A stretch of DNA of 64,000 nt, taken from Actinomycetes bacterium. GTDB taxonomy: Bacteria; Actinomycetota; Actinomycetes; Nanopelagicales; Nanopelagicaceae. The notes under the pieces are model-generated. The model had not been told where the DNA came from and made no database searches. It worked only from the letters and a program-made list of their open reading frames with translations. The stretch spans positions 1 through 64,000 of the forward strand of contig JAHEXJ010000003.1 in the NCBI GenBank assembly GCA_023252155.1, written 5' to 3'. Shown here piece by piece: positions 1-64,000 of the stretch (within the stretch, counting starts at the first letter, position 1; every line of letters starts with the position of its first letter). The translations under genes were made by a program, and so were the position numbers.

Positions 1-1038
1 CCGCTAGATGAGGATGCGCGCAAGCGAGGATTCACAGTCGTCAACGCCGACCCAAATGTCGGTGGCCGCTTCAGCGCTCTCACTGCATTTGGGCTCGTCC
101 CTGCCGCCTTAATCGGCATTGACGTCTCAATTCTTCTTGATGCGGCCAGCGATGCAATCCCTACTTTTCAAGGGGCAGAGTCTGCCGCAATCGCTGTGGC
201 ATATCTGTTGGCCTATCAATCCGGCCAGTACGTTGCCTTCTGCGATACGGATTCAGGTATGCCGGGTCTATCTGACTGGATCGAACAGCTTGTGGCTGAG
301 TCAACTGGCAAGGAAAAAGTTGGGCGTTTGCCGATAGTGATTGAGAGCGTCACAGCGCCAGTTGGTGGAGATGCACTTCGTATCGCATTCACTGGCAAGA
401 GCGACTTGGTAGTTGAGTGTGAACTTGGCGCACAATTTATTTTTTGGGAGTGGGTGACCGCGCTTCTCGGGTTCGCACTGGAGATTGATCCATTCAATCA
501 ACCCAATGTCACCGAAGCTAAGGAACAGACCGCTTCCCTACTAAAAAGTTGGTCCGGCAAACTACCAAAGTTCACGCCCAATAACCTTGACGGCGCTGTC
601 GAAATTTTCGCCGACGCCTCCACCGTACAAGAAGCCCTCACTCAGGTTATTGATGCAGTGTCTACGGATGGCTACATCGCAATCATGGCTTATTTGGATA
701 GACGAGATAACGAAGAACTTGCGCAATTGCGCCGGATTGTTGCCGACAAGAGTTCCAGACCTGTCACTTTTGGTTGGGGACCCAGGTTCCTTCATTCCAC
801 CGGGCAGTTCCATAAGGGTGGTCAACAAAATGGAGTCTTCCTCCAGATCACCGGAGAGAGTGATGAGGACATTCAAATACCGGGAAGAGATTTCACTTTC
901 CGTACATTGATATCAGCCCAAGCATTGGGCGATGGTCAAGCACTTGCTTCTCGAGGCTTGAAGGTCATCCGTCTGCATTTGCGAAATCGCGAAAACGGAA
1001 TTTCTGAAATCCTAAGCGCCGCGAGAGCGATTATTTAG
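1..1038 (+). CDS. pgi: Glucose-6-phosphate isomerase, C-terminal part (5' end outside window)
   Basis: The frame is open from base 1 to a TAG at 1036-1038, giving 345 residues without the N-terminus. Residues 18-36 carry the first phosphoglucose isomerase signature (PNVGGRFSALT followed by FGLVPAALIGID), so this is a SIS-fold sugar isomerase interconverting glucose-6-phosphate and fructose-6-phosphate in the cytoplasm. The location next to rbpA, secG and tpiA matches the pentose-phosphate/glycolysis neighbourhood of other actinobacteria. The gene converges on rbpA and the two stop codons overlap by 4 bp. A tal-pgi fusion is possible because the upstream part is not visible. Confidence 0.85.
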   Translation, partial: PLDEDARKRGFTVVNADPNVGGRFSALTAFGLVPAALIGIDVSILLDAASDAIPTFQGAESAAIAVAYLLAYQSGQYVAFCDTDSGMPGLSDWIEQLVAESTGKEKVGRLPIVIESVTAPVGGDALRIAFTGKSDLVVECELGAQFIFWEWVTALLGFALEIDPFNQPNVTEAKEQTASLLKSWSGKLPKFTPNNLDGAVEIFADASTVQEALTQVIDAVSTDGYIAIMAYLDRRDNEELAQLRRIVADKSSRPVTFGWGPRFLHSTGQFHKGGQQNGVFLQITGESDEDIQIPGRDFTFRTLISAQALGDGQALASRGLKVIRLHLRNRENGISEILSAARAII

Positions 1039-1382
1039 TCTTCGTCATCTCCACGAAGTTTGCGAAGTGCCTCTTCAAGGATCTTCATGCCTTCAGCATC
1101 GCTTCTGCGCTCTTTGACGTAAGCAAGGTGGGTTTTGTAAGGCTCGTTTTTGATCGGGCTTGGCGGATTAGCTTTATCGCGACCGGCTGGATAGCCACAT
1201 CGCGGGCAATCCCACTCGTCAGGAATAACGACGGTGGCGTCCTCAGCAAAGGATGGACGGGTTTCATGGCCGTTGGCACACCAGTAAGAGATTTGGAATC
1301 GACCGATGGATTCTCCGCGTTCGGCCTCGCCCATAGGGCCTGCTCCGACGCGACTGCCTCGAATTGCGCTTCCGCCTGCCAT
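1035..1382 (-). CDS. rbpA: RNA polymerase-binding protein RbpA
   Basis: This 115-residue protein is of the actinobacteria-specific RbpA family. It binds RNA polymerase and the principal sigma factor and stabilises the promoter complex. A disordered N-terminus (1-28) precedes a core domain with C35, H39, C59 and C62, a possible zinc set as in the Streptomyces protein. A basic linker follows, then a C-terminal helix (about 84-110, YVKERRSDAEGMKILEEAL) that matches the sigma-interaction domain. The ATG at 1382 has a good AAGGAG five bases upstream. It overlaps the 3' end of the convergent pgi gene by 4 bp. Identification is firm. Confidence 0.95.
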   Translation of the reverse strand: MAGGSAIRGSRVGAGPMGEAERGESIGRFQISYWCANGHETRPSFAEDATVVIPDEWDCPRCGYPAGRDKANPPSPIKNEPYKTHLAYVKERRSDAEGMKILEEALRKLRGDDED

Positions 1383-1454
1383 ATTTACTCCTTGTTGTAG
1401 TTACAAACCAATGTCATGTACCAGTTATTCCAACATCAATCTAAGCCAGTCTTG

Positions 1455-1492
1455 GCCAAGCTCAGGGATTTATTTAAGAGCCAAGCTCAGGG
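1455..1492. repeat. 13-bp direct repeat across the secG stop codon
   Basis: GCCAAGCTCAGGG occurs at 1455-1467 and again at 1480-1492, with starts 25 bp apart. One copy encodes the end of SecG and the other lies just past its stop codon. It looks like a small local duplication. No function can be assigned. Confidence 0.5.
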
Positions 1493-1697
1493 CCACAACT
1501 CCGGCAAACCAGAGCCCGCCGACGACGATCGTGATTCGATCGAGGTTGCGCTCAACAACCGAGGATCCGCCGTATGTCGAGGAGACACCGCCACCGAATA
1601 GGTCGGAAAGGCCGCTGCCTTTGCCCTTATGAAGGAGCACAAGGAGGACCATCAGGACGCTCGTAACTACGAGCAAAATGGACAGTGCCAGTTTCAT
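1470..1697 (-). CDS. secG: Preprotein translocase subunit SecG
   Basis: SecG is the small non-essential subunit of the SecYEG channel. The 75-residue protein has two membrane helices, about residues 2-22 and 52-74. Between them is the typical loop with HKGKGSGLSDLFGGG and a GGSSVVERNLDR segment. The ATG at 1697 is chosen over the adjacent in-frame TTG at 1700, because AGGGG lies 5 bases before the ATG and only 2 before the TTG. It lies between tpiA and rbpA, as in many actinobacteria. A 13-bp direct repeat straddles its stop codon. Confidence 0.92.
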   Translation of the reverse strand: MKLALSILLVVTSVLMVLLVLLHKGKGSGLSDLFGGGVSSTYGGSSVVERNLDRITIVVGGLWFAGVVALSLALK

Positions 1698-1713
1698 CAA
1701 TACCCCTTATTGG

Positions 1714-1752
1714 TTGGTGCGCCCTGCGTAGACGAGAAGGATAACGCACCAA
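1714..1752 (-). other. Hairpin between tpiA and secG
   Basis: TTGGTGCG at 1714-1721 is exactly complementary to CGCACCAA at 1745-1752, giving an 8-bp stem with a 23-nt loop. It lies just after the tpiA stop and before the secG ribosome binding site. There is no T tract, so it looks more like an mRNA processing or stability hairpin than a terminator. Confidence 0.4.
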
Positions 1753-1756
1753 GCCC

Positions 1757-2524
1757 CTATTTATAGAACTTGGCGATTTTGGCTAATTCTTCGGGATCCA
1801 GGCTCGCCCCACCGATGAGGGCACCGTCTACGTCAGCCTGCTTCATAATCTCGGCGATATTTGAGGATTTAACCGAGCCGCCGTAGAGAATTCGCATTCC
1901 CTCAGCGATTTCAGGTGATCCAATAGCTTCGATTTCCCCGCGAATCGCGCTGCAGACTTCCTGAGCATCCTCAGCTGTCGCCGTTTTACCCGTGCCAATT
2001 GCCCAGATGGGCTCATAGGCAATGACGATCTTCTTCAGCTCTGGCTTGCTCAAATTGGCTAGTCCCGCGCGAACTTGTCGGATGACATAAGAAACATGAG
2101 TACCAGATTCACGAATTGAAAGCTCTTCACCAACACAGAAGATTGGCGTCAGCTCGTTGGCAAGTGCTGCTTTGATCTTGCGATTCACCAGTGCGTCGTC
2201 TTCACCGTGAATTGTGCGACGTTCGCTGTGACCAACGATGACAAAAGTGCACCCCAACTTTGACAACATGGATCCAGAAATATCGCCAGTAAATGCTCCC
2301 GCGCTCTCAGGTGAAAGATCCTGAGCTCCATAAAGCAATCGAAGGCGATCTCCATCTACCAAGGTTTGAACCGAACGAATATCGGTGAAGGGTGGTATCA
2401 CCGCGACATCGACTGCGTCGTAATCCTTGTCGTCAAGACTGTAAACAAGTTTCTGTGTAACGGCGATGGCCTCTAAGTGGTTGAGGTTCATCTTCCAGTT
2501 GCCCGCCATCAATGGCTTGCGCAT
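1757..2524 (-). CDS. tpiA: Triosephosphate isomerase
   Basis: This glycolytic TIM-barrel enzyme interconverts dihydroxyacetone phosphate and glyceraldehyde-3-phosphate. The 255-residue protein has normal family length. The N-terminal AGNWKMN places the substrate lysine at K11. VGHSERR gives catalytic H99, and [12 protein letters not shown] gives catalytic E171. The phosphate-binding YGGSVKS (214-220) and GALIGGASL are present. The ATG at 2524 has GGAGC four bases upstream. It lies 18 bp after pgk in a gap-pgk-tpiA-secG run. Confidence 0.98.
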
Positions 2525-2542
2525 TATTGCTCCTTTTGTTTT

Positions 2543-3726
2543 CTACAAACCTAATGCTTGAAGGCCGGGAAGTTCCTTGCCCTCAAGGTATTCAAGAGAT
2601 GCTCCGCCACCGGTGGAGATATAGCCAAAGTCAGAATCCGCGAAACCAAGTGAGCGAACCGCAGCTGCGGAATCTCCGCCTCCGACCACCGATATTCCAG
2701 ATACCTTGGTCAATGCTTCCGCAACAACTTTCGTTCCGGCTGCGAAGGATGAAAATTCGAATACACCCATAGGCCCATTCCAAAATACGGTCTTGCACTC
2801 AGCAATCGCTTTGGCAAACTCCTTCGCCGAATCTGGCCCGATGTCCAAGCCCATCTGATCAGATGGAATGGCATCTGCACTAACCAACGTCGCTGGTGCA
2901 TCGGCCGAGAATTTAGGAGCTACGACGATGTCACTTGGGAGGTGCAGTTTCACACCGAGTGATTCTGCCCTTGCGATGAGATCTTTGACAGTTGGAATCA
3001 GATCGGTTTCGACCAATGAGGTGCCGATGCCCTTGCCTTGGGCTGCAAGGAACGTGAATACCATTCCCCCGCCGATGGCAAGAACATTCACCTTATCGAG
3101 CAAGTTGGAAATGACGCCGATCTTGTCGGAAACTTTTGCACCGCCAAGGACCACTCCGTATGGCCTTTGCGGATTCTGAGTGAGCTGCTTCAAGACTTCA
3201 ACCTCAGCTGCAACGAGAAAGCCCGCTGCATGCGGGAGGAGTTTAGGCAGATCAAAAACCGATGCATGCTTGCGATGTACGGCGCCAAAACCATCTCCAA
3301 CGTACGCCTCAACCAAAGAAGCGAGTTCGATTGCAAGTGCAACTCGCTCACTTTCTTCTTTGCTTGTCTCTCTCGCATCGAATCGCAAGTTCTCAAGGAG
3401 AATTATTTCTCCAGGTGCCAATGTCTTCGCTCTTGCCGAGGCATCCGCAAAGTTCTTCACGAACTCGACGCTGTGACCAAGGAGTTCAGAAAGTCGTACT
3501 GCTACCGGTTCTAATGAGAACTCTGGCTTGGCTTCTCCCTTTGGACGTCCAAGGTGCGCACCGATAACGATCGATGCACCACCATCAAGCAAGAACTTGA
3601 TGGTGGGCAGCGATGCGCGAATTCGTCCGTCATCGGTGATGACGCCATCTTTGAGTGGAACATTGAGGTCGCATCGAAGAAAAACTTTCTTCGCTTTGAT
3701 CTGCAGTCCTTCAAGGGATGCCGACA

Positions 3727-3727
<1 letters not shown>
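2543..3727 (-). CDS. pgk: Phosphoglycerate kinase
   Basis: Pgk makes ATP from 1,3-bisphosphoglycerate. The start is set at ATG 3727 ([11 protein letters not shown]), giving 394 residues. This ATG overlaps the gap stop codon as TAATG, so the genes are probably translationally coupled. A longer in-frame reading would run 57 bases into gap and is unlikely. Typical motifs are [58 protein letters not shown] and the nucleotide-binding GGGDSAAA near the C-terminus. Confidence 0.97.
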
Positions 3728-4740
<1,013 letters not shown>

Positions 4741-4912
4741 TTAGTTGTAGTCCCCACATTCCCCGCTTGGGGTGGGCAAGAAAAGTGCCACAGCGCTGGG
4801 GTGCGTGGTAAACCCTATCATTGCGAAATCTGACTTCTTAGTTCAGGTGTTCCAATTCACGAAATACAGGCGTAATTCAGCCCGATATGGCTAACAATGG
4901 TCCGCTGGCACA

Positions 4913-5107
4913 CTAGGCGGCACTAATGTGGCGCTTCGCCGCCCTGCTAATTGACCGGGTCCACAGTACGACCCCCGAGATAATCGCAAGAAGTGGAGCG
5001 TACTTCCAGCCTGATAACTGCGAGGTCGCAGCACTGGGATAAAACAAGCCCTCAAAAATTAATGACGACGCGAAAATCCTTGAAATCAGTACTTTGGCTC
5101 TCTCCAT
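4913..5107 (-). CDS. Small two-helix membrane protein, unknown function
   Basis: This 64-residue ORF lies between whiA and gap. It has two hydrophobic stretches, about residues 6-23 and 35-50 (YAPLLAIISGVVLW), and a basic C-terminus (RAAKRH), so it could be a hairpin membrane protein. Support comes mainly from its upstream sequence: TTGACT, 16 bp, AATAAT and then 7 bp to the ATG, a good housekeeping promoter placed for a leaderless transcript. There is no Shine-Dalgarno sequence. I do not recognise a family. It could be a chance ORF within a 420-bp gap, but promoter and ORF agree. Confidence 0.5.
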   Translation of the reverse strand: MERAKVLISRIFASSLIFEGLFYPSAATSQLSGWKYAPLLAIISGVVLWTRSISRAAKRHISAA

Positions 5108-5114
5108 GCCATTG

Positions 5115-5142
5115 ATTATTGTCTAACAAGCGATCAAGTCAA
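5115..5142 (-). promoter_or_regulatory. Promoter of the small ORF downstream of whiA
   Basis: On the minus strand the -35 TTGACT (5137-5142) and -10 AATAAT (5115-5120) are separated by 16 bp. The ATG at 5107 lies 7 bp after the -10 box, which puts the expected transcription start at or next to the start codon. Confidence 0.55.
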
Positions 5143-5166
5143 GAATTTGGAGATAAATGACTGGTC

Positions 5167-6144
5167 TTAATTAAGTAACTCAGGTGAAAGTCCCGCTTCA
5201 GTATCTGCGATCCCCAATTCGCCGGCCCTCTTATCGGCCATCGCGAGCAACCGACGAATTCGACCGGCGATGGCGTCCTTGGTCATAGGTGGCGAGGCCA
5301 GCGATCCGAGTTCTTCCAGGCTGGCTTGGCCATGGGTGATACGCAATTCGCCTGCTTCTTTCAGATGCTCGGGAATTTGATCGCCCAAGATTTCCATTGC
5401 TCGCGCAACCCGGGCCGATGCCGCAACGGCTGCCCGCGCAGAACGGCGAAGGTTTGCATCGTCGAAATTAGCAAGGCGGTTGGCAGTTGCTCGGACCTCG
5501 CGGCGCATCCGACGCTCCTCCCATGCCAATACGCTCTCGTGCGCACCAAGTCTGGTCAACAGAATTCCGATTGCGTCTCCGTCGCGAATTACTACGCGAT
5601 CGACTCCGCGCACTTCGCGTGCCTTCGCCGTTATTCCGAGCCTGCGGGCTGAACCAACAAGAGCAAGTGCCGCTTCAGGTCCGGGGCAGGTGATCTCGAG
5701 TGAGGAAGAACGTCCGGGTTCGGTCAAGGAACCGTGCGCGATGAAAGCACCTCGCCAGGCAGCCTCTGCATCGCATATGGAAGCCGAAACAACTTGGGGT
5801 GGGAGTCCGCGAACAGGGCGCCCGTTGGCATCCACCAAGCCAGTTTGGCGTGCAAGAGCTTCGCCATCTTTTACTACGCGAACAACGTAACGTGAGCCTT
5901 TGCGAAGCCCACTTGATGAAAGCACCGCAAGATCGCTTTCGTGGCCATACACATCAGCAATATCTTTTCGAAGGCGCCGTGCACTTTGGGCCGCATCAAG
6001 TTCAACCTCAACAAGAATTTTGCCTGCCACTAGATGCAATCCGCCAGCAAAACGGAGCAATGCCGAAACTTCGGCCTTTCTGCAACAGGGCTTAGTTACC
6101 GATAGTCGAGTGAGTTCATCCTTCACCGCTGCAGTCATAGCCAT
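5167..6144 (-). CDS. whiA: Sporulation/cell-division regulator WhiA
   Basis: WhiA is a DNA-binding protein with a homing-endonuclease-like N-terminal fold and a C-terminal helix-turn-helix. In Streptomyces it works with WhiB on division genes. Residues 1-25 ([11 protein letters not shown], then [15 protein letters not shown]) are a classic WhiA start, so ATG 6144 is chosen over a TTG at 6156. That gives 325 residues. The C-terminal part contains [21 protein letters not shown], the HTH region. It starts 4 bp after yvcK. The yvcK-whiA-rapZ linkage is conserved in Gram-positive bacteria. Confidence 0.96.
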
Positions 6145-6148
6145 GTGC

Positions 6149-7096
6149 TTATCCAATCAGGCTCTCATGCATGATGTGACCAAAAACCGAAGTCAATTTT
6201 TCTACATCGTGGTGAACGCTTCCGACAGCTTGGCGGAGATCGGCGATCACAAGTTGGCCACCCATCGCTCTCACCAGGTTCTCAAGGGAGGCAACGTCGC
6301 GAACCACCGAATCATCGGCCACGACATAATCGGCGCGAAAATCCGGGGCGTATTGCTGAATCAAACCAAGGTGCTCCTCGGGGGTGTATCCGGCGTATTC
6401 ATTGCCCGATAACTCGGGGATCGCGTCCAAATTAAGCAGCACTATTCGCTTAGCCCTACTTTCGGCAAGTGCGCGCCTTTGTGTCGGGACAAGCAAATGT
6501 GGAAGCACTGACGAAATCCAAGAACCTGGACCCATGGTGATCCAATCAGCGTCGGCAATTGCGCTCAAAGCCTCATGCCGAGATGGAGGATCTTGAGGAA
6601 TTATCCGCAGAGAGTCAAGCCTGCCTTTGGAAGTTGCCACTTCGGCCTGTCCACGTACCACCGTATAACGACCTCCATCGATAAAGGTTGCTTCGATGTC
6701 CAAAGGTTGGGACGACATGGGAAGCACGCGGCCCACGACTTTCAACAAGGAGGCTACGCGATCGAGTCCGGCAACGGGATCTTCATCGCGATCCCAGAGG
6801 GCAGCCAGAAGTAAATTTCCGACGGCGTGACCTTGGAGCCAACCTTCGCCAGTAAATCGATGTTGAATGATCGTGGACCATTCACGTCCCCACTCATCGT
6901 CTGAGCAAAGTGCAGCAAGTGCCATTCGCAAATCTCCGGGCGGCAAGATCGGAAATTCCTGCCGTAAGCGACCGCTAGATCCCCCGTTATCGGCTACCGT
7001 CACAATCGCAGTTATAGACGGCGTGATCTTGCGAAGCGATGCCAACGTTGCGGCAAGTCCGTGTCCACCTCCAAGAGCAACAACTTTTTGAGGCAC
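6149..7096 (-). CDS. yvcK: Gluconeogenesis factor YvcK/CofD family protein
   Basis: This 315-residue protein resembles the CofD (2-phospho-lactate transferase) fold. YvcK homologues bind UDP-sugars and affect cell shape and carbon metabolism. Motifs are the glycine-rich [18 protein letters not shown] near the N-terminus, [15 protein letters not shown] (34-48), [13 protein letters not shown] and [16 protein letters not shown]. The start is a GTG at 7096 that overlaps the rapZ stop as TAGTG, with AGGA eight bases upstream. It forms a tight unit with rapZ and whiA. Confidence 0.93.
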
Positions 7097-7968
7097 TATT
7101 CACGTCCTACATCGCGGTGAATTGCATGGGCCTCTATAGACACAGGTCCTTGAGTCACGTTGAGACGCGTTGCGATTGCCTCAGATATTGCAACGCTTCG
7201 ATGCTTTCCACCTGTACAGCCCACCGCCAACGTCACGTACTTCTTTCCTTCACGCAAATATCCTTCAGCCATCTGATTGAGCAACGAGACATAACTGTCA
7301 ACAAATGCGCCGACGCCTGGAGATGAAAGAACATGCTCGCTTACCTGCTCATCCAAACCAGTGAGTGCTCTGAGTTCGGGAACCCAATGCGGATTGGGAA
7401 TGAATCGACAATCCAGAACGAGATCAGCATCAACTGGAATTCCATATTTATAACCGAAGGAAAGCACATTCACACGGACTCCGTGAGTTTCTCCGGCAGC
7501 AAATATTTCTCCAACACGCTTTTCTAGTTGGTGAACGTTGAGGTTGCTGGTATCGATGACAACGTCAGCGCGGGAACGTAAATCCTCAAGGCGCGTGCGT
7601 TCGCGAGCAATTCCGTCAACAATTCGATCTGCACCTTGCAAAGGGTGAGGCCTTCGGGTTGATTCAAAACGCTGAACCAGTGCTTGATCTGTTGAATCCA
7701 AGAACAGGAGGCGATGCGGAACGCCGTCATCGCTCAGCTGGACCAAGGCGTTGTTGAGATCATCAAAGAATCTTCCGCTACGGACGTCTACGACCACGGC
7801 CATTGCAGAAATGGCAGCGCCATCGGTCTGGGCCACGAGGGCAGGCAACAGCGCAGCCGGGACATTGTCAACGACGTACCAGCCAAGGTCTTCTAGGGCA
7901 TGGGCGACGGTGGAACGTCCGGCGCCGGACATCCCTGTCAGTATCAAGACTTCGCGTGGTTGGTTCAT
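7096..7968 (-). CDS. rapZ: RNase adapter/nucleotide-binding protein RapZ (YvcJ)
   Basis: This P-loop protein has 290 residues. The Walker A motif GMSGAGRST lies at about 12-20, and LLFLDSTD is the likely Walker B strand. The C-terminal domain has SFGYKYGIP and VGCTGGKHRSV, the conserved RapZ C-terminal region that in E. coli binds a small RNA and RNase E. The role in actinobacteria is not settled. ATG 7968 lies 25 bp after uvrC, and the gene overlaps yvcK. Confidence 0.94.
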   Translation of the reverse strand: MNQPREVLILTGMSGAGRSTVAHALEDLGWYVVDNVPAALLPALVAQTDGAAISAMAVVVDVRSGRFFDDLNNALVQLSDDGVPHRLLFLDSTDQALVQRFESTRRPHPLQGADRIVDGIARERTRLEDLRSRADVVIDTSNLNVHQLEKRVGEIFAAGETHGVRVNVLSFGYKYGIPVDADLVLDCRFIPNPHWVPELRALTGLDEQVSEHVLSSPGVGAFVDSYVSLLNQMAEGYLREGKKYVTLAVGCTGGKHRSVAISEAIATRLNVTQGPVSIEAHAIHRDVGRE

Positions 7969-7993
7969 GTTCTTCTTAATACTCCTGTATCTG

Positions 7994-9958
7994 TCAAGGA
8001 CCGTCTAGTTTTTCGCCGGTTCGGACTTCGTCCGTTAGTATCTCGCCAGTTTGCGCGTCAAATGAAGGCGATCGCTCTTTTTGTAGCGAAGAAATAATGA
8101 TTTCGGCAATCGTTGCGCCAATTCCAGGGATTTCAGCAATTTCTGCTGCGCTCGCGCGACGAAGAGCGGCAACCGAACCAAATCGCTTCAGAAGGGCCGC
8201 ACGTCGAACTTGCCCAAGGTGTGGAATCTCATCAAGCAATGATTCCAACATAACCCCAGACCTTCGAGAGCGGTGAAATGTGATTGCAAAGCGATGAGCT
8301 TCATCCCGGACTCGCTGCAGAAGATAGAGGCCCTCACTAGTGCGAGGAAGGATCAGAGGATCGCTCTGGTCAGGGAGCCAAACTTCCTCGAGTCGTTTTG
8401 CCAACCCGCACAGTGCGATGTCCTTCATACCCATTTCTTCGAGTGCTCGAGCTGCTGCAGAAACTTGGGGTGCTCCCCCGTCAACCACAATAAGTTCGGG
8501 TGGGTAGGCGAATTTCCTCTGGGCACCACCTTGCTCAACTACCTGAGCCGAGTCAACGTCTCTTTCATCGGCAAGTCTTTTCAAACGTCGGCTTAGAACT
8601 TGGTGAATGGCACGTGTGTCATCCCATGCCGTCGATGTGTCGATGATGAATCGACGGTACTCGCTTTTTTTCGCAACCCCGTCTTCAAAAACAACCATGG
8701 ATGCGACTACGGAAGTTCCAGAAATATTAGAGATATCAAAACACTCGATCCGAAGTGGCGGGCGTTCAAGGCTAAGGGCTTCTTGAATTTCTATAAGCGC
8801 CTTGCCGCTCACTGCACTGTCGGCAGAGCGTTTGTTGACCGATTGGATTAGGGCATATCGAGCATTGCGTGCAACGGTATTGAGAATCTCAACCTTCTCA
8901 CCCCGCTGCGGGACTTTGATTTCCACCTTCGAGCCGCGCAGAGAACTAAGCCAAGATTCTAAGACTTCGCAATCCTTAGGCACCTCATTAATCAAAATGT
9001 CGGCCGGCACATCCAGTCCAATGTTTGAACCTGCTACCCCTCCATAAACAGATGCAAAGAGAGCCGAAATATCGTCCTCACCCTCAAGTGCGTTCTTTTG
9101 GTCTAGGAGCCAAGATCGCGACCCTTTGATCGCGCCTCCTCGGATTATGAATATTGAACCCGCGGAGTGAGGACCCTCGCGATGGATGGCAAGAACATCG
9201 GCATGCAAGTTATCTGACATCGTTGCATCGGCAGATTCCTTCACCCGTTCCATCGCTGAAATTTGATCTCTGATCTTGGCCGCTCGCTCATATTCTTGAG
9301 CAGAGGCCGCCATCTCCATCTCCTTTTGCAATGTTGGCACGATGTCACCAACCCCTGCATCCATGAAATCGACAAGACGACGTGCGAGTTTCATGTGATC
9401 CTCTTTTGAAATCCACTCCACACACGGCGCCGCACATTTGCCTATATCGCCAAGCAGGCATTGACGATTGTTTCTTCTCGCCTTTTGGAAATTGGAATCG
9501 GTGCAAGAGCGCACGGGAAATACCTTGAGCATGACATCGAACGTGTTGCGAAGCGCCCAGGCATGCGTAAAGGGGCCGAAATACTTGATGCCGGGTCGCT
9601 TCTGTTTGCGAGTAATGAAAACTTTAGGGAACTCATCGCTTAAGGAAATCGCAAGGTAGGGATATGACTTGTCGTCTCGAAATTGAACGTTGTATGTGGG
9701 ATTGAACTGCTTGATCCAAGAAAACTCCAGTTGGAGTGCTTCGACCTCAGAATCGACCAATGTCCAATCAACTCTCACTGCCTCGTGAACCATTCGGAAT
9801 GTGCGCTCGAGTAGATTTCCCTGAAAATAACTACTGAGTCGTGACTTCAGACTCAGGGCTTTTCCGACGTAGATGACCTCATCGGCGGCATTAAAGAAGC
9901 GATAGACCCCCGGAAGCGGCGGTATATCTTTCGGACGATAACTTGCGGGGTCGGCCAT
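7994..9958 (-). CDS. uvrC: UvrABC excinuclease subunit C
   Basis: UvrC makes the two incisions in nucleotide excision repair. The 654-residue protein has an N-terminal GIY-YIG nuclease (GVYRFFNAADEVIYVGKA at 19-36), a UVR motif that contacts UvrB (about 200-235, EYERAAKIRDQI), and the RNase H-like domain (about 400-540, with ECFDISNISGTSVVASMV and VVDGGAPQVSAA). A C-terminal helix-hairpin-helix (IAEIPGIGATIAEII) completes it. It is 15 bp downstream of uvrA, so the three uvr genes lie together. Confidence 0.98.
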   Translation of the reverse strand: MADPASYRPKDIPPLPGVYRFFNAADEVIYVGKALSLKSRLSSYFQGNLLERTFRMVHEAVRVDWTLVDSEVEALQLEFSWIKQFNPTYNVQFRDDKSYPYLAISLSDEFPKVFITRKQKRPGIKYFGPFTHAWALRNTFDVMLKVFPVRSCTDSNFQKARRNNRQCLLGDIGKCAAPCVEWISKEDHMKLARRLVDFMDAGVGDIVPTLQKEMEMAASAQEYERAAKIRDQISAMERVKESADATMSDNLHADVLAIHREGPHSAGSIFIIRGGAIKGSRSWLLDQKNALEGEDDISALFASVYGGVAGSNIGLDVPADILINEVPKDCEVLESWLSSLRGSKVEIKVPQRGEKVEILNTVARNARYALIQSVNKRSADSAVSGKALIEIQEALSLERPPLRIECFDISNISGTSVVASMVVFEDGVAKKSEYRRFIIDTSTAWDDTRAIHQVLSRRLKRLADERDVDSAQVVEQGGAQRKFAYPPELIVVDGGAPQVSAAARALEEMGMKDIALCGLAKRLEEVWLPDQSDPLILPRTSEGLYLLQRVRDEAHRFAITFHRSRRSGVMLESLLDEIPHLGQVRRAALLKRFGSVAALRRASAAEIAEIPGIGATIAEIIISSLQKERSPSFDAQTGEILTDEVRTGEKLDGP

Positions 9959-9973
9959 AGTTAGTGTCGAAAC

Positions 9974-12823
9974 CTACGCACTCATCCGATTACTTTTCAA
10001 TATTTCCCTTAAGTAATGTCCTGTGTAACTCTTCTCATTCATGGCAACATCTTCAGGAGTTCCCTCAGCAACCACCGTGCCACCTCTGAATCCACCTTCG
10101 GGCCCCATATCGACAACCCAATCTGCACATTTAATGACATCAAGATTATGCTCGATCACGACAACGGTATTGCCGGTGTCGACTAGGCGATTGAGCACGC
10201 CGAGCAGTTTGCTCACATCCTCAAAGTGAAGACCAGTGGTGGGTTCGTCGAGAACGTAGATGGTGCGCCCCGTTGAACGCCTCTGCAGTTCAGTGGCTAG
10301 CTTTACGCGCTGAGCCTCACCTCCTGAAAGAGTTGGCGCCGATTGTCCGAGCCTTACGTAGCCAAGACCTACATCGCACAAGGTTTTGAGAAAGCGCGCA
10401 ATTGTTGGCACGGCTTCGAAAAATCCACGTGCTTCCTCAATTGGCATGTTCAAGACTTCTGCAATGGTCTTGCCTTTGTAATGCACTTCGAGGGTCTCAC
10501 GGTTATAACGAGCACCATGACAGACTTCGCATGGAACGTAAACATCGGGTAGGAAGTTCATTTCGATGGTGATAGTGCCATCTCCTGCGCAGTTCTCGCA
10601 CCTCCCGCCCTTCACATTGAAGGAGAAACGACCCTGTAAATAACCTCGGACTTTTGCCTCAGAGGTCTCAGCAAAGAGTGCGCGGATCTTGTCGAATACA
10701 CCGGTGTAGGTAGCGGGGTTTGAACGTGGAGTACGCCCAATGGGAGATTGATCAACATGAACAACCTTGTCCAAAAGATCCACGCCAGAGACGCTTCGAT
10801 GTCGTCCGGGGACAAGTCGGGCGCCGTTGAGTTTATTTGCCAGGGTCGAGTAGAGAATGTCATTAATGAGGGTCGACTTGCCCGACCCGCTAACCCCGGT
10901 AACCGCGACAAAGACGCTTAGTGGAATTGCAACTTCAATATCTTTCAGGTTGTTCTCTTTTGCACCCTTGATGACAAGTCTGCGTTTTGCCTCGGTGGGG
11001 CGTCGAAATTCCGGAATGGATATAGATCTTCGCCCCGACAAATAAGCGCCCGTTATGGATTCTTCGGATTCGATGAGCGACTGATAATCCCCTGAAACGA
11101 CGACTTTGCCGCCGTGCTCTCCCGCTCCTGGACCGATATCGACGATCCAGTCCGCCGCTCGAATTGTCTCTTCATCGTGCTCGACAACGATGAGCGTATT
11201 GCCGAGGTCTCGAAGTTTTGTGAGTGTTTCGATAAGGCGGCGATTGTCTCGCTGGTGCAATCCGATGCTCGGTTCATCTAGAACGTAGAGCACGCCGACT
11301 AGTCCAGAACCAATCTGCGTTGCAAGACGTATTCGTTGAGCCTCTCCTCCAGACAATGTTGCGGCGGGGCGTTCGAGCGAGAGGTAATCCAATCCGACGT
11401 TTAGCAGGAACCCAAGGCGGGCATGCACTTCCTTGAGAACGCGTTCGGCAATCTGACTTTCACGGGCGTTAAGGTCGACTTCAGCCAAGAAAGTGGCGCA
11501 GTCTGCTATTGATAGTTCGCAAATTTGAGCGATGCTCTTGCCACCTACTGTTACCGCAAGCACTTCGGGCTTGAGGCGGGCACCTTCGCACACTGGGCAA
11601 GGTATCTGGCGCATGTACCCCTCGTACTTGTCGCGGCTGTAATCGCTATCGGTTTCTGCGTGACGACGATGAATAAATGGAACGACACCTTCAAAGCCCG
11701 TGGAGTAATTACGAACTCGACCGTAACGGTTCTTGTATTTAACATGTACTTCATACTCGTAGCCGTGAAGAATTGCTTCCTTGGCTTTCGTTGAAAGTTT
11801 GCGCCAAGGATTGTCCAAAGAAAATTTCACTTCACCAGATAGAGCCTCGAGCAAACGCAAAAAGTATTCCGACGTTTGTCCTGTCGACCAAGGCGCGATG
11901 GCTCCTTCGTTGATGGATAAGGAGTCGTCGGGAACAATCAAATCGTGGTCGACTTCCAACTTGGTGCCGATGCCTGTGCAGGCAGGACATGCACCGAAAG
12001 GCGAATTGAAGGAGAACGATCGCGGTTCGAGCTCCTCGAAAGAGAGTTCGCAATCGTGGCAGGCCAAGTGCTCGCTGTAAGTGCGTTCCTTCTCACTACC
12101 TTCGGCATCCACAAAATCCAACAGCACAATTCCTTGAGCCAGTCGGAGTGCCGTTTCAATCGAATCCGTAAGTCGGTTCTTTGAGTCGGCCTTTGCTGTG
12201 AGGCGGTCGACCACAACTTCAATGGTGTGCTTTTCCTGCTTCTTCAATTTTGGGAGGTCGGAAAGTTGAATTACCGAACCATCTACTCGTGCCCGTGAAT
12301 AGCCCTGGCTGATGAGTTCCTGAAAAAGATCGACGAATTCCCCTTTTCGGGCCCTGACAACCGGGGCAAGTACCAAGAATTTCGTCGACGCGGGCATTGC
12401 AAGGATTTGATCGACAATTTGCTGAGGGCTCTGACGCGACACTGGCTTACCGCAATTTGGGCAATGAGGTCTACCCGCGCGTGCGAAAAGCAATCGAAGA
12501 TAGTCGTATACCTCGGTTATCGTGCCTACTGTTGAACGAGGGTTGCGGTTTGTGGATTTTTGATCGATGGAGACCGCAGGAGAGAGACCCTCGATAAAGT
12601 CCACGTCTGGCTTATCCATTTGACCCAGAAACTGTCTCGCGTATGCTGACAGAGACTCGACGTAGCGTCTCTGACCTTCGGCAAAGATCGTATCGAAGGC
12701 AAGGCTTGATTTACCTGAGCCCGAAAGTCCCGTAAACACTACGAGTGAGTTGCGCGGAAGTTCTATAGAGACGTTCTTGAGATTGTGTTCACGCGCTCCG
12801 CGGACGATGAGATGGTCAGCCAT
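9974..12823 (-). CDS. uvrA: UvrABC excinuclease subunit A
   Basis: UvrA is the damage-sensing ABC ATPase of excision repair. The 949-residue protein has two ATPase halves: Walker A motifs [11 protein letters not shown] (33-43) and [11 protein letters not shown] (about 645), and two signature motifs LSGGEAQR. Zinc-binding CxxC pairs occur at CHDC...CPAC and CENC...CEVC, with another CPNC near residue 120. The ATG at 12823 is 6 bp after the uvrB stop, with GGGGG some 11 bases upstream. Family length is normal. Confidence 0.98.
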
Positions 12824-12829
12824 TTTCGT

Positions 12830-14914
12830 CTACACCCCCGCCGTTTCCATGCCTCGTAGTTCGCGTTTGAGATCTTTGATTTCATCACGCAATCTGGCTG
12901 CCAATTCGAATTGCAAATCCCCGGCCGCCGAGCGCATTTGATCGGTCAGCGACTCTATCAAGGCCAATAATTCTTGGCGTGGAAGGGTTTTCAAAGTCTT
13001 AGTGTGAACACCTATAGCCGGAGTACGAGAACGAGAAGCAGCGCGCCCAGAGGATGCAAGTAATTCATCTGTATCTTGGCTCTCACGGTTGATGAGATCG
13101 GTAATGTCGGCAATCTTTTTACGCAATGGCTGAGGATCCACGCCTCGTTCAAGGTTGTAAGCAACTTGCTTGGCGCGTCTTCGGTTTGTCTCATCAATCG
13201 CTTTGGCCATGGATTTAGTCATGTTGTCGGCATACATATGAACTTCGCCAGAAACATTTCGGGCGGCTCGTCCAATAGTCTGAATGAGCGATGTAGCTGA
13301 GCGAAGAAAACCTTCTTTATCTGCATCCAATATTGAGACCAAGGAAACCTCCGGGAGATCCAGACCCTCGCGAAGAAGATTGATACCAATCAATACGTCG
13401 TACTCGCCGGATCGAAGTTCGCGAAGTAACTCGACGCGCCGAAGAGTGTCAACCTCTGAATGCAAGTAACGAACGCGGACACCCCGCTCTTGCAAATAGT
13501 CAGTGAGATCTTCGGACATCTTCTTGGTCAGTGTTGTTACAAGAACCCGCTCGTTCTTCTCAGCTCGAATGTTGATCTCGTGAAGGAGGTCATCGATCTG
13601 CCCCTTTATCGGCTTCACGACGATCTTGGGATCGACCAAGCCAGTTGGTCGAATGACCTGCTCAACAACATCGCCTTGCACTTTGTTTAATTCATATGGC
13701 CCCGGAGTGGCCGAGAGATATACCTTCTGGCCCACCCGTTCGAGAAACTCGTCCCAGCGCAGTGGCCGGTTGTCCATCGCGCTTGGAAGGCGAAAACCAT
13801 GCTCAACAAGGGTTCGTTTGCGAGAGGCGTCCCCCTCGAACATTGCTCCGATTTGGGGAACGGTCACGTGGGATTCATCAATAACAAGAAGGAAGTCCTC
13901 GGGGAAATAGTCGAGGAGACAGTTCGGCCCAGAACCCGCGGCCCGACCATCGATATGCCGCGAATAATTCTCGATTCCAGAACAGAAACCCAGGTTCTGC
14001 ATCATCTCGATATCAAATGTCGTGCGCATTCGGAGGCGTTGCGCCTCCAAGAGCTTGCCTTGCCGTTCAAAATTGTCGAGTTGGACTTCAAGTTCTTGCT
14101 CGATATCGACGATGGCACGTTTCATGGTCTCGGGGCCAGCCGCATAGTGGGTCGCGGGGAAGATATACATCTCGGTCTCATCGCGAACGATCTCACCAGT
14201 TAGCGGGTGCAAGGTTGTGATTCTTTCTATCTCATCGCCGAACATCTCGATTCGGAGCGCAAGTTCTTCATACATCGGGATAATTTCGATAGTGTCGCCG
14301 CGCACTCTAAATGTGCCTCGCTCGAAGGCCATGTCATTGCGCTTGTATTGAATGTCAACAAATTTGCGAAGCAACACGTTGCGTTCGATATGGTCCCCGA
14401 CCCGCAACGAAACCATGCGATCCACGTATTCCTGCGGTGTGCCCAATCCGTAAATGCACGACACGGTGGCAACAACAATGACGTCGCGACGGGTAAGAAG
14501 CGAGTTGGTGGCTGAGTGTCGCAAACGTTCGACTTCATCATTGACGCTGGAATCCTTTTCGATGAACGTGTCGGTCTGCGGGACGTAAGCCTCAGGCTGG
14601 TAATAGTCATAGTAGGAAACGAAATACTCCACCGCATTGTTTGGCATGAGTTCGCGAAACTCATTAGCGAGTTGAGCGGCCAAAGTCTTGTTGGGCGCGA
14701 TCACCAACGTGGGTCGTTGCAGGCGTTCGATCAACCATGCTGTAGTTGCGGATTTGCCAGTACCGGTTGCGCCGAGCAGCACGACATCTTGATCACCGCG
14801 CTCGATTCGTCGAACAATTTCCTCGATAGCTTCTGGCTGGTCCCCAGCTGGAACATAATCGCTGATGACTTGAAAAGGCTCAACGCGTCTTTGAATATCG
14901 GTTACAGGACGCAC
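12830..14914 (-). CDS. uvrB: UvrABC excinuclease subunit B
   Basis: UvrB is the helicase-like damage verifier. The 694-residue protein has Walker A GATGTGKS (48-55), the beta-hairpin region [20 protein letters not shown], the DESH box ([11 protein letters not shown]), and late helicase motifs such as [13 protein letters not shown] and [11 protein letters not shown]-terminal UVR domain ([16 protein letters not shown]) binds UvrC. The GTG at 14914 has no Shine-Dalgarno. TAGAGT lies 6 bp upstream (14921-14926) and could be the -10 of a leaderless transcript starting inside the coaE end. Confidence 0.98.
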
Positions 14915-14933
14915 AAAACCACTCTAGTCTTCG

Positions 14934-15539
14934 TCATTTTTTCTCGCGCTGCATAGATGGCAGGATCTTCTCCCACACATATTCAATTTGGCGAAGTAAG
15001 TCGTCAGGGGTTCCATTATTGGCAATTACATACCCTGCCACCGACATTCTTTCCTCAGGAGAGGCTTGGGCTCGGATCCGAGCGTCAATTTCTGACCCCA
15101 GCATCCCTCGCTTTCTCAGTCGATCCTTTCGAGCCTCAAGGTCGGATTCGACCGTGATAACGAAATCAAATCGGGTGGCCGCGCCGGTTTCGGCCAATAA
15201 CGGTATTTCGTAAACGAGGATGTCATCGCCTTGAAGACGTGCCGCCGCGGCTTCGAATGCATCACGCACCATCGGATGGACGATATTTTCAAGGGTAATG
15301 CGATCGGCCATATTTCCAAAGACTCGTTCTGCAAGGGCTCGGCGATCAATCTGCCCGTCTCGAAGTATGGAATCTCCAAAGGCCGCAACGACTTTATCAA
15401 AGCCCCCACTACCCCGCTCAATTACCTCGCGCGCTATGACATCGGCATCTAGGACGCTGGCTCCAAGGTCAGAAAAATATTGCCCAGCAAGTGATTTACC
15501 AGAACCGATTCCGCCCGTAAGCCCGATGATCAGCACCAC
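14934..15539 (-). CDS. coaE: Dephospho-CoA kinase
   Basis: CoaE carries out the last step of coenzyme A synthesis. The 201-residue protein has the P-loop GLTGGIGSGKS at 6-16, DADVIAREV (32-40), and VYEIPLLAETG in the CoA-binding region. The start is one of two tandem GTG codons at 15539 and 15536. TAAGGT (15546-15551) lies 6 bp before the first GTG and could act as a -10 box. A separate promoter is needed because the rpsA terminator lies just upstream. In actinobacteria coaE commonly sits between rpsA and uvrB. Confidence 0.95.
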   Translation of the reverse strand: MVLIIGLTGGIGSGKSLAGQYFSDLGASVLDADVIAREVIERGSGGFDKVVAAFGDSILRDGQIDRRALAERVFGNMADRITLENIVHPMVRDAFEAAAARLQGDDILVYEIPLLAETGAATRFDFVITVESDLEARKDRLRKRGMLGSEIDARIRAQASPEERMSVAGYVIANNGTPDDLLRQIEYVWEKILPSMQREKK

Positions 15540-15564
15540 AATGCGACCTTAGCCTTTCATCATC

Positions 15565-15602
15565 AATGAAGAAACCGACCCCGAGATTACTCTCGGAGCC
15601 GG
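15565..15602 (-). terminator. Intrinsic terminator after rpsA
   Basis: On the minus strand a 12-bp stem (15575-15586 with 15591-15602, two G-U pairs) closes a GTAA loop and is followed by TTTCTTCATT. It begins 28 bp after the rpsA stop codon and separates rpsA from coaE. It is the clearest intrinsic terminator in the window. Confidence 0.8.
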
Positions 15603-15630
15603 CTTTACTTCGGCGGAGTCGCTCAAAAAA

Positions 15631-17016
15631 CTATTCGGCGACCTCTTCGGCCCTATCAGAAACGAGACCGTCAGCAACTGCAGGCTCGGAAGCAGCTGCG
15701 GCATCGGCTGCGCGAGCCTCTTCCTTCTGCTTCTTGTGGGCCATGAAGCGCATCTGGGCTTCGGCGTATTGACGCTCCCACTCTTCGCGCTGTGTTTCGT
15801 AGCCTGGCTTCCATTCCTGTGACTCTGGATCAAAACCTTCTGGGTAAATGAAGTTTCCGTCAGCGTCATAGCGAGCAGCCATACCGTACTGAGTTGGATC
15901 GAATGCTTCGATTTCAACTTCATGACCTTCGTTAGCCTGCTTGAGAGAAAGTGAAATTCTGCGACGCTCGAGATCGATATCGATGATTTTCACGAACAAC
16001 TCGTCGCCAACTTGAACAACCTGCTCAGGAATTTCTACGTGGCGTTCTGCCAACTCAGAAATGTGGACAAGTCCTTCGATGCCTTCGTGGACGCGAATGA
16101 ACGCACCGAACGGAACCAACTTCGTTACCTGTCCAGGAACAACCTGGTTAATGGTGTGTGTGCGAGCGAATGCTTGCCATGGGTCTTCTTGGGTCGCCTT
16201 CAACGAAAGCGATACACGCTCGCGCTCGAAATCAACTTCGAGAACTTCGACGGTCACTTCATCGCCAACCTCGACAACCTCGCCTGGATGATCAATGTGC
16301 TTCCAAGAAAGTTCTGAAACGTGAACCAAACCGTCCACTCCGCCCAAGTCAACAAATGCGCCGAAGTTGACGATGGATGAAACAACACCGGTTCGAACTT
16401 GACCCTTCTGCAACTGGTTGAGGAAGGTAGTGCGAGACTCAGATTGAGTCTGCTCGAGGTAGGCACGACGAGAAAGAACCACATTGTTGCGATTCTTATC
16501 CAATTCGATGATGCGCGCTTCAACCTGCTTACCGATATACGGGGTCAGGTCACGCACGCGACGCATTTCAACGAGAGAAGCTGGAAGGAAGCCACGAAGA
16601 CCGATGTCCACGATCAAGCCACCCTTAACAACTTCAATAACAGTTCCGACGACAACCTCGTCGCGCTCCTTCTTGCCTTCGATCTCGCCCCAAGCACGCT
16701 CGTACTGTGCGCGCTTCTTGGACAGGATCAGGCGGCCTTCTTTGTCTTCTTTCTGGAGAACAAGGGCCTCGATCTTTTCGCCAACTTTGACGATCTCGCT
16801 TGGATCGACATCGTGACGGATTGAAAGTTCACGGGAAGGAATGACTCCTTCGGTTTTGTATCCAATGTCCACCAGCACTTCATCGCGATCTACCTGAACG
16901 ACGATGCCTTCAACAAGGTCTCCATCATTGAAATTTCTGATGGTGCCTTCAATTGCGGCCATAAAGTCTGCGGCTGTTCCAATATCATTTACTGCAATTA
17001 CTGGTGAGGTACTCAA
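15631..17016 (-). CDS. rpsA: 30S ribosomal protein S1
   Basis: S1 helps mRNA bind the 30S subunit. The 461-residue protein has four S1 RNA-binding repeats, near 35-107, 121-190, 208-277 and 293-363. Each has the family pattern, for example VVSSIVNFGAFVDLGGVDGLVHVSELSW. The C-terminal tail is charged and low-complexity, as in actinobacteria. The start is TTG 17016, with GGAG four bases upstream and a typical N-terminus (AVNDIGTAADFMAAIEGTI). It has its own promoter (17059-17088) and terminator (15565-15602). Confidence 0.97.
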   Translation of the reverse strand: MSTSPVIAVNDIGTAADFMAAIEGTIRNFNDGDLVEGIVVQVDRDEVLVDIGYKTEGVIPSRELSIRHDVDPSEIVKVGEKIEALVLQKEDKEGRLILSKKRAQYERAWGEIEGKKERDEVVVGTVIEVVKGGLIVDIGLRGFLPASLVEMRRVRDLTPYIGKQVEARIIELDKNRNNVVLSRRAYLEQTQSESRTTFLNQLQKGQVRTGVVSSIVNFGAFVDLGGVDGLVHVSELSWKHIDHPGEVVEVGDEVTVEVLEVDFERERVSLSLKATQEDPWQAFARTHTINQVVPGQVTKLVPFGAFIRVHEGIEGLVHISELAERHVEIPEQVVQVGDELFVKIIDIDLERRRISLSLKQANEGHEVEIEAFDPTQYGMAARYDADGNFIYPEGFDPESQEWKPGYETQREEWERQYAEAQMRFMAHKKQKEEARAADAAAASEPAVADGLVSDRAEEVAE

Positions 17017-17058
17017 GTTGCTCCGTAGGGATAGAAAGTAGTAGGGATAGGGCTGCTA

Positions 17059-17088
17059 AGGGTACGGTTTGGCGGCAATCTGGGTCAA
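17059..17088 (-). promoter_or_regulatory. rpsA promoter
   Basis: On the minus strand -35 TTGACC (17083-17088), an 18-bp spacer and -10 TACCCT (17059-17064) match an actinobacterial housekeeping promoter. The predicted leader before the TTG start at 17016 is about 36 nt. Confidence 0.7.
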
Positions 17089-17132
17089 TTCCTGAGCCCC
17101 TCGTGACACCGGCCAACGCTAGACTCCGTAAA

Positions 17133-18359
17133 ATGAACCGCTACAGGGAATTTTTGCGCTTTCCGCAGGTAAAAATCCTCATGATCAGCGCGTTTCCGGC
17201 CCGACTCGCCTACGGCATGGTTGGCCTCTCCATTTTCTTCAAGACCATTCACGAAACAAACTCCATCCCCTTGGCGGGCTTGGCAATTGGTTTGAGTTCA
17301 TTGGCCGGAGCATTCACGGCAGGACCACGTGGTGCGATCATCGATAAGTACGGTCAAAAGTGGCCACTCCGAATCTTCGTACCCGGATATGCAACTCTTC
17401 TAATTTTGCTCAACCTCACCCACACTTCTCATTCAATCCTTCTGCTGGCTTTTATCTTGGGATTCTCTGCGCCTCCTATCAATCTCTCTGTTCGACCGCT
17501 TTGGAAGACTCTGGTTCCACCGGATTTTCTTCGAACTGCCTACGCCGTCGATACGTCGAGCATGAGCGCTTCATCAGTGCTCGGTCCGATTTTGGCAACA
17601 ACGTTAGCGCTTTCATCACATCCATCCAGCGCGCTTGTAACGTGCGCGGTGCTGATGCTTGCCGGCGGTTTAGCACTTCAACTCACGCCCGTATCTCGAG
17701 ACTGGGTTCCCGAAAAGAAAGTTCACGGAACTCCAAGACTCTGGCGTCATCCCGCAATGCGACTTTTAATGTTTGAAGGGAGTTTCATCGGTTTTGGTTG
17801 GGGCGCCTTCAACGTGGGAGTTCCCGCTTTTGCGACTCTGCAACATGTGCCCCATCGCACGGCATGGATTCTTGGGATCATGGGCGTCTGCAATATATTC
17901 GGTGGGCTAATCGGGGGCCTCGTTTCGCGCAAGACTTCTCCTCTAAATTCGATGCTTCGCACGTATGGTCTCTGGTTCATAGCAACGCTCCCCTTGGTGT
18001 TCACGTATCCGAACTGGAGCCTTGCATTTGTTGGAGCATTGCTTGGACTATGCGGTGGGGCTCTTCAAGTCTTCTATTTTGAGGTCATGGAAGCCGTTCG
18101 GCCAAGGGGAAGCGCTACGGCCTCATTAGGCTGGCTCTGGACCGTCGAAGGATCTCTCATGGCACTGGGTTCGGCATGCGGAGGTTGGATTGCAAAGGAA
18201 TTTTCTCCGAGGGTATGCCTCAGCATTACGACAATTGCAACCGGTGTAGGGCTGACGATCGTGACGGTCGGTCGCAATCGACTTTCGGCCGCAAGAAGAT
18301 TACCGACTGCTGAACAAGATCTCGCGGCGATGGAAGATAACGCATCGACAAATCAGTAA
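17133..18359 (+). CDS. Major facilitator superfamily transporter
   Basis: This 408-residue protein has about twelve hydrophobic segments and fits the MFS efflux-type carriers. The loop between helices 2 and 3 has GPRGAIIDKYGQKWPLR, a variant of the MFS motif A. The substrate cannot be deduced. ATG 17133 (MNRYREFLRFPQVKIL) is preferred to an upstream in-frame start at 17004, which would overlap rpsA and its promoter. TAGACT at 17120-17125 lies 7 bp before this ATG, suggesting a leaderless mRNA. The gene is divergent from rpsA and converges on polA with 7 bp between stop codons. Confidence 0.85.
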   Translation: MNRYREFLRFPQVKILMISAFPARLAYGMVGLSIFFKTIHETNSIPLAGLAIGLSSLAGAFTAGPRGAIIDKYGQKWPLRIFVPGYATLLILLNLTHTSHSILLLAFILGFSAPPINLSVRPLWKTLVPPDFLRTAYAVDTSSMSASSVLGPILATTLALSSHPSSALVTCAVLMLAGGLALQLTPVSRDWVPEKKVHGTPRLWRHPAMRLLMFEGSFIGFGWGAFNVGVPAFATLQHVPHRTAWILGIMGVCNIFGGLIGGLVSRKTSPLNSMLRTYGLWFIATLPLVFTYPNWSLAFVGALLGLCGGALQVFYFEVMEAVRPRGSATASLGWLWTVEGSLMALGSACGGWIAKEFSPRVCLSITTIATGVGLTIVTVGRNRLSAARRLPTAEQDLAAMEDNASTNQ

Positions 18360-18366
18360 AGATTTC

Positions 18367-20955
18367 TTAGTGCGCGGCCTCGTTCCAACTCTTTCCTATC
18401 CCCAAACTTACTTCTAGTGGGGCTTTGAGCGGATAAGCCGATCCCATTGCCTCTCGCACGAGCGTCGTCATAACGTCTTCTTCGCCACTACTTACTTCGA
18501 ATATCAATTCATCGTGTACTTGCAACAGCAACCGCGATTTCAATCCCTTTGCCGTAAGTCCCACCTCAACATTGAGCATCGCCTGTTTGATTATGTCTGC
18601 GGCGGAACCTTGAATCGGAGCATTGAGAGCCATCCTCTCTGCCACTTCCCTGCGCTGGCGATTGTCATTGAGTAAATCCGGAAGATACCGGCGACGGCCC
18701 AAAATAGTCTCGGTGTAACCAACTTTACGCGCCTGTTCCACTACGGTCTTTAAGTATTCGCGGATTCCACCAAATCGCTCGAAATATTTATCCATCAGTA
18801 TCTGGGCTTCGGGTGGAGTAATTCCAAGTTGGGCCGAAAGGCCAAAAGATGAAAGGCCATACGCCAAACCATATGACATGGCCTTTATCTGTCGACGCAT
18901 TTCTGGTGTGATTTGGCTTGATTCCACTGCAAAGACTTGGGAAGCAACGGTTGAATGAAGATCCTCGCCCTTTGTAAATGCCGCAAGAAGATGCTCGTCA
19001 TTCGAAAGATGAGCCATAATCCGCATTTCTATTTGACTGTAATCCGCAGTCAGTAAGGATGCGTAACCCTCTCCCGCAACGAAGCATTCACGGATGCGGC
19101 GCCCCTCCTCTGTGCGAACCGGAATGTTCTGCAGATTAGGACCAGTGGATGAAAGTCTTCCAGTTGCTGCGATTGTCTGTGCGAAGTGAGTGTGAATGCG
19201 TCCATCACCAGCTACTTCAGTAATCAGCCCCTCCACGGTCGTACGCAATTTGTTGGTCTCACGGATACGGAGAAGATGCGTGAGCACGGGATGACCTGTT
19301 GACTGGGAAAGCCATTCCAGCGATTCGGCATCGGTCGTGTAACCCGTCTTAATCTTCTTTGTCTTCGGCAATTTCAACTCGTCAAAAAGTACGACTTGGA
19401 GCTGCTTAGGCGAGGCAATATTGAACTCATGGCCGACCGCTTCAAAGGCCGCCTTACTTTCGCGCTCGGCTTCTCCGGCAAAAAAGGATTGGAGGGCGGC
19501 AAGGCCACCTTTATCTACAGCAACGCCTACACGTTCCATCTTGGCAAGTAATTCGGCGATCGGAAGCTCGAGGTTGTTGTAGAGGTCAAGCACATTGCGG
19601 TCCCTGAGCTCTCGCTCAAGGGAAGTTCGAAGATCAAATAGTGCCATTGCACCATTGACGAGCATCTTCTCCGAGTCGCTCGAGGATGCGATTGTCCCAT
19701 CGCCCCAACGAGCAACGATGTCACCTAAATCCAACGCGCGTACCCCTGGATTGATTACGTATGCCGCCAGAGCCGTGTCAAAAAGTATTCCTTCTACTGG
19801 GATGACTCGCGATAGAGCTTTGGCGTCATGCAATAGCTTGCCGATCTTCGGATTCGAAATCCAATCTCCCATCTTGGAAGAATGAATGAGGTACGCCTCC
19901 TTTGAAGAAAGCGCCACCGCATATCGGTGCACCTTTTCATCGATAACTTCAAAGGTAATCGCGATTTCACCCGAGTGGGTGGATACCCGTTGATCCAAAT
20001 CTTTGGGCGAAAGGAGTTCGAGATCGGCATCGAATTGGAGCATCATCAATGGTTCGGGTTCAGATTTCTTCGCTGAGTCTTTAGCGGTGAAGACTTTAAT
20101 GCGATCTTTCAAAGTACGAAATTCAAGCAAATCAAAAAGTGGCAAGATCTTGGATTCGTTTATTCCTGTCCAGTGAAGTTCGTCAATCTGCGTCTCTAGC
20201 GGAACGGTGTGAATCAACTGAGTGAGCTCCCGATTACGCAAAACAATATCGATGTTGCTTCGGAGTGATTCTCCGACCTTGCCAGATATCTTGTCGATGT
20301 TTGCGATCAGATTGGAAACATCCCCGTATTCAACGACCCATTTTGCTGCCGTCTTTTCGCCAACGCCGGGTACCGATGGCAAGTTGTCGCTGGGATCGCC
20401 CCTCAGGGCTGCAAACTCTGGATAGCTGGTCGGGGTCATCCCGTACTTTTCGAAAACCGCTGCGGGGGTCATCCGCGCAAGATCGCTGACGCCCTTCTTG
20501 GGATAGAGCACCGTGATCTTCTCGGTCACCAATTGGAAGCAATCGCGATCTCCCGAACAGATGATGACGTCCATTCCTTCGCTCTCGGCACGTGAAGCAA
20601 GAGTGGCGAGAATGTCATCGGCTTCAAAACCTTCACGTTCGAACTGTGAAATGCCAAAGGCTCCAACAAGTTCATGGAGGTATGACATCTGCGATCGAAA
20701 CTCATCCGGGGTGGCTGCACGATTTGCCTTGTATTCGGGGTACTTCTCAGTTCGAAAGGTCTTGCGCGAAACGTCAAATGCCACGGCAATATGAGTGGGT
20801 TTCTCATCTCGCAGCAGAGAGATAAGCATGGTGGCAAAGCCATAAATCGCATTTGTGTGTTGACCTGTGGCTGTCGTGAAATTCTCGGCAGGCAGTGCGA
20901 AAAAGGCCCGATAGGCCATCGAATGTCCGTCTATTAGAAGCAACCGATCACTCAT
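18367..20955 (-). CDS. polA: DNA polymerase I
   Basis: PolA removes RNA primers and fills gaps. The 862-residue protein has an N-terminal 5'-3' exonuclease (about 1-290, LLIDGHSMAYRAFFALP, and GDRDCFQLV). A middle 3'-5' exonuclease-like domain appears to lack the catalytic DxE acids (ITFEVIDE in that place), as known for several actinobacterial PolA proteins. The polymerase domain has motif A TADYSQIEMRIMAHLS, motif B RRQIKAMSYGLAYG and motif C LLQVHDELIFEV. ATG 20955 is chosen. A longer frame would run across the divergent thioesterase start. TAGACT lies 7 bp before the ATG. Confidence 0.97.
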   Translation of the reverse strand: MSDRLLLIDGHSMAYRAFFALPAENFTTATGQHTNAIYGFATMLISLLRDEKPTHIAVAFDVSRKTFRTEKYPEYKANRAATPDEFRSQMSYLHELVGAFGISQFEREGFEADDILATLASRAESEGMDVIICSGDRDCFQLVTEKITVLYPKKGVSDLARMTPAAVFEKYGMTPTSYPEFAALRGDPSDNLPSVPGVGEKTAAKWVVEYGDVSNLIANIDKISGKVGESLRSNIDIVLRNRELTQLIHTVPLETQIDELHWTGINESKILPLFDLLEFRTLKDRIKVFTAKDSAKKSEPEPLMMLQFDADLELLSPKDLDQRVSTHSGEIAITFEVIDEKVHRYAVALSSKEAYLIHSSKMGDWISNPKIGKLLHDAKALSRVIPVEGILFDTALAAYVINPGVRALDLGDIVARWGDGTIASSSDSEKMLVNGAMALFDLRTSLERELRDRNVLDLYNNLELPIAELLAKMERVGVAVDKGGLAALQSFFAGEAERESKAAFEAVGHEFNIASPKQLQVVLFDELKLPKTKKIKTGYTTDAESLEWLSQSTGHPVLTHLLRIRETNKLRTTVEGLITEVAGDGRIHTHFAQTIAATGRLSSTGPNLQNIPVRTEEGRRIRECFVAGEGYASLLTADYSQIEMRIMAHLSNDEHLLAAFTKGEDLHSTVASQVFAVESSQITPEMRRQIKAMSYGLAYGLSSFGLSAQLGITPPEAQILMDKYFERFGGIREYLKTVVEQARKVGYTETILGRRRYLPDLLNDNRQRREVAERMALNAPIQGSAADIIKQAMLNVEVGLTAKGLKSRLLLQVHDELIFEVSSGEEDVMTTLVREAMGSAYPLKAPLEVSLGIGKSWNEAAH

Positions 20956-20962
20956 GCCCGCG

Positions 20963-20981
20963 AGTCTATTCCAGATACACT
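20963..20981. promoter_or_regulatory. Back-to-back -10 elements for polA and the thioesterase gene
   Basis: Only 34 bp separate the polA ATG (20955, minus strand) from the thioesterase ATG (20990, plus strand). A minus-strand TAGACT (20963-20968) lies 7 bp before polA and a plus-strand TACACT (20976-20981) lies 8 bp before the other gene. Neither start has a Shine-Dalgarno sequence. Each -35 region would fall at or inside the start of the opposite gene. Confidence 0.55.
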
Positions 20982-20989
20982 TCCTGTTT

Positions 20990-21412
20990 ATGAGCGAAAA
21001 AGACGATTCGGATTTCATGGCGCAGTTACGGGTGCGTGGAAGCGGTGCCCTCGATCAAAAAATGGGCATTCAGATTCTCGAAGCTTCTCCCTCCCGTCTG
21101 GTTGCAACGATGCCAGTTGAAGGAAATACCCAACCGCTGGGTCTACTTCACGGTGGCGCGAATGTCGTCTTAGCCGAAAGCCTCGGCTCCATTGGTACTC
21201 AACTCCACGCTGGTCCCGACCGACGAATTGTTGGCGTCGACATTAACGCAACGCACCATCGATCAGCCACAAAAGGAACCGTCACGGCTGTTGCCACGCC
21301 GATTTCGCTAGGCAAGACACTGTGCTGCTACGAGGTTGTCATCACTAACGACGAAGGGCAGCGCACTTGCACTGCACGAATCACCTGCTTGATATTGGCG
21401 CCTCGGCAGTAA
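20990..21412 (+). CDS. PaaI-type hotdog-fold acyl-CoA thioesterase
   Basis: This 140-residue single-domain protein matches the PaaI/YdiI group of acyl-CoA thioesterases. GLLHGGANVVLAESLGSIGT (about 51-70) carries the conserved HGG and the catalytic-type glutamate, and GVDINATHHRSATKGTV is the following strand pair. The natural acyl substrate is unknown. The gene is divergent from polA, a pairing seen in other actinobacteria. ATG 20990 is chosen over 20954 because TACACT lies 8 bp before it and the family alignment begins after it. It converges on livF with 6 bp between stops. Confidence 0.85.
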   Translation: MSEKDDSDFMAQLRVRGSGALDQKMGIQILEASPSRLVATMPVEGNTQPLGLLHGGANVVLAESLGSIGTQLHAGPDRRIVGVDINATHHRSATKGTVTAVATPISLGKTLCCYEVVITNDEGQRTCTARITCLILAPRQ

Positions 21413-21418
21413 AGCTTC

Positions 21419-22132
21419 TTAACCTCCGAGATACGCCTTCGTAACAGCTTCATCTTTTGCAAGATCCGTTGCGTTACCGCTCATCTTGATCGAGCCCGAT
21501 TCAAGAACGTAGGCACGGTCAGCAACATCTAGCGCAGCCGCGGCATTCTGCTCAATAAGCAAAATCGTAATTCCTTGTTCGCGAATTTTCACAATCGTCT
21601 CAAAGATTATGTCAACGAGAACGGGAGCAAGACCCATTGAAGGCTCATCCAGCAAGAGAAGTTTCGGCGCGCCCATCATTGCGCGAGCAACCGCTAACAT
21701 CTGCTGCTCACCGCCCGACATGGTGCCGCCCTTTTGTTCGATGCGTTCACGAAGGCGCGGGAACAATTCCAGGACTCTCTGCATGTCACTTTCGATGGCA
21801 GCCTTGTCGTTTCGAAGAAAAGCGCCGAGTTCAAGATTTTCGCGAACCGACATTCTTGGAAAGATTCTGCGACCTTCTGGAGATTGGCAAAGTCCCTTGG
21901 CGACAATTTCGTGACCTTCTTTGCCATCAATTCGCTCGCCTGCAAACGTGATTGTTCCGGCCTTGGGTTTCAACAACCCTGAAATGGTGCGCAATGTGGT
22001 TGATTTGCCGGCGCCGTTGGAGCCAATCAGAGTAACGATCTCGCCTTCATTTACGGTTAGAGAGACGTTCTTAACTGCCAGGATTGAACCGTAGGCAACT
22101 TGCAAGTCTTTGACTTCAAGAAGAGTACTCAT
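21419..22132 (-). CDS. livF: Branched-chain amino-acid type ABC transporter, ATPase LivF
   Basis: This is the second ATP-binding subunit of a HAAT-family importer. The 237-residue protein has Walker A GSNGAGKST (38-46), signature MSGGEQQMLAVARAM and Walker B LLLLDEPSMGL, then the switch histidine replaced by the usual LivF IEQNA. The ATG overlaps the livG stop by 4 bp. It is the last gene of the livK2-livK1-livH-livM-livG-livF run. The substrate could be branched-chain or other amino acids, urea or amides. Confidence 0.93.
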   Translation of the reverse strand: MSTLLEVKDLQVAYGSILAVKNVSLTVNEGEIVTLIGSNGAGKSTTLRTISGLLKPKAGTITFAGERIDGKEGHEIVAKGLCQSPEGRRIFPRMSVRENLELGAFLRNDKAAIESDMQRVLELFPRLRERIEQKGGTMSGGEQQMLAVARAMMGAPKLLLLDEPSMGLAPVLVDIIFETIVKIREQGITILLIEQNAAAALDVADRAYVLESGSIKMSGNATDLAKDEAVTKAYLGG

Positions 22133-22908
22133 GCCTTCTCTCCTTTTGCCTTGCCCAGGTAGGCCTCGATGACACGTTGGTTGGATTTAATGTCGGCAGG
22201 AGATCCTTCAGCGATCTTCTCGCCTTGATCTAGAACCGTAATTCGCTCGGAGACAGACATAACCACGCTCATATCGTGCTCGATCAGAAGGATAGATACA
22301 TCTTGCTCATCGCGGACGCGATAAACAAAATCAATAAAAGTCAAAGATTCCTGAGGATTCATACCCGCAGTGGGCTCGTCGAGAAGCAGAACTCTTGGTT
22401 TCAAAGCCAAAGCTCTGGCAACTTCGAGTCGACGTTGGTCGCCGTAAGAGAGATTACGTGCGTACTCCCCCGCCCACTTGCCGATGCCGACAAAATTAAG
22501 AAGTTCGCGTGCTTGCTCGCGAGCATCACGTTCTTCTCGGCGCTGACCAGGAGTTCGGAAGATCGTGGACAGAATGCCGGCCTTCAAATGCGAATGCATT
22601 GCCACCATGACATTTTCTTCCGCAGTCATTAAGCCAAAGAGTCGAATATTCTGGAAAGTACGAGCAAGCCCACCCGCTGCAATCTTGTGCGGAGCCATAG
22701 CCGTAATGTCGTCTTCTCCAAATAGAACGTTGCCACTCGTTGGCTTGTATAGACCGGTCAGAACGTTGAAGAACGTCGTCTTGCCGGCTCCGTTTGGCCC
22801 GATCAAACTGACAATCTTGCCGGTAGGGATATCGAAAGATACGGAATTAACAGCGACAAGTCCGCCGAACTTAACGGTGATGTTGTCCGCTCTCAATGCT
22901 GAAGTCAT
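22129..22908 (-). CDS. livG: Branched-chain amino-acid type ABC transporter, ATPase LivG
   Basis: This is the first ATP-binding subunit, 259 residues. It has Walker A GPNGAGKTT (37-45), the LivG-type signature LSYGDQRRLEVARAL and Walker B VLLLDEPTAGMNP followed by LLIEHDMSVVM. The region between Walker A and the signature is longer than in LivF, as expected for LivG. It overlaps livM by 1 bp and livF by 4 bp, so the three proteins are probably made in fixed ratio. Confidence 0.94.
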   Translation of the reverse strand: MTSALRADNITVKFGGLVAVNSVSFDIPTGKIVSLIGPNGAGKTTFFNVLTGLYKPTSGNVLFGEDDITAMAPHKIAAGGLARTFQNIRLFGLMTAEENVMVAMHSHLKAGILSTIFRTPGQRREERDAREQARELLNFVGIGKWAGEYARNLSYGDQRRLEVARALALKPRVLLLDEPTAGMNPQESLTFIDFVYRVRDEQDVSILLIEHDMSVVMSVSERITVLDQGEKIAEGSPADIKSNQRVIEAYLGKAKGEKA

Positions 22909-24101
22909 TATTCAGCACCGCCAATCTCAGGAGCCGATTCGTCGTCTTCGTGAAGTATTGCCTTCAATCGTGATTCGGGTATCAATCCTTCGCGTCTAAA
23001 GAGCATCATCAAGACCAGCGCACCACCAAAGAGTAAGAAGTTGTAGGAGGGAAAATTGATCGTCGTGTGGAAAGTGTTATTCACGAGATCGCCAAATGCC
23101 GGCAGCCCAGTTGAGTTGATCCATGCGAGCAAGAGGGCGCCGACCATGACACCCCAAACGTTACCCATGCCACCAAGTACAACCATCGCTAGCAAAATGA
23201 TCGAAATAGAGAAGTTAAATCGATCGGCAAAGACGCCGCCAACGTGCGTCGCGTAAGCAACACCACCTACACCACCGGAGAATGCACCGACTGCGTAAGC
23301 CGACAATTTGGTTCTCATCAGCGGGACGCCCATCATGCTTGCCGCCAGTTCATCCTCGCGGATAGCCAACCATGCACGACCCAAACGGCCCGTGCGCAGA
23401 CGTAGCGACATAAAGACCATGAACGCAGTGAGAAGGACGAAGATGAAGAACTTCCAACTAAAGTCGAAGGGGCTTAAGGATCTTCCCGGGACGCCGATGT
23501 TATCTACTGGAGAAATACCCTGCGTTCCGTTGGTCAAATTGAATCCACCGATATTGGATCCGTTGACGAAGAACTGAGGAATAATTTCGCCAAACCCAAG
23601 CGTCACAAGAGCTAGGTAATCGCTCTTTAGACGAAGGGTTGGTGCACCGATAATCAAACCGAAGAACGCGCAGATCAATCCTCCAATGAAGATGACTCCC
23701 CAGAAACTGATGTGCATTCCAGGAACGACTTTTGGCGATGTGCTGAGAATGTGGATGTTTACCTGTCGGAAAAAGGATGACATGAACCATCCTGCGGTAT
23801 AGCCGCCAATTGCCCAGAAAGCCACAAATCCTAAGTCGAGCAATCCTGCATAACCGACCACGATATTTAGACCAAGGGCCGCAATAACCCAGACCATCGC
23901 TTCGTTGAGGGCAGTTGGTGGGAACCAATTTTGGACAATCGTCTGAGCGCCGTCTGGCAGATGAACCATGATGTAGGTGTAGAAGACCCAGATTGCAACG
24001 GCGGCGACGATGAAGCCAATTGCCCACTTGCGTTGACTTGCGCTCTGCTTGACTGCCTTGGGTCGGCGCGACTTTGAGTCCGTTTTCTTAGTGATGCTCA
24101 T
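22908..24101 (-). CDS. livM: Branched-chain amino-acid type ABC transporter, permease LivM
   Basis: This inner-membrane permease has 397 residues and about ten hydrophobic segments. The characteristic LivM elements are GLNIVVGYAGLLDLGFVAFWAIGGYTAGW, LRLKSDYLALVTLGFGEI and AWLAIREDELAASMMGV, the cytoplasmic loop contacting the ATPases. The first 25 residues are lysine-rich and cytoplasmic. It starts 2 bp after livH. Confidence 0.94.
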   Translation of the reverse strand: MSITKKTDSKSRRPKAVKQSASQRKWAIGFIVAAVAIWVFYTYIMVHLPDGAQTIVQNWFPPTALNEAMVWVIAALGLNIVVGYAGLLDLGFVAFWAIGGYTAGWFMSSFFRQVNIHILSTSPKVVPGMHISFWGVIFIGGLICAFFGLIIGAPTLRLKSDYLALVTLGFGEIIPQFFVNGSNIGGFNLTNGTQGISPVDNIGVPGRSLSPFDFSWKFFIFVLLTAFMVFMSLRLRTGRLGRAWLAIREDELAASMMGVPLMRTKLSAYAVGAFSGGVGGVAYATHVGGVFADRFNFSISIILLAMVVLGGMGNVWGVMVGALLLAWINSTGLPAFGDLVNNTFHTTINFPSYNFLLFGGALVLMMLFRREGLIPESRLKAILHEDDESAPEIGGAE

Positions 24102-24103
24102 AA

Positions 24104-25144
24104 TCAGACCTTCTCCGTAACAGTTTTACCCAGAAGCCCCGTTGGTTTGAAGGCCATGAGAAGAATCAAAATAGAGAACACAACCGTTTGCGACCATTGC
24201 TGACCTAAGCCAATAGGCAACCCATCATTGAGACCTTGGATGAGGCCGATTAGAAGCGCACCAAGGACTGCGCCCTGGAGATTTCCAATTCCGCCCATGA
24301 CCGCCGAAGTAAATGCAATCAACCCAAGTTGATAGCCCAAGTTATATGAGGTTAAACCTCGTGTTTGTTGAAAGATTAAACCGGCCGCGCCAGCAAGGGC
24401 GCCACCGAGGGCGAAGGTAAATGAAATCGTTCGATTGACGTTGATGCCCATGAGGCGCGCTGCATCCTGATCTTGAGCAGTCGCTCGCATTGCTTTGCCT
24501 TGCCTTGTTCGCGAAACGATCCAAGACATCAAGATGAGGAGTGGCACAGTAATAATCACCGAAATGATGGTGGTGTACGGGATGGTTACGTTGTCAATCT
24601 TGATCTGGCCACTTGGCAGGATGCTATTCCATGTCTTCTGACCTGAACCGTTCCAGTGAAGTCCGACGAATTGCAAAATGAATGACATACCCACCGCGGT
24701 GATGAGCGGCGCAAGTTTGGGTGCCCGGCGAAGTCTTCGATAAGCGAAACGCTCGATACCCACATTGATTGAGGCTCCAAAGGTCATGACCGCGACCAGA
24801 CACGCGGCGAAGATTCCGAATGCCGCGATTCCCGTGTGAGTCTTGCCGAACCAGACCGAAATGAAGTTAGCTGAAAAGACGGTGCCAAGCATGAAGAGGT
24901 CACCATGAGCAAAGTTAATGAGTTCGATAATTCCATAAACAAGGGTGTACCCCAGAGCAATCAGTGCGTACAGCACTCCGTTGCTTAGGCCAATGAGAGA
25001 GGCTTGAAAAAATTGGGAGGGCGACTTCGCAAAATTTATCCCTAGCCAGTACAAAATCCCGAGGGCGGCTAAAGTTCCTAAAGTCCTTTCCAAGTAACGG
25101 CGTCGGTCCTGCCGCGCTTGGTACCCCTTACTAAGAATTGACAC
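24104..25144 (-). CDS. livH: Branched-chain amino-acid type ABC transporter, permease LivH
   Basis: This is the partner permease, 346 residues with about eight membrane segments. The typical LivH region is GLSNGVLYALIALGYTLVYGI followed by ELINFAHGDLFMLG (about 57-84). The ATPase-contact loop is KAMRATAQDQDAARLMGINV. The N-terminus is basic and longer than usual (about 25 residues before the first helix). The GTG at 25144 has a strong GAAGGAG six bases upstream. A strong hairpin separates it from livK1. Confidence 0.94.
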   Translation of the reverse strand: MSILSKGYQARQDRRRYLERTLGTLAALGILYWLGINFAKSPSQFFQASLIGLSNGVLYALIALGYTLVYGIIELINFAHGDLFMLGTVFSANFISVWFGKTHTGIAAFGIFAACLVAVMTFGASINVGIERFAYRRLRRAPKLAPLITAVGMSFILQFVGLHWNGSGQKTWNSILPSGQIKIDNVTIPYTTIISVIITVPLLILMSWIVSRTRQGKAMRATAQDQDAARLMGINVNRTISFTFALGGALAGAAGLIFQQTRGLTSYNLGYQLGLIAFTSAVMGGIGNLQGAVLGALLIGLIQGLNDGLPIGLGQQWSQTVVFSILILLMAFKPTGLLGKTVTEKV

Positions 25145-25254
25145 TAAAACTCCTTCGCGCTGCGCGCAATATGGTGGTCATCGTAATACAACAGGCATTT
25201 CAAAGATACAAAAACAACGCGGGGAATTGGTTTTTTACTTGGCTCATCTCAGAG

Positions 25255-25286
25255 CTATCGGGGTGAGCACTAGCCCACCCCGATAG
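25255..25286 (-). other. 14-bp stem-loop between livK1 and livH
   Basis: Positions 25255-25268 and 25273-25286 form a 14-bp stem with a 4-nt loop. The only non-Watson-Crick pair is A-C in plus-strand RNA but G-U in minus-strand RNA, so the structure fits the liv operon transcript. Five T residues follow it on the plus strand only, so it is not a normal terminator for the operon. It may protect the livK1 mRNA or partly stop transcription before the permease genes. Confidence 0.7.
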
Positions 25287-25305
25287 TTTTTGAGACTGAA
25301 CTGAC

Positions 25306-26577
25306 TTACTTAACTGTTTGGGCCTTCAGGGTGGTTTCTTGTCCGCCCTTTACAACCTCAATGGTTACGTCCTTGGCCAATGTGTCACCAGTTAGGGTGC
25401 TGATTGACAGCGCCTTTCCTAGAACAGAGACCTTGGCAGGAATTGTGATTCCTGAACCAGAGAAGATTGCATTTGTTACGCCCTTGCGAGTTCCATCAGA
25501 TTTGGCGATTGCGGCCAAGATAACCTGGACTGCAGCAACACCATAAACTGGATAGGAACCAACTGGAGCCTTTCCGTATGCCTTCTTGTAAGCCTTAACG
25601 AAGTTGGCACCGGCGCCCTTTGGATCGATCTTTGCCAACAAATCGCTGGAAAGACCTGCGAATGATAGGTAAGCACCATTGGCTTCAGGCATTGAGTTAA
25701 ATTGTGGGTAACCAGTAAATCCATCTGGTGCCATGAACTTAACCGCCGTGTTGTCGCCAAGAACTGCAACCTTGTCCTTCATCAACTGTCCACCGTTGTT
25801 ATCAAAGATACCGCCGACATAAATCATGTCTGGGTTAAGAGCCTTGATCTTGGTGAAGAGAGCTGTGTAATCGGATTGCTTTGCATCCCAACCTTCGCCG
25901 TAGGCGCCGCTTGAGAGAACATTGAGGCCGATCTTCTTGGCTTCAGTTGTGAATGCCTGCGCAACGCCTTGACCGTAGGTCTGGGTGTCATTGAGGACAT
26001 AAACGTTTTTTACCCCAATTGACTTCGCGAACTGTGCTGCGGCCGCGCCCTGATTGTCATCAGTTGTGCAAACACGTGCGTAGTTGCGAACGCCTGTTGG
26101 GTAGTAAACATCTGGCTCGCCTGGGTTCCATGCCTTGGTCAAGCCAGGGTTGGTGTTGGCGTCAGAAACCATTGTCATTGCCCCACCAGGTGCCTGGTTA
26201 AGGATAGGAATTTCGATCTTTGCGCAACCAGAGTTGTACGTTCCCATTACGGCAACCTCACTCTTGTTGGCTACGTGAGCCTGCGCGTTTGCAGCGCACT
26301 TTGCTGGATCCCAAGATGCAGCTGCAGCGGTCGCGTCATCGTAGATCTTGAACTTGACCGTGTACTTGCCGGCCTTGTACTTGATCTGCTTGAGGTAGAG
26401 CGCAATTGCCTTGTTTGTTGAATCATTTGAATCGAACGATGATCCCTGTAGAGGAAGATCGGACGAAATTGTTAGGACCTTCGTTGCGGCATCTGCCGCT
26501 GAAGTTCCCGCTACTAGTCCTGCAGCAACCATCGCAACAGATGCGACGATGCCTACAGCACGATACGTCTTCTTCAT
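25306..26577 (-). CDS. livK: Periplasmic-type binding protein of the liv ABC transporter, copy 1 (non-lipoprotein)
   Basis: This substrate-binding protein of the Leu/Ile/Val-binding type I fold has 423 residues. A Sec signal peptide (1-31) ends in AADAA with no lipobox cysteine. Residues after 36 (ISSDLPLQGSSFDSNDSTN) are the typical start of the ligand-binding lobe. VAVMGTYNSGCAKIEIPILN and MIYVGGIFDNNGGQLMKD are conserved with copy 2. The gene has AGGAAGG six bases before its ATG and its own promoter. The exact ligand is unknown. For a Gram-positive cell the lack of a lipid anchor is odd. Confidence 0.9.
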   Translation of the reverse strand: MKKTYRAVGIVASVAMVAAGLVAGTSAADAATKVLTISSDLPLQGSSFDSNDSTNKAIALYLKQIKYKAGKYTVKFKIYDDATAAAASWDPAKCAANAQAHVANKSEVAVMGTYNSGCAKIEIPILNQAPGGAMTMVSDANTNPGLTKAWNPGEPDVYYPTGVRNYARVCTTDDNQGAAAAQFAKSIGVKNVYVLNDTQTYGQGVAQAFTTEAKKIGLNVLSSGAYGEGWDAKQSDYTALFTKIKALNPDMIYVGGIFDNNGGQLMKDKVAVLGDNTAVKFMAPDGFTGYPQFNSMPEANGAYLSFAGLSSDLLAKIDPKGAGANFVKAYKKAYGKAPVGSYPVYGVAAVQVILAAIAKSDGTRKGVTNAIFSGSGITIPAKVSVLGKALSISTLTGDTLAKDVTIEVVKGGQETTLKAQTVK

Positions 26578-26621
26578 GTATTGCCTTCCTGTTACTCATT
26601 TCCCGGGACAGGGAGGGCGTC

Positions 26622-26650
26622 AGGTTATCGGTGAGTGACTTGGCTTACAA
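26622..26650 (-). promoter_or_regulatory. livK1 promoter
   Basis: Minus-strand -35 TTGTAA (26645-26650), a 17-bp spacer and -10 TAACCT (26622-26627) lie upstream of livK1, with an expected leader of about 38 nt before ATG 26577. A triple 11-bp repeat lies just upstream at 26672-26704. Confidence 0.55.
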
Positions 26651-26671
26651 CCCGAAAACCGCCAAAATCGC

Positions 26672-26704
26672 AGTTATAACGAAGTTGTAACTTAGTGTTA
26701 ACGC
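26672..26704. promoter_or_regulatory. Three 11-bp direct repeats upstream of livK1 (candidate operator)
   Basis: Three adjoining 11-bp units, AGTTATAACGA, AGTTGTAACTT and AGTGTTAACGC, lie on the plus strand. Read on the minus strand they are GTTAA, GTTAC and GTTAT pentamers separated by 6 bp. This spacing is the arrangement of OmpR-family boxes such as GlnR and PhoP sites. The centre is about 73 bp upstream of the predicted livK1 transcription start, a usual activator position. Confidence 0.55.
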
Positions 26705-26708
26705 TCAT

Positions 26709-26739
26709 GACCCCTCAAACGAAATCCGCCTGAGAGGTC
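26709..26739 (-). other. 9-bp stem-loop after livK2
   Basis: Positions 26709-26717 pair with 26731-26739 around a 13-nt loop, 24 bp after the livK2 stop. One position is a C-A mismatch on the plus strand but a G-U pair on the minus strand, so the hairpin fits the livK2 mRNA. There is no T tract, which argues for an RNA stabiliser or a factor-dependent end rather than an intrinsic terminator. Confidence 0.5.
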
Positions 26740-26762
26740 AGAGACGATCAGCACGGCACAAT

Positions 26763-28019
26763 CTATTTCAGCGCCCAGGCAGTTAAAGTAGTTTCTTTTC
26801 CGCCCTTTATGACTTCAATGGTGATATCTATAGCGTTGGTATCACCACTTTTTGGATCAATCTTTAATGACTTCCCAAGCACAGATTCGTTGGCAGGGAT
26901 GGTAATTCCTGATCCTGAGAATATTGCATCGGTCACGCCCTTACGCGTTCCATCAGATTTAGCGATTGCCGCCAAAATAACTTGCACGGCGGCGACCCCA
27001 TAAACAGGATAGGACCCAACCGGTGGCTTGCCGTATTCGGCTATGTAGGACGTGACGAATCGTGCACCTGCCCCCGTTGGCGCGATCTTTGTCAGCAAGT
27101 CGCTAGACAATCCAGCAAAAGATAGGTACGCACCTGTTGCTTCGGGCATGGAACTAAAGGCTGGATAACCAGTGAATCCGTCTGGCGCCATAAATTTAAC
27201 TGCGGTGTTATTGCCAAGTACGGCAACTTTGTCCTTCATCAACTGTCCACCGTTGTTATCAAAAATGCCTCCGACGTAGATCATGTCAGGGTTGAGTGCC
27301 TTTATTTTTGTAAATAGCGCTGTGTAATCTGGTTGCTTAGCATCCCAACCTTCGCCAAAAGGACCACTCGATAGAACTATAAGCCCCTGCTTCTTGGCTT
27401 CCGTCGTGAAGGCTTGAGCTACACCTTGGCCATATGTCTGCGTGTCATTTAGAACGTAAACGCTTTTTACGCCAATGGATTTGGCAAATTGAGCGGCCGC
27501 TGCGCCTTGATTATCATCCGTTGTGCAGACACGTGCGTAGTTGCGAACACCTGTCGGGTAGTAAACGGCCGGCTCTCCTGGATTCCACGGCTTGGTAAGA
27601 CCAGGGTTTGTGTTGGCATTTGAGACCATCGTCATCGCCCCACCGGGTGCTTGATTGAGAATTGGGATTTCGACTTTCGCACAACCAGAGTTGTACGTGC
27701 CCATCACTGCGACTTCATCCTTGTTGGCCACGTGGGCTTGCGCATTGGATGTGCATTTAGCTGGGTCCCAAGAACCAGCAGAGGCAGTTGCATCATCGTA
27801 GATCTTGAACTTGACGGTGTATTTGCCAGCTTTGTAGTTAATTTGTTTGAGGTAAAGAGCAATCGCTTTATTGGTTGAGTCATTTGAATCAAACGAAGAA
27901 CCCTGAAGAGGAAGGTCTGAGGAAATAATCAGAGTGTTTGCGGAAGAACATGCCGATAAGGTTCCAACTGCCAATACCGCGATCGCGACCAAGCCAATAA
28001 TTCTAAATCGATTCTTCAT
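26763..28019 (-). CDS. livK: Binding lipoprotein of the liv ABC transporter, copy 2
   Basis: This is a paralogue of the adjacent livK1 product with very similar mature sequence (SSDLPLQGSSFDSNDSTN, then GTYNSGCAKVEIPILNQAPGG). Its start is different: a lipoprotein signal peptide of about 23 residues with lipobox LSAC and C24 as the lipidated residue. It would be a substrate for the lgt and lspA products also in this window. ATG 28019 (MKNRFRIIG) has GGGAG seven bases upstream and gives 418 residues. A longer frame from 28049 is less likely. Tandem duplication is the simplest origin. Confidence 0.9.
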   Translation of the reverse strand: MKNRFRIIGLVAIAVLAVGTLSACSSANTLIISSDLPLQGSSFDSNDSTNKAIALYLKQINYKAGKYTVKFKIYDDATASAGSWDPAKCTSNAQAHVANKDEVAVMGTYNSGCAKVEIPILNQAPGGAMTMVSNANTNPGLTKPWNPGEPAVYYPTGVRNYARVCTTDDNQGAAAAQFAKSIGVKSVYVLNDTQTYGQGVAQAFTTEAKKQGLIVLSSGPFGEGWDAKQPDYTALFTKIKALNPDMIYVGGIFDNNGGQLMKDKVAVLGNNTAVKFMAPDGFTGYPAFSSMPEATGAYLSFAGLSSDLLTKIAPTGAGARFVTSYIAEYGKPPVGSYPVYGVAAVQVILAAIAKSDGTRKGVTDAIFSGSGITIPANESVLGKSLKIDPKSGDTNAIDITIEVIKGGKETTLTAWALK

Positions 28020-28112
28020 GGGTATTCTCCCTTGAGGTGTCCCGAACAAAAGGGGATTGATTCAGTCTCTTCCCTGCAGGAGCTGAATACAAGGGATTCC
28101 AACGACTAGTTT

Positions 28113-28718
28113 TTACCTCTCGGGCACTGCTGTCGGGGAAATGACGGCCAGCGCAACTTCTTTCATGCTCATGCGCCTATCCATAGCTGCACGTTGAATC
28201 CACGAAAAGGCTTGTGGTTCGGAGAGGTTGAGAGCACTCATCAGAATGCCTTTTGCGCGATCAATAAGTTTGCGGGTTTCGAGTCGGTCTTGCAGATTGG
28301 CGATTTCGGTTTCAAGGGAGATCATTTGTTTATGTCTACTTATAGCAATTTCCAACGCGGGAACTAAATCAGTAATTGAAAAAGGTTTGACAACATAGGC
28401 CATCACACCGGCATCCCGGGCACGCTCCACCAATTCCTTCTGACTAAATGCTGTCAACATAAGTACCGGCGCAATGTGAATAATTTCTTCAGCAGCAGAG
28501 ATGCCGTCAAGCACCGGCATCTTCACATCCAAGATCGCCAAATCAGGTTTCAATTCCTGAACTAAGGCAATCGCTTCTTGCCCGTTGCTTGCCTGACCAA
28601 CGACTTCATATCCCGCTTCTGTCAGCATCTCGACAAGATCCATGCGAATTAGTGCTTCGTCTTCAGCCACGACGATTCTGGGAGTGGGTGTAGAAATCCG
28701 TTTGGGTTCTGATGTCAT
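28113..28718 (-). CDS. pdtaR: ANTAR-domain response regulator, PdtaR type
   Basis: This 201-residue protein has an N-terminal receiver domain: acidic pocket AEDEALIRMD (18-27), phosphoacceptor D64 in LAILDVKMP, T89 in LTAFSQ and K111 in VVKPF. The C-terminal ANTAR RNA-binding domain (about 133-190) has RKLIDRAKGILM and AFSWIQRAAMDRR. PdtaR proteins act as RNA-level antiterminators controlled by a PdtaS-type kinase, not seen here. The ATG lies one base after the 3' end of tRNA-Leu(CAA), leaving no room for a Shine-Dalgarno outside the tRNA, so the mRNA may become leaderless after tRNA 3' processing. Confidence 0.93.
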   Translation of the reverse strand: MTSEPKRISTPTPRIVVAEDEALIRMDLVEMLTEAGYEVVGQASNGQEAIALVQELKPDLAILDVKMPVLDGISAAEEIIHIAPVLMLTAFSQKELVERARDAGVMAYVVKPFSITDLVPALEIAISRHKQMISLETEIANLQDRLETRKLIDRAKGILMSALNLSEPQAFSWIQRAAMDRRMSMKEVALAVISPTAVPER

Positions 28719-28719
28719 G

Positions 28720-28792
28720 TGCCCCGAGTCGGATTCGAACCGACACTATGCAGTGTTTGAGACTGCCCTCTCTACCGTTGGAGTACCGAGGC
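28720..28792 (-). tRNA. tRNA-Leu(CAA) with short variable loop
   Basis: A 73-nt cloverleaf: acceptor GCCTCGG/TCGGGGC (two G-U pairs), D-stem CTC/GAG, anticodon stem GCAGT/ACTGC with loop CTCAAAC (anticodon CAA), T-arm GTCGG-TTCGAAT-CCGAC, and discriminator A73. CCA is not encoded. The D-arm (3-bp stem, loop with AAC-GGTAGA) resembles tRNA-Leu, but the variable region is only ATAGT, 5 nt, whereas tRNA-Leu normally has a long variable arm. It lies between pyk and pdtaR. Confidence 0.88.
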
Positions 28793-28801
28793 GCGCCACA
28801 T

Positions 28802-28807
28802 AGTCTA
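28802..28807 (-). promoter_or_regulatory. -10 element of the tRNA-Leu promoter
   Basis: TAGACT on the minus strand lies 9 bp before the tRNA 5' end, so the primary transcript would start a few bases before the mature tRNA. No good -35 box was found. The same hexamer precedes polA, the MFS gene and hisD. Confidence 0.5.
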
Positions 28808-28849
28808 GCGAATACATTCTTGAGGACGAATTTACGCCCCTCTCGCTGA

Positions 28850-30289
28850 CTACCTGTAAGCGGGCGCTATGCCTCCGACAGCGTCACCAATTCTATGAAC
28901 GCGCATCGCATTGGTTGATCCAGGTATTCCCGGAGGGGAACCGGCGACGATGATGACTACTTCTCCTACGAGAGCTCTCTGTGACTGCATGATGATCGAA
29001 TCGACTTGCTTCACCATCTCGTCAGTGTGATTGACCATTGGCGCCAACATCGGTTCAACTCCCCATGTGAGTGCCAAACGGTTATAGGTTCCCGCATCCG
29101 GCGTAAGAGCCAAGATCGGAATATGTGACCGTAGTCGGGCCATTCGTCGTGCCGAGTCGCCACTCTTTGTGAATGCGACCAAGAATTTTGCTCCGACTAT
29201 CTCGCCCACCTCAGTGGCGGCTTTTGTAATTGCACCGCCCTTAGTTCGCGGTGTGTGCGACAAAGGACGAATGCGGTCGAGTCCACCTTCTTCTGTTCGC
29301 TCGATAATCCGCGCCATCGTCTGAACTGTCTCAATAGGGAATTCTCCGACGCTGGTTTCACCCGATAGCATCAAGGCGTCCGCGCCATCGAGAACGGCAT
29401 TAGCACAGTCAGTGGCTTCGGCTCTCGTTGGGCGAGAGTTCGTGATCATCGAATCAAGCATTTGAGTAGCAACAATTACCGGCTTGGCTGACTCTCGAGC
29501 CAACTCAACGCATCTCTTCTGAACTAGTGGCACATCCTCGATGGGAAGTTCGACTCCAAGGTCTCCACGAGCGACCATGATGCCGTCGAAGGCGTCGATG
29601 ATATTTTCGAGGTTGGCGACAGCTTGGGGTTTTTCGATTTTGGCGATGACGGGTACTCGAATTCCCACTTCATCCATAATCTTGTGAACGCCGGAAATGT
29701 CATCGGCACTGCGAACGAAGGAAAGAGCGATGAAATCGGCCCCAGCGCGAAGACCCCATCGCAAATCCTCAATGTCCTTCTCCGAGAGCGCAGGAACAGA
29801 AACTGCAACACCTGGGAGATTAATGCCTTTGTTGTTACTCACGGCGCCAGGCTCGATTACCTTGGTAATCACATCGTTGCCTTTCACTTCCAAAACTTCG
29901 ACGGTTACTTTCCCGTCATCGATCAAGATGCGATCCCCCGGCTTGCAGTCACCAGGTAGACCCTTATAAGTCGTACCCACTCGCTCTTTTGTGCCTTCGA
30001 CTTCATCAGTAGTGATCGTGAATATGTCGCCACGTGCCAACTCATGCGGACCGTGGGCGAATCGAGCTAGTCGAATTTTTGGTCCTTGTAGATCAACAAG
30101 TATGGCAACTGCTTGACCTTGCTCTGCTGCCGCGGCGCGAACCATGTCGAGGCGAGCTTGATGTTCGGGATAGCCACCGTGCGAAAGGTTTAGGCGAGCC
30201 ATATTCATTCCAGCCGCAATTAATTCGCGGATCTTCTCGGGAGTCTCAACAGCTGGTCCCAAAGTACAAACAATCTTCGCTCTACGCAT
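28850..30289 (-). CDS. pyk: Pyruvate kinase
   Basis: Pyk makes pyruvate and ATP from phosphoenolpyruvate. The 479-residue protein has the N-terminal MRRAKIVCTLGPA, ARLNLSHG, the active-site KIEKPQAVANL with the catalytic lysine, VARGDLGVELP for the metal and substrate, and MLSGETSVGEFP. The C-terminal regulatory domain (about 350-479) is complete. It lies 9 bp after gltD. Confidence 0.97.
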   Translation of the reverse strand: MRRAKIVCTLGPAVETPEKIRELIAAGMNMARLNLSHGGYPEHQARLDMVRAAAAEQGQAVAILVDLQGPKIRLARFAHGPHELARGDIFTITTDEVEGTKERVGTTYKGLPGDCKPGDRILIDDGKVTVEVLEVKGNDVITKVIEPGAVSNNKGINLPGVAVSVPALSEKDIEDLRWGLRAGADFIALSFVRSADDISGVHKIMDEVGIRVPVIAKIEKPQAVANLENIIDAFDGIMVARGDLGVELPIEDVPLVQKRCVELARESAKPVIVATQMLDSMITNSRPTRAEATDCANAVLDGADALMLSGETSVGEFPIETVQTMARIIERTEEGGLDRIRPLSHTPRTKGGAITKAATEVGEIVGAKFLVAFTKSGDSARRMARLRSHIPILALTPDAGTYNRLALTWGVEPMLAPMVNHTDEMVKQVDSIIMQSQRALVGEVVIIVAGSPPGIPGSTNAMRVHRIGDAVGGIAPAYR

Positions 30290-30298
30290 TCTTCTACC

Positions 30299-31753
30299 TT
30301 AAACCATCATTGGACGTGCAGTGGGTGGGATCGGAGCTGGTAACTGGGTGTGACCCGTGAGGTACTTATCGACGGCAGATGCAGCGCTTCGTCCTTCGGC
30401 GATCGCCCAAACAATGAGCGATTGTCCGCGACCCGCATCTCCACAAACAAATACCGATTCAGTAGAAGTCTGGTAGTCGAGATCACGTTTAATATTTCCG
30501 CGATCATCAAATTCGACTTCCAACTGGTTTAACAAATCACTCTTTTCGGGACCAGTGAAACCCATCGCAAGAAAAACAAAATCTGCTGGAATCTCTCGCT
30601 CTGTTCCCAGAATTGGCTCAAACTTGCCCGCTACGAATTCGGTTTCAACAAGAGATAGGGCTCGAACGTTGCCGCTCTCATCCCCTAGAAACTTCTCAGT
30701 AGAGACAGCGAAGATTCGATTATCAACCTCTTCGTGGGCGCTAGATACCCTGAAAATCATGGGGTAAGTAGGCCACGGCTGCGAGCTCGGACGCTCACTA
30801 GTCGGTCGCGGCATGATCTCCAACTGCGTAATACTGGCAGCGCCTTGACGAATTGCAGTTCCAAGACAGTCAGCGCCTGTATCGCCTCCGCCCAAAATGA
30901 CGACATGCTTTCCACTGACATTAATCAGCGGCTCTTTCACTTCAGCAAGGGCTTGCATGTTTCCCCAAGGTAGGTACTCCATCGCCTGATAGATACCCGA
31001 AAGCTCTCGGCCAGGCACGGGAAGATCGCGCCATTGAGTTGCACCGACGGCCAAAACAATCGCGTCGTACCGAGATTTGAGTTGATGGCCCGTGATTTCG
31101 CTTCCGACTTCTATTCCGGCCCGGAAGCGAGTTCCTTCGGCTTCCATCTGAGAAATTCTTCGATCTAGGATCGATTTCTCCATTTTGAATTCCGGAATTC
31201 CGTATCGCATGAGACCGCCGATCTTTGGCGCCCTTTCATATACCGCCACGGTGTGGCCAGCTCGGGTTAATTGTTGCGCTGCGGCAAGACCCGCAGGACC
31301 TGATCCAACCACTGCAATTGTCTTGCCTGTAAGACGATCCGGCGACATGGGTCGCACCTGTCCGTTTGCAAACGCCTCTTCGATTGTGCGAAGTTCTACT
31401 TGCTTAATCGTTACGGCTTCTGCGTTGATTGCAACTACACACGCCGTTTCGCAAGGTGCAGGACACAAACGCCCCGTGAATTCCGGAAAATTATTCGTAG
31501 CATGAAGGCGCGCAATTGCTTCATTTTTATCGCCTCTCCACATCAAGTCATTCCATTCCGGAATGAGATTGCCCAAAGGGCAGCCTTGGTGGCAGAACGG
31601 AATTCCGCAATCCATACAGCGACCTGCCTGCTTCTGCAAAGTCTCGAGAGGCTGGGTTTCGTACACTTCTTTCCAGTCTTGTATGCGCACATCCACTGGA
31701 CGCCTTGTCGGCAACTCTCGTGGAGTGGTCATAAAGCCTTTGGGATCACCCAT
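30299..31753 (-). CDS. gltD: Glutamate synthase small subunit
   Basis: GltD passes electrons from NADPH through FAD to the large subunit. The 484-residue protein has N-terminal cysteine clusters [16 protein letters not shown] and [11 protein letters not shown] for iron-sulfur centres, an FAD-binding [13 protein letters not shown], an NADPH-binding [14 protein letters not shown], and a late [19 protein letters not shown]. It overlaps gltB by 8 bp, so both subunits are probably coupled. Confidence 0.97.
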
Positions 31754-34700
31754 TTGCCACCTCCATTACGTACGTATCGGATGCAATCCCTTCATCTTTT
31801 GCCCTTTGCATTGCGCTAAGCACTCGCGCATAGTCTCGTGGCATGACCATCGAAATGTGATGAATAGCTTCATCCCAATCAGCGAGTAATTCATTAGCGA
31901 TTCGGGAATTAGTCTCGGCGGCGAATCTCGTGACGAGTTCATGTAATGCAGCCCGTTGATCGTTAGGGACGGCAAGTATGTCCACCATCTCTTTGTTAAC
32001 CAATGCTGGATTCAGATCCAGTACAAAAGCACGGCCGCCAGACATGCCTGCAGCAAAATTGCGTCCCGTCTGTCCAAGAACCAGAACCAAACCGCCAGTC
32101 ATGTATTCGCAACCGTGATCACCAATGCCTTCAACAACTGCGGTAGCACCAGAATTTCGAACGCAGAAACGCTCGCCGACAACTCCACTAATGAAAATTT
32201 CTCCCGAAGTCGCGCCATAACCAATGACGTTTCCGGCAATGACGTTCTCGTTTGACGCAAAAGTGGCCTTTTTGTCAGGGGCAAGGACAATTCGGCCCCC
32301 AGATATTCCCTTACCCACGTAGTCATTTGAATCGCCAAAGAGACGAAGAGTCAAACCTCGAGGAATAAAGGCACCAAAGGACTGCCCAGCAGAGCCGCGC
32401 AGGGTGATATCCACCGTGTTGGGAGCCAGACCTTCTCCCCCGTATCGTCTGGTGATTTCTGCGCCAAGCATTGTTCCCACAGTTCGATTGACGTTTCGAA
32501 CTGGAACGTCAAATTTCACGAGTTCGGCTTTTTCAAGCGCTGGCTGGGCACGCTCTATCAAAGTGTTATCAAGGGCTGCTTGAAGACCATGATCCTGCTG
32601 GCTCGTATTGTGAAGGGAACCCTTAACGTCGGGCCTCGACAGCAACGGCGCAAGATCCAAACCGCTTGCCTTCCAATGATCAACGGCCTTCTTGGTTTCC
32701 AACATTTCGATGCGACCCACAGCCTCTTCAATGGAACGGAGTCCGAGTTGAGCCAAATATTCCCTTACTTCTTCTGCGACATATTGGAAGAAAGTTTCTA
32801 CGAATTCGGGTTTTCCTGAGAATCGTTTCCGCAATTCAGGATTCTGCGTTGCCACTCCCACGGGGCAGGTATCAAGATGGCAAACTCGCATCATTACGCA
32901 GCCCGATACCACCAAAGGAGCTGTCGCGAAGCCGAATTCTTCGGCGCCAAGAAGTGCGGCGATGACGACGTCTCGACCCGTCTTCAACTGTCCATCAGTT
33001 TGAACGACAATGCGATCGCGAAGTCCATTCAACAATAACGTTTGCTGAGTCTCGGCTAAGCCAAGTTCCCACGGAGCCCCCGCGTGCTTGAGCGAAGTTA
33101 GCGGTGAGGCACCAGTGCCACCATCGTGGCCGGAAATCAATACGACATCTGCATGCGCTTTGCTCACACCTGCTGCCACGGTGCCGACTCCAACTTCGGC
33201 TACCAATTTCACGTGAATCCTTGCATTCTTGTTGGCATTCTTTAGATCGTGGATCAACTGAGCCAAATCCTCGATCGAATAAATATCGTGATGAGGCGGA
33301 GGTGAAATCAATCCAACTCCAGGCGTTGAATACCTAACTTTTGCGATCCAGGGATACACCTTGTTGCCCGGAAGTTGACCGCCTTCGCCGGGCTTTGCGC
33401 CTTGCGCGATTTTTATCTGGATGTCGTCAGCGTTGACCAAATAGTCGCTCGTGACACCGAATCGCCCGCTTGCAACCTGCTTTATTGCAGATCGCTTTGA
33501 GTCACCGTTGGCAAGGGCGATGAACCGAGATGGATCCTCTCCCCCTTCACCAGTATTGGATTTTCCGCCAATGTGGTTCATGGCAACTGCCATGGTCTCA
33601 TGTGCCTCTTGTGAGATAGATCCGTATGACATTGCCCCAGTTGAAAACCTCTTGAGGATTGATTCGACCGGTTCAACATCCTCGATTGAGATTGGGGTGT
33701 TCACGTCAAACTTGAAATCAAATAGGCCCCGAAGAGTCATAAGCGATTTGCTCTGCTCATTTATTCGGTCGCTGTATCGTTTAAATACGTCATAGCGCTT
33801 GTTACGCGTTGAATGTTGGAGAGTGAAAACTGTTTCGGGATCAAATAGATGGGGCTCACCCTCGCGTCGCCATTGATATTCACCACCGATAGGAAGTCGC
33901 TTTGTTCCTGGAACTTCGCCTCCAGGCGGATAAGCGATGTGGTGTCGCGCGATGGTTTCTTCGGCAACAACGTCAAGGCCAATACCGCCAAGACGTGATG
34001 TCGTACCGACAAAGAATTCGTCTACGAGTTCTTTTGAAAGTCCGATGGCCTCGAAGACCTGAGCGCCGGTGTACGAAGCGATCGTGGAAATCCCCATTTT
34101 AGACATTACTTTCAATACGCCTTTGCCAAGGGATTTAATAAGGTTTCGAACGGCCTTCTCTGGAGTGATTCCCGTGATTACACCCTGGTGAACCAAATCC
34201 TCCGCGCTTTCCATTGCAAGATATGGATTGATCGCCGCGGCCCCATAACCAACTAAGACGGCCGCATGGTGAACTTCGCGAACATCTCCAGCCTCGACGA
34301 TGAGTCCCACCTTCGTGCGTGTCTTCTCGCGAATCAAGTGATGGTGCACAGCCGCAGTCAGCAATAAAGATGGAATAGGTGCGTTGTCTGCATCGCCGTC
34401 ACGATCCGATAGAACGATGAGCCTTGCGCCGTCGGCAATCGCCTTTGAAACTTCTAAGCGAATCTCCTCTAAACGTTCGCGGAGAGAATCACCCTCGCCT
34501 GCAATTGGGAACAGGCCGCGGACAATGTGGGCAGCAAAGCCCGGATGGTCGCCATCGGCATTGACGTGAATGATCTTTGCCAACTCATCATTATCAATTA
34601 CCGGGAAATCTAATTGTATTTGTCGGCACGAAGCTGGTCCTGGATCCAACAAGTTGTGCTCTGGACCGATCGCACCGCTGAGCGAAGTGACAAGTTCTTC

Positions 34701-36251
34701 GCGAATTGCATCAAGTGGAGGGTTTGTTACTTGAGCAAATAACTGCGAGAAATAATCAAATAGAAGTCTTGGCTTGTTCGAAAGTGCAGCAATCGGAGAA
34801 TCGGTTCCCATCGAACCTAATGGCTCAGCTCCGTTACGTGCCATGGGAGTGATGATCAACCTTAGTTCTTCCTCGGTATAACCAAATGCCCTCTGACGAC
34901 GAACAACAGATGAGTGCGGGTAAACAATGTGCTCGCGCGCAGGAAGATCTACCAACCTGACCATCCCGGCGTGAAGCCATTCGCCGTAGGGTGCCGAATT
35001 TGCAAGTTCGTCTTTGATTTCTTCGTCTTCGATAATTCGACCGGCTTCGATATCAACTAAGAACATCTTGCCTGGTTGTAATCGACCTTTGCGCACAATT
35101 TGGTCCGCTGGAATATCGAGCACGCCCACTTCGCTGGCGAGTACTACAAGGCCGTCCTTCGTCACCCAATAACGAGAAGGTCGCAAGCCGTTGCGGTCAA
35201 GTACTGCACCGACTTGGTGTCCGTCTGTAAACGTCACGCACGCCGGTCCGTCCCAGGGTTCCATTAACGACGCATGAAAGGCGTAAAAGTCGCGTCGATT
35301 ATTCGGCATCGATGCATGGTTCTCCCACGCTTCGGGAATCATCATCAAGATGGAATGAGGCAACGAACGTCCGCCCAGGTAGAGCAACTCCAGAACTTCG
35401 TCCAAAGAGGCCGAGTCGCTTCCATGCTCGTCAACAATTGGGAAAAGGCGAGATATGTCGCCAGGGATTAGGTCGCTGGCAAGAAGTGCTTCGCGAGCGC
35501 GCATCCAGTTTCGGTTCCCCTTGACCGTATTGATCTCGCCGTTGTGGGCAATGAACCGATACGGATGCGCCAAAGGCCACGACGGAAACGTGTTCGTTGA
35601 AAACCGTGAATGAACTAGTGCGAGTGGAGAAACGATCCGCTCATCGGAGAGTTCAGGAAAGAACTCCTCCAATTGACCGGTTGTGAGCATTCCCTTGTAG
35701 ACGATCGTCTGCGAAGAAAGCGATGGAAAATAAACTGGCAACGAGTGTTCCACTCGCTTGCGGAAGCAATAAGCAAGGCGATCTAGTTCCAGCCCGTCTT
35801 CTCCACCAAGTCCGCCGAGGAATAACTGCTCAAATTGCGGCATAACAGATATTGCGGTCTTGCCAAGGGTTGAGGGATCGGTCGGCAACGTTCTCCAGCC
35901 AAGGACTTGCAATCCTTCTTCTTTCGCAATGGATGCGATCTGGCCACGTGGGTCTTCTCCCTCGCTGATGAAAGCCACACCAGCGGCGTATGCGCCTGCT
36001 GCAGGCAGATCAAAATCAACTACGTCGCGGAAGTATTGGTCAGGTATCCGGATGAGGATTCCCGCGCCATCTCCGCTATCTGGCTCAGCTCCGGATGCAC
36101 CTCGGTGCTCGAGATTGCGAAGCGCCGTTAGCGCCTGGACCACAATTTCGTGAGACGCATTTTTGTTGAGAGTGGCAACTAAGGCGACACCGCAGGCGTC
36201 ATGCTCAAAGGCAGGATCGTAGAGACCCTGCGCTGGAGGTGTGACTGCCAT
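31746..36251 (-). CDS. gltB: Glutamate synthase large subunit
   Basis: GltB makes two glutamates from glutamine and 2-oxoglutarate. The 1501-residue protein has a short propeptide (1-19), then catalytic C20 of the class II amidotransferase ([13 protein letters not shown]). It has the FMN-binding synthase domain (about 780-1200, GGEDPSRF and [17 protein letters not shown]), the 3Fe-4S cysteines in [15 protein letters not shown], and a C-terminal beta-helix domain with many glycines. ATG 36251 has an AGGAG about eight bases upstream. The first bases of the AGGAG are inside a perfect 9-bp hairpin. Confidence 0.97.
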
Positions 36252-36259
36252 GTGGTTTG

Positions 36260-36289
36260 CTCCTGTTGTCCGATGTTGAGGGACAACAG
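36260..36289 (-). promoter_or_regulatory. Hairpin overlapping the gltB ribosome binding site
   Basis: CTGTTGTCC (36263-36271) pairs perfectly with GGACAACAG (36281-36289) around a 9-nt loop. The gltB AGGAG occupies 36260-36264 in minus-strand sense, so its first two bases are in the stem. This could tune translation initiation. No riboswitch family was recognised. Confidence 0.5.
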
Positions 36290-36371
36290 TGGCCCTAAAG
36301 AAAAACCTTGAACAATCGTGATGACTGCTACTTGGTCGGCAATCCTAGCAACTCGATGTGAGCCCCGAAGA

Positions 36372-37079
36372 CTATATGCCGTTGAGATGGACGAGGGACC
36401 CGATTCCGGCGGTGATCGCCATGCCGAGGCACCCTCCGAGAACGACGCGAAGCGTGGGACCGAAGATGGGCGAACCCGATGTCTTGGCGCTCACAATGCC
36501 TGCGACCATCAAGCCCACTACAGCAAAGGCGACGATGCTCCACGCCTGCGCTCCGGCGGTAGGAGCGAATGCACCCACAAAAGGAATAAAACCACCGATA
36601 ATGAAACTTGCCGCCGAGGCCAGAGATGCCTGAACGGGACGAGCCTTCGTGTGGGGATGCTGGCCAAGCTCATCTCGCAGGTGCGCGGCTAGTGGATCCT
36701 TATCGTGCATCGCAGTTGCCACCTGGTGAGCCAATTCGGGCGTGAGGCCGCGATCAACGTAGATGTTAGTGAGTTCAAGTAATTCGGACTCGGGGTCGGC
36801 AGACAAGTGCGACATCTCCAATAGACGATCTGATTCCTCGATGTCATTTTGCGATCTAACTGAAACGTACTCACCGACTGCCATTGACATGGCACCGGCA
36901 ACAATTCCAGCCAGTCCGACGGGAATCAGAGCCTTGTGACCGTTGGCCGCGGAAACGCCAATCATCAAACTTGACGTCGCAACCAACCCGTCGTTTGCAC
37001 CGAGAACCGCGGCTCGAAGCCACCCCGCCCTATGTGAGCGGTGCTGCATATTGCGCTGTTTAACTTCCTCTAGACCCAT
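36372..37079 (-). CDS. VIT/CCC1-family iron or manganese transporter
   Basis: This 235-residue membrane protein is of the vacuolar-iron-transporter family. GWLRAAVLGANDGLVATSSLMIGV (19-42) is the typical first helix. MSMAVGEYVSVRSQNDIEESD marks helix 2 and the start of the cytoplasmic metal-binding region (about 70-150, rich in E, D and H). Three more hydrophobic segments follow. The physiological metal, Fe2+ or Mn2+, is not determined. It is 14 bp downstream of lgt and may belong to its transcript. 120 bp separate it from gltB. Confidence 0.85.
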   Translation of the reverse strand: MGLEEVKQRNMQHRSHRAGWLRAAVLGANDGLVATSSLMIGVSAANGHKALIPVGLAGIVAGAMSMAVGEYVSVRSQNDIEESDRLLEMSHLSADPESELLELTNIYVDRGLTPELAHQVATAMHDKDPLAAHLRDELGQHPHTKARPVQASLASAASFIIGGFIPFVGAFAPTAGAQAWSIVAFAVVGLMVAGIVSAKTSGSPIFGPTLRVVLGGCLGMAITAGIGSLVHLNGI

Positions 37080-37093
37080 GTGGCAAGCCTACC

Positions 37094-37930
37094 TCACCAA
37101 TCAGAGTCACTCATTTCGCGTTTGTGGCCGTTTCGGCCAGTGCGCCAGAATAGAAATCCTGCCATTACCGCGACAAAGATGCTCATCCATTCATTTACGC
37201 GCAGACCAGCAAAGGCATGCGCAGTGTCGATTCGCAGTGATTCAATAAAGAAACGACCGACACAATATGCCGCAACGTAGAAGAGGAAGCCCTGTCCTGG
37301 ACGAAATCTTTTCTCCAGTATGAAAAGGAGCGTTGCAACAAAGACGCACCATATTGCTTCATACAAGAATGTGGGATGAAAAGTTGGATATGACTCATAG
37401 CCTGTAGGTCGTAATGCCACGGGAATCTTTAACGCCCACGGAAGCGAGGTCGGGCGTCCAAATAATTCACCGTTAAACCAATTTCCGAACCTGCCGATAG
37501 CTTGGGCAAAAAGGAGTCCGGGAGCAAGAGCATCAGTAAAAGCGCCGAAGGAGAGCACTCCTTCCCGACCTCGACGACGAAGCCGTTCGTGTTGCCAATA
37601 CGCAACCAATGTTCCAAGTGCAACCGCGCCCCAAATTCCCATGCCGCCATTCCATATCTTGAACGCATCCAGGGGTCTACCGTGCGCACCGAAATAAGCG
37701 TCTGGCGATGTAATTAGGTGATACAGCCGTCCACCAATGATCCCTGCAGGGACTGTCGCAATAGCTACATCAGCTACGACATTTTGGCCGCCACCAGCTT
37801 TGCGATAGCGCTTGTCGCCCAAATAGATTGCAATCGCGATTCCGGCAATTATGCAAAGTGCATAAAAGTGGATCGTCAGCGGCCCTACGCTAAAAGATGA
37901 AACTGACGGCGTGGGGATTGATCTATGCAT
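37094..37930 (-). CDS. lgt: Prolipoprotein diacylglyceryl transferase
   Basis: Lgt adds diacylglycerol to the lipobox cysteine of prelipoproteins at the membrane. The 278-residue protein has about seven helices, the AGIIGGRLYHLI stretch, WNGGMGIWGA and the Lgt signature GRFGNWFNGELFG. It ends with a cytoplasmic basic tail. In actinobacteria lgt commonly follows trpA. Here a DsbA-like gene lies between, ending 6 bp before lgt. LivK2 in this window is a candidate substrate. Confidence 0.96.
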   Translation of the reverse strand: MHRSIPTPSVSSFSVGPLTIHFYALCIIAGIAIAIYLGDKRYRKAGGGQNVVADVAIATVPAGIIGGRLYHLITSPDAYFGAHGRPLDAFKIWNGGMGIWGAVALGTLVAYWQHERLRRRGREGVLSFGAFTDALAPGLLFAQAIGRFGNWFNGELFGRPTSLPWALKIPVALRPTGYESYPTFHPTFLYEAIWCVFVATLLFILEKRFRPGQGFLFYVAAYCVGRFFIESLRIDTAHAFAGLRVNEWMSIFVAVMAGFLFWRTGRNGHKREMSDSDW

Positions 37931-37936
37931 TGAAGA

Positions 37937-38608
37937 TTACTTTTTGCCTTCAACGGCCGCAGCGAATCCGGCTGGATCAAAATACTGAGTCTTGCGATCC
38001 AATTCTTTGCCGTTAACGAACACCGTTGGCGTCGCGTTGATCTTCTTGTTCGTGCCGTCGGCTGCGATGTTGCTTACCCACTTGGAGTAAGAATTATTGT
38101 TAACGCATTTGACGAACCTTGAATCGGTCAACCCCACCGAAGATCCTGCGGTTATTAAGGCTGCGTTCGACCAGACACCGGTATTTTCTGTACCTTGAGT
38201 CAGATAGAGATATGAGTGGAACTGAAGGAATTTGTTCTCGTCTGCCGCACATGCACCTGCATTTGCAGCCAAGACCGATTCAGGTCCAATGAACGAAAGC
38301 ATGTGATAGACGACTTTCGCCTTCTTCTTGGCAATCAGTCCTTGGATATAGGAGCCGTTCGTCAACTCAAATGTCTTGCAGATTGGGCACTGGAAGTCTT
38401 CCCATAGGTCAATCTGGGGTACTCTTTTTACGGCCGTGTTGAAAGCGATTCCGTAACCGTCGGCCTTGGAGACGCTGGACGGAGTGGATCCTCCGCTAAT
38501 GGTTCTATTGCCCATAACAGAGAAAATGACCCCGACAGCTACGACAAAAACGACCATTCCGATCACGATATTTCTTGTGATCTTGTCTCCGCCAGATTTC
38601 TTAGCCAC
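37937..38608 (-). CDS. Membrane-anchored DsbA-like thioredoxin-fold protein
   Basis: This 223-residue protein has a basic cytoplasmic start, one membrane anchor (about 12-33) and an external thioredoxin domain of the DsbA/DSBA-like group. The active-site motif is CPIC (FQCPICKTF), and ATPTVFVNG carries the cis-proline. Two further cysteines (ACAADE and VKCVNNN) could form a structural disulfide. A role as a disulfide oxidase or isomerase of exported proteins is inferred. GTG 38608 is chosen over GTG 38620 because GGGAG lies 5 bases before it. Confidence 0.82.
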   Translation of the reverse strand: MAKKSGGDKITRNIVIGMVVFVVAVGVIFSVMGNRTISGGSTPSSVSKADGYGIAFNTAVKRVPQIDLWEDFQCPICKTFELTNGSYIQGLIAKKKAKVVYHMLSFIGPESVLAANAGACAADENKFLQFHSYLYLTQGTENTGVWSNAALITAGSSVGLTDSRFVKCVNNNSYSKWVSNIAADGTNKKINATPTVFVNGKELDRKTQYFDPAGFAAAVEGKK

Positions 38609-38712
38609 GATCTCTCCCACTTTCTAAAAAGTACAATCCACGGGTTCTTTCATACACGAAACGAGTTGAAGAATAGCGAACTATGGACGCGGTCGCGAGA
38701 TTTGGTACGAAA

Positions 38713-39516
38713 TTAACGACCTTCCCGCACGCCCGCGACTAAGTCCCTTGCAAGTGCACCCAACTTTTCCAATCCAGATTGTGGGTCTTTCGCATCAAGC
38801 AATGCCTTAATAAAGGCTGAGCCCACAATGACGCCATCTGCGTAGCCAGCAACTTCTCGGGCTTGTGCCCTCGTGGAGACTCCAAGGCCAACAGCGATCG
38901 GCAAATCTGTTGTCTTTCTCACTCTTGCAACCAGATCGCGTCCACCAGATGACAAGTCCGTGCGAGCACCTGTAACTCCCATCAAACTGGCTGCATATAC
39001 GAAGCCAGAGCATTGCGAGGTGACTCGCGCCAGTCGGTCATCGGTCGTACTTGGTGCGACGACAAAGATTCGATTAATTCCTGCGGCTAGCGTTGCGGAG
39101 TTCCAGGGTTTGGACTCTTCAATAGTTAAGTCGGGGGTGACCACACCCGAACCACCATTGCGCGCCATCTCTTTCGCGAATCTATCGACTCCATATCTTT
39201 CGATTGGATTCCAATAGGTCATCACGACAGCAGGCAATCCAACTTCATGAGCAAAGTTCAAAGTCTCAAAAACTTCGGTAGCGCCGGTGCCCGCCTTCAA
39301 AGAAATGTCAGCGGCTTGTTGAATCGTCGGTCCATCCATCACAGGATCGCTGTATGGAAATCCAATTTCTACTGCATCCACGCCGGACTCCGCCAAAGTC
39401 GATATCGCATCCTTGCAGCCCTCAAGTGAAGGAAAACCGGCGGGCAGGTAGGCAATGAGCGCCGCCCGATTCTCTTTTCGGGTTTTAACAAACATCTCAT
39501 CAAGTTGTGTCGCCAT
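38713..39516 (-). CDS. trpA: Tryptophan synthase alpha chain
   Basis: TrpA splits indole-3-glycerol phosphate into indole and glyceraldehyde-3-phosphate. The 267-residue TIM barrel has VEIGFPYSDPVMDGPTIQQA with the catalytic glutamate (E47) and aspartate region, and GLGVSTRAQAREVAG at the phosphate site. It shares one base with the trpB stop. The 104-bp gap to the next gene holds no clear terminator. Confidence 0.97.
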   Translation of the reverse strand: MATQLDEMFVKTRKENRAALIAYLPAGFPSLEGCKDAISTLAESGVDAVEIGFPYSDPVMDGPTIQQAADISLKAGTGATEVFETLNFAHEVGLPAVVMTYWNPIERYGVDRFAKEMARNGGSGVVTPDLTIEESKPWNSATLAAGINRIFVVAPSTTDDRLARVTSQCSGFVYAASLMGVTGARTDLSSGGRDLVARVRKTTDLPIAVGLGVSTRAQAREVAGYADGVIVGSAFIKALLDAKDPQSGLEKLGALARDLVAGVREGR

Positions 39517-40712
39517 TAGAGATCGATCTTAAAATAATCAGCGGCAGTCTCTACATCTTTATCTCCGCGCCCTGAAAGGTTTACGAGTAAAACTGCCTTA
39601 GGTCCGCGCTCCTTGCCAACTTGGATTGCGCCAGCAAGGGCGTGCGCACTCTCGATAGCAGGGATTATTCCCTCGGTCTTTGTCAGCAAAGCAAATGCCT
39701 CCATGGCTTGGTCATCATTGATCGCGCGATATTGCGCACGACCGATGTCATGTAGGTAAGCGTGCTCCGGCCCAACTCCTGGATAATCTAACCCAGCCGA
39801 GATGGAATGCGATTCAATCGTTTGGCCGTTCTCATCCTGCAAAACATATGAACGAGTCCCGTGCAAGACTCCTACAGAACCACCAGTAATAGTCGCCGCG
39901 TGGCGCCCCGTTTCGATGCCGGCACCTCCCGCTTCAAAACCTATGAGGTCAACTGATGTGTCAGGAATAAAGGCGTGAAATATGCCGATCGCATTTGAGC
40001 CACCACCGATGCACGCCAATACTGCATCTGGCAAACGACCGATAAGTTCGAGCACTTGTACACGTGCTTCCTCGCCAATTATCTTCTGAAAATCCCGAAC
40101 CATAGTCGGGAATGGATGAGGACCGGCAACTGTACCTAATAGGTAGTGCGTCGTATCTACGTTCGTGACCCAATCGCGCATGGCCTCATTAATGGCATCC
40201 TTCAAAGTCCTTGAGCCCGTCTTCACTGGCACCACTTCGGCTCCGAGCAATTTCATTCGAGCAACATTGAGAGCTTGGCGCCTGGTGTCTTCTTCTCCCA
40301 TATAAACGACGCATTCAAGTCCGAAAAGGGCGGCAGCCGTTGCAGATGCAACTCCGTGTTGACCGGCGCCGGTTTCGGCGATGATGCGCTTTTTGCCCAT
40401 TCGCTTAGTCAGAAGTGCCTGTCCAAGGACGTTATTGATTTTGTGACTGCCAGTGTGATTGAGATCTTCTCGTTTCAGCAATATTCGAGCTCCACCGGCA
40501 AACTCGGAGAATCTCTTCGCTTCGGTGATGATGCTTGGCCGCCCTGTATAAGTAAGGTGAAGATGCGCCAACTCAGCTTGGAAGATCGGATCAATGATCG
40601 CCGCTTGATGCGCCGCATCCAGCTGATCGAGGGCGCCAATCAGAGCCTCAGGCACGAAGCGCCCACCGAAGGGACCGAAGTGGCCGATTGCCTCAATGTT
40701 GTTGTTAGCCAT
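39516..40712 (-). CDS. trpB: Tryptophan synthase beta chain
   Basis: TrpB condenses indole with serine using pyridoxal phosphate. The 398-residue protein has [12 protein letters not shown] near the start, the PLP lysine in [22 protein letters not shown], the glycine-rich phosphate loop [10 protein letters not shown] and the C-terminal NLSGRGDKD. It starts 12 bp after trpC and shares a base with trpA, so the two synthase chains are made together. Confidence 0.98.
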
Positions 40713-40724
40713 AATTGCCCAACC

Positions 40725-41498
40725 CTACCCTCGACCTAACAACGCTTGCAGCGCCATTCCCGGATCGCTTCCGCGCACCAATGCCTCCCCTACCAGCACG
40801 GCATCTGCGCCATGTTGACGGGCATACGTCACGTCCGAACGTGACGAAATTCCTGATTCGGCGACTTTAATAATATGGCTGGGAATCTTTGGGAGAAGTT
40901 CTTCAAAGACTCGACTGTCGACTTCAAGGGTTTTAAGGTTACGAGAATTGACCCCGATAATGTCGGCAGAAACATCAAGAGCTTGTTCAAGTTCAAATTC
41001 GGTGTGTACTTCCACCAAAGCCTTCATTCCAAGATCGTGTGTGAGTGCGAGGAAATCTTTCAATTCAACCTTGGAGAGGGCGGCAACAATGAGCAAAACA
41101 AGATCTGCTCCATACGCCCGAGCCTCATGGAATTGGTATTCATCAACCATGAAATCTTTGCGCAGAATAGGAATCGAAATCGCCTTGCGCACAGCGACTA
41201 AATCCTCAAGAGAACCACCGAAGCGTCGCATCTCCGTTAAAACGCTAACTACCGCTGCACCATTTTCTTGATAAGTGCGCGCAAGGGCTGCGGGGTCGGA
41301 TATCTCGGCAAGATCGCCTTTGCTAGGAGAGGCCCTTTTTACTTCCGCAATCACCGCGATATTGCTTGTACGAAGATTGGCCAGGGCGTCAATTGGCTTT
41401 GCCGAGCTCGCAACTAGTTCAGCCATTCGATCGAGCGGGATGCGACGCGTCTCAAGATCTTCGCGAACACCAACGATGATGCCTTCGAGGACGCTCAT
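40725..41498 (-). CDS. trpC: Indole-3-glycerol phosphate synthase
   Basis: TrpC closes the indole ring of tryptophan precursors. The 257-residue barrel has VIAEVKRASPSKGDL (the substrate-binding lysine region), LRKDFMVDEYQ, ADLVLLIVAAL, IGVNSRNLKTLEVD and AESGISSRSDV. The ATG at 41498 overlaps the stop of the 56-codon ORF as ATGA. No trpD or trpF is present in the window. Confidence 0.97.
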   Translation of the reverse strand: MSVLEGIIVGVREDLETRRIPLDRMAELVASSAKPIDALANLRTSNIAVIAEVKRASPSKGDLAEISDPAALARTYQENGAAVVSVLTEMRRFGGSLEDLVAVRKAISIPILRKDFMVDEYQFHEARAYGADLVLLIVAALSKVELKDFLALTHDLGMKALVEVHTEFELEQALDVSADIIGVNSRNLKTLEVDSRVFEELLPKIPSHIIKVAESGISSRSDVTYARQHGADAVLVGEALVRGSDPGMALQALLGRG

Positions 41499-41665
41499 GA
41501 GGTCGGCTTATCCGAAATGGAGGGGTCGATGCCTTCGTCGAGAGCATTCCAAGGCGAAAGATTCTTTGGGCGGCGCTCATACTTCGAAGGAAGTTTCATG
41601 ATGGCTCGAACGATGAAAAAGAATGCGATGAAAGCCACCAATGTGATGACGACAAACTTGGCCAT
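41495..41665 (-). CDS. 56-residue single-helix membrane protein in the trp operon
   Basis: The ORF fills the gap between trpE and trpC exactly. It begins with an ATG that overlaps the trpE stop as TAATG and ends with a TGA that overlaps the trpC start as ATGA. The product has one hydrophobic helix (about 4-22, VITLVAFIAFFFIVRA) and a polar tail with NLSPWNALDEGID. Small membrane proteins at this position occur in other actinobacterial trp operons, but I cannot name a family with certainty. The double translational coupling makes a real gene very likely. Confidence 0.8.
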   Translation of the reverse strand: MAKFVVITLVAFIAFFFIVRAIMKLPSKYERRPKNLSPWNALDEGIDPSISDKPTS

Positions 41666-43149
41666 TAGAGAGTCTTCAATGCATTTGCCGCTGCGATGGC
41701 CCCGAGAACCGCGGCAGCCTTGTTCATTGTCTCTTGATTTTCAGCTTCGGGATCAGAATCGGCCACGATTCCCCCGCCAGCCTGAACGTACGCAATCTTT
41801 TCGTAAATCACAGCTGTGCGAATTGCGATACAGGCATCTATGTTGCCCGTGAAATCGATATACCCGATCGCTCCTCCATAGATACCTCGTCGAGTCGGTT
41901 CGAGGCTTTCGATAATTTCCATTGCACGTGGTTTCGGCGCCCCTGACAATGTCCCCGCGGGAAAAGTTGAGAAAAGCGCGTCGATGGGCGTCGCGGAATC
42001 GGCCAGCATTCCCGTGACGGTTGAGACAATATGCATCACGTGCGAAAAACGCTCCAGGTGCATAAATTCGACAACTTCTACACTGCCTGCTTTGCAGACC
42101 CTGCCCAAGTCGTTGCGTCCCAAGTCAACCAACATCAGATGTTCTGCACGTTCTTTGGGGTCAGCTAGAAGTTCCTCGCCCAGTCTGAAATCTTCTTCGG
42201 GCGATGCCGAACGATGACGGGTTCCGGCAATCGGATGTATAAGAACATTTCCGTCAGTGACCTTGACCAATGCTTCGGGGCTCGAACCAACGACGTCTAT
42301 GCCATCGCGCAAACGCAACAAGTACATATAGGGACTCGGATTATGAAGACGGAGCATTCGGTAAACATCGAGTGCGTCAGCTTTACATTCCATCGAGAAT
42401 TTCTGTGACAGAACTATTTGAAAGGCTTCTCCCGCAACAATTTCAGATTTCACCTTCTGAACGTCGGCGCAATATTTCTCAGCACTGGTGTTGCGACTAT
42501 AAACGGGGGCGGGGTGTAAATCCATCTGCGCAAGGAATCCCGGAATGGCCGTTAACAAATCTTCCTGCATACGATCAAGGCGTGTCTGCGCTGAAGTCCA
42601 CGCATCGTCAACATGCTCATCGCTTCCATCCCAATTGATGGCATTGGCGATCAACGTAATAGTTCCGTCGCTGTGATCGACTACAGCGAGATCACTCGTG
42701 AGCATGAACGTTAAATCCGGAACAGGAAGGTCTTTCACACTCGAGTTCGGCAATTTCTCAAGGGCTCGCACGCAGTCGTAACCCATATAACCCACCAACC
42801 CACCTGTAAGCGGAGGCAGTCCCGCTATCTTCGGCGAACGAAGGTGGGCAGAAGCAATTCTCAAAGCATCAAGCGGTGGCATGCCTTTGGGCGCACCCGC
42901 AGGAGGATTGCCCTCCCAAATGGCGAGGCCGTCTTTTTCCGTAAGTGTGGCTTCGCTGCTAACACCGATGAACGAATAACGCGACCAAACTCCGCCATGC
43001 TCAGCGGATTCGAGCAGAAATGTTCCTGGGGCGTTCTTGGCAAGTTTGCGATAGACCCCAAGTGGAGTTTCGCTGTCAGCCAAAAGTTTGCGTGAGACTG
43101 GGATAACGTTGAATTCTTTCGCGTACTCTCTAAATTCGTCGATCTTCAT
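41665..43149 (-). CDS. trpE: Anthranilate synthase component I
   Basis: TrpE makes anthranilate from chorismate with ammonia from TrpG. The 494-residue protein has the N-terminal feedback region with [18 protein letters not shown] (LLES box) and the chorismate-binding C-terminal domain with [28 protein letters not shown] and [16 protein letters not shown]. The trpG subunit is not in the window. It overlaps hisI by 4 bp, joining the his and trp genes in one operon. Confidence 0.97.
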
Positions 43150-43505
43150 GCAGAAGTCACTTCAATTTTGTTATGGAAGCACGTGATATCGCCAGTATGA
43201 CAGGCCCCTCCGACTTGCTTCACCTTTAACAAGATCGCATCGCCGTCACAATCCAGCGCAATAGATTGCACGCTCTGGGTGTGACCTGAAGTCGCACCCT
43301 TAACCCAGAGCTCATTGCGGCTGCGGCTCCAATACGTGGCGCGCCCCGTCGCGATCGTCGCGGCCAGTGCTTCTCGATTCATCCAGGCCAACATCAAGAC
43401 CTCACCGCTCTCGTTGTCCTGGGCGATCGCGGCCACGAGATCGGTCGGACTCTTTAGAAGGCTCTCAACCTCAGTGGGAAGCGCGTAGGAGTCAGGCATA
43501 GACAC
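43146..43505 (-). CDS. hisI: Phosphoribosyl-AMP cyclohydrolase
   Basis: This is the third step of histidine synthesis. The 119-residue monofunctional enzyme has [38 protein letters not shown] for the metal site and [11 protein letters not shown] near the end. No HisE domain is fused. The start may be GTG 43505, with AGGG six bases upstream, or ATG 43499. It follows hisF by 8 bp. Confidence 0.96.
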
Positions 43506-43513
43506 ATTCTGCC

Positions 43514-44287
43514 CTATTGATTACTCACCTCGCGAATGGAATAACCCGCCTGACTCAAATAGCGCTTTACCTCTTCTATTCTGTGAACTCCAAAATGGAA
43601 GACGCTAGCTGCGAGAAGCGCATCTGCGCCGGCATCCAGCGCACGCGCAAAATCTTCGAGATCTCCCGCGCCGCCACTAGCAATGAGCGGGACACGTGTT
43701 ATAGGGCGGACCGCTTCAATCATTTCAATGTCATAACCTTGGCGAGTTCCGTCTGCATCCATGGAATTCAAAAGTATTTCGCCTACTCCGAGATTGCAAG
43801 CTCTCTCAATCCATCCAAGGGCATCGATGCCAGTGCCATTTCGACCACCATGAGTTGTTACTTCAAATCCGGATTCTGTCTTCGCGCGACGAGCATCCAC
43901 GGACAGGACTAAAACCTGCGAGCCGAACGCGTCGGCAATTTCGGAAATCAATTCTGGTCTAGCAATAGCGGCGGTATTGATGGAGATTTTATCTGCCCCA
44001 GCCCGTAGTAATTGATTCACATCGGCAACTGAACGGATACCTCCGCCAACCGTGAGTGGGATGAAGACTTGATCGGCAGTTTTTCGCACTATGTCCAAGG
44101 TAGTTTCGCGATCGGAACTACTTGCAGAAATATCAAGGAAAGTTAGTTCGTCTGCGCTTTCTCTTTCGTATAAGGCTGCCATTTCTACTGGATCTCCGGC
44201 ATCCACCAAATTCGTGAAGTTCACTCCCTTAACAACTCGCCCGTCAGTTACGTCAAGACAAGGAATGATCCTGATGGAAAGACTCAC
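43514..44287 (-). CDS. hisF: Imidazole glycerol phosphate synthase, cyclase subunit
   Basis: HisF forms the imidazole ring with ammonia delivered by HisH. The 257-residue barrel begins [19 protein letters not shown], where the aspartate is catalytic. It also has [18 protein letters not shown] (second catalytic aspartate) and LIASGGAG. The GTG start overlaps the priA stop as GTGA. Confidence 0.97.
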
Positions 44288-45015
44288 CCTCGAGTCCTCG
44301 CAAGTGCCTCAGGAAACGTGAAGGCACCCGCGTACAGCGCCTTGCCGACAATCGCGCCTTCGACGCCTTTGCTCCGAAGGGCCATCAACGCCTCAATATC
44401 TGCAAGGGAGGAGATTCCGCCACTTGCAACTATTGGACGATCGGTGGCAGCGCAAACTGATTTCAGAAGATCCAAGTTTGGTCCAGTCAAAGTTCCGTCA
44501 CGTTGAACATCGGTCACGACGTAGCGCGCACACCCATCGCGATCTAAACGTTCGAGCGCCTCGTAGAGATCGCCCCCCTCTTTCGTCCAACCACGCGCAG
44601 CCAAAGTGCGACCACGCACATCAAGCCCAACGGCAATTTTATCGCCGAATTGGGACACGACCCTTGACGTCCAATCAGGATTCTCCATCGCCGCCGTTCC
44701 AAGATTTATACGAGTGCACCCTGTAGCCAACGCTCGCGCAAGAGATTCATCATCGCGGATACCTCCTGACAATTCGACCTTGATATCTAGTTGGCCAACC
44801 ACGCGAGCAAGAAGGTCAGAGTTATTTCCGAGTCCAAAAGCAGCATCGAGATCGACCAAATGCAACCACTCGGCACCATCACGTTGAAATTCGAGGGCGA
44901 CTTCGATCGGATCTCCATAAATCGTTTCTCGTGCCAATTCACCTTGGACTAGCCTGACAGCCTGTCCATCCTTCACATCGACGGCAGGAAGAAGTTCGAG
45001 GAATTGCGATTTCAT
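44284..45015 (-). CDS. priA: Phosphoribosyl isomerase A (HisA/TrpF bifunctional type)
   Basis: PriA is an actinobacterial barrel that isomerises both ProFAR (histidine) and PRA (tryptophan). The 243-residue protein has [17 protein letters not shown] with the first catalytic aspartate, [25 protein letters not shown] (the tryptophan loop seen in PriA) and [15 protein letters not shown] with the second catalytic aspartate. The start is ATG 45015, which overlaps the hisH stop as ATGA. The dual role is inferred from motif and context: no trpF is seen in this his-trp operon. Confidence 0.92.
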
Positions 45016-45620
45016 AATGTCCCAGTCCAATTTCTAATCAAAGTTAGCCCTACGGACCCCGATTTCTCGGGGTGAAATTGGGTGGCGCTCATCGCCCCGT
45101 CTTCGACGGCGGAAACAAATCGCTCTCCATGCTCAGTCCAACTCACTCGCTGACCGACAGCCTCCTTTGCGGCATAGGAGTGGACGAAATAGAAAGACTC
45201 ACTCTCGATTCCCTTAAAGAGTGCCGAGTCCTTAGGTGCAACCACCGTGTTCCAACCCATGTGAGGCAGAATCGGCGCGTTCAATTTGCTCACAGTTCCA
45301 TCCCATACGCCGACGCCGTCGGTGCTTGGAACATCGTCAACAGAATGCTCCAAGCCATGACTGAAAAGAACTTGCATTCCAATACAGATTCCAAGCGTCG
45401 GCCGTTCTTTGGCAAACCTCTCGCGAATGATTTCGTCGCCACCGATAGCAAGAAGTCCATTCATGCACGATCGAAATGCTCCGACTCCAGGAACTACTAG
45501 CCCATCTGCTTCAAGAGCAGTTCTTCGGTCGGAAGTTAAGACCACTTCTGCACCTGTAGTCTCAAAGGCACGTTGGGCTGACCGCAAATTCCCGGACCCG
45601 TAATCAAGAATTGCAATCAA
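45012..45620 (-). CDS. hisH: Imidazole glycerol phosphate synthase, glutaminase subunit
   Basis: This class I amidotransferase supplies ammonia to HisF. The 202-residue protein has the oxyanion strand PGVGAF, the nucleophile cysteine in [10 protein letters not shown], and the catalytic histidine and glutamate in QFHPEKSG. It overlaps hisB and priA by 4 bp each. Confidence 0.97.
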
Positions 45621-46201
45621 AGAGTGCCCTTAGTGGATGGCACTCCAGACACTCGCGAATCAAGAGCGACAGCATCACGCAATGCCCGAGCCACTGCTTT
45701 AAATTGCGCCTCAAAAACGTGGTGAGCATTTCGGCCCTCGAGTACGCGAATGTGAAGTGCGATGTGTGCCTCTGCAACGATAGATTCCCAGATATGTTTG
45801 CCCAACGTGGTATCAAATGTTCCGATCAATTCAACAATTTCAGGTTGGCGGTGTACCAAATAGGGTCTTCCAGAAAGGTCAACGGCGGCCTGAACCAGGA
45901 CTTCGTCCAAAGGAACCATCGCGTCGCCAAAGCGACGAATACCTGCTTTATCGCCCAACGCTTCCTTCAGTGCTTGTCCAAACGCCAAGGAAGTGTCTTC
46001 GACTGTGTGGTGCGAATCTACGTGGACATCTCCTTGTGACTTAACTCTTAGATTGAATCCAGAATGTTTTCCAAGTTGACCGAGCATGTGGTCAAAGAAA
46101 GGCACGCCCGTGGATATATCGATGGTGCCATGACCGTCGAGATTGAGCTCCACAAGGACATGAGACTCTTTTGTTTCTCTTTCCACATGAGCAGTTCTCA
46201 T
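45617..46201 (-). CDS. hisB: Imidazoleglycerol-phosphate dehydratase
   Basis: HisB removes water from imidazole glycerol phosphate in a manganese-dependent step. The 194-residue monofunctional enzyme has [15 protein letters not shown] and [14 protein letters not shown], the metal-binding histidines. The phosphatase domain of the enteric HisB fusion is absent. It overlaps hisC and hisH by 4 bp. Confidence 0.97.
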
Positions 46202-47298
46202 ATTTTTCCTCCTAGTGATTTGGCAAGCGCCATAACAAAACTTTCATTCTCGGCGGCATTGCCGATTGTGACCCTCAGATAGCCAGATAATCCCACATCT
46301 CTGATCAAGACGCCTTGATCGAGAAGAGACTGCCATATTTGCTTCGAATCCGGGACGGTGAAAAGTAGGAAATTCGCGCTACTAGGGATTACCGTCGCAC
46401 CAAGTTGCTGCAATTGAAGGGCCAGGCGATCGCGATCGGCCACGAGGATCTCCACATTCGCCAGAAGCTCACTCTGGTGTTCCAGAGCCACCAAGGCAAT
46501 TGCCTGAGTGACTGCGCCCAGGTGATACGGAAGTCGGACAAGTTGAAGGGCGCTGATTACTTCCTTGTCTGCCGCGAGATATCCAACTCTTGCCCCGGCA
46601 AATGCAAATGCCTTGCTCATGGTGCGAATGACCACCAAATTCGGCAATGCGTTCAACAAGGTAATAGCAGATGGCTCCCTTGAGAATTCGGCGTAAGCCT
46701 CATCGACCACCAAAAGTCCGCCAACTTCAGCGCTAACCTTGGCAAGCTCTTTGATGTCACTTAAGGGAACCGAAGTTCCGGTTGGATTGTTGGGCGTAGT
46801 CACAAAGACTAATTTCGGTTTAATTTCCCTTATCTGCGCACTTGCTAACGCGACATTGAGTGAGAAATCAGAATTACGATTCCCATTTATCCAAGAAGTC
46901 TGAGTGACCTGGGCAATGAGTGGGTGCATTGAATAAGAAGGCGTGAAACCAAGTGCTCCTTCTCCACCGAAGGCAAGGAAGAGGGATTGGATTACCTCAT
47001 TGCTTCCATTTGCCGCCCAAATATTGTCATACGACATGGAGGTGCCGGAACGGTTATTTAGAAAAGTTGCGAGCTCTGCGCGAAGTTCAACGACATCTCG
47101 ATCGGGATAGCGGTTGAGAGTACCGGCCACTTCATCGACCCGTTTGGAAATTGCGGATACTAATTTTGCTGATGGCGGATACGGGTTCTCGTTTGTATTG
47201 AGCCGAGCAAGGGAAGGAATTTGCGGAGCACCATACGGTGAAAGATTTCGAAGATCAGATCTCAAAGGCAACCATTGCGGCCAATTGTGTTGACTCAC
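46198..47298 (-). CDS. hisC: Histidinol-phosphate aminotransferase
   Basis: This PLP-dependent fold-type I aminotransferase has 366 residues. Features are [11 protein letters not shown] near the N-terminus, [37 protein letters not shown] and the PLP lysine in [16 protein letters not shown]. It converts imidazole acetol phosphate to histidinol phosphate. It overlaps hisD and hisB by 4 bp. Confidence 0.96.
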
Positions 47299-48602
47299 AG
47301 TTTCTCCGACCGAGCAATCATCGCTTCGCCGTGTGCCGGCAAATCTTCTGAATTGGCAAGGGTTACGACGGTAGAAGTGATGTCGTTAAAGGCAGATTCG
47401 CCGTACTCAATGAAATGTAGTCCACGTAAGAAAGTCTGAACTGAAAGACCACTTGAGTGGCACGCGCATCCTCCGGTAGGCAAGACGTGATTTGATCCGG
47501 CAGAGTAATCTCCCAGCGAAACGGGAGAAAAACGGCCAATAAAGACGGCACCCGCATTGCGAATGAGTAAGGCATCTTCATGCGCGTTCGTTGTTTGAAT
47601 TTCCAAATGCTCGGCGGCGTAGGCGTTCACTACATCGATTCCTTGTTCAATCGAGTCGACGAGAACAATGGCAGACTGAATGCCCGAAAGGGACTCTTTA
47701 ATTCGCTTTGAGTGCCTCGTCTTTGGCACACGACCACGAAGTTCGTTTTCGACGGCCGCTGCAAGATCGATTGAATCAGTAACAAGAACTGCGGCAGCCA
47801 TAACATCGTGCTCGGCTTGGCTCATCATGTCTGCAGCGACATCCGAGGCGTGAGCGCTTCCATCCGCAAGAATCGCAATTTCGGTAGGTCCAGCTTCCGA
47901 GTCGATCCCGATAGTTCCCCGAAGTGCCCGTTTTGCCGCCGCCACATAAATATTTCCAGGTCCGGTGACCATATCCACGCGCTCGCAAACATCTTCCATC
48001 CCGTATGCGAAGAGCGCTATTGCCTGGGCCCCGCCGACTGCGTACACCTCATCCACTCCCAAAAGCGCGCAGGTGGCGAGAATCGTGGGGTGGGGCCAAC
48101 CGCCGAAGTCCTTTTGCGGAGGCGATGCGATTGCGATACTTCCCACTTCGGCAATCTGGGCTGGAATTACATTCATCATCACACTGCTCGGATAGACCGC
48201 TCGCCCACCCGGCACGTAAAGTCCCACTCGATCAACTGGAATCCACCGTTCAGTGACAGTGCCGCCGTCTACAACTTCGGTGAAAGTTTCTTCGCGACGC
48301 TGACTTTCGTGAACTTGTTGGACCCTTGCAATTGAAAGTTCGAGGGCTGTCCGAATTTCTGGATCCAAATCACCAAGGGCTTTTTCAATGTGCTCCTTGG
48401 GAACTCGGATGGATGCAGGTCGAATTCCATCAAATTCTTGAGCCAAATCCAGCAAAACTTTTTCATTCCCATTGGCAACGCGCGAAAGAATTGGCGCGAC
48501 CAGGCTCATTGCCTCGGCCACATCAAGGGCAGCACGTGGGAGTTCACTTCTGTACTCGGCCTTTGAAAGCGTGCGACCACGGAAGTCAACGGTACGTATC
48601 AT
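47295..48602 (-). CDS. hisD: Histidinol dehydrogenase
   Basis: HisD performs the last two oxidations of histidine synthesis with NAD and zinc. The 435-residue protein has [55 protein letters not shown], a zinc region [11 protein letters not shown] and [13 protein letters not shown] 48602 has GGGAG eight bases upstream. It is the first gene of the his-trp operon, and a TAGACT -10 at 48658-48663 would give a leader of about 50 nt. Confidence 0.97.
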
Positions 48603-48657
48603 CCCCCACGCTCCCGTTTCTCTTTAGTGGTCTCAAATCCCAATTGAAGCAAGCCCA

Positions 48658-48663
48658 AGTCTA
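48658..48663 (-). promoter_or_regulatory. Candidate -10 element of the his-trp operon
   Basis: TAGACT on the minus strand lies in the 124-bp gap between dnaE and hisD. No good -35 box is seen. The predicted leader is too short to hold a usual histidine attenuator, and no His-codon run was found. Confidence 0.4.
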
Positions 48664-48726
48664 GAGGCACGACCTGCGACCTCGGACCGAGATTTTCATC
48701 CGTGCTTTACTAAGCGGAGCGCGCGA

Positions 48727-51700
48727 TCAAACCAAGCAATTGGGTCCGAGAATCGCCTTGAGGTCGGCGCTCAGGCTCGGAGATGCGGTGACCCTGGGTT
48801 CGAGCTTGAGGACCGTACTCTTGCCGTGATCATCTAATTGAAGGTGAACATCTCGTGTGCCGGGATGAGTGCGCAATATTTCTTTAAGCCGATCCACAAT
48901 TGGCGGCGTACATTGCACAATCGGCATCTTGATAACAAAGGGGCCGACTGCGCCTGGCGACACTTCAGGGAAAGTCATTTCCAATGCAGTGAATCGAACT
49001 TGATCATCTCGGCGATCCACTCGCCCCCGTACGACAACCACTCGATCTTCGGTAAGCGTAAGCGCATACTGAGTGTAAGTATTTGAAAAGAAGAGTGCTT
49101 CGATAGAACCTTCAAGGTCTTCGATAGTGACAATGGCCCATGATGCACCTTGTCTCGTGACTTTTCTTTGAATTCCTGTTACGAGTCCGCCGATGGTCAC
49201 TGTCCGCTCTTGAGCCGAGACATCATCTAGAAGTTGACTGATCGTCACATCTGTTGCCGATCGCAAGATGTGCTCAATTCCTAATAAAGGATGGTCGGAA
49301 ACGTAGAGGCCAAGCATTTCTCGCTCATAACTCAACAGTTGGGATTTCTCCCATTCACCTGCTGGGATGTCCAAGTCGATGCCAGAAACATTCTCAACCG
49401 GCTCGCCACCGAATAAATCGAACTGCCCGATTGCCTCGGCCCGTTTAGTTTCAATGATCGAATCGATTGCTTCCAGATGCACACTCATCAATCCGCGTCG
49501 CGATACGCCGAATGAATCAAATGCTCCGGCCTTAATCAGAGATTCAATGGTTTTTTTGTTGCAAACTTGCGCATCCACTTTCGCTAAGAAATCCCCGAAC
49601 GAGGTAAATCGTCCCTTTGACTCTCGAGCTCGCTTGATGGATGCAACGACACCTTCACCGACGTTGCGGATTGCTGCCAACCCGAACCGGATATCGACGC
49701 CTCGAGGTGTGTATTCAGAATTGGACTCGTTGACATCTGGCGGCAGGACTTGAATGCCCATACGACGACACTCGCTTAGATAGAGCGCAGACTTGTCTTT
49801 GTCATCTCGAACGCTGGTTAGGAGAGCCGCCATGTATTCGGTTGGATAGTTCGCTTTCAAATAGGCGGTCCAGTACGAAACCATTCCGTAACCCGCGCTG
49901 TGGGCGCGGTTAAATGCATAGTCAGAAAACGGAATCAACGTCTGCCAAAGTTTGTCGACGGCGGCGGCGCCGAATCCATTGGCCTTCATTCCTTCCTGGA
50001 AGAAGACATACTCCTTATCAAGAATCTTTCGATCCTTCTTTCCCATCGCCTTTCGAAGCAGGTCCGCGCGACCCAAAGAGAAGCCGGCCACTTTCTGAGC
50101 AATGGCCATTACCTGCTCTTGGTACACGATTAAACCGTATGTATCGCCAAGAATTTCCTGAAGCGGTACAGAAAGTTCGGGATGGATCGGCTCGACGACC
50201 TTGCGACCATTTTTTCGATCTGCGTAGTTGTTATGGGCGTTTTCACCCATTGGACCCGGGCGGTACAAAGCGATGACCGCGCAGATATCGGCAAAGGAGT
50301 CTGGCGCCATGGAGCGAAGAAGCGCTCTCATGGGTCCACCATCAAGTTGGAAGACGCCCAATGTGTCACCGCGAGCAAGCAATTCAAAGGTGTGTGGATC
50401 ATCCAACGACAATGACTCGAGAACAACCGTTTCATTTTTGTTTGCGCGGATGTTGAGCAAACAATCATCCAGTACGGACAGGTTGCGAAGTCCAAGGAAA
50501 TCCATCTTGAGCAACCCAGTTGCTTCGCAGGCGCCCATGTCGAACTGCGTGATGATTGCTCCATCGGCCTCGCGACGATGAATTGGGATTACATCCAACA
50601 AAGGTTCGCGCGAGAGGATAACTCCCGCCGCATGAACTCCCCATTGGCGTTTGAGCCCCTCAAGACCTAGCGCCGTGTCGACTACGCGTTTGGAATCTGG
50701 ATCGGATTCATACAGTGCACGAAATTCACCAGCTTCGACATAGCGATCGTTCTTAGAATCGAAAACACCTGCAAGGGAAATGTCTTTGCCCATAATTGAG
50801 GGCGGAAGGGCTTTGGTAAGCCTGTCGCCAACGGCATACGGATAACCCAGTACCCGGCTGGAATCTTTTATCGCTTGTTTGGATTTAATGGTGCCGTAGG
50901 TGATGATCTGTGCAACACGGTCCTCGCCGTATTTCTGGGTCGCGTAGCGAATCATCTCCCCGCGTCGGCGTTCATCGAAGTCCAGATCGATATCCGGCAT
51001 GGAAATTCTTTCAGGATTCAAAAAGCGCTCAAACAAAAGTCCGTGTTCGATTGGGTCCAAGGCGGTAATGCCCAATGCGTATGAAACAAGCGAACCGGCA
51101 GCAGATCCTCGCCCTGGCCCAACTCGAATCCCCTCCTGTTTCGCATGACTTACCAAGTCGGCGACGACAAGGAAGTACCCAGGGAACCCCATCTTGATCA
51201 TGACGCCGAGTTCGTATTGGAGGCGTTCCATATGGACGCTCGGTATGGATCCGCCCATCTTCTGCGTCAGTCCACTTATGCTCTCTCTGAGAAGCCACGT
51301 ATCTTCTGTCTCTCCTTCAGGGACTTCGAACTTCGGGAGAAGATTCTCGCCTTCTCGCAAAGTCACGTTGCATCGTTCGGCAACCAACAATGTGTTGTCG
51401 CAACTTTCTGGAATGTCCTTGAAAAGTTCGCGCATTTGATCTGCTGTCTTCAAATAAAACTCGTCGTTTTCAAATTTGAATCTTTTTGGGTCCGCAATCG
51501 TCGAACCCGATTGAACGCAGAGCAGTACTTCGTGGGCGGCTGCATCCTCTTTCCTCGTGTAATGCAAATCGTTAGTTGCAAGCAATGGCAGACCCAAGTC
51601 CTTACCCAATTTCAAGAGATCTTCCATAACTCGAGTCTCAACATTTATGTTGTGATCCATTACCTCGAGATAGAAATTTTCGCGGCCAAAAATGTCGCGC

Positions 51701-52218
51701 AATTCGGCGGCGGCCCGCGCCGCCTCTTTGTATGCACCCATCCGTAGCCGAGTTTGGATTTCTCCACCCGCGCAGCCTGTGGTCGCGATCAACCCATCGC
51801 TGTACTTGGCGAGAAGTTCGCGGTCCATTCGTGGTTTGTAGTAATAACCTTCGAGGGATGCCAGAGAAGAGAGACGGAATAAGTTGCCAAGCCCAACATT
51901 ATTCTCGGCAAGAATCGTCATATGGGTATATGCGCCTCCTCCGGAGACGTCGTCTTCTCCGCCTTCAGCCCATTTAACTCTGCGTTTATCAAATCGTGAT
52001 TCGGGTGCGACGTAGGCTTCAATACCTATAATCGGCTTAACACCAACCTTCTTCGCCTGCTTATAAAAGTCAAAGGCGCCAAAAACGTTTCCATGATCTG
52101 TCATGGCGATTGCCGACATTTTCTGATTTGCGACTTCGCCTACCAAATCTGCGACCCTTGCGGCACCATCGAGCATTGAATACTCGGTGTGTACGTGGAG
52201 ATGAACAAATGAGGTCAC
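48727..52218 (-). CDS. dnaE: DNA polymerase III subunit alpha
   Basis: This is the replicative polymerase, 1163 residues. It has an N-terminal PHP domain ([15 protein letters not shown] at 6-20), [15 protein letters not shown], the catalytic acids in [12 protein letters not shown], and the fingers ([29 protein letters not shown]). Then come a helix-hairpin-helix region (about 830-880) and an OB fold (about 1010-1080). The length fits DnaE1. The GTG start has no Shine-Dalgarno. TAGTCT (52227-52232) lies 8 bp upstream and could give a leaderless mRNA. rluD ends 18 bp before it. Confidence 0.97.
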   Translation of the reverse strand: [1163 protein letters not shown]

Positions 52219-52236
52219 GATTGGTGAGACTAGTCC

Positions 52237-53175
52237 TTAAGGGAGCACGGACGAGTCAAGCAACGCTAGGGCTCGAACTAAATCCGACGGATAAGGCGCC
52301 TTGAAATCCATCGAGGCGTTTGTGAGCGGATGTCGAAAGCGCAGTTCCAATGCATGCAGCCAAGGTCGAGACATCTCCAAGCGCGCCGCTAGAGTCGGAT
52401 CCGCGCCGTAAGTGAGATCTCCCACTAAGGGATGGCGAAGGGCAGAGAAATGAACCCTGATTTGATGAGTTCGGCCAGTCTCGAGTTCAACTTTAACTAA
52501 TGAGACCGCTCTGTAAAATTCGATAACTTCGTAATGGGTAATGCTCGCTTTGCCATCGGCGACAACAGCAAATCTGTAATCCTCCTTGGGATGTCGATCT
52601 ATGGGAGCGTCGATAGTTCCTGTTGACGGATCCATGTGCCCTTGGACAAGAGCGTTATATATCTTCTCAACTTCTCGATTTTTAAACGCATGCTTCAAAA
52701 ATGAATATGCCTGGTCCGTCTTTGCAACAACCATTAAGCCACTTGTTCCGACATCGAGGCGGTGAACAATTCCCGCACGCTCGGCCGCCCCACTTGTAGA
52801 GACGGAATACCCTGCCGCGGTCAAAGCGCCGACAACTGTCGGCCCGGTCCAACCAGGACTTGGATGTGCGGCACAACCGACAGGCTTGTTGATCACGACG
52901 ATGGAATCGTCGTCATAGACAACCTCGAGACCTTCGATCGGAGTCAACGGAATCGGTTCGCCAATGCTCATATCTGGCAAGAGAATCTCAATAACCTGGC
53001 CCGCGGCAACTCGCTCGGATTTAGCCACGGCACGGCCATGAGAGGTGATTTCTCCCGCTTCGATCAATCGAGCGATTGTCGTCCTGGAAAGGCCAAGCAT
53101 TCGCGTCAGAGCACTGTCGACTCGTTCGCCATCTATCCCCTCAGGAATTTCTAGAGTCCGGAATTCACGAGCCAT
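52237..53175 (-). CDS. rluD: Ribosomal large-subunit pseudouridine synthase, RluD type
   Basis: This RluA-family enzyme changes uridine to pseudouridine in 23S rRNA. The 312-residue protein has an N-terminal S4 RNA-binding domain (about 16-75, RVDSALTRMLGLSRTTIARLI) and the catalytic HRLDVGTSGLMVVAKT motif with the active aspartate. ETGRTHQIRVH follows. ATG 53175 has a strong GGGGGAG six bases upstream and is preferred to a longer frame at 53208. It overlaps lspA by 11 bp. The exact target uridines are inferred from the family only. Confidence 0.92.
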   Translation of the reverse strand: MAREFRTLEIPEGIDGERVDSALTRMLGLSRTTIARLIEAGEITSHGRAVAKSERVAAGQVIEILLPDMSIGEPIPLTPIEGLEVVYDDDSIVVINKPVGCAAHPSPGWTGPTVVGALTAAGYSVSTSGAAERAGIVHRLDVGTSGLMVVAKTDQAYSFLKHAFKNREVEKIYNALVQGHMDPSTGTIDAPIDRHPKEDYRFAVVADGKASITHYEVIEFYRAVSLVKVELETGRTHQIRVHFSALRHPLVGDLTYGADPTLAARLEMSRPWLHALELRFRHPLTNASMDFKAPYPSDLVRALALLDSSVLP

Positions 53176-53746
53176 TGTGGTCTCCCCCTTGGTCGTGCTT
53201 TGCATCATCGACGTGAATTTTCGTGATGGGCGGTATATTCCTTATCGAAAGATAACTTGCGATGAGCGCGGCAATGACGATCGAAGAATCTGCAAGATTG
53301 AATACGGGCCAATGAGGCAACTGAATCCAATCGATGACTTCGCCCTTGAATACGCCTGTTCCGCTATTCGCACGAAGAATACGATCGCTCAAATTTCCAA
53401 GTGTGCCGCCAAGGACTAATCCAAGAACCAGTCCCCATCGCTTTGATGTCAGGCGCGGACTCCAGTACCCGATCGCCAGGATCACAACGATTGAGAATAT
53501 TGTCAGAAGAAAAGTTCCACGCGTGGCAAAGCTGAAAGCCGCCCCTGAATTCTTCGCAAAAGTTAGTTGAAGAAAACTGCCGAAGATCCTTCGCGGATTC
53601 CGCCCGTCAAGATAATTGATAGCCCAATTCTTCGTTGCAAAGTCAATCGCCCAAATTAGCGCCGCGACTAGCAGGACGCTTCCCCATATTGGAGGCTTTC
53701 GGCGCAACGTCAGCGCCGTTCTTCCTTCTGTTTGCAGAGCATGCAC
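53165..53746 (-). CDS. lspA: Lipoprotein signal peptidase II
   Basis: LspA cuts the signal peptide of lipidated prelipoproteins. It is a membrane aspartic protease with four helices, near 20-38, 75-97, 104-124 and 145-167. The conserved blocks are DFATKNWA, FAKNSGAAFSF, GTLGNLSDRILR and VFNLADSSIV, carrying the two catalytic aspartates. The start is uncertain: GTG 53746 overlaps dksA by 37 bp, and TTG 53707 is a shorter choice. Neither has a clear Shine-Dalgarno. It pairs functionally with lgt at 37094-37930. Confidence 0.93.
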   Translation of the reverse strand: MHALQTEGRTALTLRRKPPIWGSVLLVAALIWAIDFATKNWAINYLDGRNPRRIFGSFLQLTFAKNSGAAFSFATRGTFLLTIFSIVVILAIGYWSPRLTSKRWGLVLGLVLGGTLGNLSDRILRANSGTGVFKGEVIDWIQLPHWPVFNLADSSIVIAALIASYLSIRNIPPITKIHVDDAKHDQGGDHNGS

Positions 53747-54429
53747 AAAGTGGCACGTGGGAAAACCTGAAGTCGAGCCTTACCAATTGAATTGCCGCAC
53801 TCTTCGCAACGGCCGTATGTCTTATCGTCGATGCGCTCAATTGCTCGTTCGGTCTGCAAAACCATGTCGCGAGCATTGATTACCAAAGACATTTCGTGTT
53901 CGCGCTCAAATGTTTTAGTCCCGGCGTCAGCTTGATCATCGCCTGCACCTTCACCTGATTCACGAATGAGGGCATCCATCTCAACTTCGACCGCCGCCAA
54001 TTCTGAAGAGAGACGCACGAGTTCCTTGGCTAGGGCGCTTCTAACGACCTTGAGTTCGGCAGCAGTCCACGGAGCCTCATTGTCTGCAACCACAACAGGA
54101 GTTGGAGCTGCCTTAAGGGGCTTCAAGGGCGCGCTCTTTCGACCATTCTTGGTGGGTCGTGGTGGGGGTGGCATCACCAAACGTCGTTCCTCTACTACGG
54201 CAGGAACCGCAGCAGCAAGGGGTGCAATCACAGGGACAGGAGCTGCAACGCTCTTTGCAGGAAATGGTCGCCCGGGAGCCTTCTTGATGGCCTTGGCCGG
54301 AGCGGCTTTCTTGGCAACGGCCTTCTTCGCAGGTGCTTTTTTAGCCGGAGCCTTTTTTGCAGGTGCCTTTTTGGCAGGAGCCTTCTTGGCTGCTGGTTTG
54401 CTTGCTGGACTCTTTTTCTTCAATGCCAC
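53710..54429 (-). CDS. TraR/DksA-type zinc-finger protein with lysine-alanine-proline-rich N-terminus
   Basis: The 239-residue protein has three parts: a basic low-complexity N-terminus (about 5-50) built on KKAPA repeats, a proline-rich linker (about 50-125), and a C-terminal DksA-like region. The last has a helical pair and a C4 zinc finger, CEECGNSIG and CMLC, near the end. DksA proteins bind the RNA polymerase secondary channel. The actinobacterial forms are less studied. GTG 54429 is chosen. TAAGGT (54437-54442) lies 7 bp upstream. A TTG at 54477 would extend into the divergent ileS promoter. It overlaps lspA. Confidence 0.85.
   Translation of the reverse strand: MALKKKSPASKPAAKKAPAKKAPAKKAPAKKAPAKKAVAKKAAPAKAIKKAPGRPFPAKSVAAPVPVIAPLAAAVPAVVEERRLVMPPPPRPTKNGRKSAPLKPLKAAPTPVVVADNEAPWTAAELKVVRSALAKELVRLSSELAAVEVEMDALIRESGEGAGDDQADAGTKTFEREHEMSLVINARDMVLQTERAIERIDDKTYGRCEECGNSIGKARLQVFPRATLCMLCKQKEERR
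54309..54405 (-). repeat. Tandem coding repeat, KKAPA units of the DksA-like protein
   Basis: Several near-identical 15-bp units encode Lys-Lys-Ala-Pro-Ala in a row. The repeat is in frame and belongs to the coding sequence. Copy number could vary by slippage. Confidence 0.7.
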
Positions 54430-54482
54430 GGCGCGCACCTTATGCTGATTTCGGACAAAACGCCACTCTACGCGCAATGTAT

Positions 54483-54488
54483 TACACT
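54483..54488 (+). promoter_or_regulatory. Candidate -10 element of ileS
   Basis: TACACT lies upstream of the T-box. Transcription would start near 54495, just before the stem I hairpin. The -35 region is not well matched. Confidence 0.4.
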
Positions 54489-54494
54489 AAAACC

Positions 54495-54709
54495 TTCGCG
54501 AAAGGGCATTGACGAGGCAATCACCTCAGAGCCTGTCGGAAGAGACGCAGGGCAAACCCTGCGAGGTAGAACCGATACGCGTTATTAAGGCTATTAAGCG
54601 GTGCGCCCTTCTTTTAAGGAACGCACAAGGCGGGTGGTACCGCGAGCTCGTAGTTCGAGCGCGTCCCTCCAATTGACTTACACCCCACATGGTGAAGGAG
54701 AGCGGAGAG
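54495..54709 (+). promoter_or_regulatory. T-box riboswitch of ileS, ultrashort stem I type
   Basis: A short hairpin GAGG/CCTC (54514-54527) shows the isoleucine codon ATC (54520-54522) in its terminal loop. The conserved T-box core GGGTGGTACCGCG lies at 54632-54644. Its TGGT bulge would pair with the 3' end of uncharged tRNA-Ile (discriminator A). Actinobacterial ileS T-boxes of this kind are known to act on translation initiation. There is no terminator here, and CCCTCC at 54665-54670 could mask the GGAG ribosome binding sites. Confidence 0.88.
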
Positions 54710-54713
54710 ATGA

Positions 54714-57700
54714 ATGAGTGAGTACCGTGAATTAGGGGCGCATATAGATCTGCCCAAAATGGAACACTCCATCCTCGATTTTTGGGAAACCAACGCAATA
54801 TTTCACAAGAGCCTTGAAGCCCGAAAAGGCAATGAAGCGTGGACTTTCTATGAGGGCCCTCCGACGGCAAACGGGGCGCCTGGAACTCACCACATCGAAG
54901 CAAGAGTCTTTAAGGATGTCTTTCCACGCTACCAAACAATGAAGGGTAAGTACGTCTTTCGCAAAGCCGGCTGGGACTGTCATGGCTTGCCTGTAGAAAT
55001 TGCCATCGAAAAGGAACTCGGATTTACTGGTAAAGGCGACATTGAAAAATATGGCATCGCCGAATTCAATGACAAGTGTCGCGAATCGGTTCAACGTCAC
55101 GTTGGCGAATTTACGAACATGACTAATCGCATGGGCTTCTGGGTTGATTTCGACCAAGCGTATTGGACTATGTCGCCTGAATATGTTGAGAGTGTTTGGT
55201 GGAGTCTCAAAGAAGTGTGGAATAAGGGACTTCTCGTCCAAGACCATCGAGTTGCCCCATACTGCCCACGTTGTGGCACAGGATTGTCTGACCATGAGCT
55301 TGCGCTCGGGTATGAGACGGTAACCGACCCTTCCGTTTATGTTCGCTTCCCCATCACCTCCGGTCCTTTGGAAAAGATGAACGCCTCATTGCTGGTTTGG
55401 ACGACTACGCCGTGGACGCTCGTTTCTAACACTGCCATCGCCGTACATCCTGATGTCACCTACCTTGCAGTAGAAGAAACCGTAGATGGCAAAAAAGAAG
55501 TTCTCGTCATCGCAAAGGAACTCGTCGGCTTTCTAAAGGGTGATGTGAAAGTGCTTCTCCATATTCAAGGCAAGGACCTTGAACGCACCACTTATCGACG
55601 CCCCTTTGAATACGTCGAAATTCCGGACTCCCATTTTGTTGTGCTCGCCGATTACGTCACCACCGAGGATGGAACAGGTCTAGTCCATCAATCCCCCGCC
55701 TTCGGTGCCGACGATCTCCAGGTCTGCCGAAATTACGGATTGCCGGTCGTCAATCCAATTGCAAGTGATGGAACGTTCTTGCCAGAAGTCGAACTCATTG
55801 GTGGCATGTTCTTCAAGGATGCAGACAAACTCTTGGTAAAGGAGCTGAAAAAGAGCGGTGCGCTTTACAAACACGAGCCGTATGAGCACCAGTACCCACA
55901 CTGTTGGCGATGCCACACAGCATTGATCTACTACGCCCAACTCTCTTGGTATATCCGCACGACGTCGATCAAGTCAGAACTATTGCGAGAAAACGCCAAA
56001 ACCGACTGGCATCCAGAAACTATAAAGACTGGTCGCTACGGTGATTGGCTAACAAACAACATCGACTGGGCCCTTTCGAGAAACCGTTATTGGGGAACAC
56101 CTCTTCCCATCTGGCGCTGCGAGGGCGGCCACATGGTCTGCGTCGGCTCACTCAAGGAATTAAGCGCTTTCTCTGGAGCCGATTTGAGTTCCATGGACCC
56201 ACATCGTCCCTTTGTAGATGACATTACTTGGCCCTGCACGGAGTGTGATTCAGAGATGGTTCGCGTTAAGGAAGTCATCGACGGCTGGTACGACTCGGGT
56301 TCAATGCCATTTGCTCAATGGGGCTACCCACACAAGGAAGGGTCAAAGGAAAAGTTCGAAGCGGCCTATCCTGCTGATTTCATTTGCGAGGCGATCGATC
56401 AAACTCGCGGCTGGTTCTACACGCTTATGGCTATTGGAACTTTGGTCTTTGATGAGAGTTCGTACAAGACAGTGCTCTGTTTAGGCCACATCGTTGACCA
56501 GGACGGCCGCAAAATGAGCAAGCACATCGGCAACATTTTGGAGCCGATGCCACTGATGGATCAACATGGTGCCGATGCTGTTCGTTGGTACATGTTTGCC
56601 GCAGGTTCCCCGTGGACGCCCCGCAGAGTCGGACACGATGCCATCAGCGACGTCGTTAGAAAGACACTGCTTACATATTGGAACACGGTTTCCTTCTTAG
56701 CCCTCTATGCCAAGGCCTCGAATTTCAAGCCATCACAAGCGCCAAAGATGGAAGAACGTCCGTTGATGGATCGTTGGATTTATTCAGATCTACAAGCCCT
56801 CGTCATCGAAGTCGATGATGCATTAGCCACTTTTGACTCTCAAAGAGCAGGTAAGGCACTTGCCACTTTCATCGATGATTTATCAAATTGGTATGTGCGC
56901 CGCTCACGCCGACGTTTCTGGGAAGGTGACAGCAGTGCCCTCTCAACTCTTCATGAATGCCTTCACACTCTCACGCTACTTCTTGCGCCGATAGTTCCCT
57001 TTGTTACTGAAAATGTTTGGCAAGAACTACTCCGCCCCGTCGAATCAGGGCTACCTGAGTCCGTTCATTTGGCAGATTTCCCTAAAGCGCAGGTTCAATA
57101 CATTGACTCTAAACTCGCCGCCCATGTTGCTCAGACCCGCCGGATAGTCGAGCTCGGTCGCGCAGCGCGGGCAGAATCCTCGGTCAAGATCCGACAGCCG
57201 CTTGGCCGGGCATTAATCGCCGCGCCGGGCTGGAATGAGCTCCCCGCAGAGATGAAGGAGCAGATTGCTGAAGAACTCAATGTTTTGCAGCTAGAAGATA
57301 TCGCAGCGGCTCATGGCGACCTCGTCGACGTCACCGTCAAGGCCAATTTCAGGTCGCTAGGCGGAAAGTACGGGTCGAACGTCCAAAAAATCGCAACTGC
57401 AATAGCCGCATTGCCGGCAGCGGACTTGGTTCGAGAAATTCGGGAAAATGGGTCTCATTTGCTCACGACAGACAAAGACGAATGGCAGGTGCTAGCCGAA
57501 GATCTCGTAATCACCGAAGTGCCAAAGAGTGGGTGGACCGTCGCAAGTCACGATGGTGAAAGCGTTGCACTTGATTTGACCCTGACGTCAGAACTCTTGG
57601 CTGCCGGACAAGTGAGAGAGGTAATTCGCTTTCTTCAAGAAACGCGTAAAACTCAAGGTTTCGACATTAGCGATCGAATCGATGTCGAGTTCAATGTGAA

Positions 57701-57842
57701 CGCCGACATCTTGCCTGCGGTTATCAATGCTAAGGAACATATTCAAAATGAAGTCCTAGCTCTACAAATGTCACATAACGCCGAGATCGAATTGGGAAGT
57801 AACGAAATGGGCTTTAGTGCAAAGTTGTGCAAGGCAATATAA
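54714..57842 (+). CDS. ileS: Isoleucyl-tRNA synthetase
   Basis: IleS charges tRNA-Ile and edits valine. The 1042-residue class I synthetase has the HIGH-type motif GTHHIEA (57-63), the KMSKS-type motif GRKMSKHIGN and the large editing domain (about 190-400). The length and KMSKH form resemble the longer bacterial/eukaryotic-type IleRS of actinobacteria, which are often mupirocin-insensitive (family knowledge, not tested here). ATG 54714 has GGAG six bases upstream. A three-codon frame at 54710-54721 overlaps its start. It is the only plus-strand gene in this region and converges on yggT. Confidence 0.97.
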   Translation: MSEYRELGAHIDLPKMEHSILDFWETNAIFHKSLEARKGNEAWTFYEGPPTANGAPGTHHIEARVFKDVFPRYQTMKGKYVFRKAGWDCHGLPVEIAIEKELGFTGKGDIEKYGIAEFNDKCRESVQRHVGEFTNMTNRMGFWVDFDQAYWTMSPEYVESVWWSLKEVWNKGLLVQDHRVAPYCPRCGTGLSDHELALGYETVTDPSVYVRFPITSGPLEKMNASLLVWTTTPWTLVSNTAIAVHPDVTYLAVEETVDGKKEVLVIAKELVGFLKGDVKVLLHIQGKDLERTTYRRPFEYVEIPDSHFVVLADYVTTEDGTGLVHQSPAFGADDLQVCRNYGLPVVNPIASDGTFLPEVELIGGMFFKDADKLLVKELKKSGALYKHEPYEHQYPHCWRCHTALIYYAQLSWYIRTTSIKSELLRENAKTDWHPETIKTGRYGDWLTNNIDWALSRNRYWGTPLPIWRCEGGHMVCVGSLKELSAFSGADLSSMDPHRPFVDDITWPCTECDSEMVRVKEVIDGWYDSGSMPFAQWGYPHKEGSKEKFEAAYPADFICEAIDQTRGWFYTLMAIGTLVFDESSYKTVLCLGHIVDQDGRKMSKHIGNILEPMPLMDQHGADAVRWYMFAAGSPWTPRRVGHDAISDVVRKTLLTYWNTVSFLALYAKASNFKPSQAPKMEERPLMDRWIYSDLQALVIEVDDALATFDSQRAGKALATFIDDLSNWYVRRSRRRFWEGDSSALSTLHECLHTLTLLLAPIVPFVTENVWQELLRPVESGLPESVHLADFPKAQVQYIDSKLAAHVAQTRRIVELGRAARAESSVKIRQPLGRALIAAPGWNELPAEMKEQIAEELNVLQLEDIAAAHGDLVDVTVKANFRSLGGKYGSNVQKIATAIAALPAADLVREIRENGSHLLTTDKDEWQVLAEDLVITEVPKSGWTVASHDGESVALDLTLTSELLAAGQVREVIRFLQETRKTQGFDISDRIDVEFNVNADILPAVINAKEHIQNEVLALQMSHNAEIELGSNEMGFSAKLCKAI

Positions 57843-57844
57843 AA

Positions 57845-58129
57845 CTAAATGTTTCGCACCAGCGGAATGAGCAGTTGAACCGCGAAGAAAAGCACAAGAA
57901 AAGATAGGTCCAAACTAACCGCCCCAATGCGAAGAGGCGGGATAAAGCGACGCACGAAAGCGGTCGGCTTGTCCGTAATTGCGTAAATGGCCTCGGCCAT
58001 GAATAACACGACTCCGCGAGGTCGCCATGTTCGCGAAAAAAGGCGGACGTAATCCAAAACGAGACGACCCAACAATGCCAATAAAAATATTTGGAGGAGG
58101 AGAACTAAATAGGAGCCGATATGGAGCAT
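57845..58129 (-). CDS. yggT: YggT-family membrane protein
   Basis: This 94-residue protein has two hydrophobic helices (about 5-25 and 70-90) around a conserved loop with RPRGVVLFMAEAIYAITDKPTAFVRR. YggT proteins lie beside sepF in many Gram-positive genomes. Their role in division or membrane order is not clear. It ends 2 bp from the ileS stop codon. No divIVA (wag31) gene lies between them, although this is the usual place. Confidence 0.88.
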   Translation of the reverse strand: MLHIGSYLVLLLQIFLLALLGRLVLDYVRLFSRTWRPRGVVLFMAEAIYAITDKPTAFVRRFIPPLRIGAVSLDLSFLVLFFAVQLLIPLVRNI

Positions 58130-58131
58130 AA

Positions 58132-58611
58132 CTAACTCTGGTTAAAGAAGCTTGCCTCAGCAGCCGCTGTCTTATCCTCACTGCTTACACGCACGTTTGC
58201 GGGTGAGAGTAAGAAAACTTTTGAAGTAACTCGTTCGATTGTGCCGTGCAGTCCGAAAACCAACCCACTTGCAAAATCCACGAGGCGCTTTCGCTCGGAT
58301 TCATCCATGTCTGACAAATTGATGATTACGGGATTGCCCTCACGATATTGCTCGCCGATGGTACGGGCTTCATTGTAGAAACGCGGATGAAGAGTCACGA
58401 TTCGATCGAGTACCGGTAAATCCATTTGCATTGGAGCAGGCTTAGGTGTCACGGGTGCAATCGCCAAAGTTGCTGGGCGGACCACCGATTTGTTTCGCTG
58501 TTCATGAGTCTTTGGTTGAGCAAAAACCAGATCGGTAACTTCTTCAGAACCCAACTCTGGATCGTCCATGAGTCCGAGATAATTCGCCATTTTTCGCAAT
58601 GCATTAGCCAT
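58132..58611 (-). CDS. sepF: Cell division protein SepF
   Basis: SepF anchors the Z-ring to the membrane in actinobacteria. The 159-residue protein has an N-terminal amphipathic helix (MANALRKMANYLGLMDD), a flexible linker (about 18-70) and the SepF core (about 70-150) with VIINLSDMDESERKRLVDFASGL. ATG 58611 is chosen because the amphipathic helix begins there; a longer frame overlaps yggS. No Shine-Dalgarno is obvious. It lies 2 bp before yggT. Confidence 0.94.
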   Translation of the reverse strand: MANALRKMANYLGLMDDPELGSEEVTDLVFAQPKTHEQRNKSVVRPATLAIAPVTPKPAPMQMDLPVLDRIVTLHPRFYNEARTIGEQYREGNPVIINLSDMDESERKRLVDFASGLVFGLHGTIERVTSKVFLLSPANVRVSSEDKTAAAEASFFNQS

Positions 58612-58621
58612 AGGTAAAAGG

Positions 58622-59305
58622 TTACCCAAGGTGAGTGCGGGAACCGAGGATTGAACTGCCCACTCGGACATGTGTCGCGCCGTACTTGATTGCTACCTCA
58701 AAATCCCCACTCATACCAGCGGAGAGGGATTTGGCGGTGGGAAATTGTTGGCTAAAATCACTATGAATTTGGGCTAAGCGTTCGAAAGCACTCTCAGGAT
58801 TCTCACCGAGTGGCGCTACAGCCATCAATCCTTCCAGCTTAAGGGAGGGCTCCTGTAGCGCCAATTCTGCAAGCGGAGATAGTCCATCGGGTGATGCTCC
58901 CCCACGTCCTGGCTGAGGATCAAGACAAACCTGAATGAATATTGAGATGACCTTCGGCTCAAGGGCTGCCTTACTCAGGAGTCGCAAATGGCGTGGATCG
59001 TCAAGGGATTGAACGACATCGGCCCAGGAGGCGATGGACGCAATCTTGTTGCTTTGAATCTGACCCTGATAATGCCATATGGCGGGAACTTGCTCGGATT
59101 TTTCCTTTCCTTCGCTGTCGCGGTTTTCGGCAAAATTCCGAATTCCTAAATCATGAAGAATTTGCACATCCGACGACGGATACGTTTTGGTAACTGCGAT
59201 AAGGGTTATGTCAGTCTCACTTCGATGAACACCGCGGGCGGCAACATTAATTCGATTGAGGACAGATACGAGGTTGGCAGCAATTTCTTCAGATCTACTT
59301 GTCAC
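58622..59305 (-). CDS. yggS: Pyridoxal phosphate homeostasis protein YggS/PLPBP
   Basis: This PLP-binding alanine-racemase-like barrel has 227 residues. Residues about 32-40 (TLIAVTKTYP) carry the PLP lysine. FAENRDSE, WHYQGQIQSNKI, LEGLMAVAP and SAGMSGDFEVAI follow the family order. PLPBP keeps PLP levels balanced. The GTG start 59305 overlaps the pgeF stop as GTGA, which sets it against a longer frame to 59383. Confidence 0.94.
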   Translation of the reverse strand: MTSRSEEIAANLVSVLNRINVAARGVHRSETDITLIAVTKTYPSSDVQILHDLGIRNFAENRDSEGKEKSEQVPAIWHYQGQIQSNKIASIASWADVVQSLDDPRHLRLLSKAALEPKVISIFIQVCLDPQPGRGGASPDGLSPLAELALQEPSLKLEGLMAVAPLGENPESAFERLAQIHSDFSQQFPTAKSLSAGMSGDFEVAIKYGATHVRVGSSILGSRTHLG

Positions 59306-59967
59306 AGGCAGATCACCCCGGACTGTCGACCGGTCACACCATCGCGACGATAAGAGAAGAAATTGGGATTCTCCACCGTGCAAATACTAGATCGTGTGAT
59401 TTTGACGCCGTGCTCCGCCAACTCGTGAGAGAGAGCAGCAGGAAGGTCCAAACTCAATGTTCCTTTGGATGTGATCGCTCTTGCAAAAGGGTACCTCTCA
59501 CTTACTTGCTCATAAACGTCCTCACCGACTTCGTAACACTTTCCGCATATTGAAGGCCCCAGAACTGCCTCAATTTTCTCCGCCCCAAGGGATGCCATCA
59601 CTGTGACTGCATTTAACGCGACGCTGTTCAAAAGTCCTTTGCGACCGACATGAACTGCCGCCACGACATCTCGACTCCAAAGCAACAATGGAATGCAATC
59701 GGCTACCAGAACCCCCAACGCGACTCCGGGTTCAGTCGTAACTAGGCCGTCGGCATTTGGATCTTGCGGAGAAATTCCATCAACCAATGCGATTACGTCG
59801 CTATGGGTTTGGTTCATGAATTGTGTGCGTCCGACAATTGCCTCATTTAACCGCCGATTCTCGGCGACAAGTTCGGCATTGTCACCGACGTGAAATGCGA
59901 GATTGTTCGTCGCATAAGGAGAGTGACTAACTCCCCCAATTCGATTCGTAAATAAAGTGGCGACCAA
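59302..59967 (-). CDS. pgeF: Multicopper polyphenol oxidase-fold protein PgeF (YfiH)
   Basis: Members act as peptidoglycan-editing or purine nucleoside phosphorylase-like enzymes. The 221-residue protein has QTHSDVIALVDG, the copper/zinc-type VLVADCIPLLLW, AAVHVGRKGL and GPSICGKCYEVG. The start appears to be TTG 59967. No clear Shine-Dalgarno is seen. It follows ftsZ by 27 bp, the usual actinobacterial order ftsZ-pgeF-yggS-sepF-yggT. Confidence 0.9.
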   Translation of the reverse strand: MVATLFTNRIGGVSHSPYATNNLAFHVGDNAELVAENRRLNEAIVGRTQFMNQTHSDVIALVDGISPQDPNADGLVTTEPGVALGVLVADCIPLLLWSRDVVAAVHVGRKGLLNSVALNAVTVMASLGAEKIEAVLGPSICGKCYEVGEDVYEQVSERYPFARAITSKGTLSLDLPAALSHELAEHGVKITRSSICTVENPNFFSYRRDGVTGRQSGVICL

Positions 59968-59994
59968 GTAATTATCGATCGATCGGGCGAAGCG

Positions 59995-61131
59995 CTATTT
60001 CATGAAATCGGGAACGTCGATCTCATCCTCCGCGATCAATTGCTCAAAAGTGACCCGGTGTCTTGTCGGAACTTCTTCCTCCTCGAGATCGAGTGCGACC
60101 GCCAACGGATCATTGGCGCTGATCGGATCGGCGTGCCCGTTAAGCGAACTTGCGTCTAGAACCGGCACGGCAACCCGCTTAGGCGCTCCGCCGTCAAAGC
60201 CCGCTGCGATCACGGTAATGCGAACTTCATCGCCCAGTGCATCGTCGATGGTTGTTCCGAAAATAATCTTTGCATCAGGGTGGGCCGCGGATTGGACAAG
60301 CTCACACGCCTCGTTGATTTCAAACAGTCCCAAATCCGATCCACCGGCTACTGAAAGCAGGACTCCCATCGCGCCATCAATTGATGCTTCAAGCAACGGG
60401 CTCGATATGGCCAACTCAGCCGCCCGTACTGCGCGATTTTCACCACGCGCAGAACCAATTCCCATAAGCGCAGATCCTGCATTCGTCATGATGCTCTTTA
60501 CGTCTGCGAAATCTAGATTGATCAAACCCGGTTGAGTGATTATCTCGGTAATCCCTTGCACTCCGGACAGAAGCACTTGATCTGCACTCTTGAATGCTTC
60601 TACTGCTGTGATCGAACGATCGGATATCGCTAGAAGACGATCATTGGGAATGACAATCAAGGTATCGACTTCGCCGCGAAGTTCATCAATTCCGCTATCC
60701 GCCTGTTGCGAACGCACCTTGCCTTCAAAGGAAAATGGGCGCGTAACTACGCCGATTGTTAGTGCACCTAATTCTCGTGCAATCTTTGCAACAATCGGTG
60801 CCCCGCCTGTTCCGGTTCCGCCACCTTCACCTGCAGTTACAAAAACCATGTCTGCACCGCGCAATGCTTCTTCAATGTCATCGACATGATCAAGAACTGC
60901 TTCGCGTCCACGTTCGGGTGATGCACCTGCACCAAGTCCGCGTGTTGACTTTCGTCCGATGTCTAACTTCACATCCGCATCACTCATTAAAAGATGTTGT
61001 GCATCTGTATTGATAGCAATGAACTCAACTCCTTTGAGTCCAACATCAATCATTCGATTGATCGCGTTGACTCCACCGCCACCAATTCCAACGACCTTGA
61101 TGACAGCCAAATAATTCTGCGGTGAAGCCAC
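59995..61131 (-). CDS. ftsZ: Cell division protein FtsZ
   Basis: FtsZ is the tubulin-like GTPase of the division ring. The 378-residue protein has the nucleotide-binding [11 protein letters not shown], the signature [19 protein letters not shown], the T7 loop [11 protein letters not shown] and the C-terminal [10 protein letters not shown] peptide that binds SepF. The GTG at 61131 has a perfect AAGGAGG seven bases upstream. Family length is slightly short because the linker is short. Confidence 0.98.
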
Positions 61132-61200
61132 GTTGTTTCCTCCTTATGAACCATGAACCTCAACTTGAGAATTACAGTTCTGCTTTCTAATAAGACGAAA

Positions 61201-61214
61201 GTAGAGCGCTCTAC
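61201..61214. promoter_or_regulatory. 14-bp perfect palindrome upstream of ftsZ
   Basis: GTAGAGCGCTCTAC is identical to its reverse complement and lies in the 168-bp gap between ftsQ and ftsZ, 70 bp before the ftsZ start. It could be a dimer binding site. As RNA it would be only a small hairpin. TTTCGTCTTATT follows on the minus strand, a poor terminator tract. Nothing else is clear in this gap. Confidence 0.4.
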
Positions 61215-61299
61215 ACATCCACGCAAATACCGACACGAATCTGTACGCAATTTATCCAAATTCATTTAACAGTGAGAAAATCAATCAAGCCTTTAGTTT

Positions 61300-61980
61300 C
61301 TATTTCACAATAGGAGCGTGTGGAGCTGAAACGTCAATGTAGGTGATCTTCACATTTTCAGGCAAGGCGATAAGTGCCTGATATACCTTCACTTTTAATG
61401 ATGTTTCCGCCAGATCACCCCAAACAACCGATAAATTTCTGTTTCTCGATGGATCGGCAATTGTCAGGATCGCCCAGTCAAGGTCTCGCACCAAAATGTC
61501 GGAAATTTGGGTGCGCATCATTGGTGGCAGAGCGGATAACAAATCAGTGGCGAATTTTGCTGATGTGGAATTCGTTCCAGTAATGATTGGCAAATGCGTT
61601 GTATCAATATTCGGTAGGTCAAACACGACGCCGTTTTGATCGACAAGGTGACTTTGGAATTGAGCGATCGGCGTTCGGGTCCACACTCGGACAGTAACAA
61701 TCCCCTTTAGCCAATTTCTACTTATGCTGGCGTGGTCTAACCATGTGTACGCCTTTAATGCCTTTCCAATTTTATGAGATTCAAGTCGCGCCATTTTTTC
61801 GCCAATTCGAAAATTGTGCTGAATCGCAAAGCCTTCACTTGGATTTGGTGCCCCGACTACAACAATCTTCTTGACTGAAAGTAATGTCGACCAGCCAAGC
61901 ACATAAGAAGCTGAGCCAAGTAGAGTAAGCACTAATAGTGCCGCGAACCAGGCCTTTCGACGCCTTTTCTTCACTCCCAT
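61300..61980 (-). CDS. ftsQ: Cell division protein FtsQ
   Basis: FtsQ is a bitopic divisome scaffold. The 226-residue protein has a basic cytoplasmic start (KKRRRK), one membrane helix (about 11-30), a POTRA domain (about 34-100, VKKIVVVGAPNPSEG) and the beta domain (about 100-226). It lies 8 bp after murC. The gap to ftsZ is 168 bp. Confidence 0.94.
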   Translation of the reverse strand: MGVKKRRRKAWFAALLVLTLLGSASYVLGWSTLLSVKKIVVVGAPNPSEGFAIQHNFRIGEKMARLESHKIGKALKAYTWLDHASISRNWLKGIVTVRVWTRTPIAQFQSHLVDQNGVVFDLPNIDTTHLPIITGTNSTSAKFATDLLSALPPMMRTQISDILVRDLDWAILTIADPSRNRNLSVVWGDLAETSLKVKVYQALIALPENVKITYIDVSAPHAPIVK

Positions 61981-61988
61981 CGTTATCG

Positions 61989-63377
61989 CTATGCACCGTA
62001 TTTAGCGGTGAGTGCTTCCAAGATTATCGGACCCAGAGAACTGACATCTCCTGCACCCAGAGTCAAAATGACATCTCCCGGTTTGGCCTCTTTCACAACC
62101 TCTGTGACAACGGCCAGGAAATTTGGTTCAAAAGTGCCCTTTGTCATGAGCGAAACAATTGATTGTCCACTTACTCCCGGGATTTGCTTCTCGCTCGAGC
62201 CATAAACTTCGAGAACCCAAGTGTGATCGGCGTGATCGAGAACAGAAGCAAACTCGGTTAGGAATGCGCGCGTTCTTGAATAACGATGTGGCTGAAACAC
62301 CACTAATACTCGCCCGTCAGTTGCGAACCTTTTTGCTGCTTCCAGCGTGACATCTATTTCTGTCGGATGATGCCCGTAATCATCCAGAACTCTGATTCCG
62401 TGCACCTGACCTTTGAGTTCAAATCGTCGGCCAGTTCCGCGAAAGGTTGCTAGACCTGCAATCAATTGCGGTGCCGGAAGTCCCAGACAAAGTCCGGCCG
62501 CCAACGCTGCAGATGCGTTAAGTAGATTGTGGTGCCCGGGGGTTTGGAGTTCGAGGTGTCCGATTGTCCGCGCCTTCCAAAGCACCCGTGCGCGGGAACC
62601 TGCTGGTGCCAATTCAATCTCATCAATTCGCAAATCTGCATCCGGGTCAACCCCATAAGAAACGGTCTGACATCGCGTCACCGCATCACCCAATCCCTTT
62701 GAACCCTGATCGTCAGCACAGTAGACAAGGAATCCTTTTTGAGAAATGGTCTCGGAAAATTCTTCAAATGCTTGGAAAACGGATTCAAGGGTCGCAAAGT
62801 GATCGACATGATCGAGTTCGATATTTGTGATAATCGCACCAAATGGATGATATTCAATGAACGAACCGTCAGATTCATCGGCTTCTGCTACGAAATATTC
62901 GCCGGTGCCTTTGTGTGCATTGGAACCCGAAGCTTTCAAAATGCCACCTATTGCAAAGGAAGGATCTTCCCCACAACTTTGAATCGCCACCGTAAGCATC
63001 GATGTCGTAGTGGTCTTCCCGTGGGTACCGGCCACTGCAATACTCTTGGAATCGGACATCAAAATGGCGAGGGCTTGAGCACGCGAGAGAGTTGGAATGC
63101 TCCTCTCTTTCGCCTCAACTAACTCGACATTTTCTGGATTTATGGCGCTTGAAAAGACCACGAAATCAGCGCCATCAATATTGGAAGCCCTGTGTCCGAC
63201 CTTGGTGTCAACGCCGATGGCTTTTAGAGCCGCGAGTACGGATGACTCTTTAATATCTGATCCGGAGACCTCAATACCTTCGGAGGCCATGATGCGCGCA
63301 AGTCCGCTCATGCCAGAACCGCCAACGCCGATGAAATGAACCCGTTTGCCGGCAATATCCTTCAATGTGGTTCTCAT
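61989..63377 (-). CDS. murC: UDP-N-acetylmuramate-L-alanine ligase
   Basis: MurC adds L-alanine to UDP-MurNAc in peptidoglycan synthesis. The 462-residue Mur ligase has an N-terminal HFIGVGGSGMSGLA for UDP binding, the ATP motif VAGTHGKTTTTSM, a central DESDGSF, DHVDHF and the C-terminal DDYGHHPTEI. It overlaps murG by 4 bp and leads into ftsQ. Confidence 0.98.
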   Translation of the reverse strand: MRTTLKDIAGKRVHFIGVGGSGMSGLARIMASEGIEVSGSDIKESSVLAALKAIGVDTKVGHRASNIDGADFVVFSSAINPENVELVEAKERSIPTLSRAQALAILMSDSKSIAVAGTHGKTTTTSMLTVAIQSCGEDPSFAIGGILKASGSNAHKGTGEYFVAEADESDGSFIEYHPFGAIITNIELDHVDHFATLESVFQAFEEFSETISQKGFLVYCADDQGSKGLGDAVTRCQTVSYGVDPDADLRIDEIELAPAGSRARVLWKARTIGHLELQTPGHHNLLNASAALAAGLCLGLPAPQLIAGLATFRGTGRRFELKGQVHGIRVLDDYGHHPTEIDVTLEAAKRFATDGRVLVVFQPHRYSRTRAFLTEFASVLDHADHTWVLEVYGSSEKQIPGVSGQSIVSLMTKGTFEPNFLAVVTEVVKEAKPGDVILTLGAGDVSSLGPIILEALTAKYGA

Positions 63378-64000
63378 GCGCCCCCACCTTGAAGCGCAAT
63401 CTCCATGAGTTCGATTATTCTCTCCTCGGATTCCATATCCTGACTCAAGCCACTCTCAGGGCAGCGGTTGCTCTGTTCAATCACGGTTTCGAAATTTTCC
63501 TCGAGCCACACGTTTGAAAACGCTTTCTGCGGAAGAACTATTGCTCGACCAGCCGATACGAGTTGGTCGGCATTTCGGGCTTGCTCACCGTTTCCAACGG
63601 GGAGCGGAATGAATACTGCCATACGGCCAAGGGCGCCAAATTCAGCGCATGTTACTGCGCCGCTTCGCGCAAGAATTACGTCGGCTGCCAAATACGCCGT
63701 TGCCATATCCTCGATATAGGGAACTGCGCTGTAGCTATCTGAATTTTCAGGCAGTGAATTCTTTGCGCCGACTGAGTGAAGGATTTGTATCTTCTTCTCT
63801 CGGAAGAAGGGAAGCGCCTTCAGGATTTGTGTATTGATATATGTCGATCCCAGCGACCCTCCAAGGATAAGGAGCGTCGGATGATCCATGCTCCAACCGA
63901 GATCGGTCTTTGCGCGAAGGCGCGCCTTGTGCCAATCCAGAGATGCACTCTTGTAGGCCGCTCTGATTTCTGCACGCAGCGGCAAACCAGTGACACGCGC
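63374..64000 (-). CDS. murG: UDP-N-acetylglucosamine transferase MurG, C-terminal part (5' end outside window)
   Basis: The frame runs to the right-hand end of the window, so only the last 208 residues are seen. They include TGLPLR at the domain joint, LILGGSLGSTYIN, RSGAVTCAEFGALG and PLPVGNGEQARNA, the donor UDP-GlcNAc-binding half. MurG makes lipid II from lipid I at the inner membrane face. The TGA overlaps the murC start. Confidence 0.95.
   Translation of the reverse strand, partial: ARVTGLPLRAEIRAAYKSASLDWHKARLRAKTDLGWSMDHPTLLILGGSLGSTYINTQILKALPFFREKKIQILHSVGAKNSLPENSDSYSAVPYIEDMATAYLAADVILARSGAVTCAEFGALGRMAVFIPLPVGNGEQARNADQLVSAGRAIVLPQKAFSNVWLEENFETVIEQSNRCPESGLSQDMESEERIIELMEIALQGGGA

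Follow-up and report, generated by a model that had tools for sequence, protein, structure and literature searches.

Is a tRNA with a leucine anticodon, a leucine-type D-arm and no long variable arm still a leucine tRNA, and how common is such a form? Bacterial tRNA-Leu is described as long-armed. In the window, by which we mean the whole 64,000-nt stretch of DNA analysed here, ARAGORN found a single tRNA, tRNA-Leu(CAA), at 28719-28792 on the minus strand. Rfam family RF00005 matched 28720-28792 on the same strand over its full length, scoring 52.1 bits against a family cut-off of 29. The gene has the following parts:

28720 to 28792, minus strand: short-armed (class I) tRNA-Leu(CAA), 73 nt, no CCA (ARAGORN, Rfam RF00005 at 52.1 bits, covariation).
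28768 to 28783, minus strand: D-arm with the 3-bp stem CTC/GAG and the 10-nt loop CAACGGTAGA; the stem covaries, and the architecture is common to the genome's five tRNA-Leu.
28757 to 28759, minus strand: anticodon CAA, which reads UUG (ARAGORN and reading of the sequence).
28745 to 28749, minus strand: variable loop ATAGT, 5 nt, long arm absent (5 nt in 162 of 165 relatives).
28720, minus strand: discriminator A73 (A in all 165 relatives).

Along the minus strand the tRNA reads GCCTCGG TA CTC CAACGGTAGA GAG G GCAGT CTCAAAC ACTGC ATAGT GTCGG TTCGAAT CCGAC TCGGGGC A, without an encoded CCA. An earlier, sequence-only reading had called it a tRNA-Leu whose D-arm is of leucine type and whose long arm is missing, without stating the strand. 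That call was correct, as were the well-folding cloverleaf, anticodon CAA, discriminator A, the 5-nt ATAGT between the anticodon and T stems and the total of 73 nt. For the D-arm, its 3-bp stem stands, but the GGTAGA that it took for the loop is only part of the longer leucine-type loop CAACGGTAGA, which contains A14, A15, G18 and G19, with 13:22 unpaired (C.A). U48 of the ATAGT loop is expected to pair with A15. The features of a tRNA-Leu are thus present (leucine anticodon CAA, A73, A14, A15-U48, G18G19 and the leucine-type D-arm), and the 5-nt loop is too short for class II, which is defined by a variable arm of at least about 10 nt.

The D-stem of this one sequence can form in two 3-bp registers because of a GAGAG repeat, and the folding program picked the alternative one. 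Relatives settled the register, with two-sided changes at 10-25 in 10 and at 11-24 in 13 of 36 diverse sequences. Over the whole cloverleaf, 98.9% of stem cells are paired in the 36 diverse CAA relatives, compared with 76.9% in shuffles, and two-sided changes occur at 17 of the 20 pairs. The cloverleaf of tRNA-Leu(CAA) is beyond chance.

The source is one draft assembly, 83.8% complete, and a missing arm could in such a case stem from faulty sequencing or assembly, or mean that the gene is a pseudogene in decay. Independent genomes refute this reading, which we regard as vanishingly improbable: nearly every same-genus genome with the gene carries exactly these 73 nt (100% identity), a short-armed tRNA-Leu is present at 118 of 118 genome loci among the matches listed, and covariation is strong. 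The same identity excludes the base-level error, raised in the sequence-only reading, that might have hidden a longer arm.

That reading had left open whether other actinobacteria share the tRNA. Nearly all Actinomycetes sampled do, many with pdtaR adjacent. Ten short-armed tRNA-Leu served to build a covariance model. Of 197 Actinomycetes genomes, 195 had a match with an E value of 1e-9 or less, and in about 177 it was 1e-13 or less; the matches weaker than 1e-13 may be other tRNAs. At 1e-13, the model reached 73 of the 246 genomes of the phylum sample, other classes included. With a DNA pattern we found at least 118 loci in the genome collection, each with a short-armed tRNA-Leu(CAA) or (UAA), and among the matches listed are Mycobacterium, Nocardia, Gordonia, Streptomyces lincolnensis, Bifidobacterium, Corynebacterium, Micromonospora and Ca. 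Planktophila versatilis. Across 165 distinct sequences, taken in part from the matches listed, A73 is present in 165, the AA..GG.AGA D-loop in 164, U48 in 163 and the 5-nt loop in 162; for part of the 165 the pattern itself demanded U48, GGNAGAG and a spacing that leaves about 5 nt for the variable loop, and it did not demand A73 or A14-A15. Within the class Actinomycetes almost every genome has the short form; it is also present in other classes of the phylum and in many phage contigs, and is rare elsewhere. Most actinobacteria appear to use short-armed tRNAs for the UUA and UUG codons.

Two further sets of matches were noted. All 80 pattern-matched viral contigs examined (L269-L348) carry a short-armed tRNA-Leu. 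At least nine pattern loci lie in MAGs assigned outside Actinomycetota, such as Chloroflexaceae, Planctomycetota and Acidobacteria (L205, L241, L262, L161, L175, L179, L182, L206, L228), where contamination is possible; the Chloroflexaceae MAG (L205) has short CAA and UAA forms and long GAG and CAG forms.

A comparison with the genome's other tRNA-Leu, proposed at the outset, gave a mixed picture: five are present in the 1.8-Mb assembly, of which CAA and UAA are short-armed and UAG, CAG and GAG long-armed. Compared position by position, all five combine an unpaired 13:22 with A15, U48 and A73, a combination found in no other distinct tRNA of the genome. We had dropped global-alignment similarity in favor of this comparison because of gap artefacts; leucine stands out only at the identity positions, not in overall similarity to the genome's tRNAs. 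By itself the D-loop motif is no leucine marker, as tRNA-Asn and one tRNA-Gly match it too. The leucine features of the genome's tRNA-Leu agree with the determinants of E. coli tRNA-Leu, which are A73, A15-U48, G18G19 and A20a; in that species the long arm is no determinant, and variants without it are still charged (PMC9976931).

Relative to bacterial class II tRNA-Leu, as represented by E. coli and by the genome's own UAG, CAG and GAG forms, the short form has the same 3-bp D-stem, 10-11-nt D-loop with AA..GGYAGA, unpaired 13:22, A15-U48 and A73, but has a 5-nt loop where class II has a 13-15-nt arm, and A9 in place of G9. Human mitochondrial tRNA-Leu(UUR) likewise lacks a long arm, reads UUR and owes its identity to A73 and A14 (PMC9976931). 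It is, however, mitochondrial and has a floppy anticodon arm, whereas the bacterial short form is chromosomal, with a conserved and covarying cloverleaf.

Normally a tRNA-Leu can be told by its long arm, and a tRNA without one might carry a different amino acid, with UUG partly or wholly reassigned. UUG accounts for 161 of 641 leucine codons (25%) in 15 window genes. When PolA, TrpB and pyruvate kinase were aligned to solved homologues, UUG sites fell on leucine in 19 of 27 cases, as CUN sites did in 56 of 74. This alignment, the complete leucine feature set of the tRNA and the alternation of the pdtaR locus with a regular long-armed tRNA-Leu(CAA), described below, make reassignment extremely unlikely. 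One LeuRS gene was found, and the unusual charging that the sequence-only reading had considered is unsupported.

In three near-complete relatives (G151, G021 and G015), Leu(CAA) and Leu(UAA) are both short-armed. Among the long-armed tRNAs listed for them, which are Ser, Tyr and Leu(UAG, GAG), with Leu(CAG) in G015, Leu(CAA) and Leu(UAA) are absent, and a divergent long-armed Leu(YAA) could conceivably still lie below the search threshold. Because these three relatives show no long-armed CAA or UAA form, yet UUG is common and aligns with leucine, tRNA-Leu(CAA) is, as judged from sequence, almost certainly an armless tRNA that is charged with leucine and decodes UUG in the ordinary way. Everything points to short-armed tRNAs reading UUA as well as UUG as leucine. 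The CAA tRNA need not be essential alone, since UUG may also be within reach of the UAA tRNA.

We therefore hold it highly probable that tRNA-Leu(CAA) is a functional elongator with a class I loop, which LeuRS would charge with leucine and the ribosome would use to decode UUG. An ordinary LeuRS would recognise A73, A14, the A15-U48 Levitt pair, G18G19 and the leucine-type D-arm, not the long arm, and the tRNA, with its 5-nt class I loop, would decode UUG in elongation. It would belong to a phylum-wide short-armed set for UUA and UUG, with the CUN tRNA-Leu retaining the arm. We conclude that this is an ordinary function in an unusual form: a short-armed tRNA, to all appearances leucine-specific, that is the norm in Actinomycetes.

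The tRNAs next to pdtaR in other actinobacteria, which the sequence-only reading had suggested comparing, occupy a conserved slot that holds either a short-armed or a long-armed tRNA-Leu(CAA). The adjacency extends across Actinomycetes and other classes of the phylum, and in Actinomycetes the two genes are mostly divergent. In five genomes with only weak model matches (G102, G036, G108, G076 and G181), a long-armed tRNA-Leu(CAA) fills the slot; G102 and G036 each have one such gene and a long-armed tRNA-Leu(UAA). These long-armed genes, found at pdtaR of some Streptomyces-like and other Actinomycetes, share slot and anticodon with the short form and differ by the long arm. Genus g24 of family f19 holds both forms, short in G089, G061 and G122 and long in G102 and G076, so that a single locus is able to switch between two tRNA classes within one genus. 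In G248 (L422, with L124), a genome of another class, the tRNA-Leu(CAA) is short-armed and the tRNA-Leu(UAA) long-armed. By its complementary occurrence at one locus, the short form appears equivalent to long-armed tRNA-Leu(CAA). Pairwise identity places the long-armed CAA forms at about equal distance from other long-armed tRNA-Leu and from short forms; the arm may have been lost in place or the gene replaced, and the switch may have run in either direction.

Short-armed tRNA-Leu for UUA and/or UUG is thus a trait of a whole bacterial class, with species of Mycobacterium, Nocardia, Streptomyces and Bifidobacterium among its bearers. Such tRNAs affect isotype classifiers and are natural test material for the true requirements of LeuRS. 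Our search of the open-licence literature found no description of a short-armed or class I bacterial tRNA-Leu, although the form may already be known to specialists. A mycobacterial study noted a short variable loop only for a cluster-encoded tRNA-Leu(UAG) (PMC6582537), and a review calls bacterial tRNA genes 'surprisingly uniform' (PMC4033280).

The tRNA of the window lies directly ahead of pdtaR, among these features:

28850 to 30289, minus strand: pyruvate kinase gene, upstream of the tRNA (phmmer to 5wrp, E 6.6e-171).
28802 to 28807, minus strand: -10-like hexamer TAGACT, 15 nt before the tRNA, a candidate from sequence conservation.
28719, minus strand: single C between the discriminator and the pdtaR start codon (C-ATG in 36 of 37 Nanopelagicales loci).
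28113 to 28718, minus strand: pdtaR, a response regulator with an ANTAR domain, its ATG one base after the tRNA (Pfam PF00072 and PF03861).

A TANNNT hexamer is present 14-16 nt ahead of the tRNA in most Nanopelagicales loci; a consensus promoter scan gave no promoter. The tRNA and pdtaR are on the same strand in Nanopelagicales, a freshwater lineage, and 36 of 37 loci, which include two pairs from one genome each, read tRNA-C-ATG (junction loci L036-L056, L058, L065, L104, L114-L117, L120, L121, L155, L170, L174, L183 and L187), with L223 the exception. The one-base spacing (28718-28720 in the window) is kept across the Nanopelagicales loci while both flanks diverge. In L253 the frame opened by the junction ATG is interrupted. 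In L038 and L065 the receiver domain starts right at that ATG, and a later pdtaR start is therefore unlikely. The same-strand order is probably derived, because L057, from the same family, has the divergent order of other families.

The exact abutment on pdtaR in Nanopelagicales, together with a tRNA sequence that is 100% identical almost throughout the genus sample, could also be expected of an RNA that no longer takes part in translation and acts as a regulatory RNA or pdtaR leader. We consider this very unlikely: in other actinobacteria the tRNA is divergent from pdtaR, yet conserved there; the anticodon loop, T-arm and A73 are conserved; and no replacement long-armed tRNA-Leu(CAA) is listed in near-complete relatives. 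A non-canonical role, as once suggested, is not required to account for tRNA-Leu(CAA).

For a translating tRNA-Leu(CAA), the simplest reading of the junction geometry is that tRNA and pdtaR would share one transcript in Nanopelagicales, and that a cut after A73 in tRNA 3' processing would leave a pdtaR mRNA with a one-base leader, starting CAUG. More tentatively, and with the chances somewhat against it, a single precursor cut may both finish the tRNA and make the leaderless pdtaR 5' end, through an enzyme other than canonical RNase Z. If so, the output of an antitermination regulator would be tied to the maturation of a UUG-reading tRNA. Canonical RNase Z (TIGR02651) gave only weak sub-cut-off matches in this genome and eight relatives (G000, G015, G151, G021, G008, G007, G160, G047 and G010); because no match lies above the cut-off, the hypothesis of RNase Z cleavage is weakened, and another nuclease may carry out 3' processing. 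As with leaderless actinobacterial mRNAs, no leader or ribosome-binding site would fit unless it lay within the tRNA. The 5' ends of those mRNAs come from the transcription start, whereas that of pdtaR would, from geometry, come from tRNA processing. The junction offers a simple testable case in which a tRNA end would set an mRNA start.

Many tRNAs in the genomes searched for RNase Z have no encoded CCA. Downstream of pdtaR, the window contains two adjacent, very similar genes for substrate-binding proteins of the branched-chain amino acid type (25306-26577 and 26763-28049), likely a recent tandem duplication.
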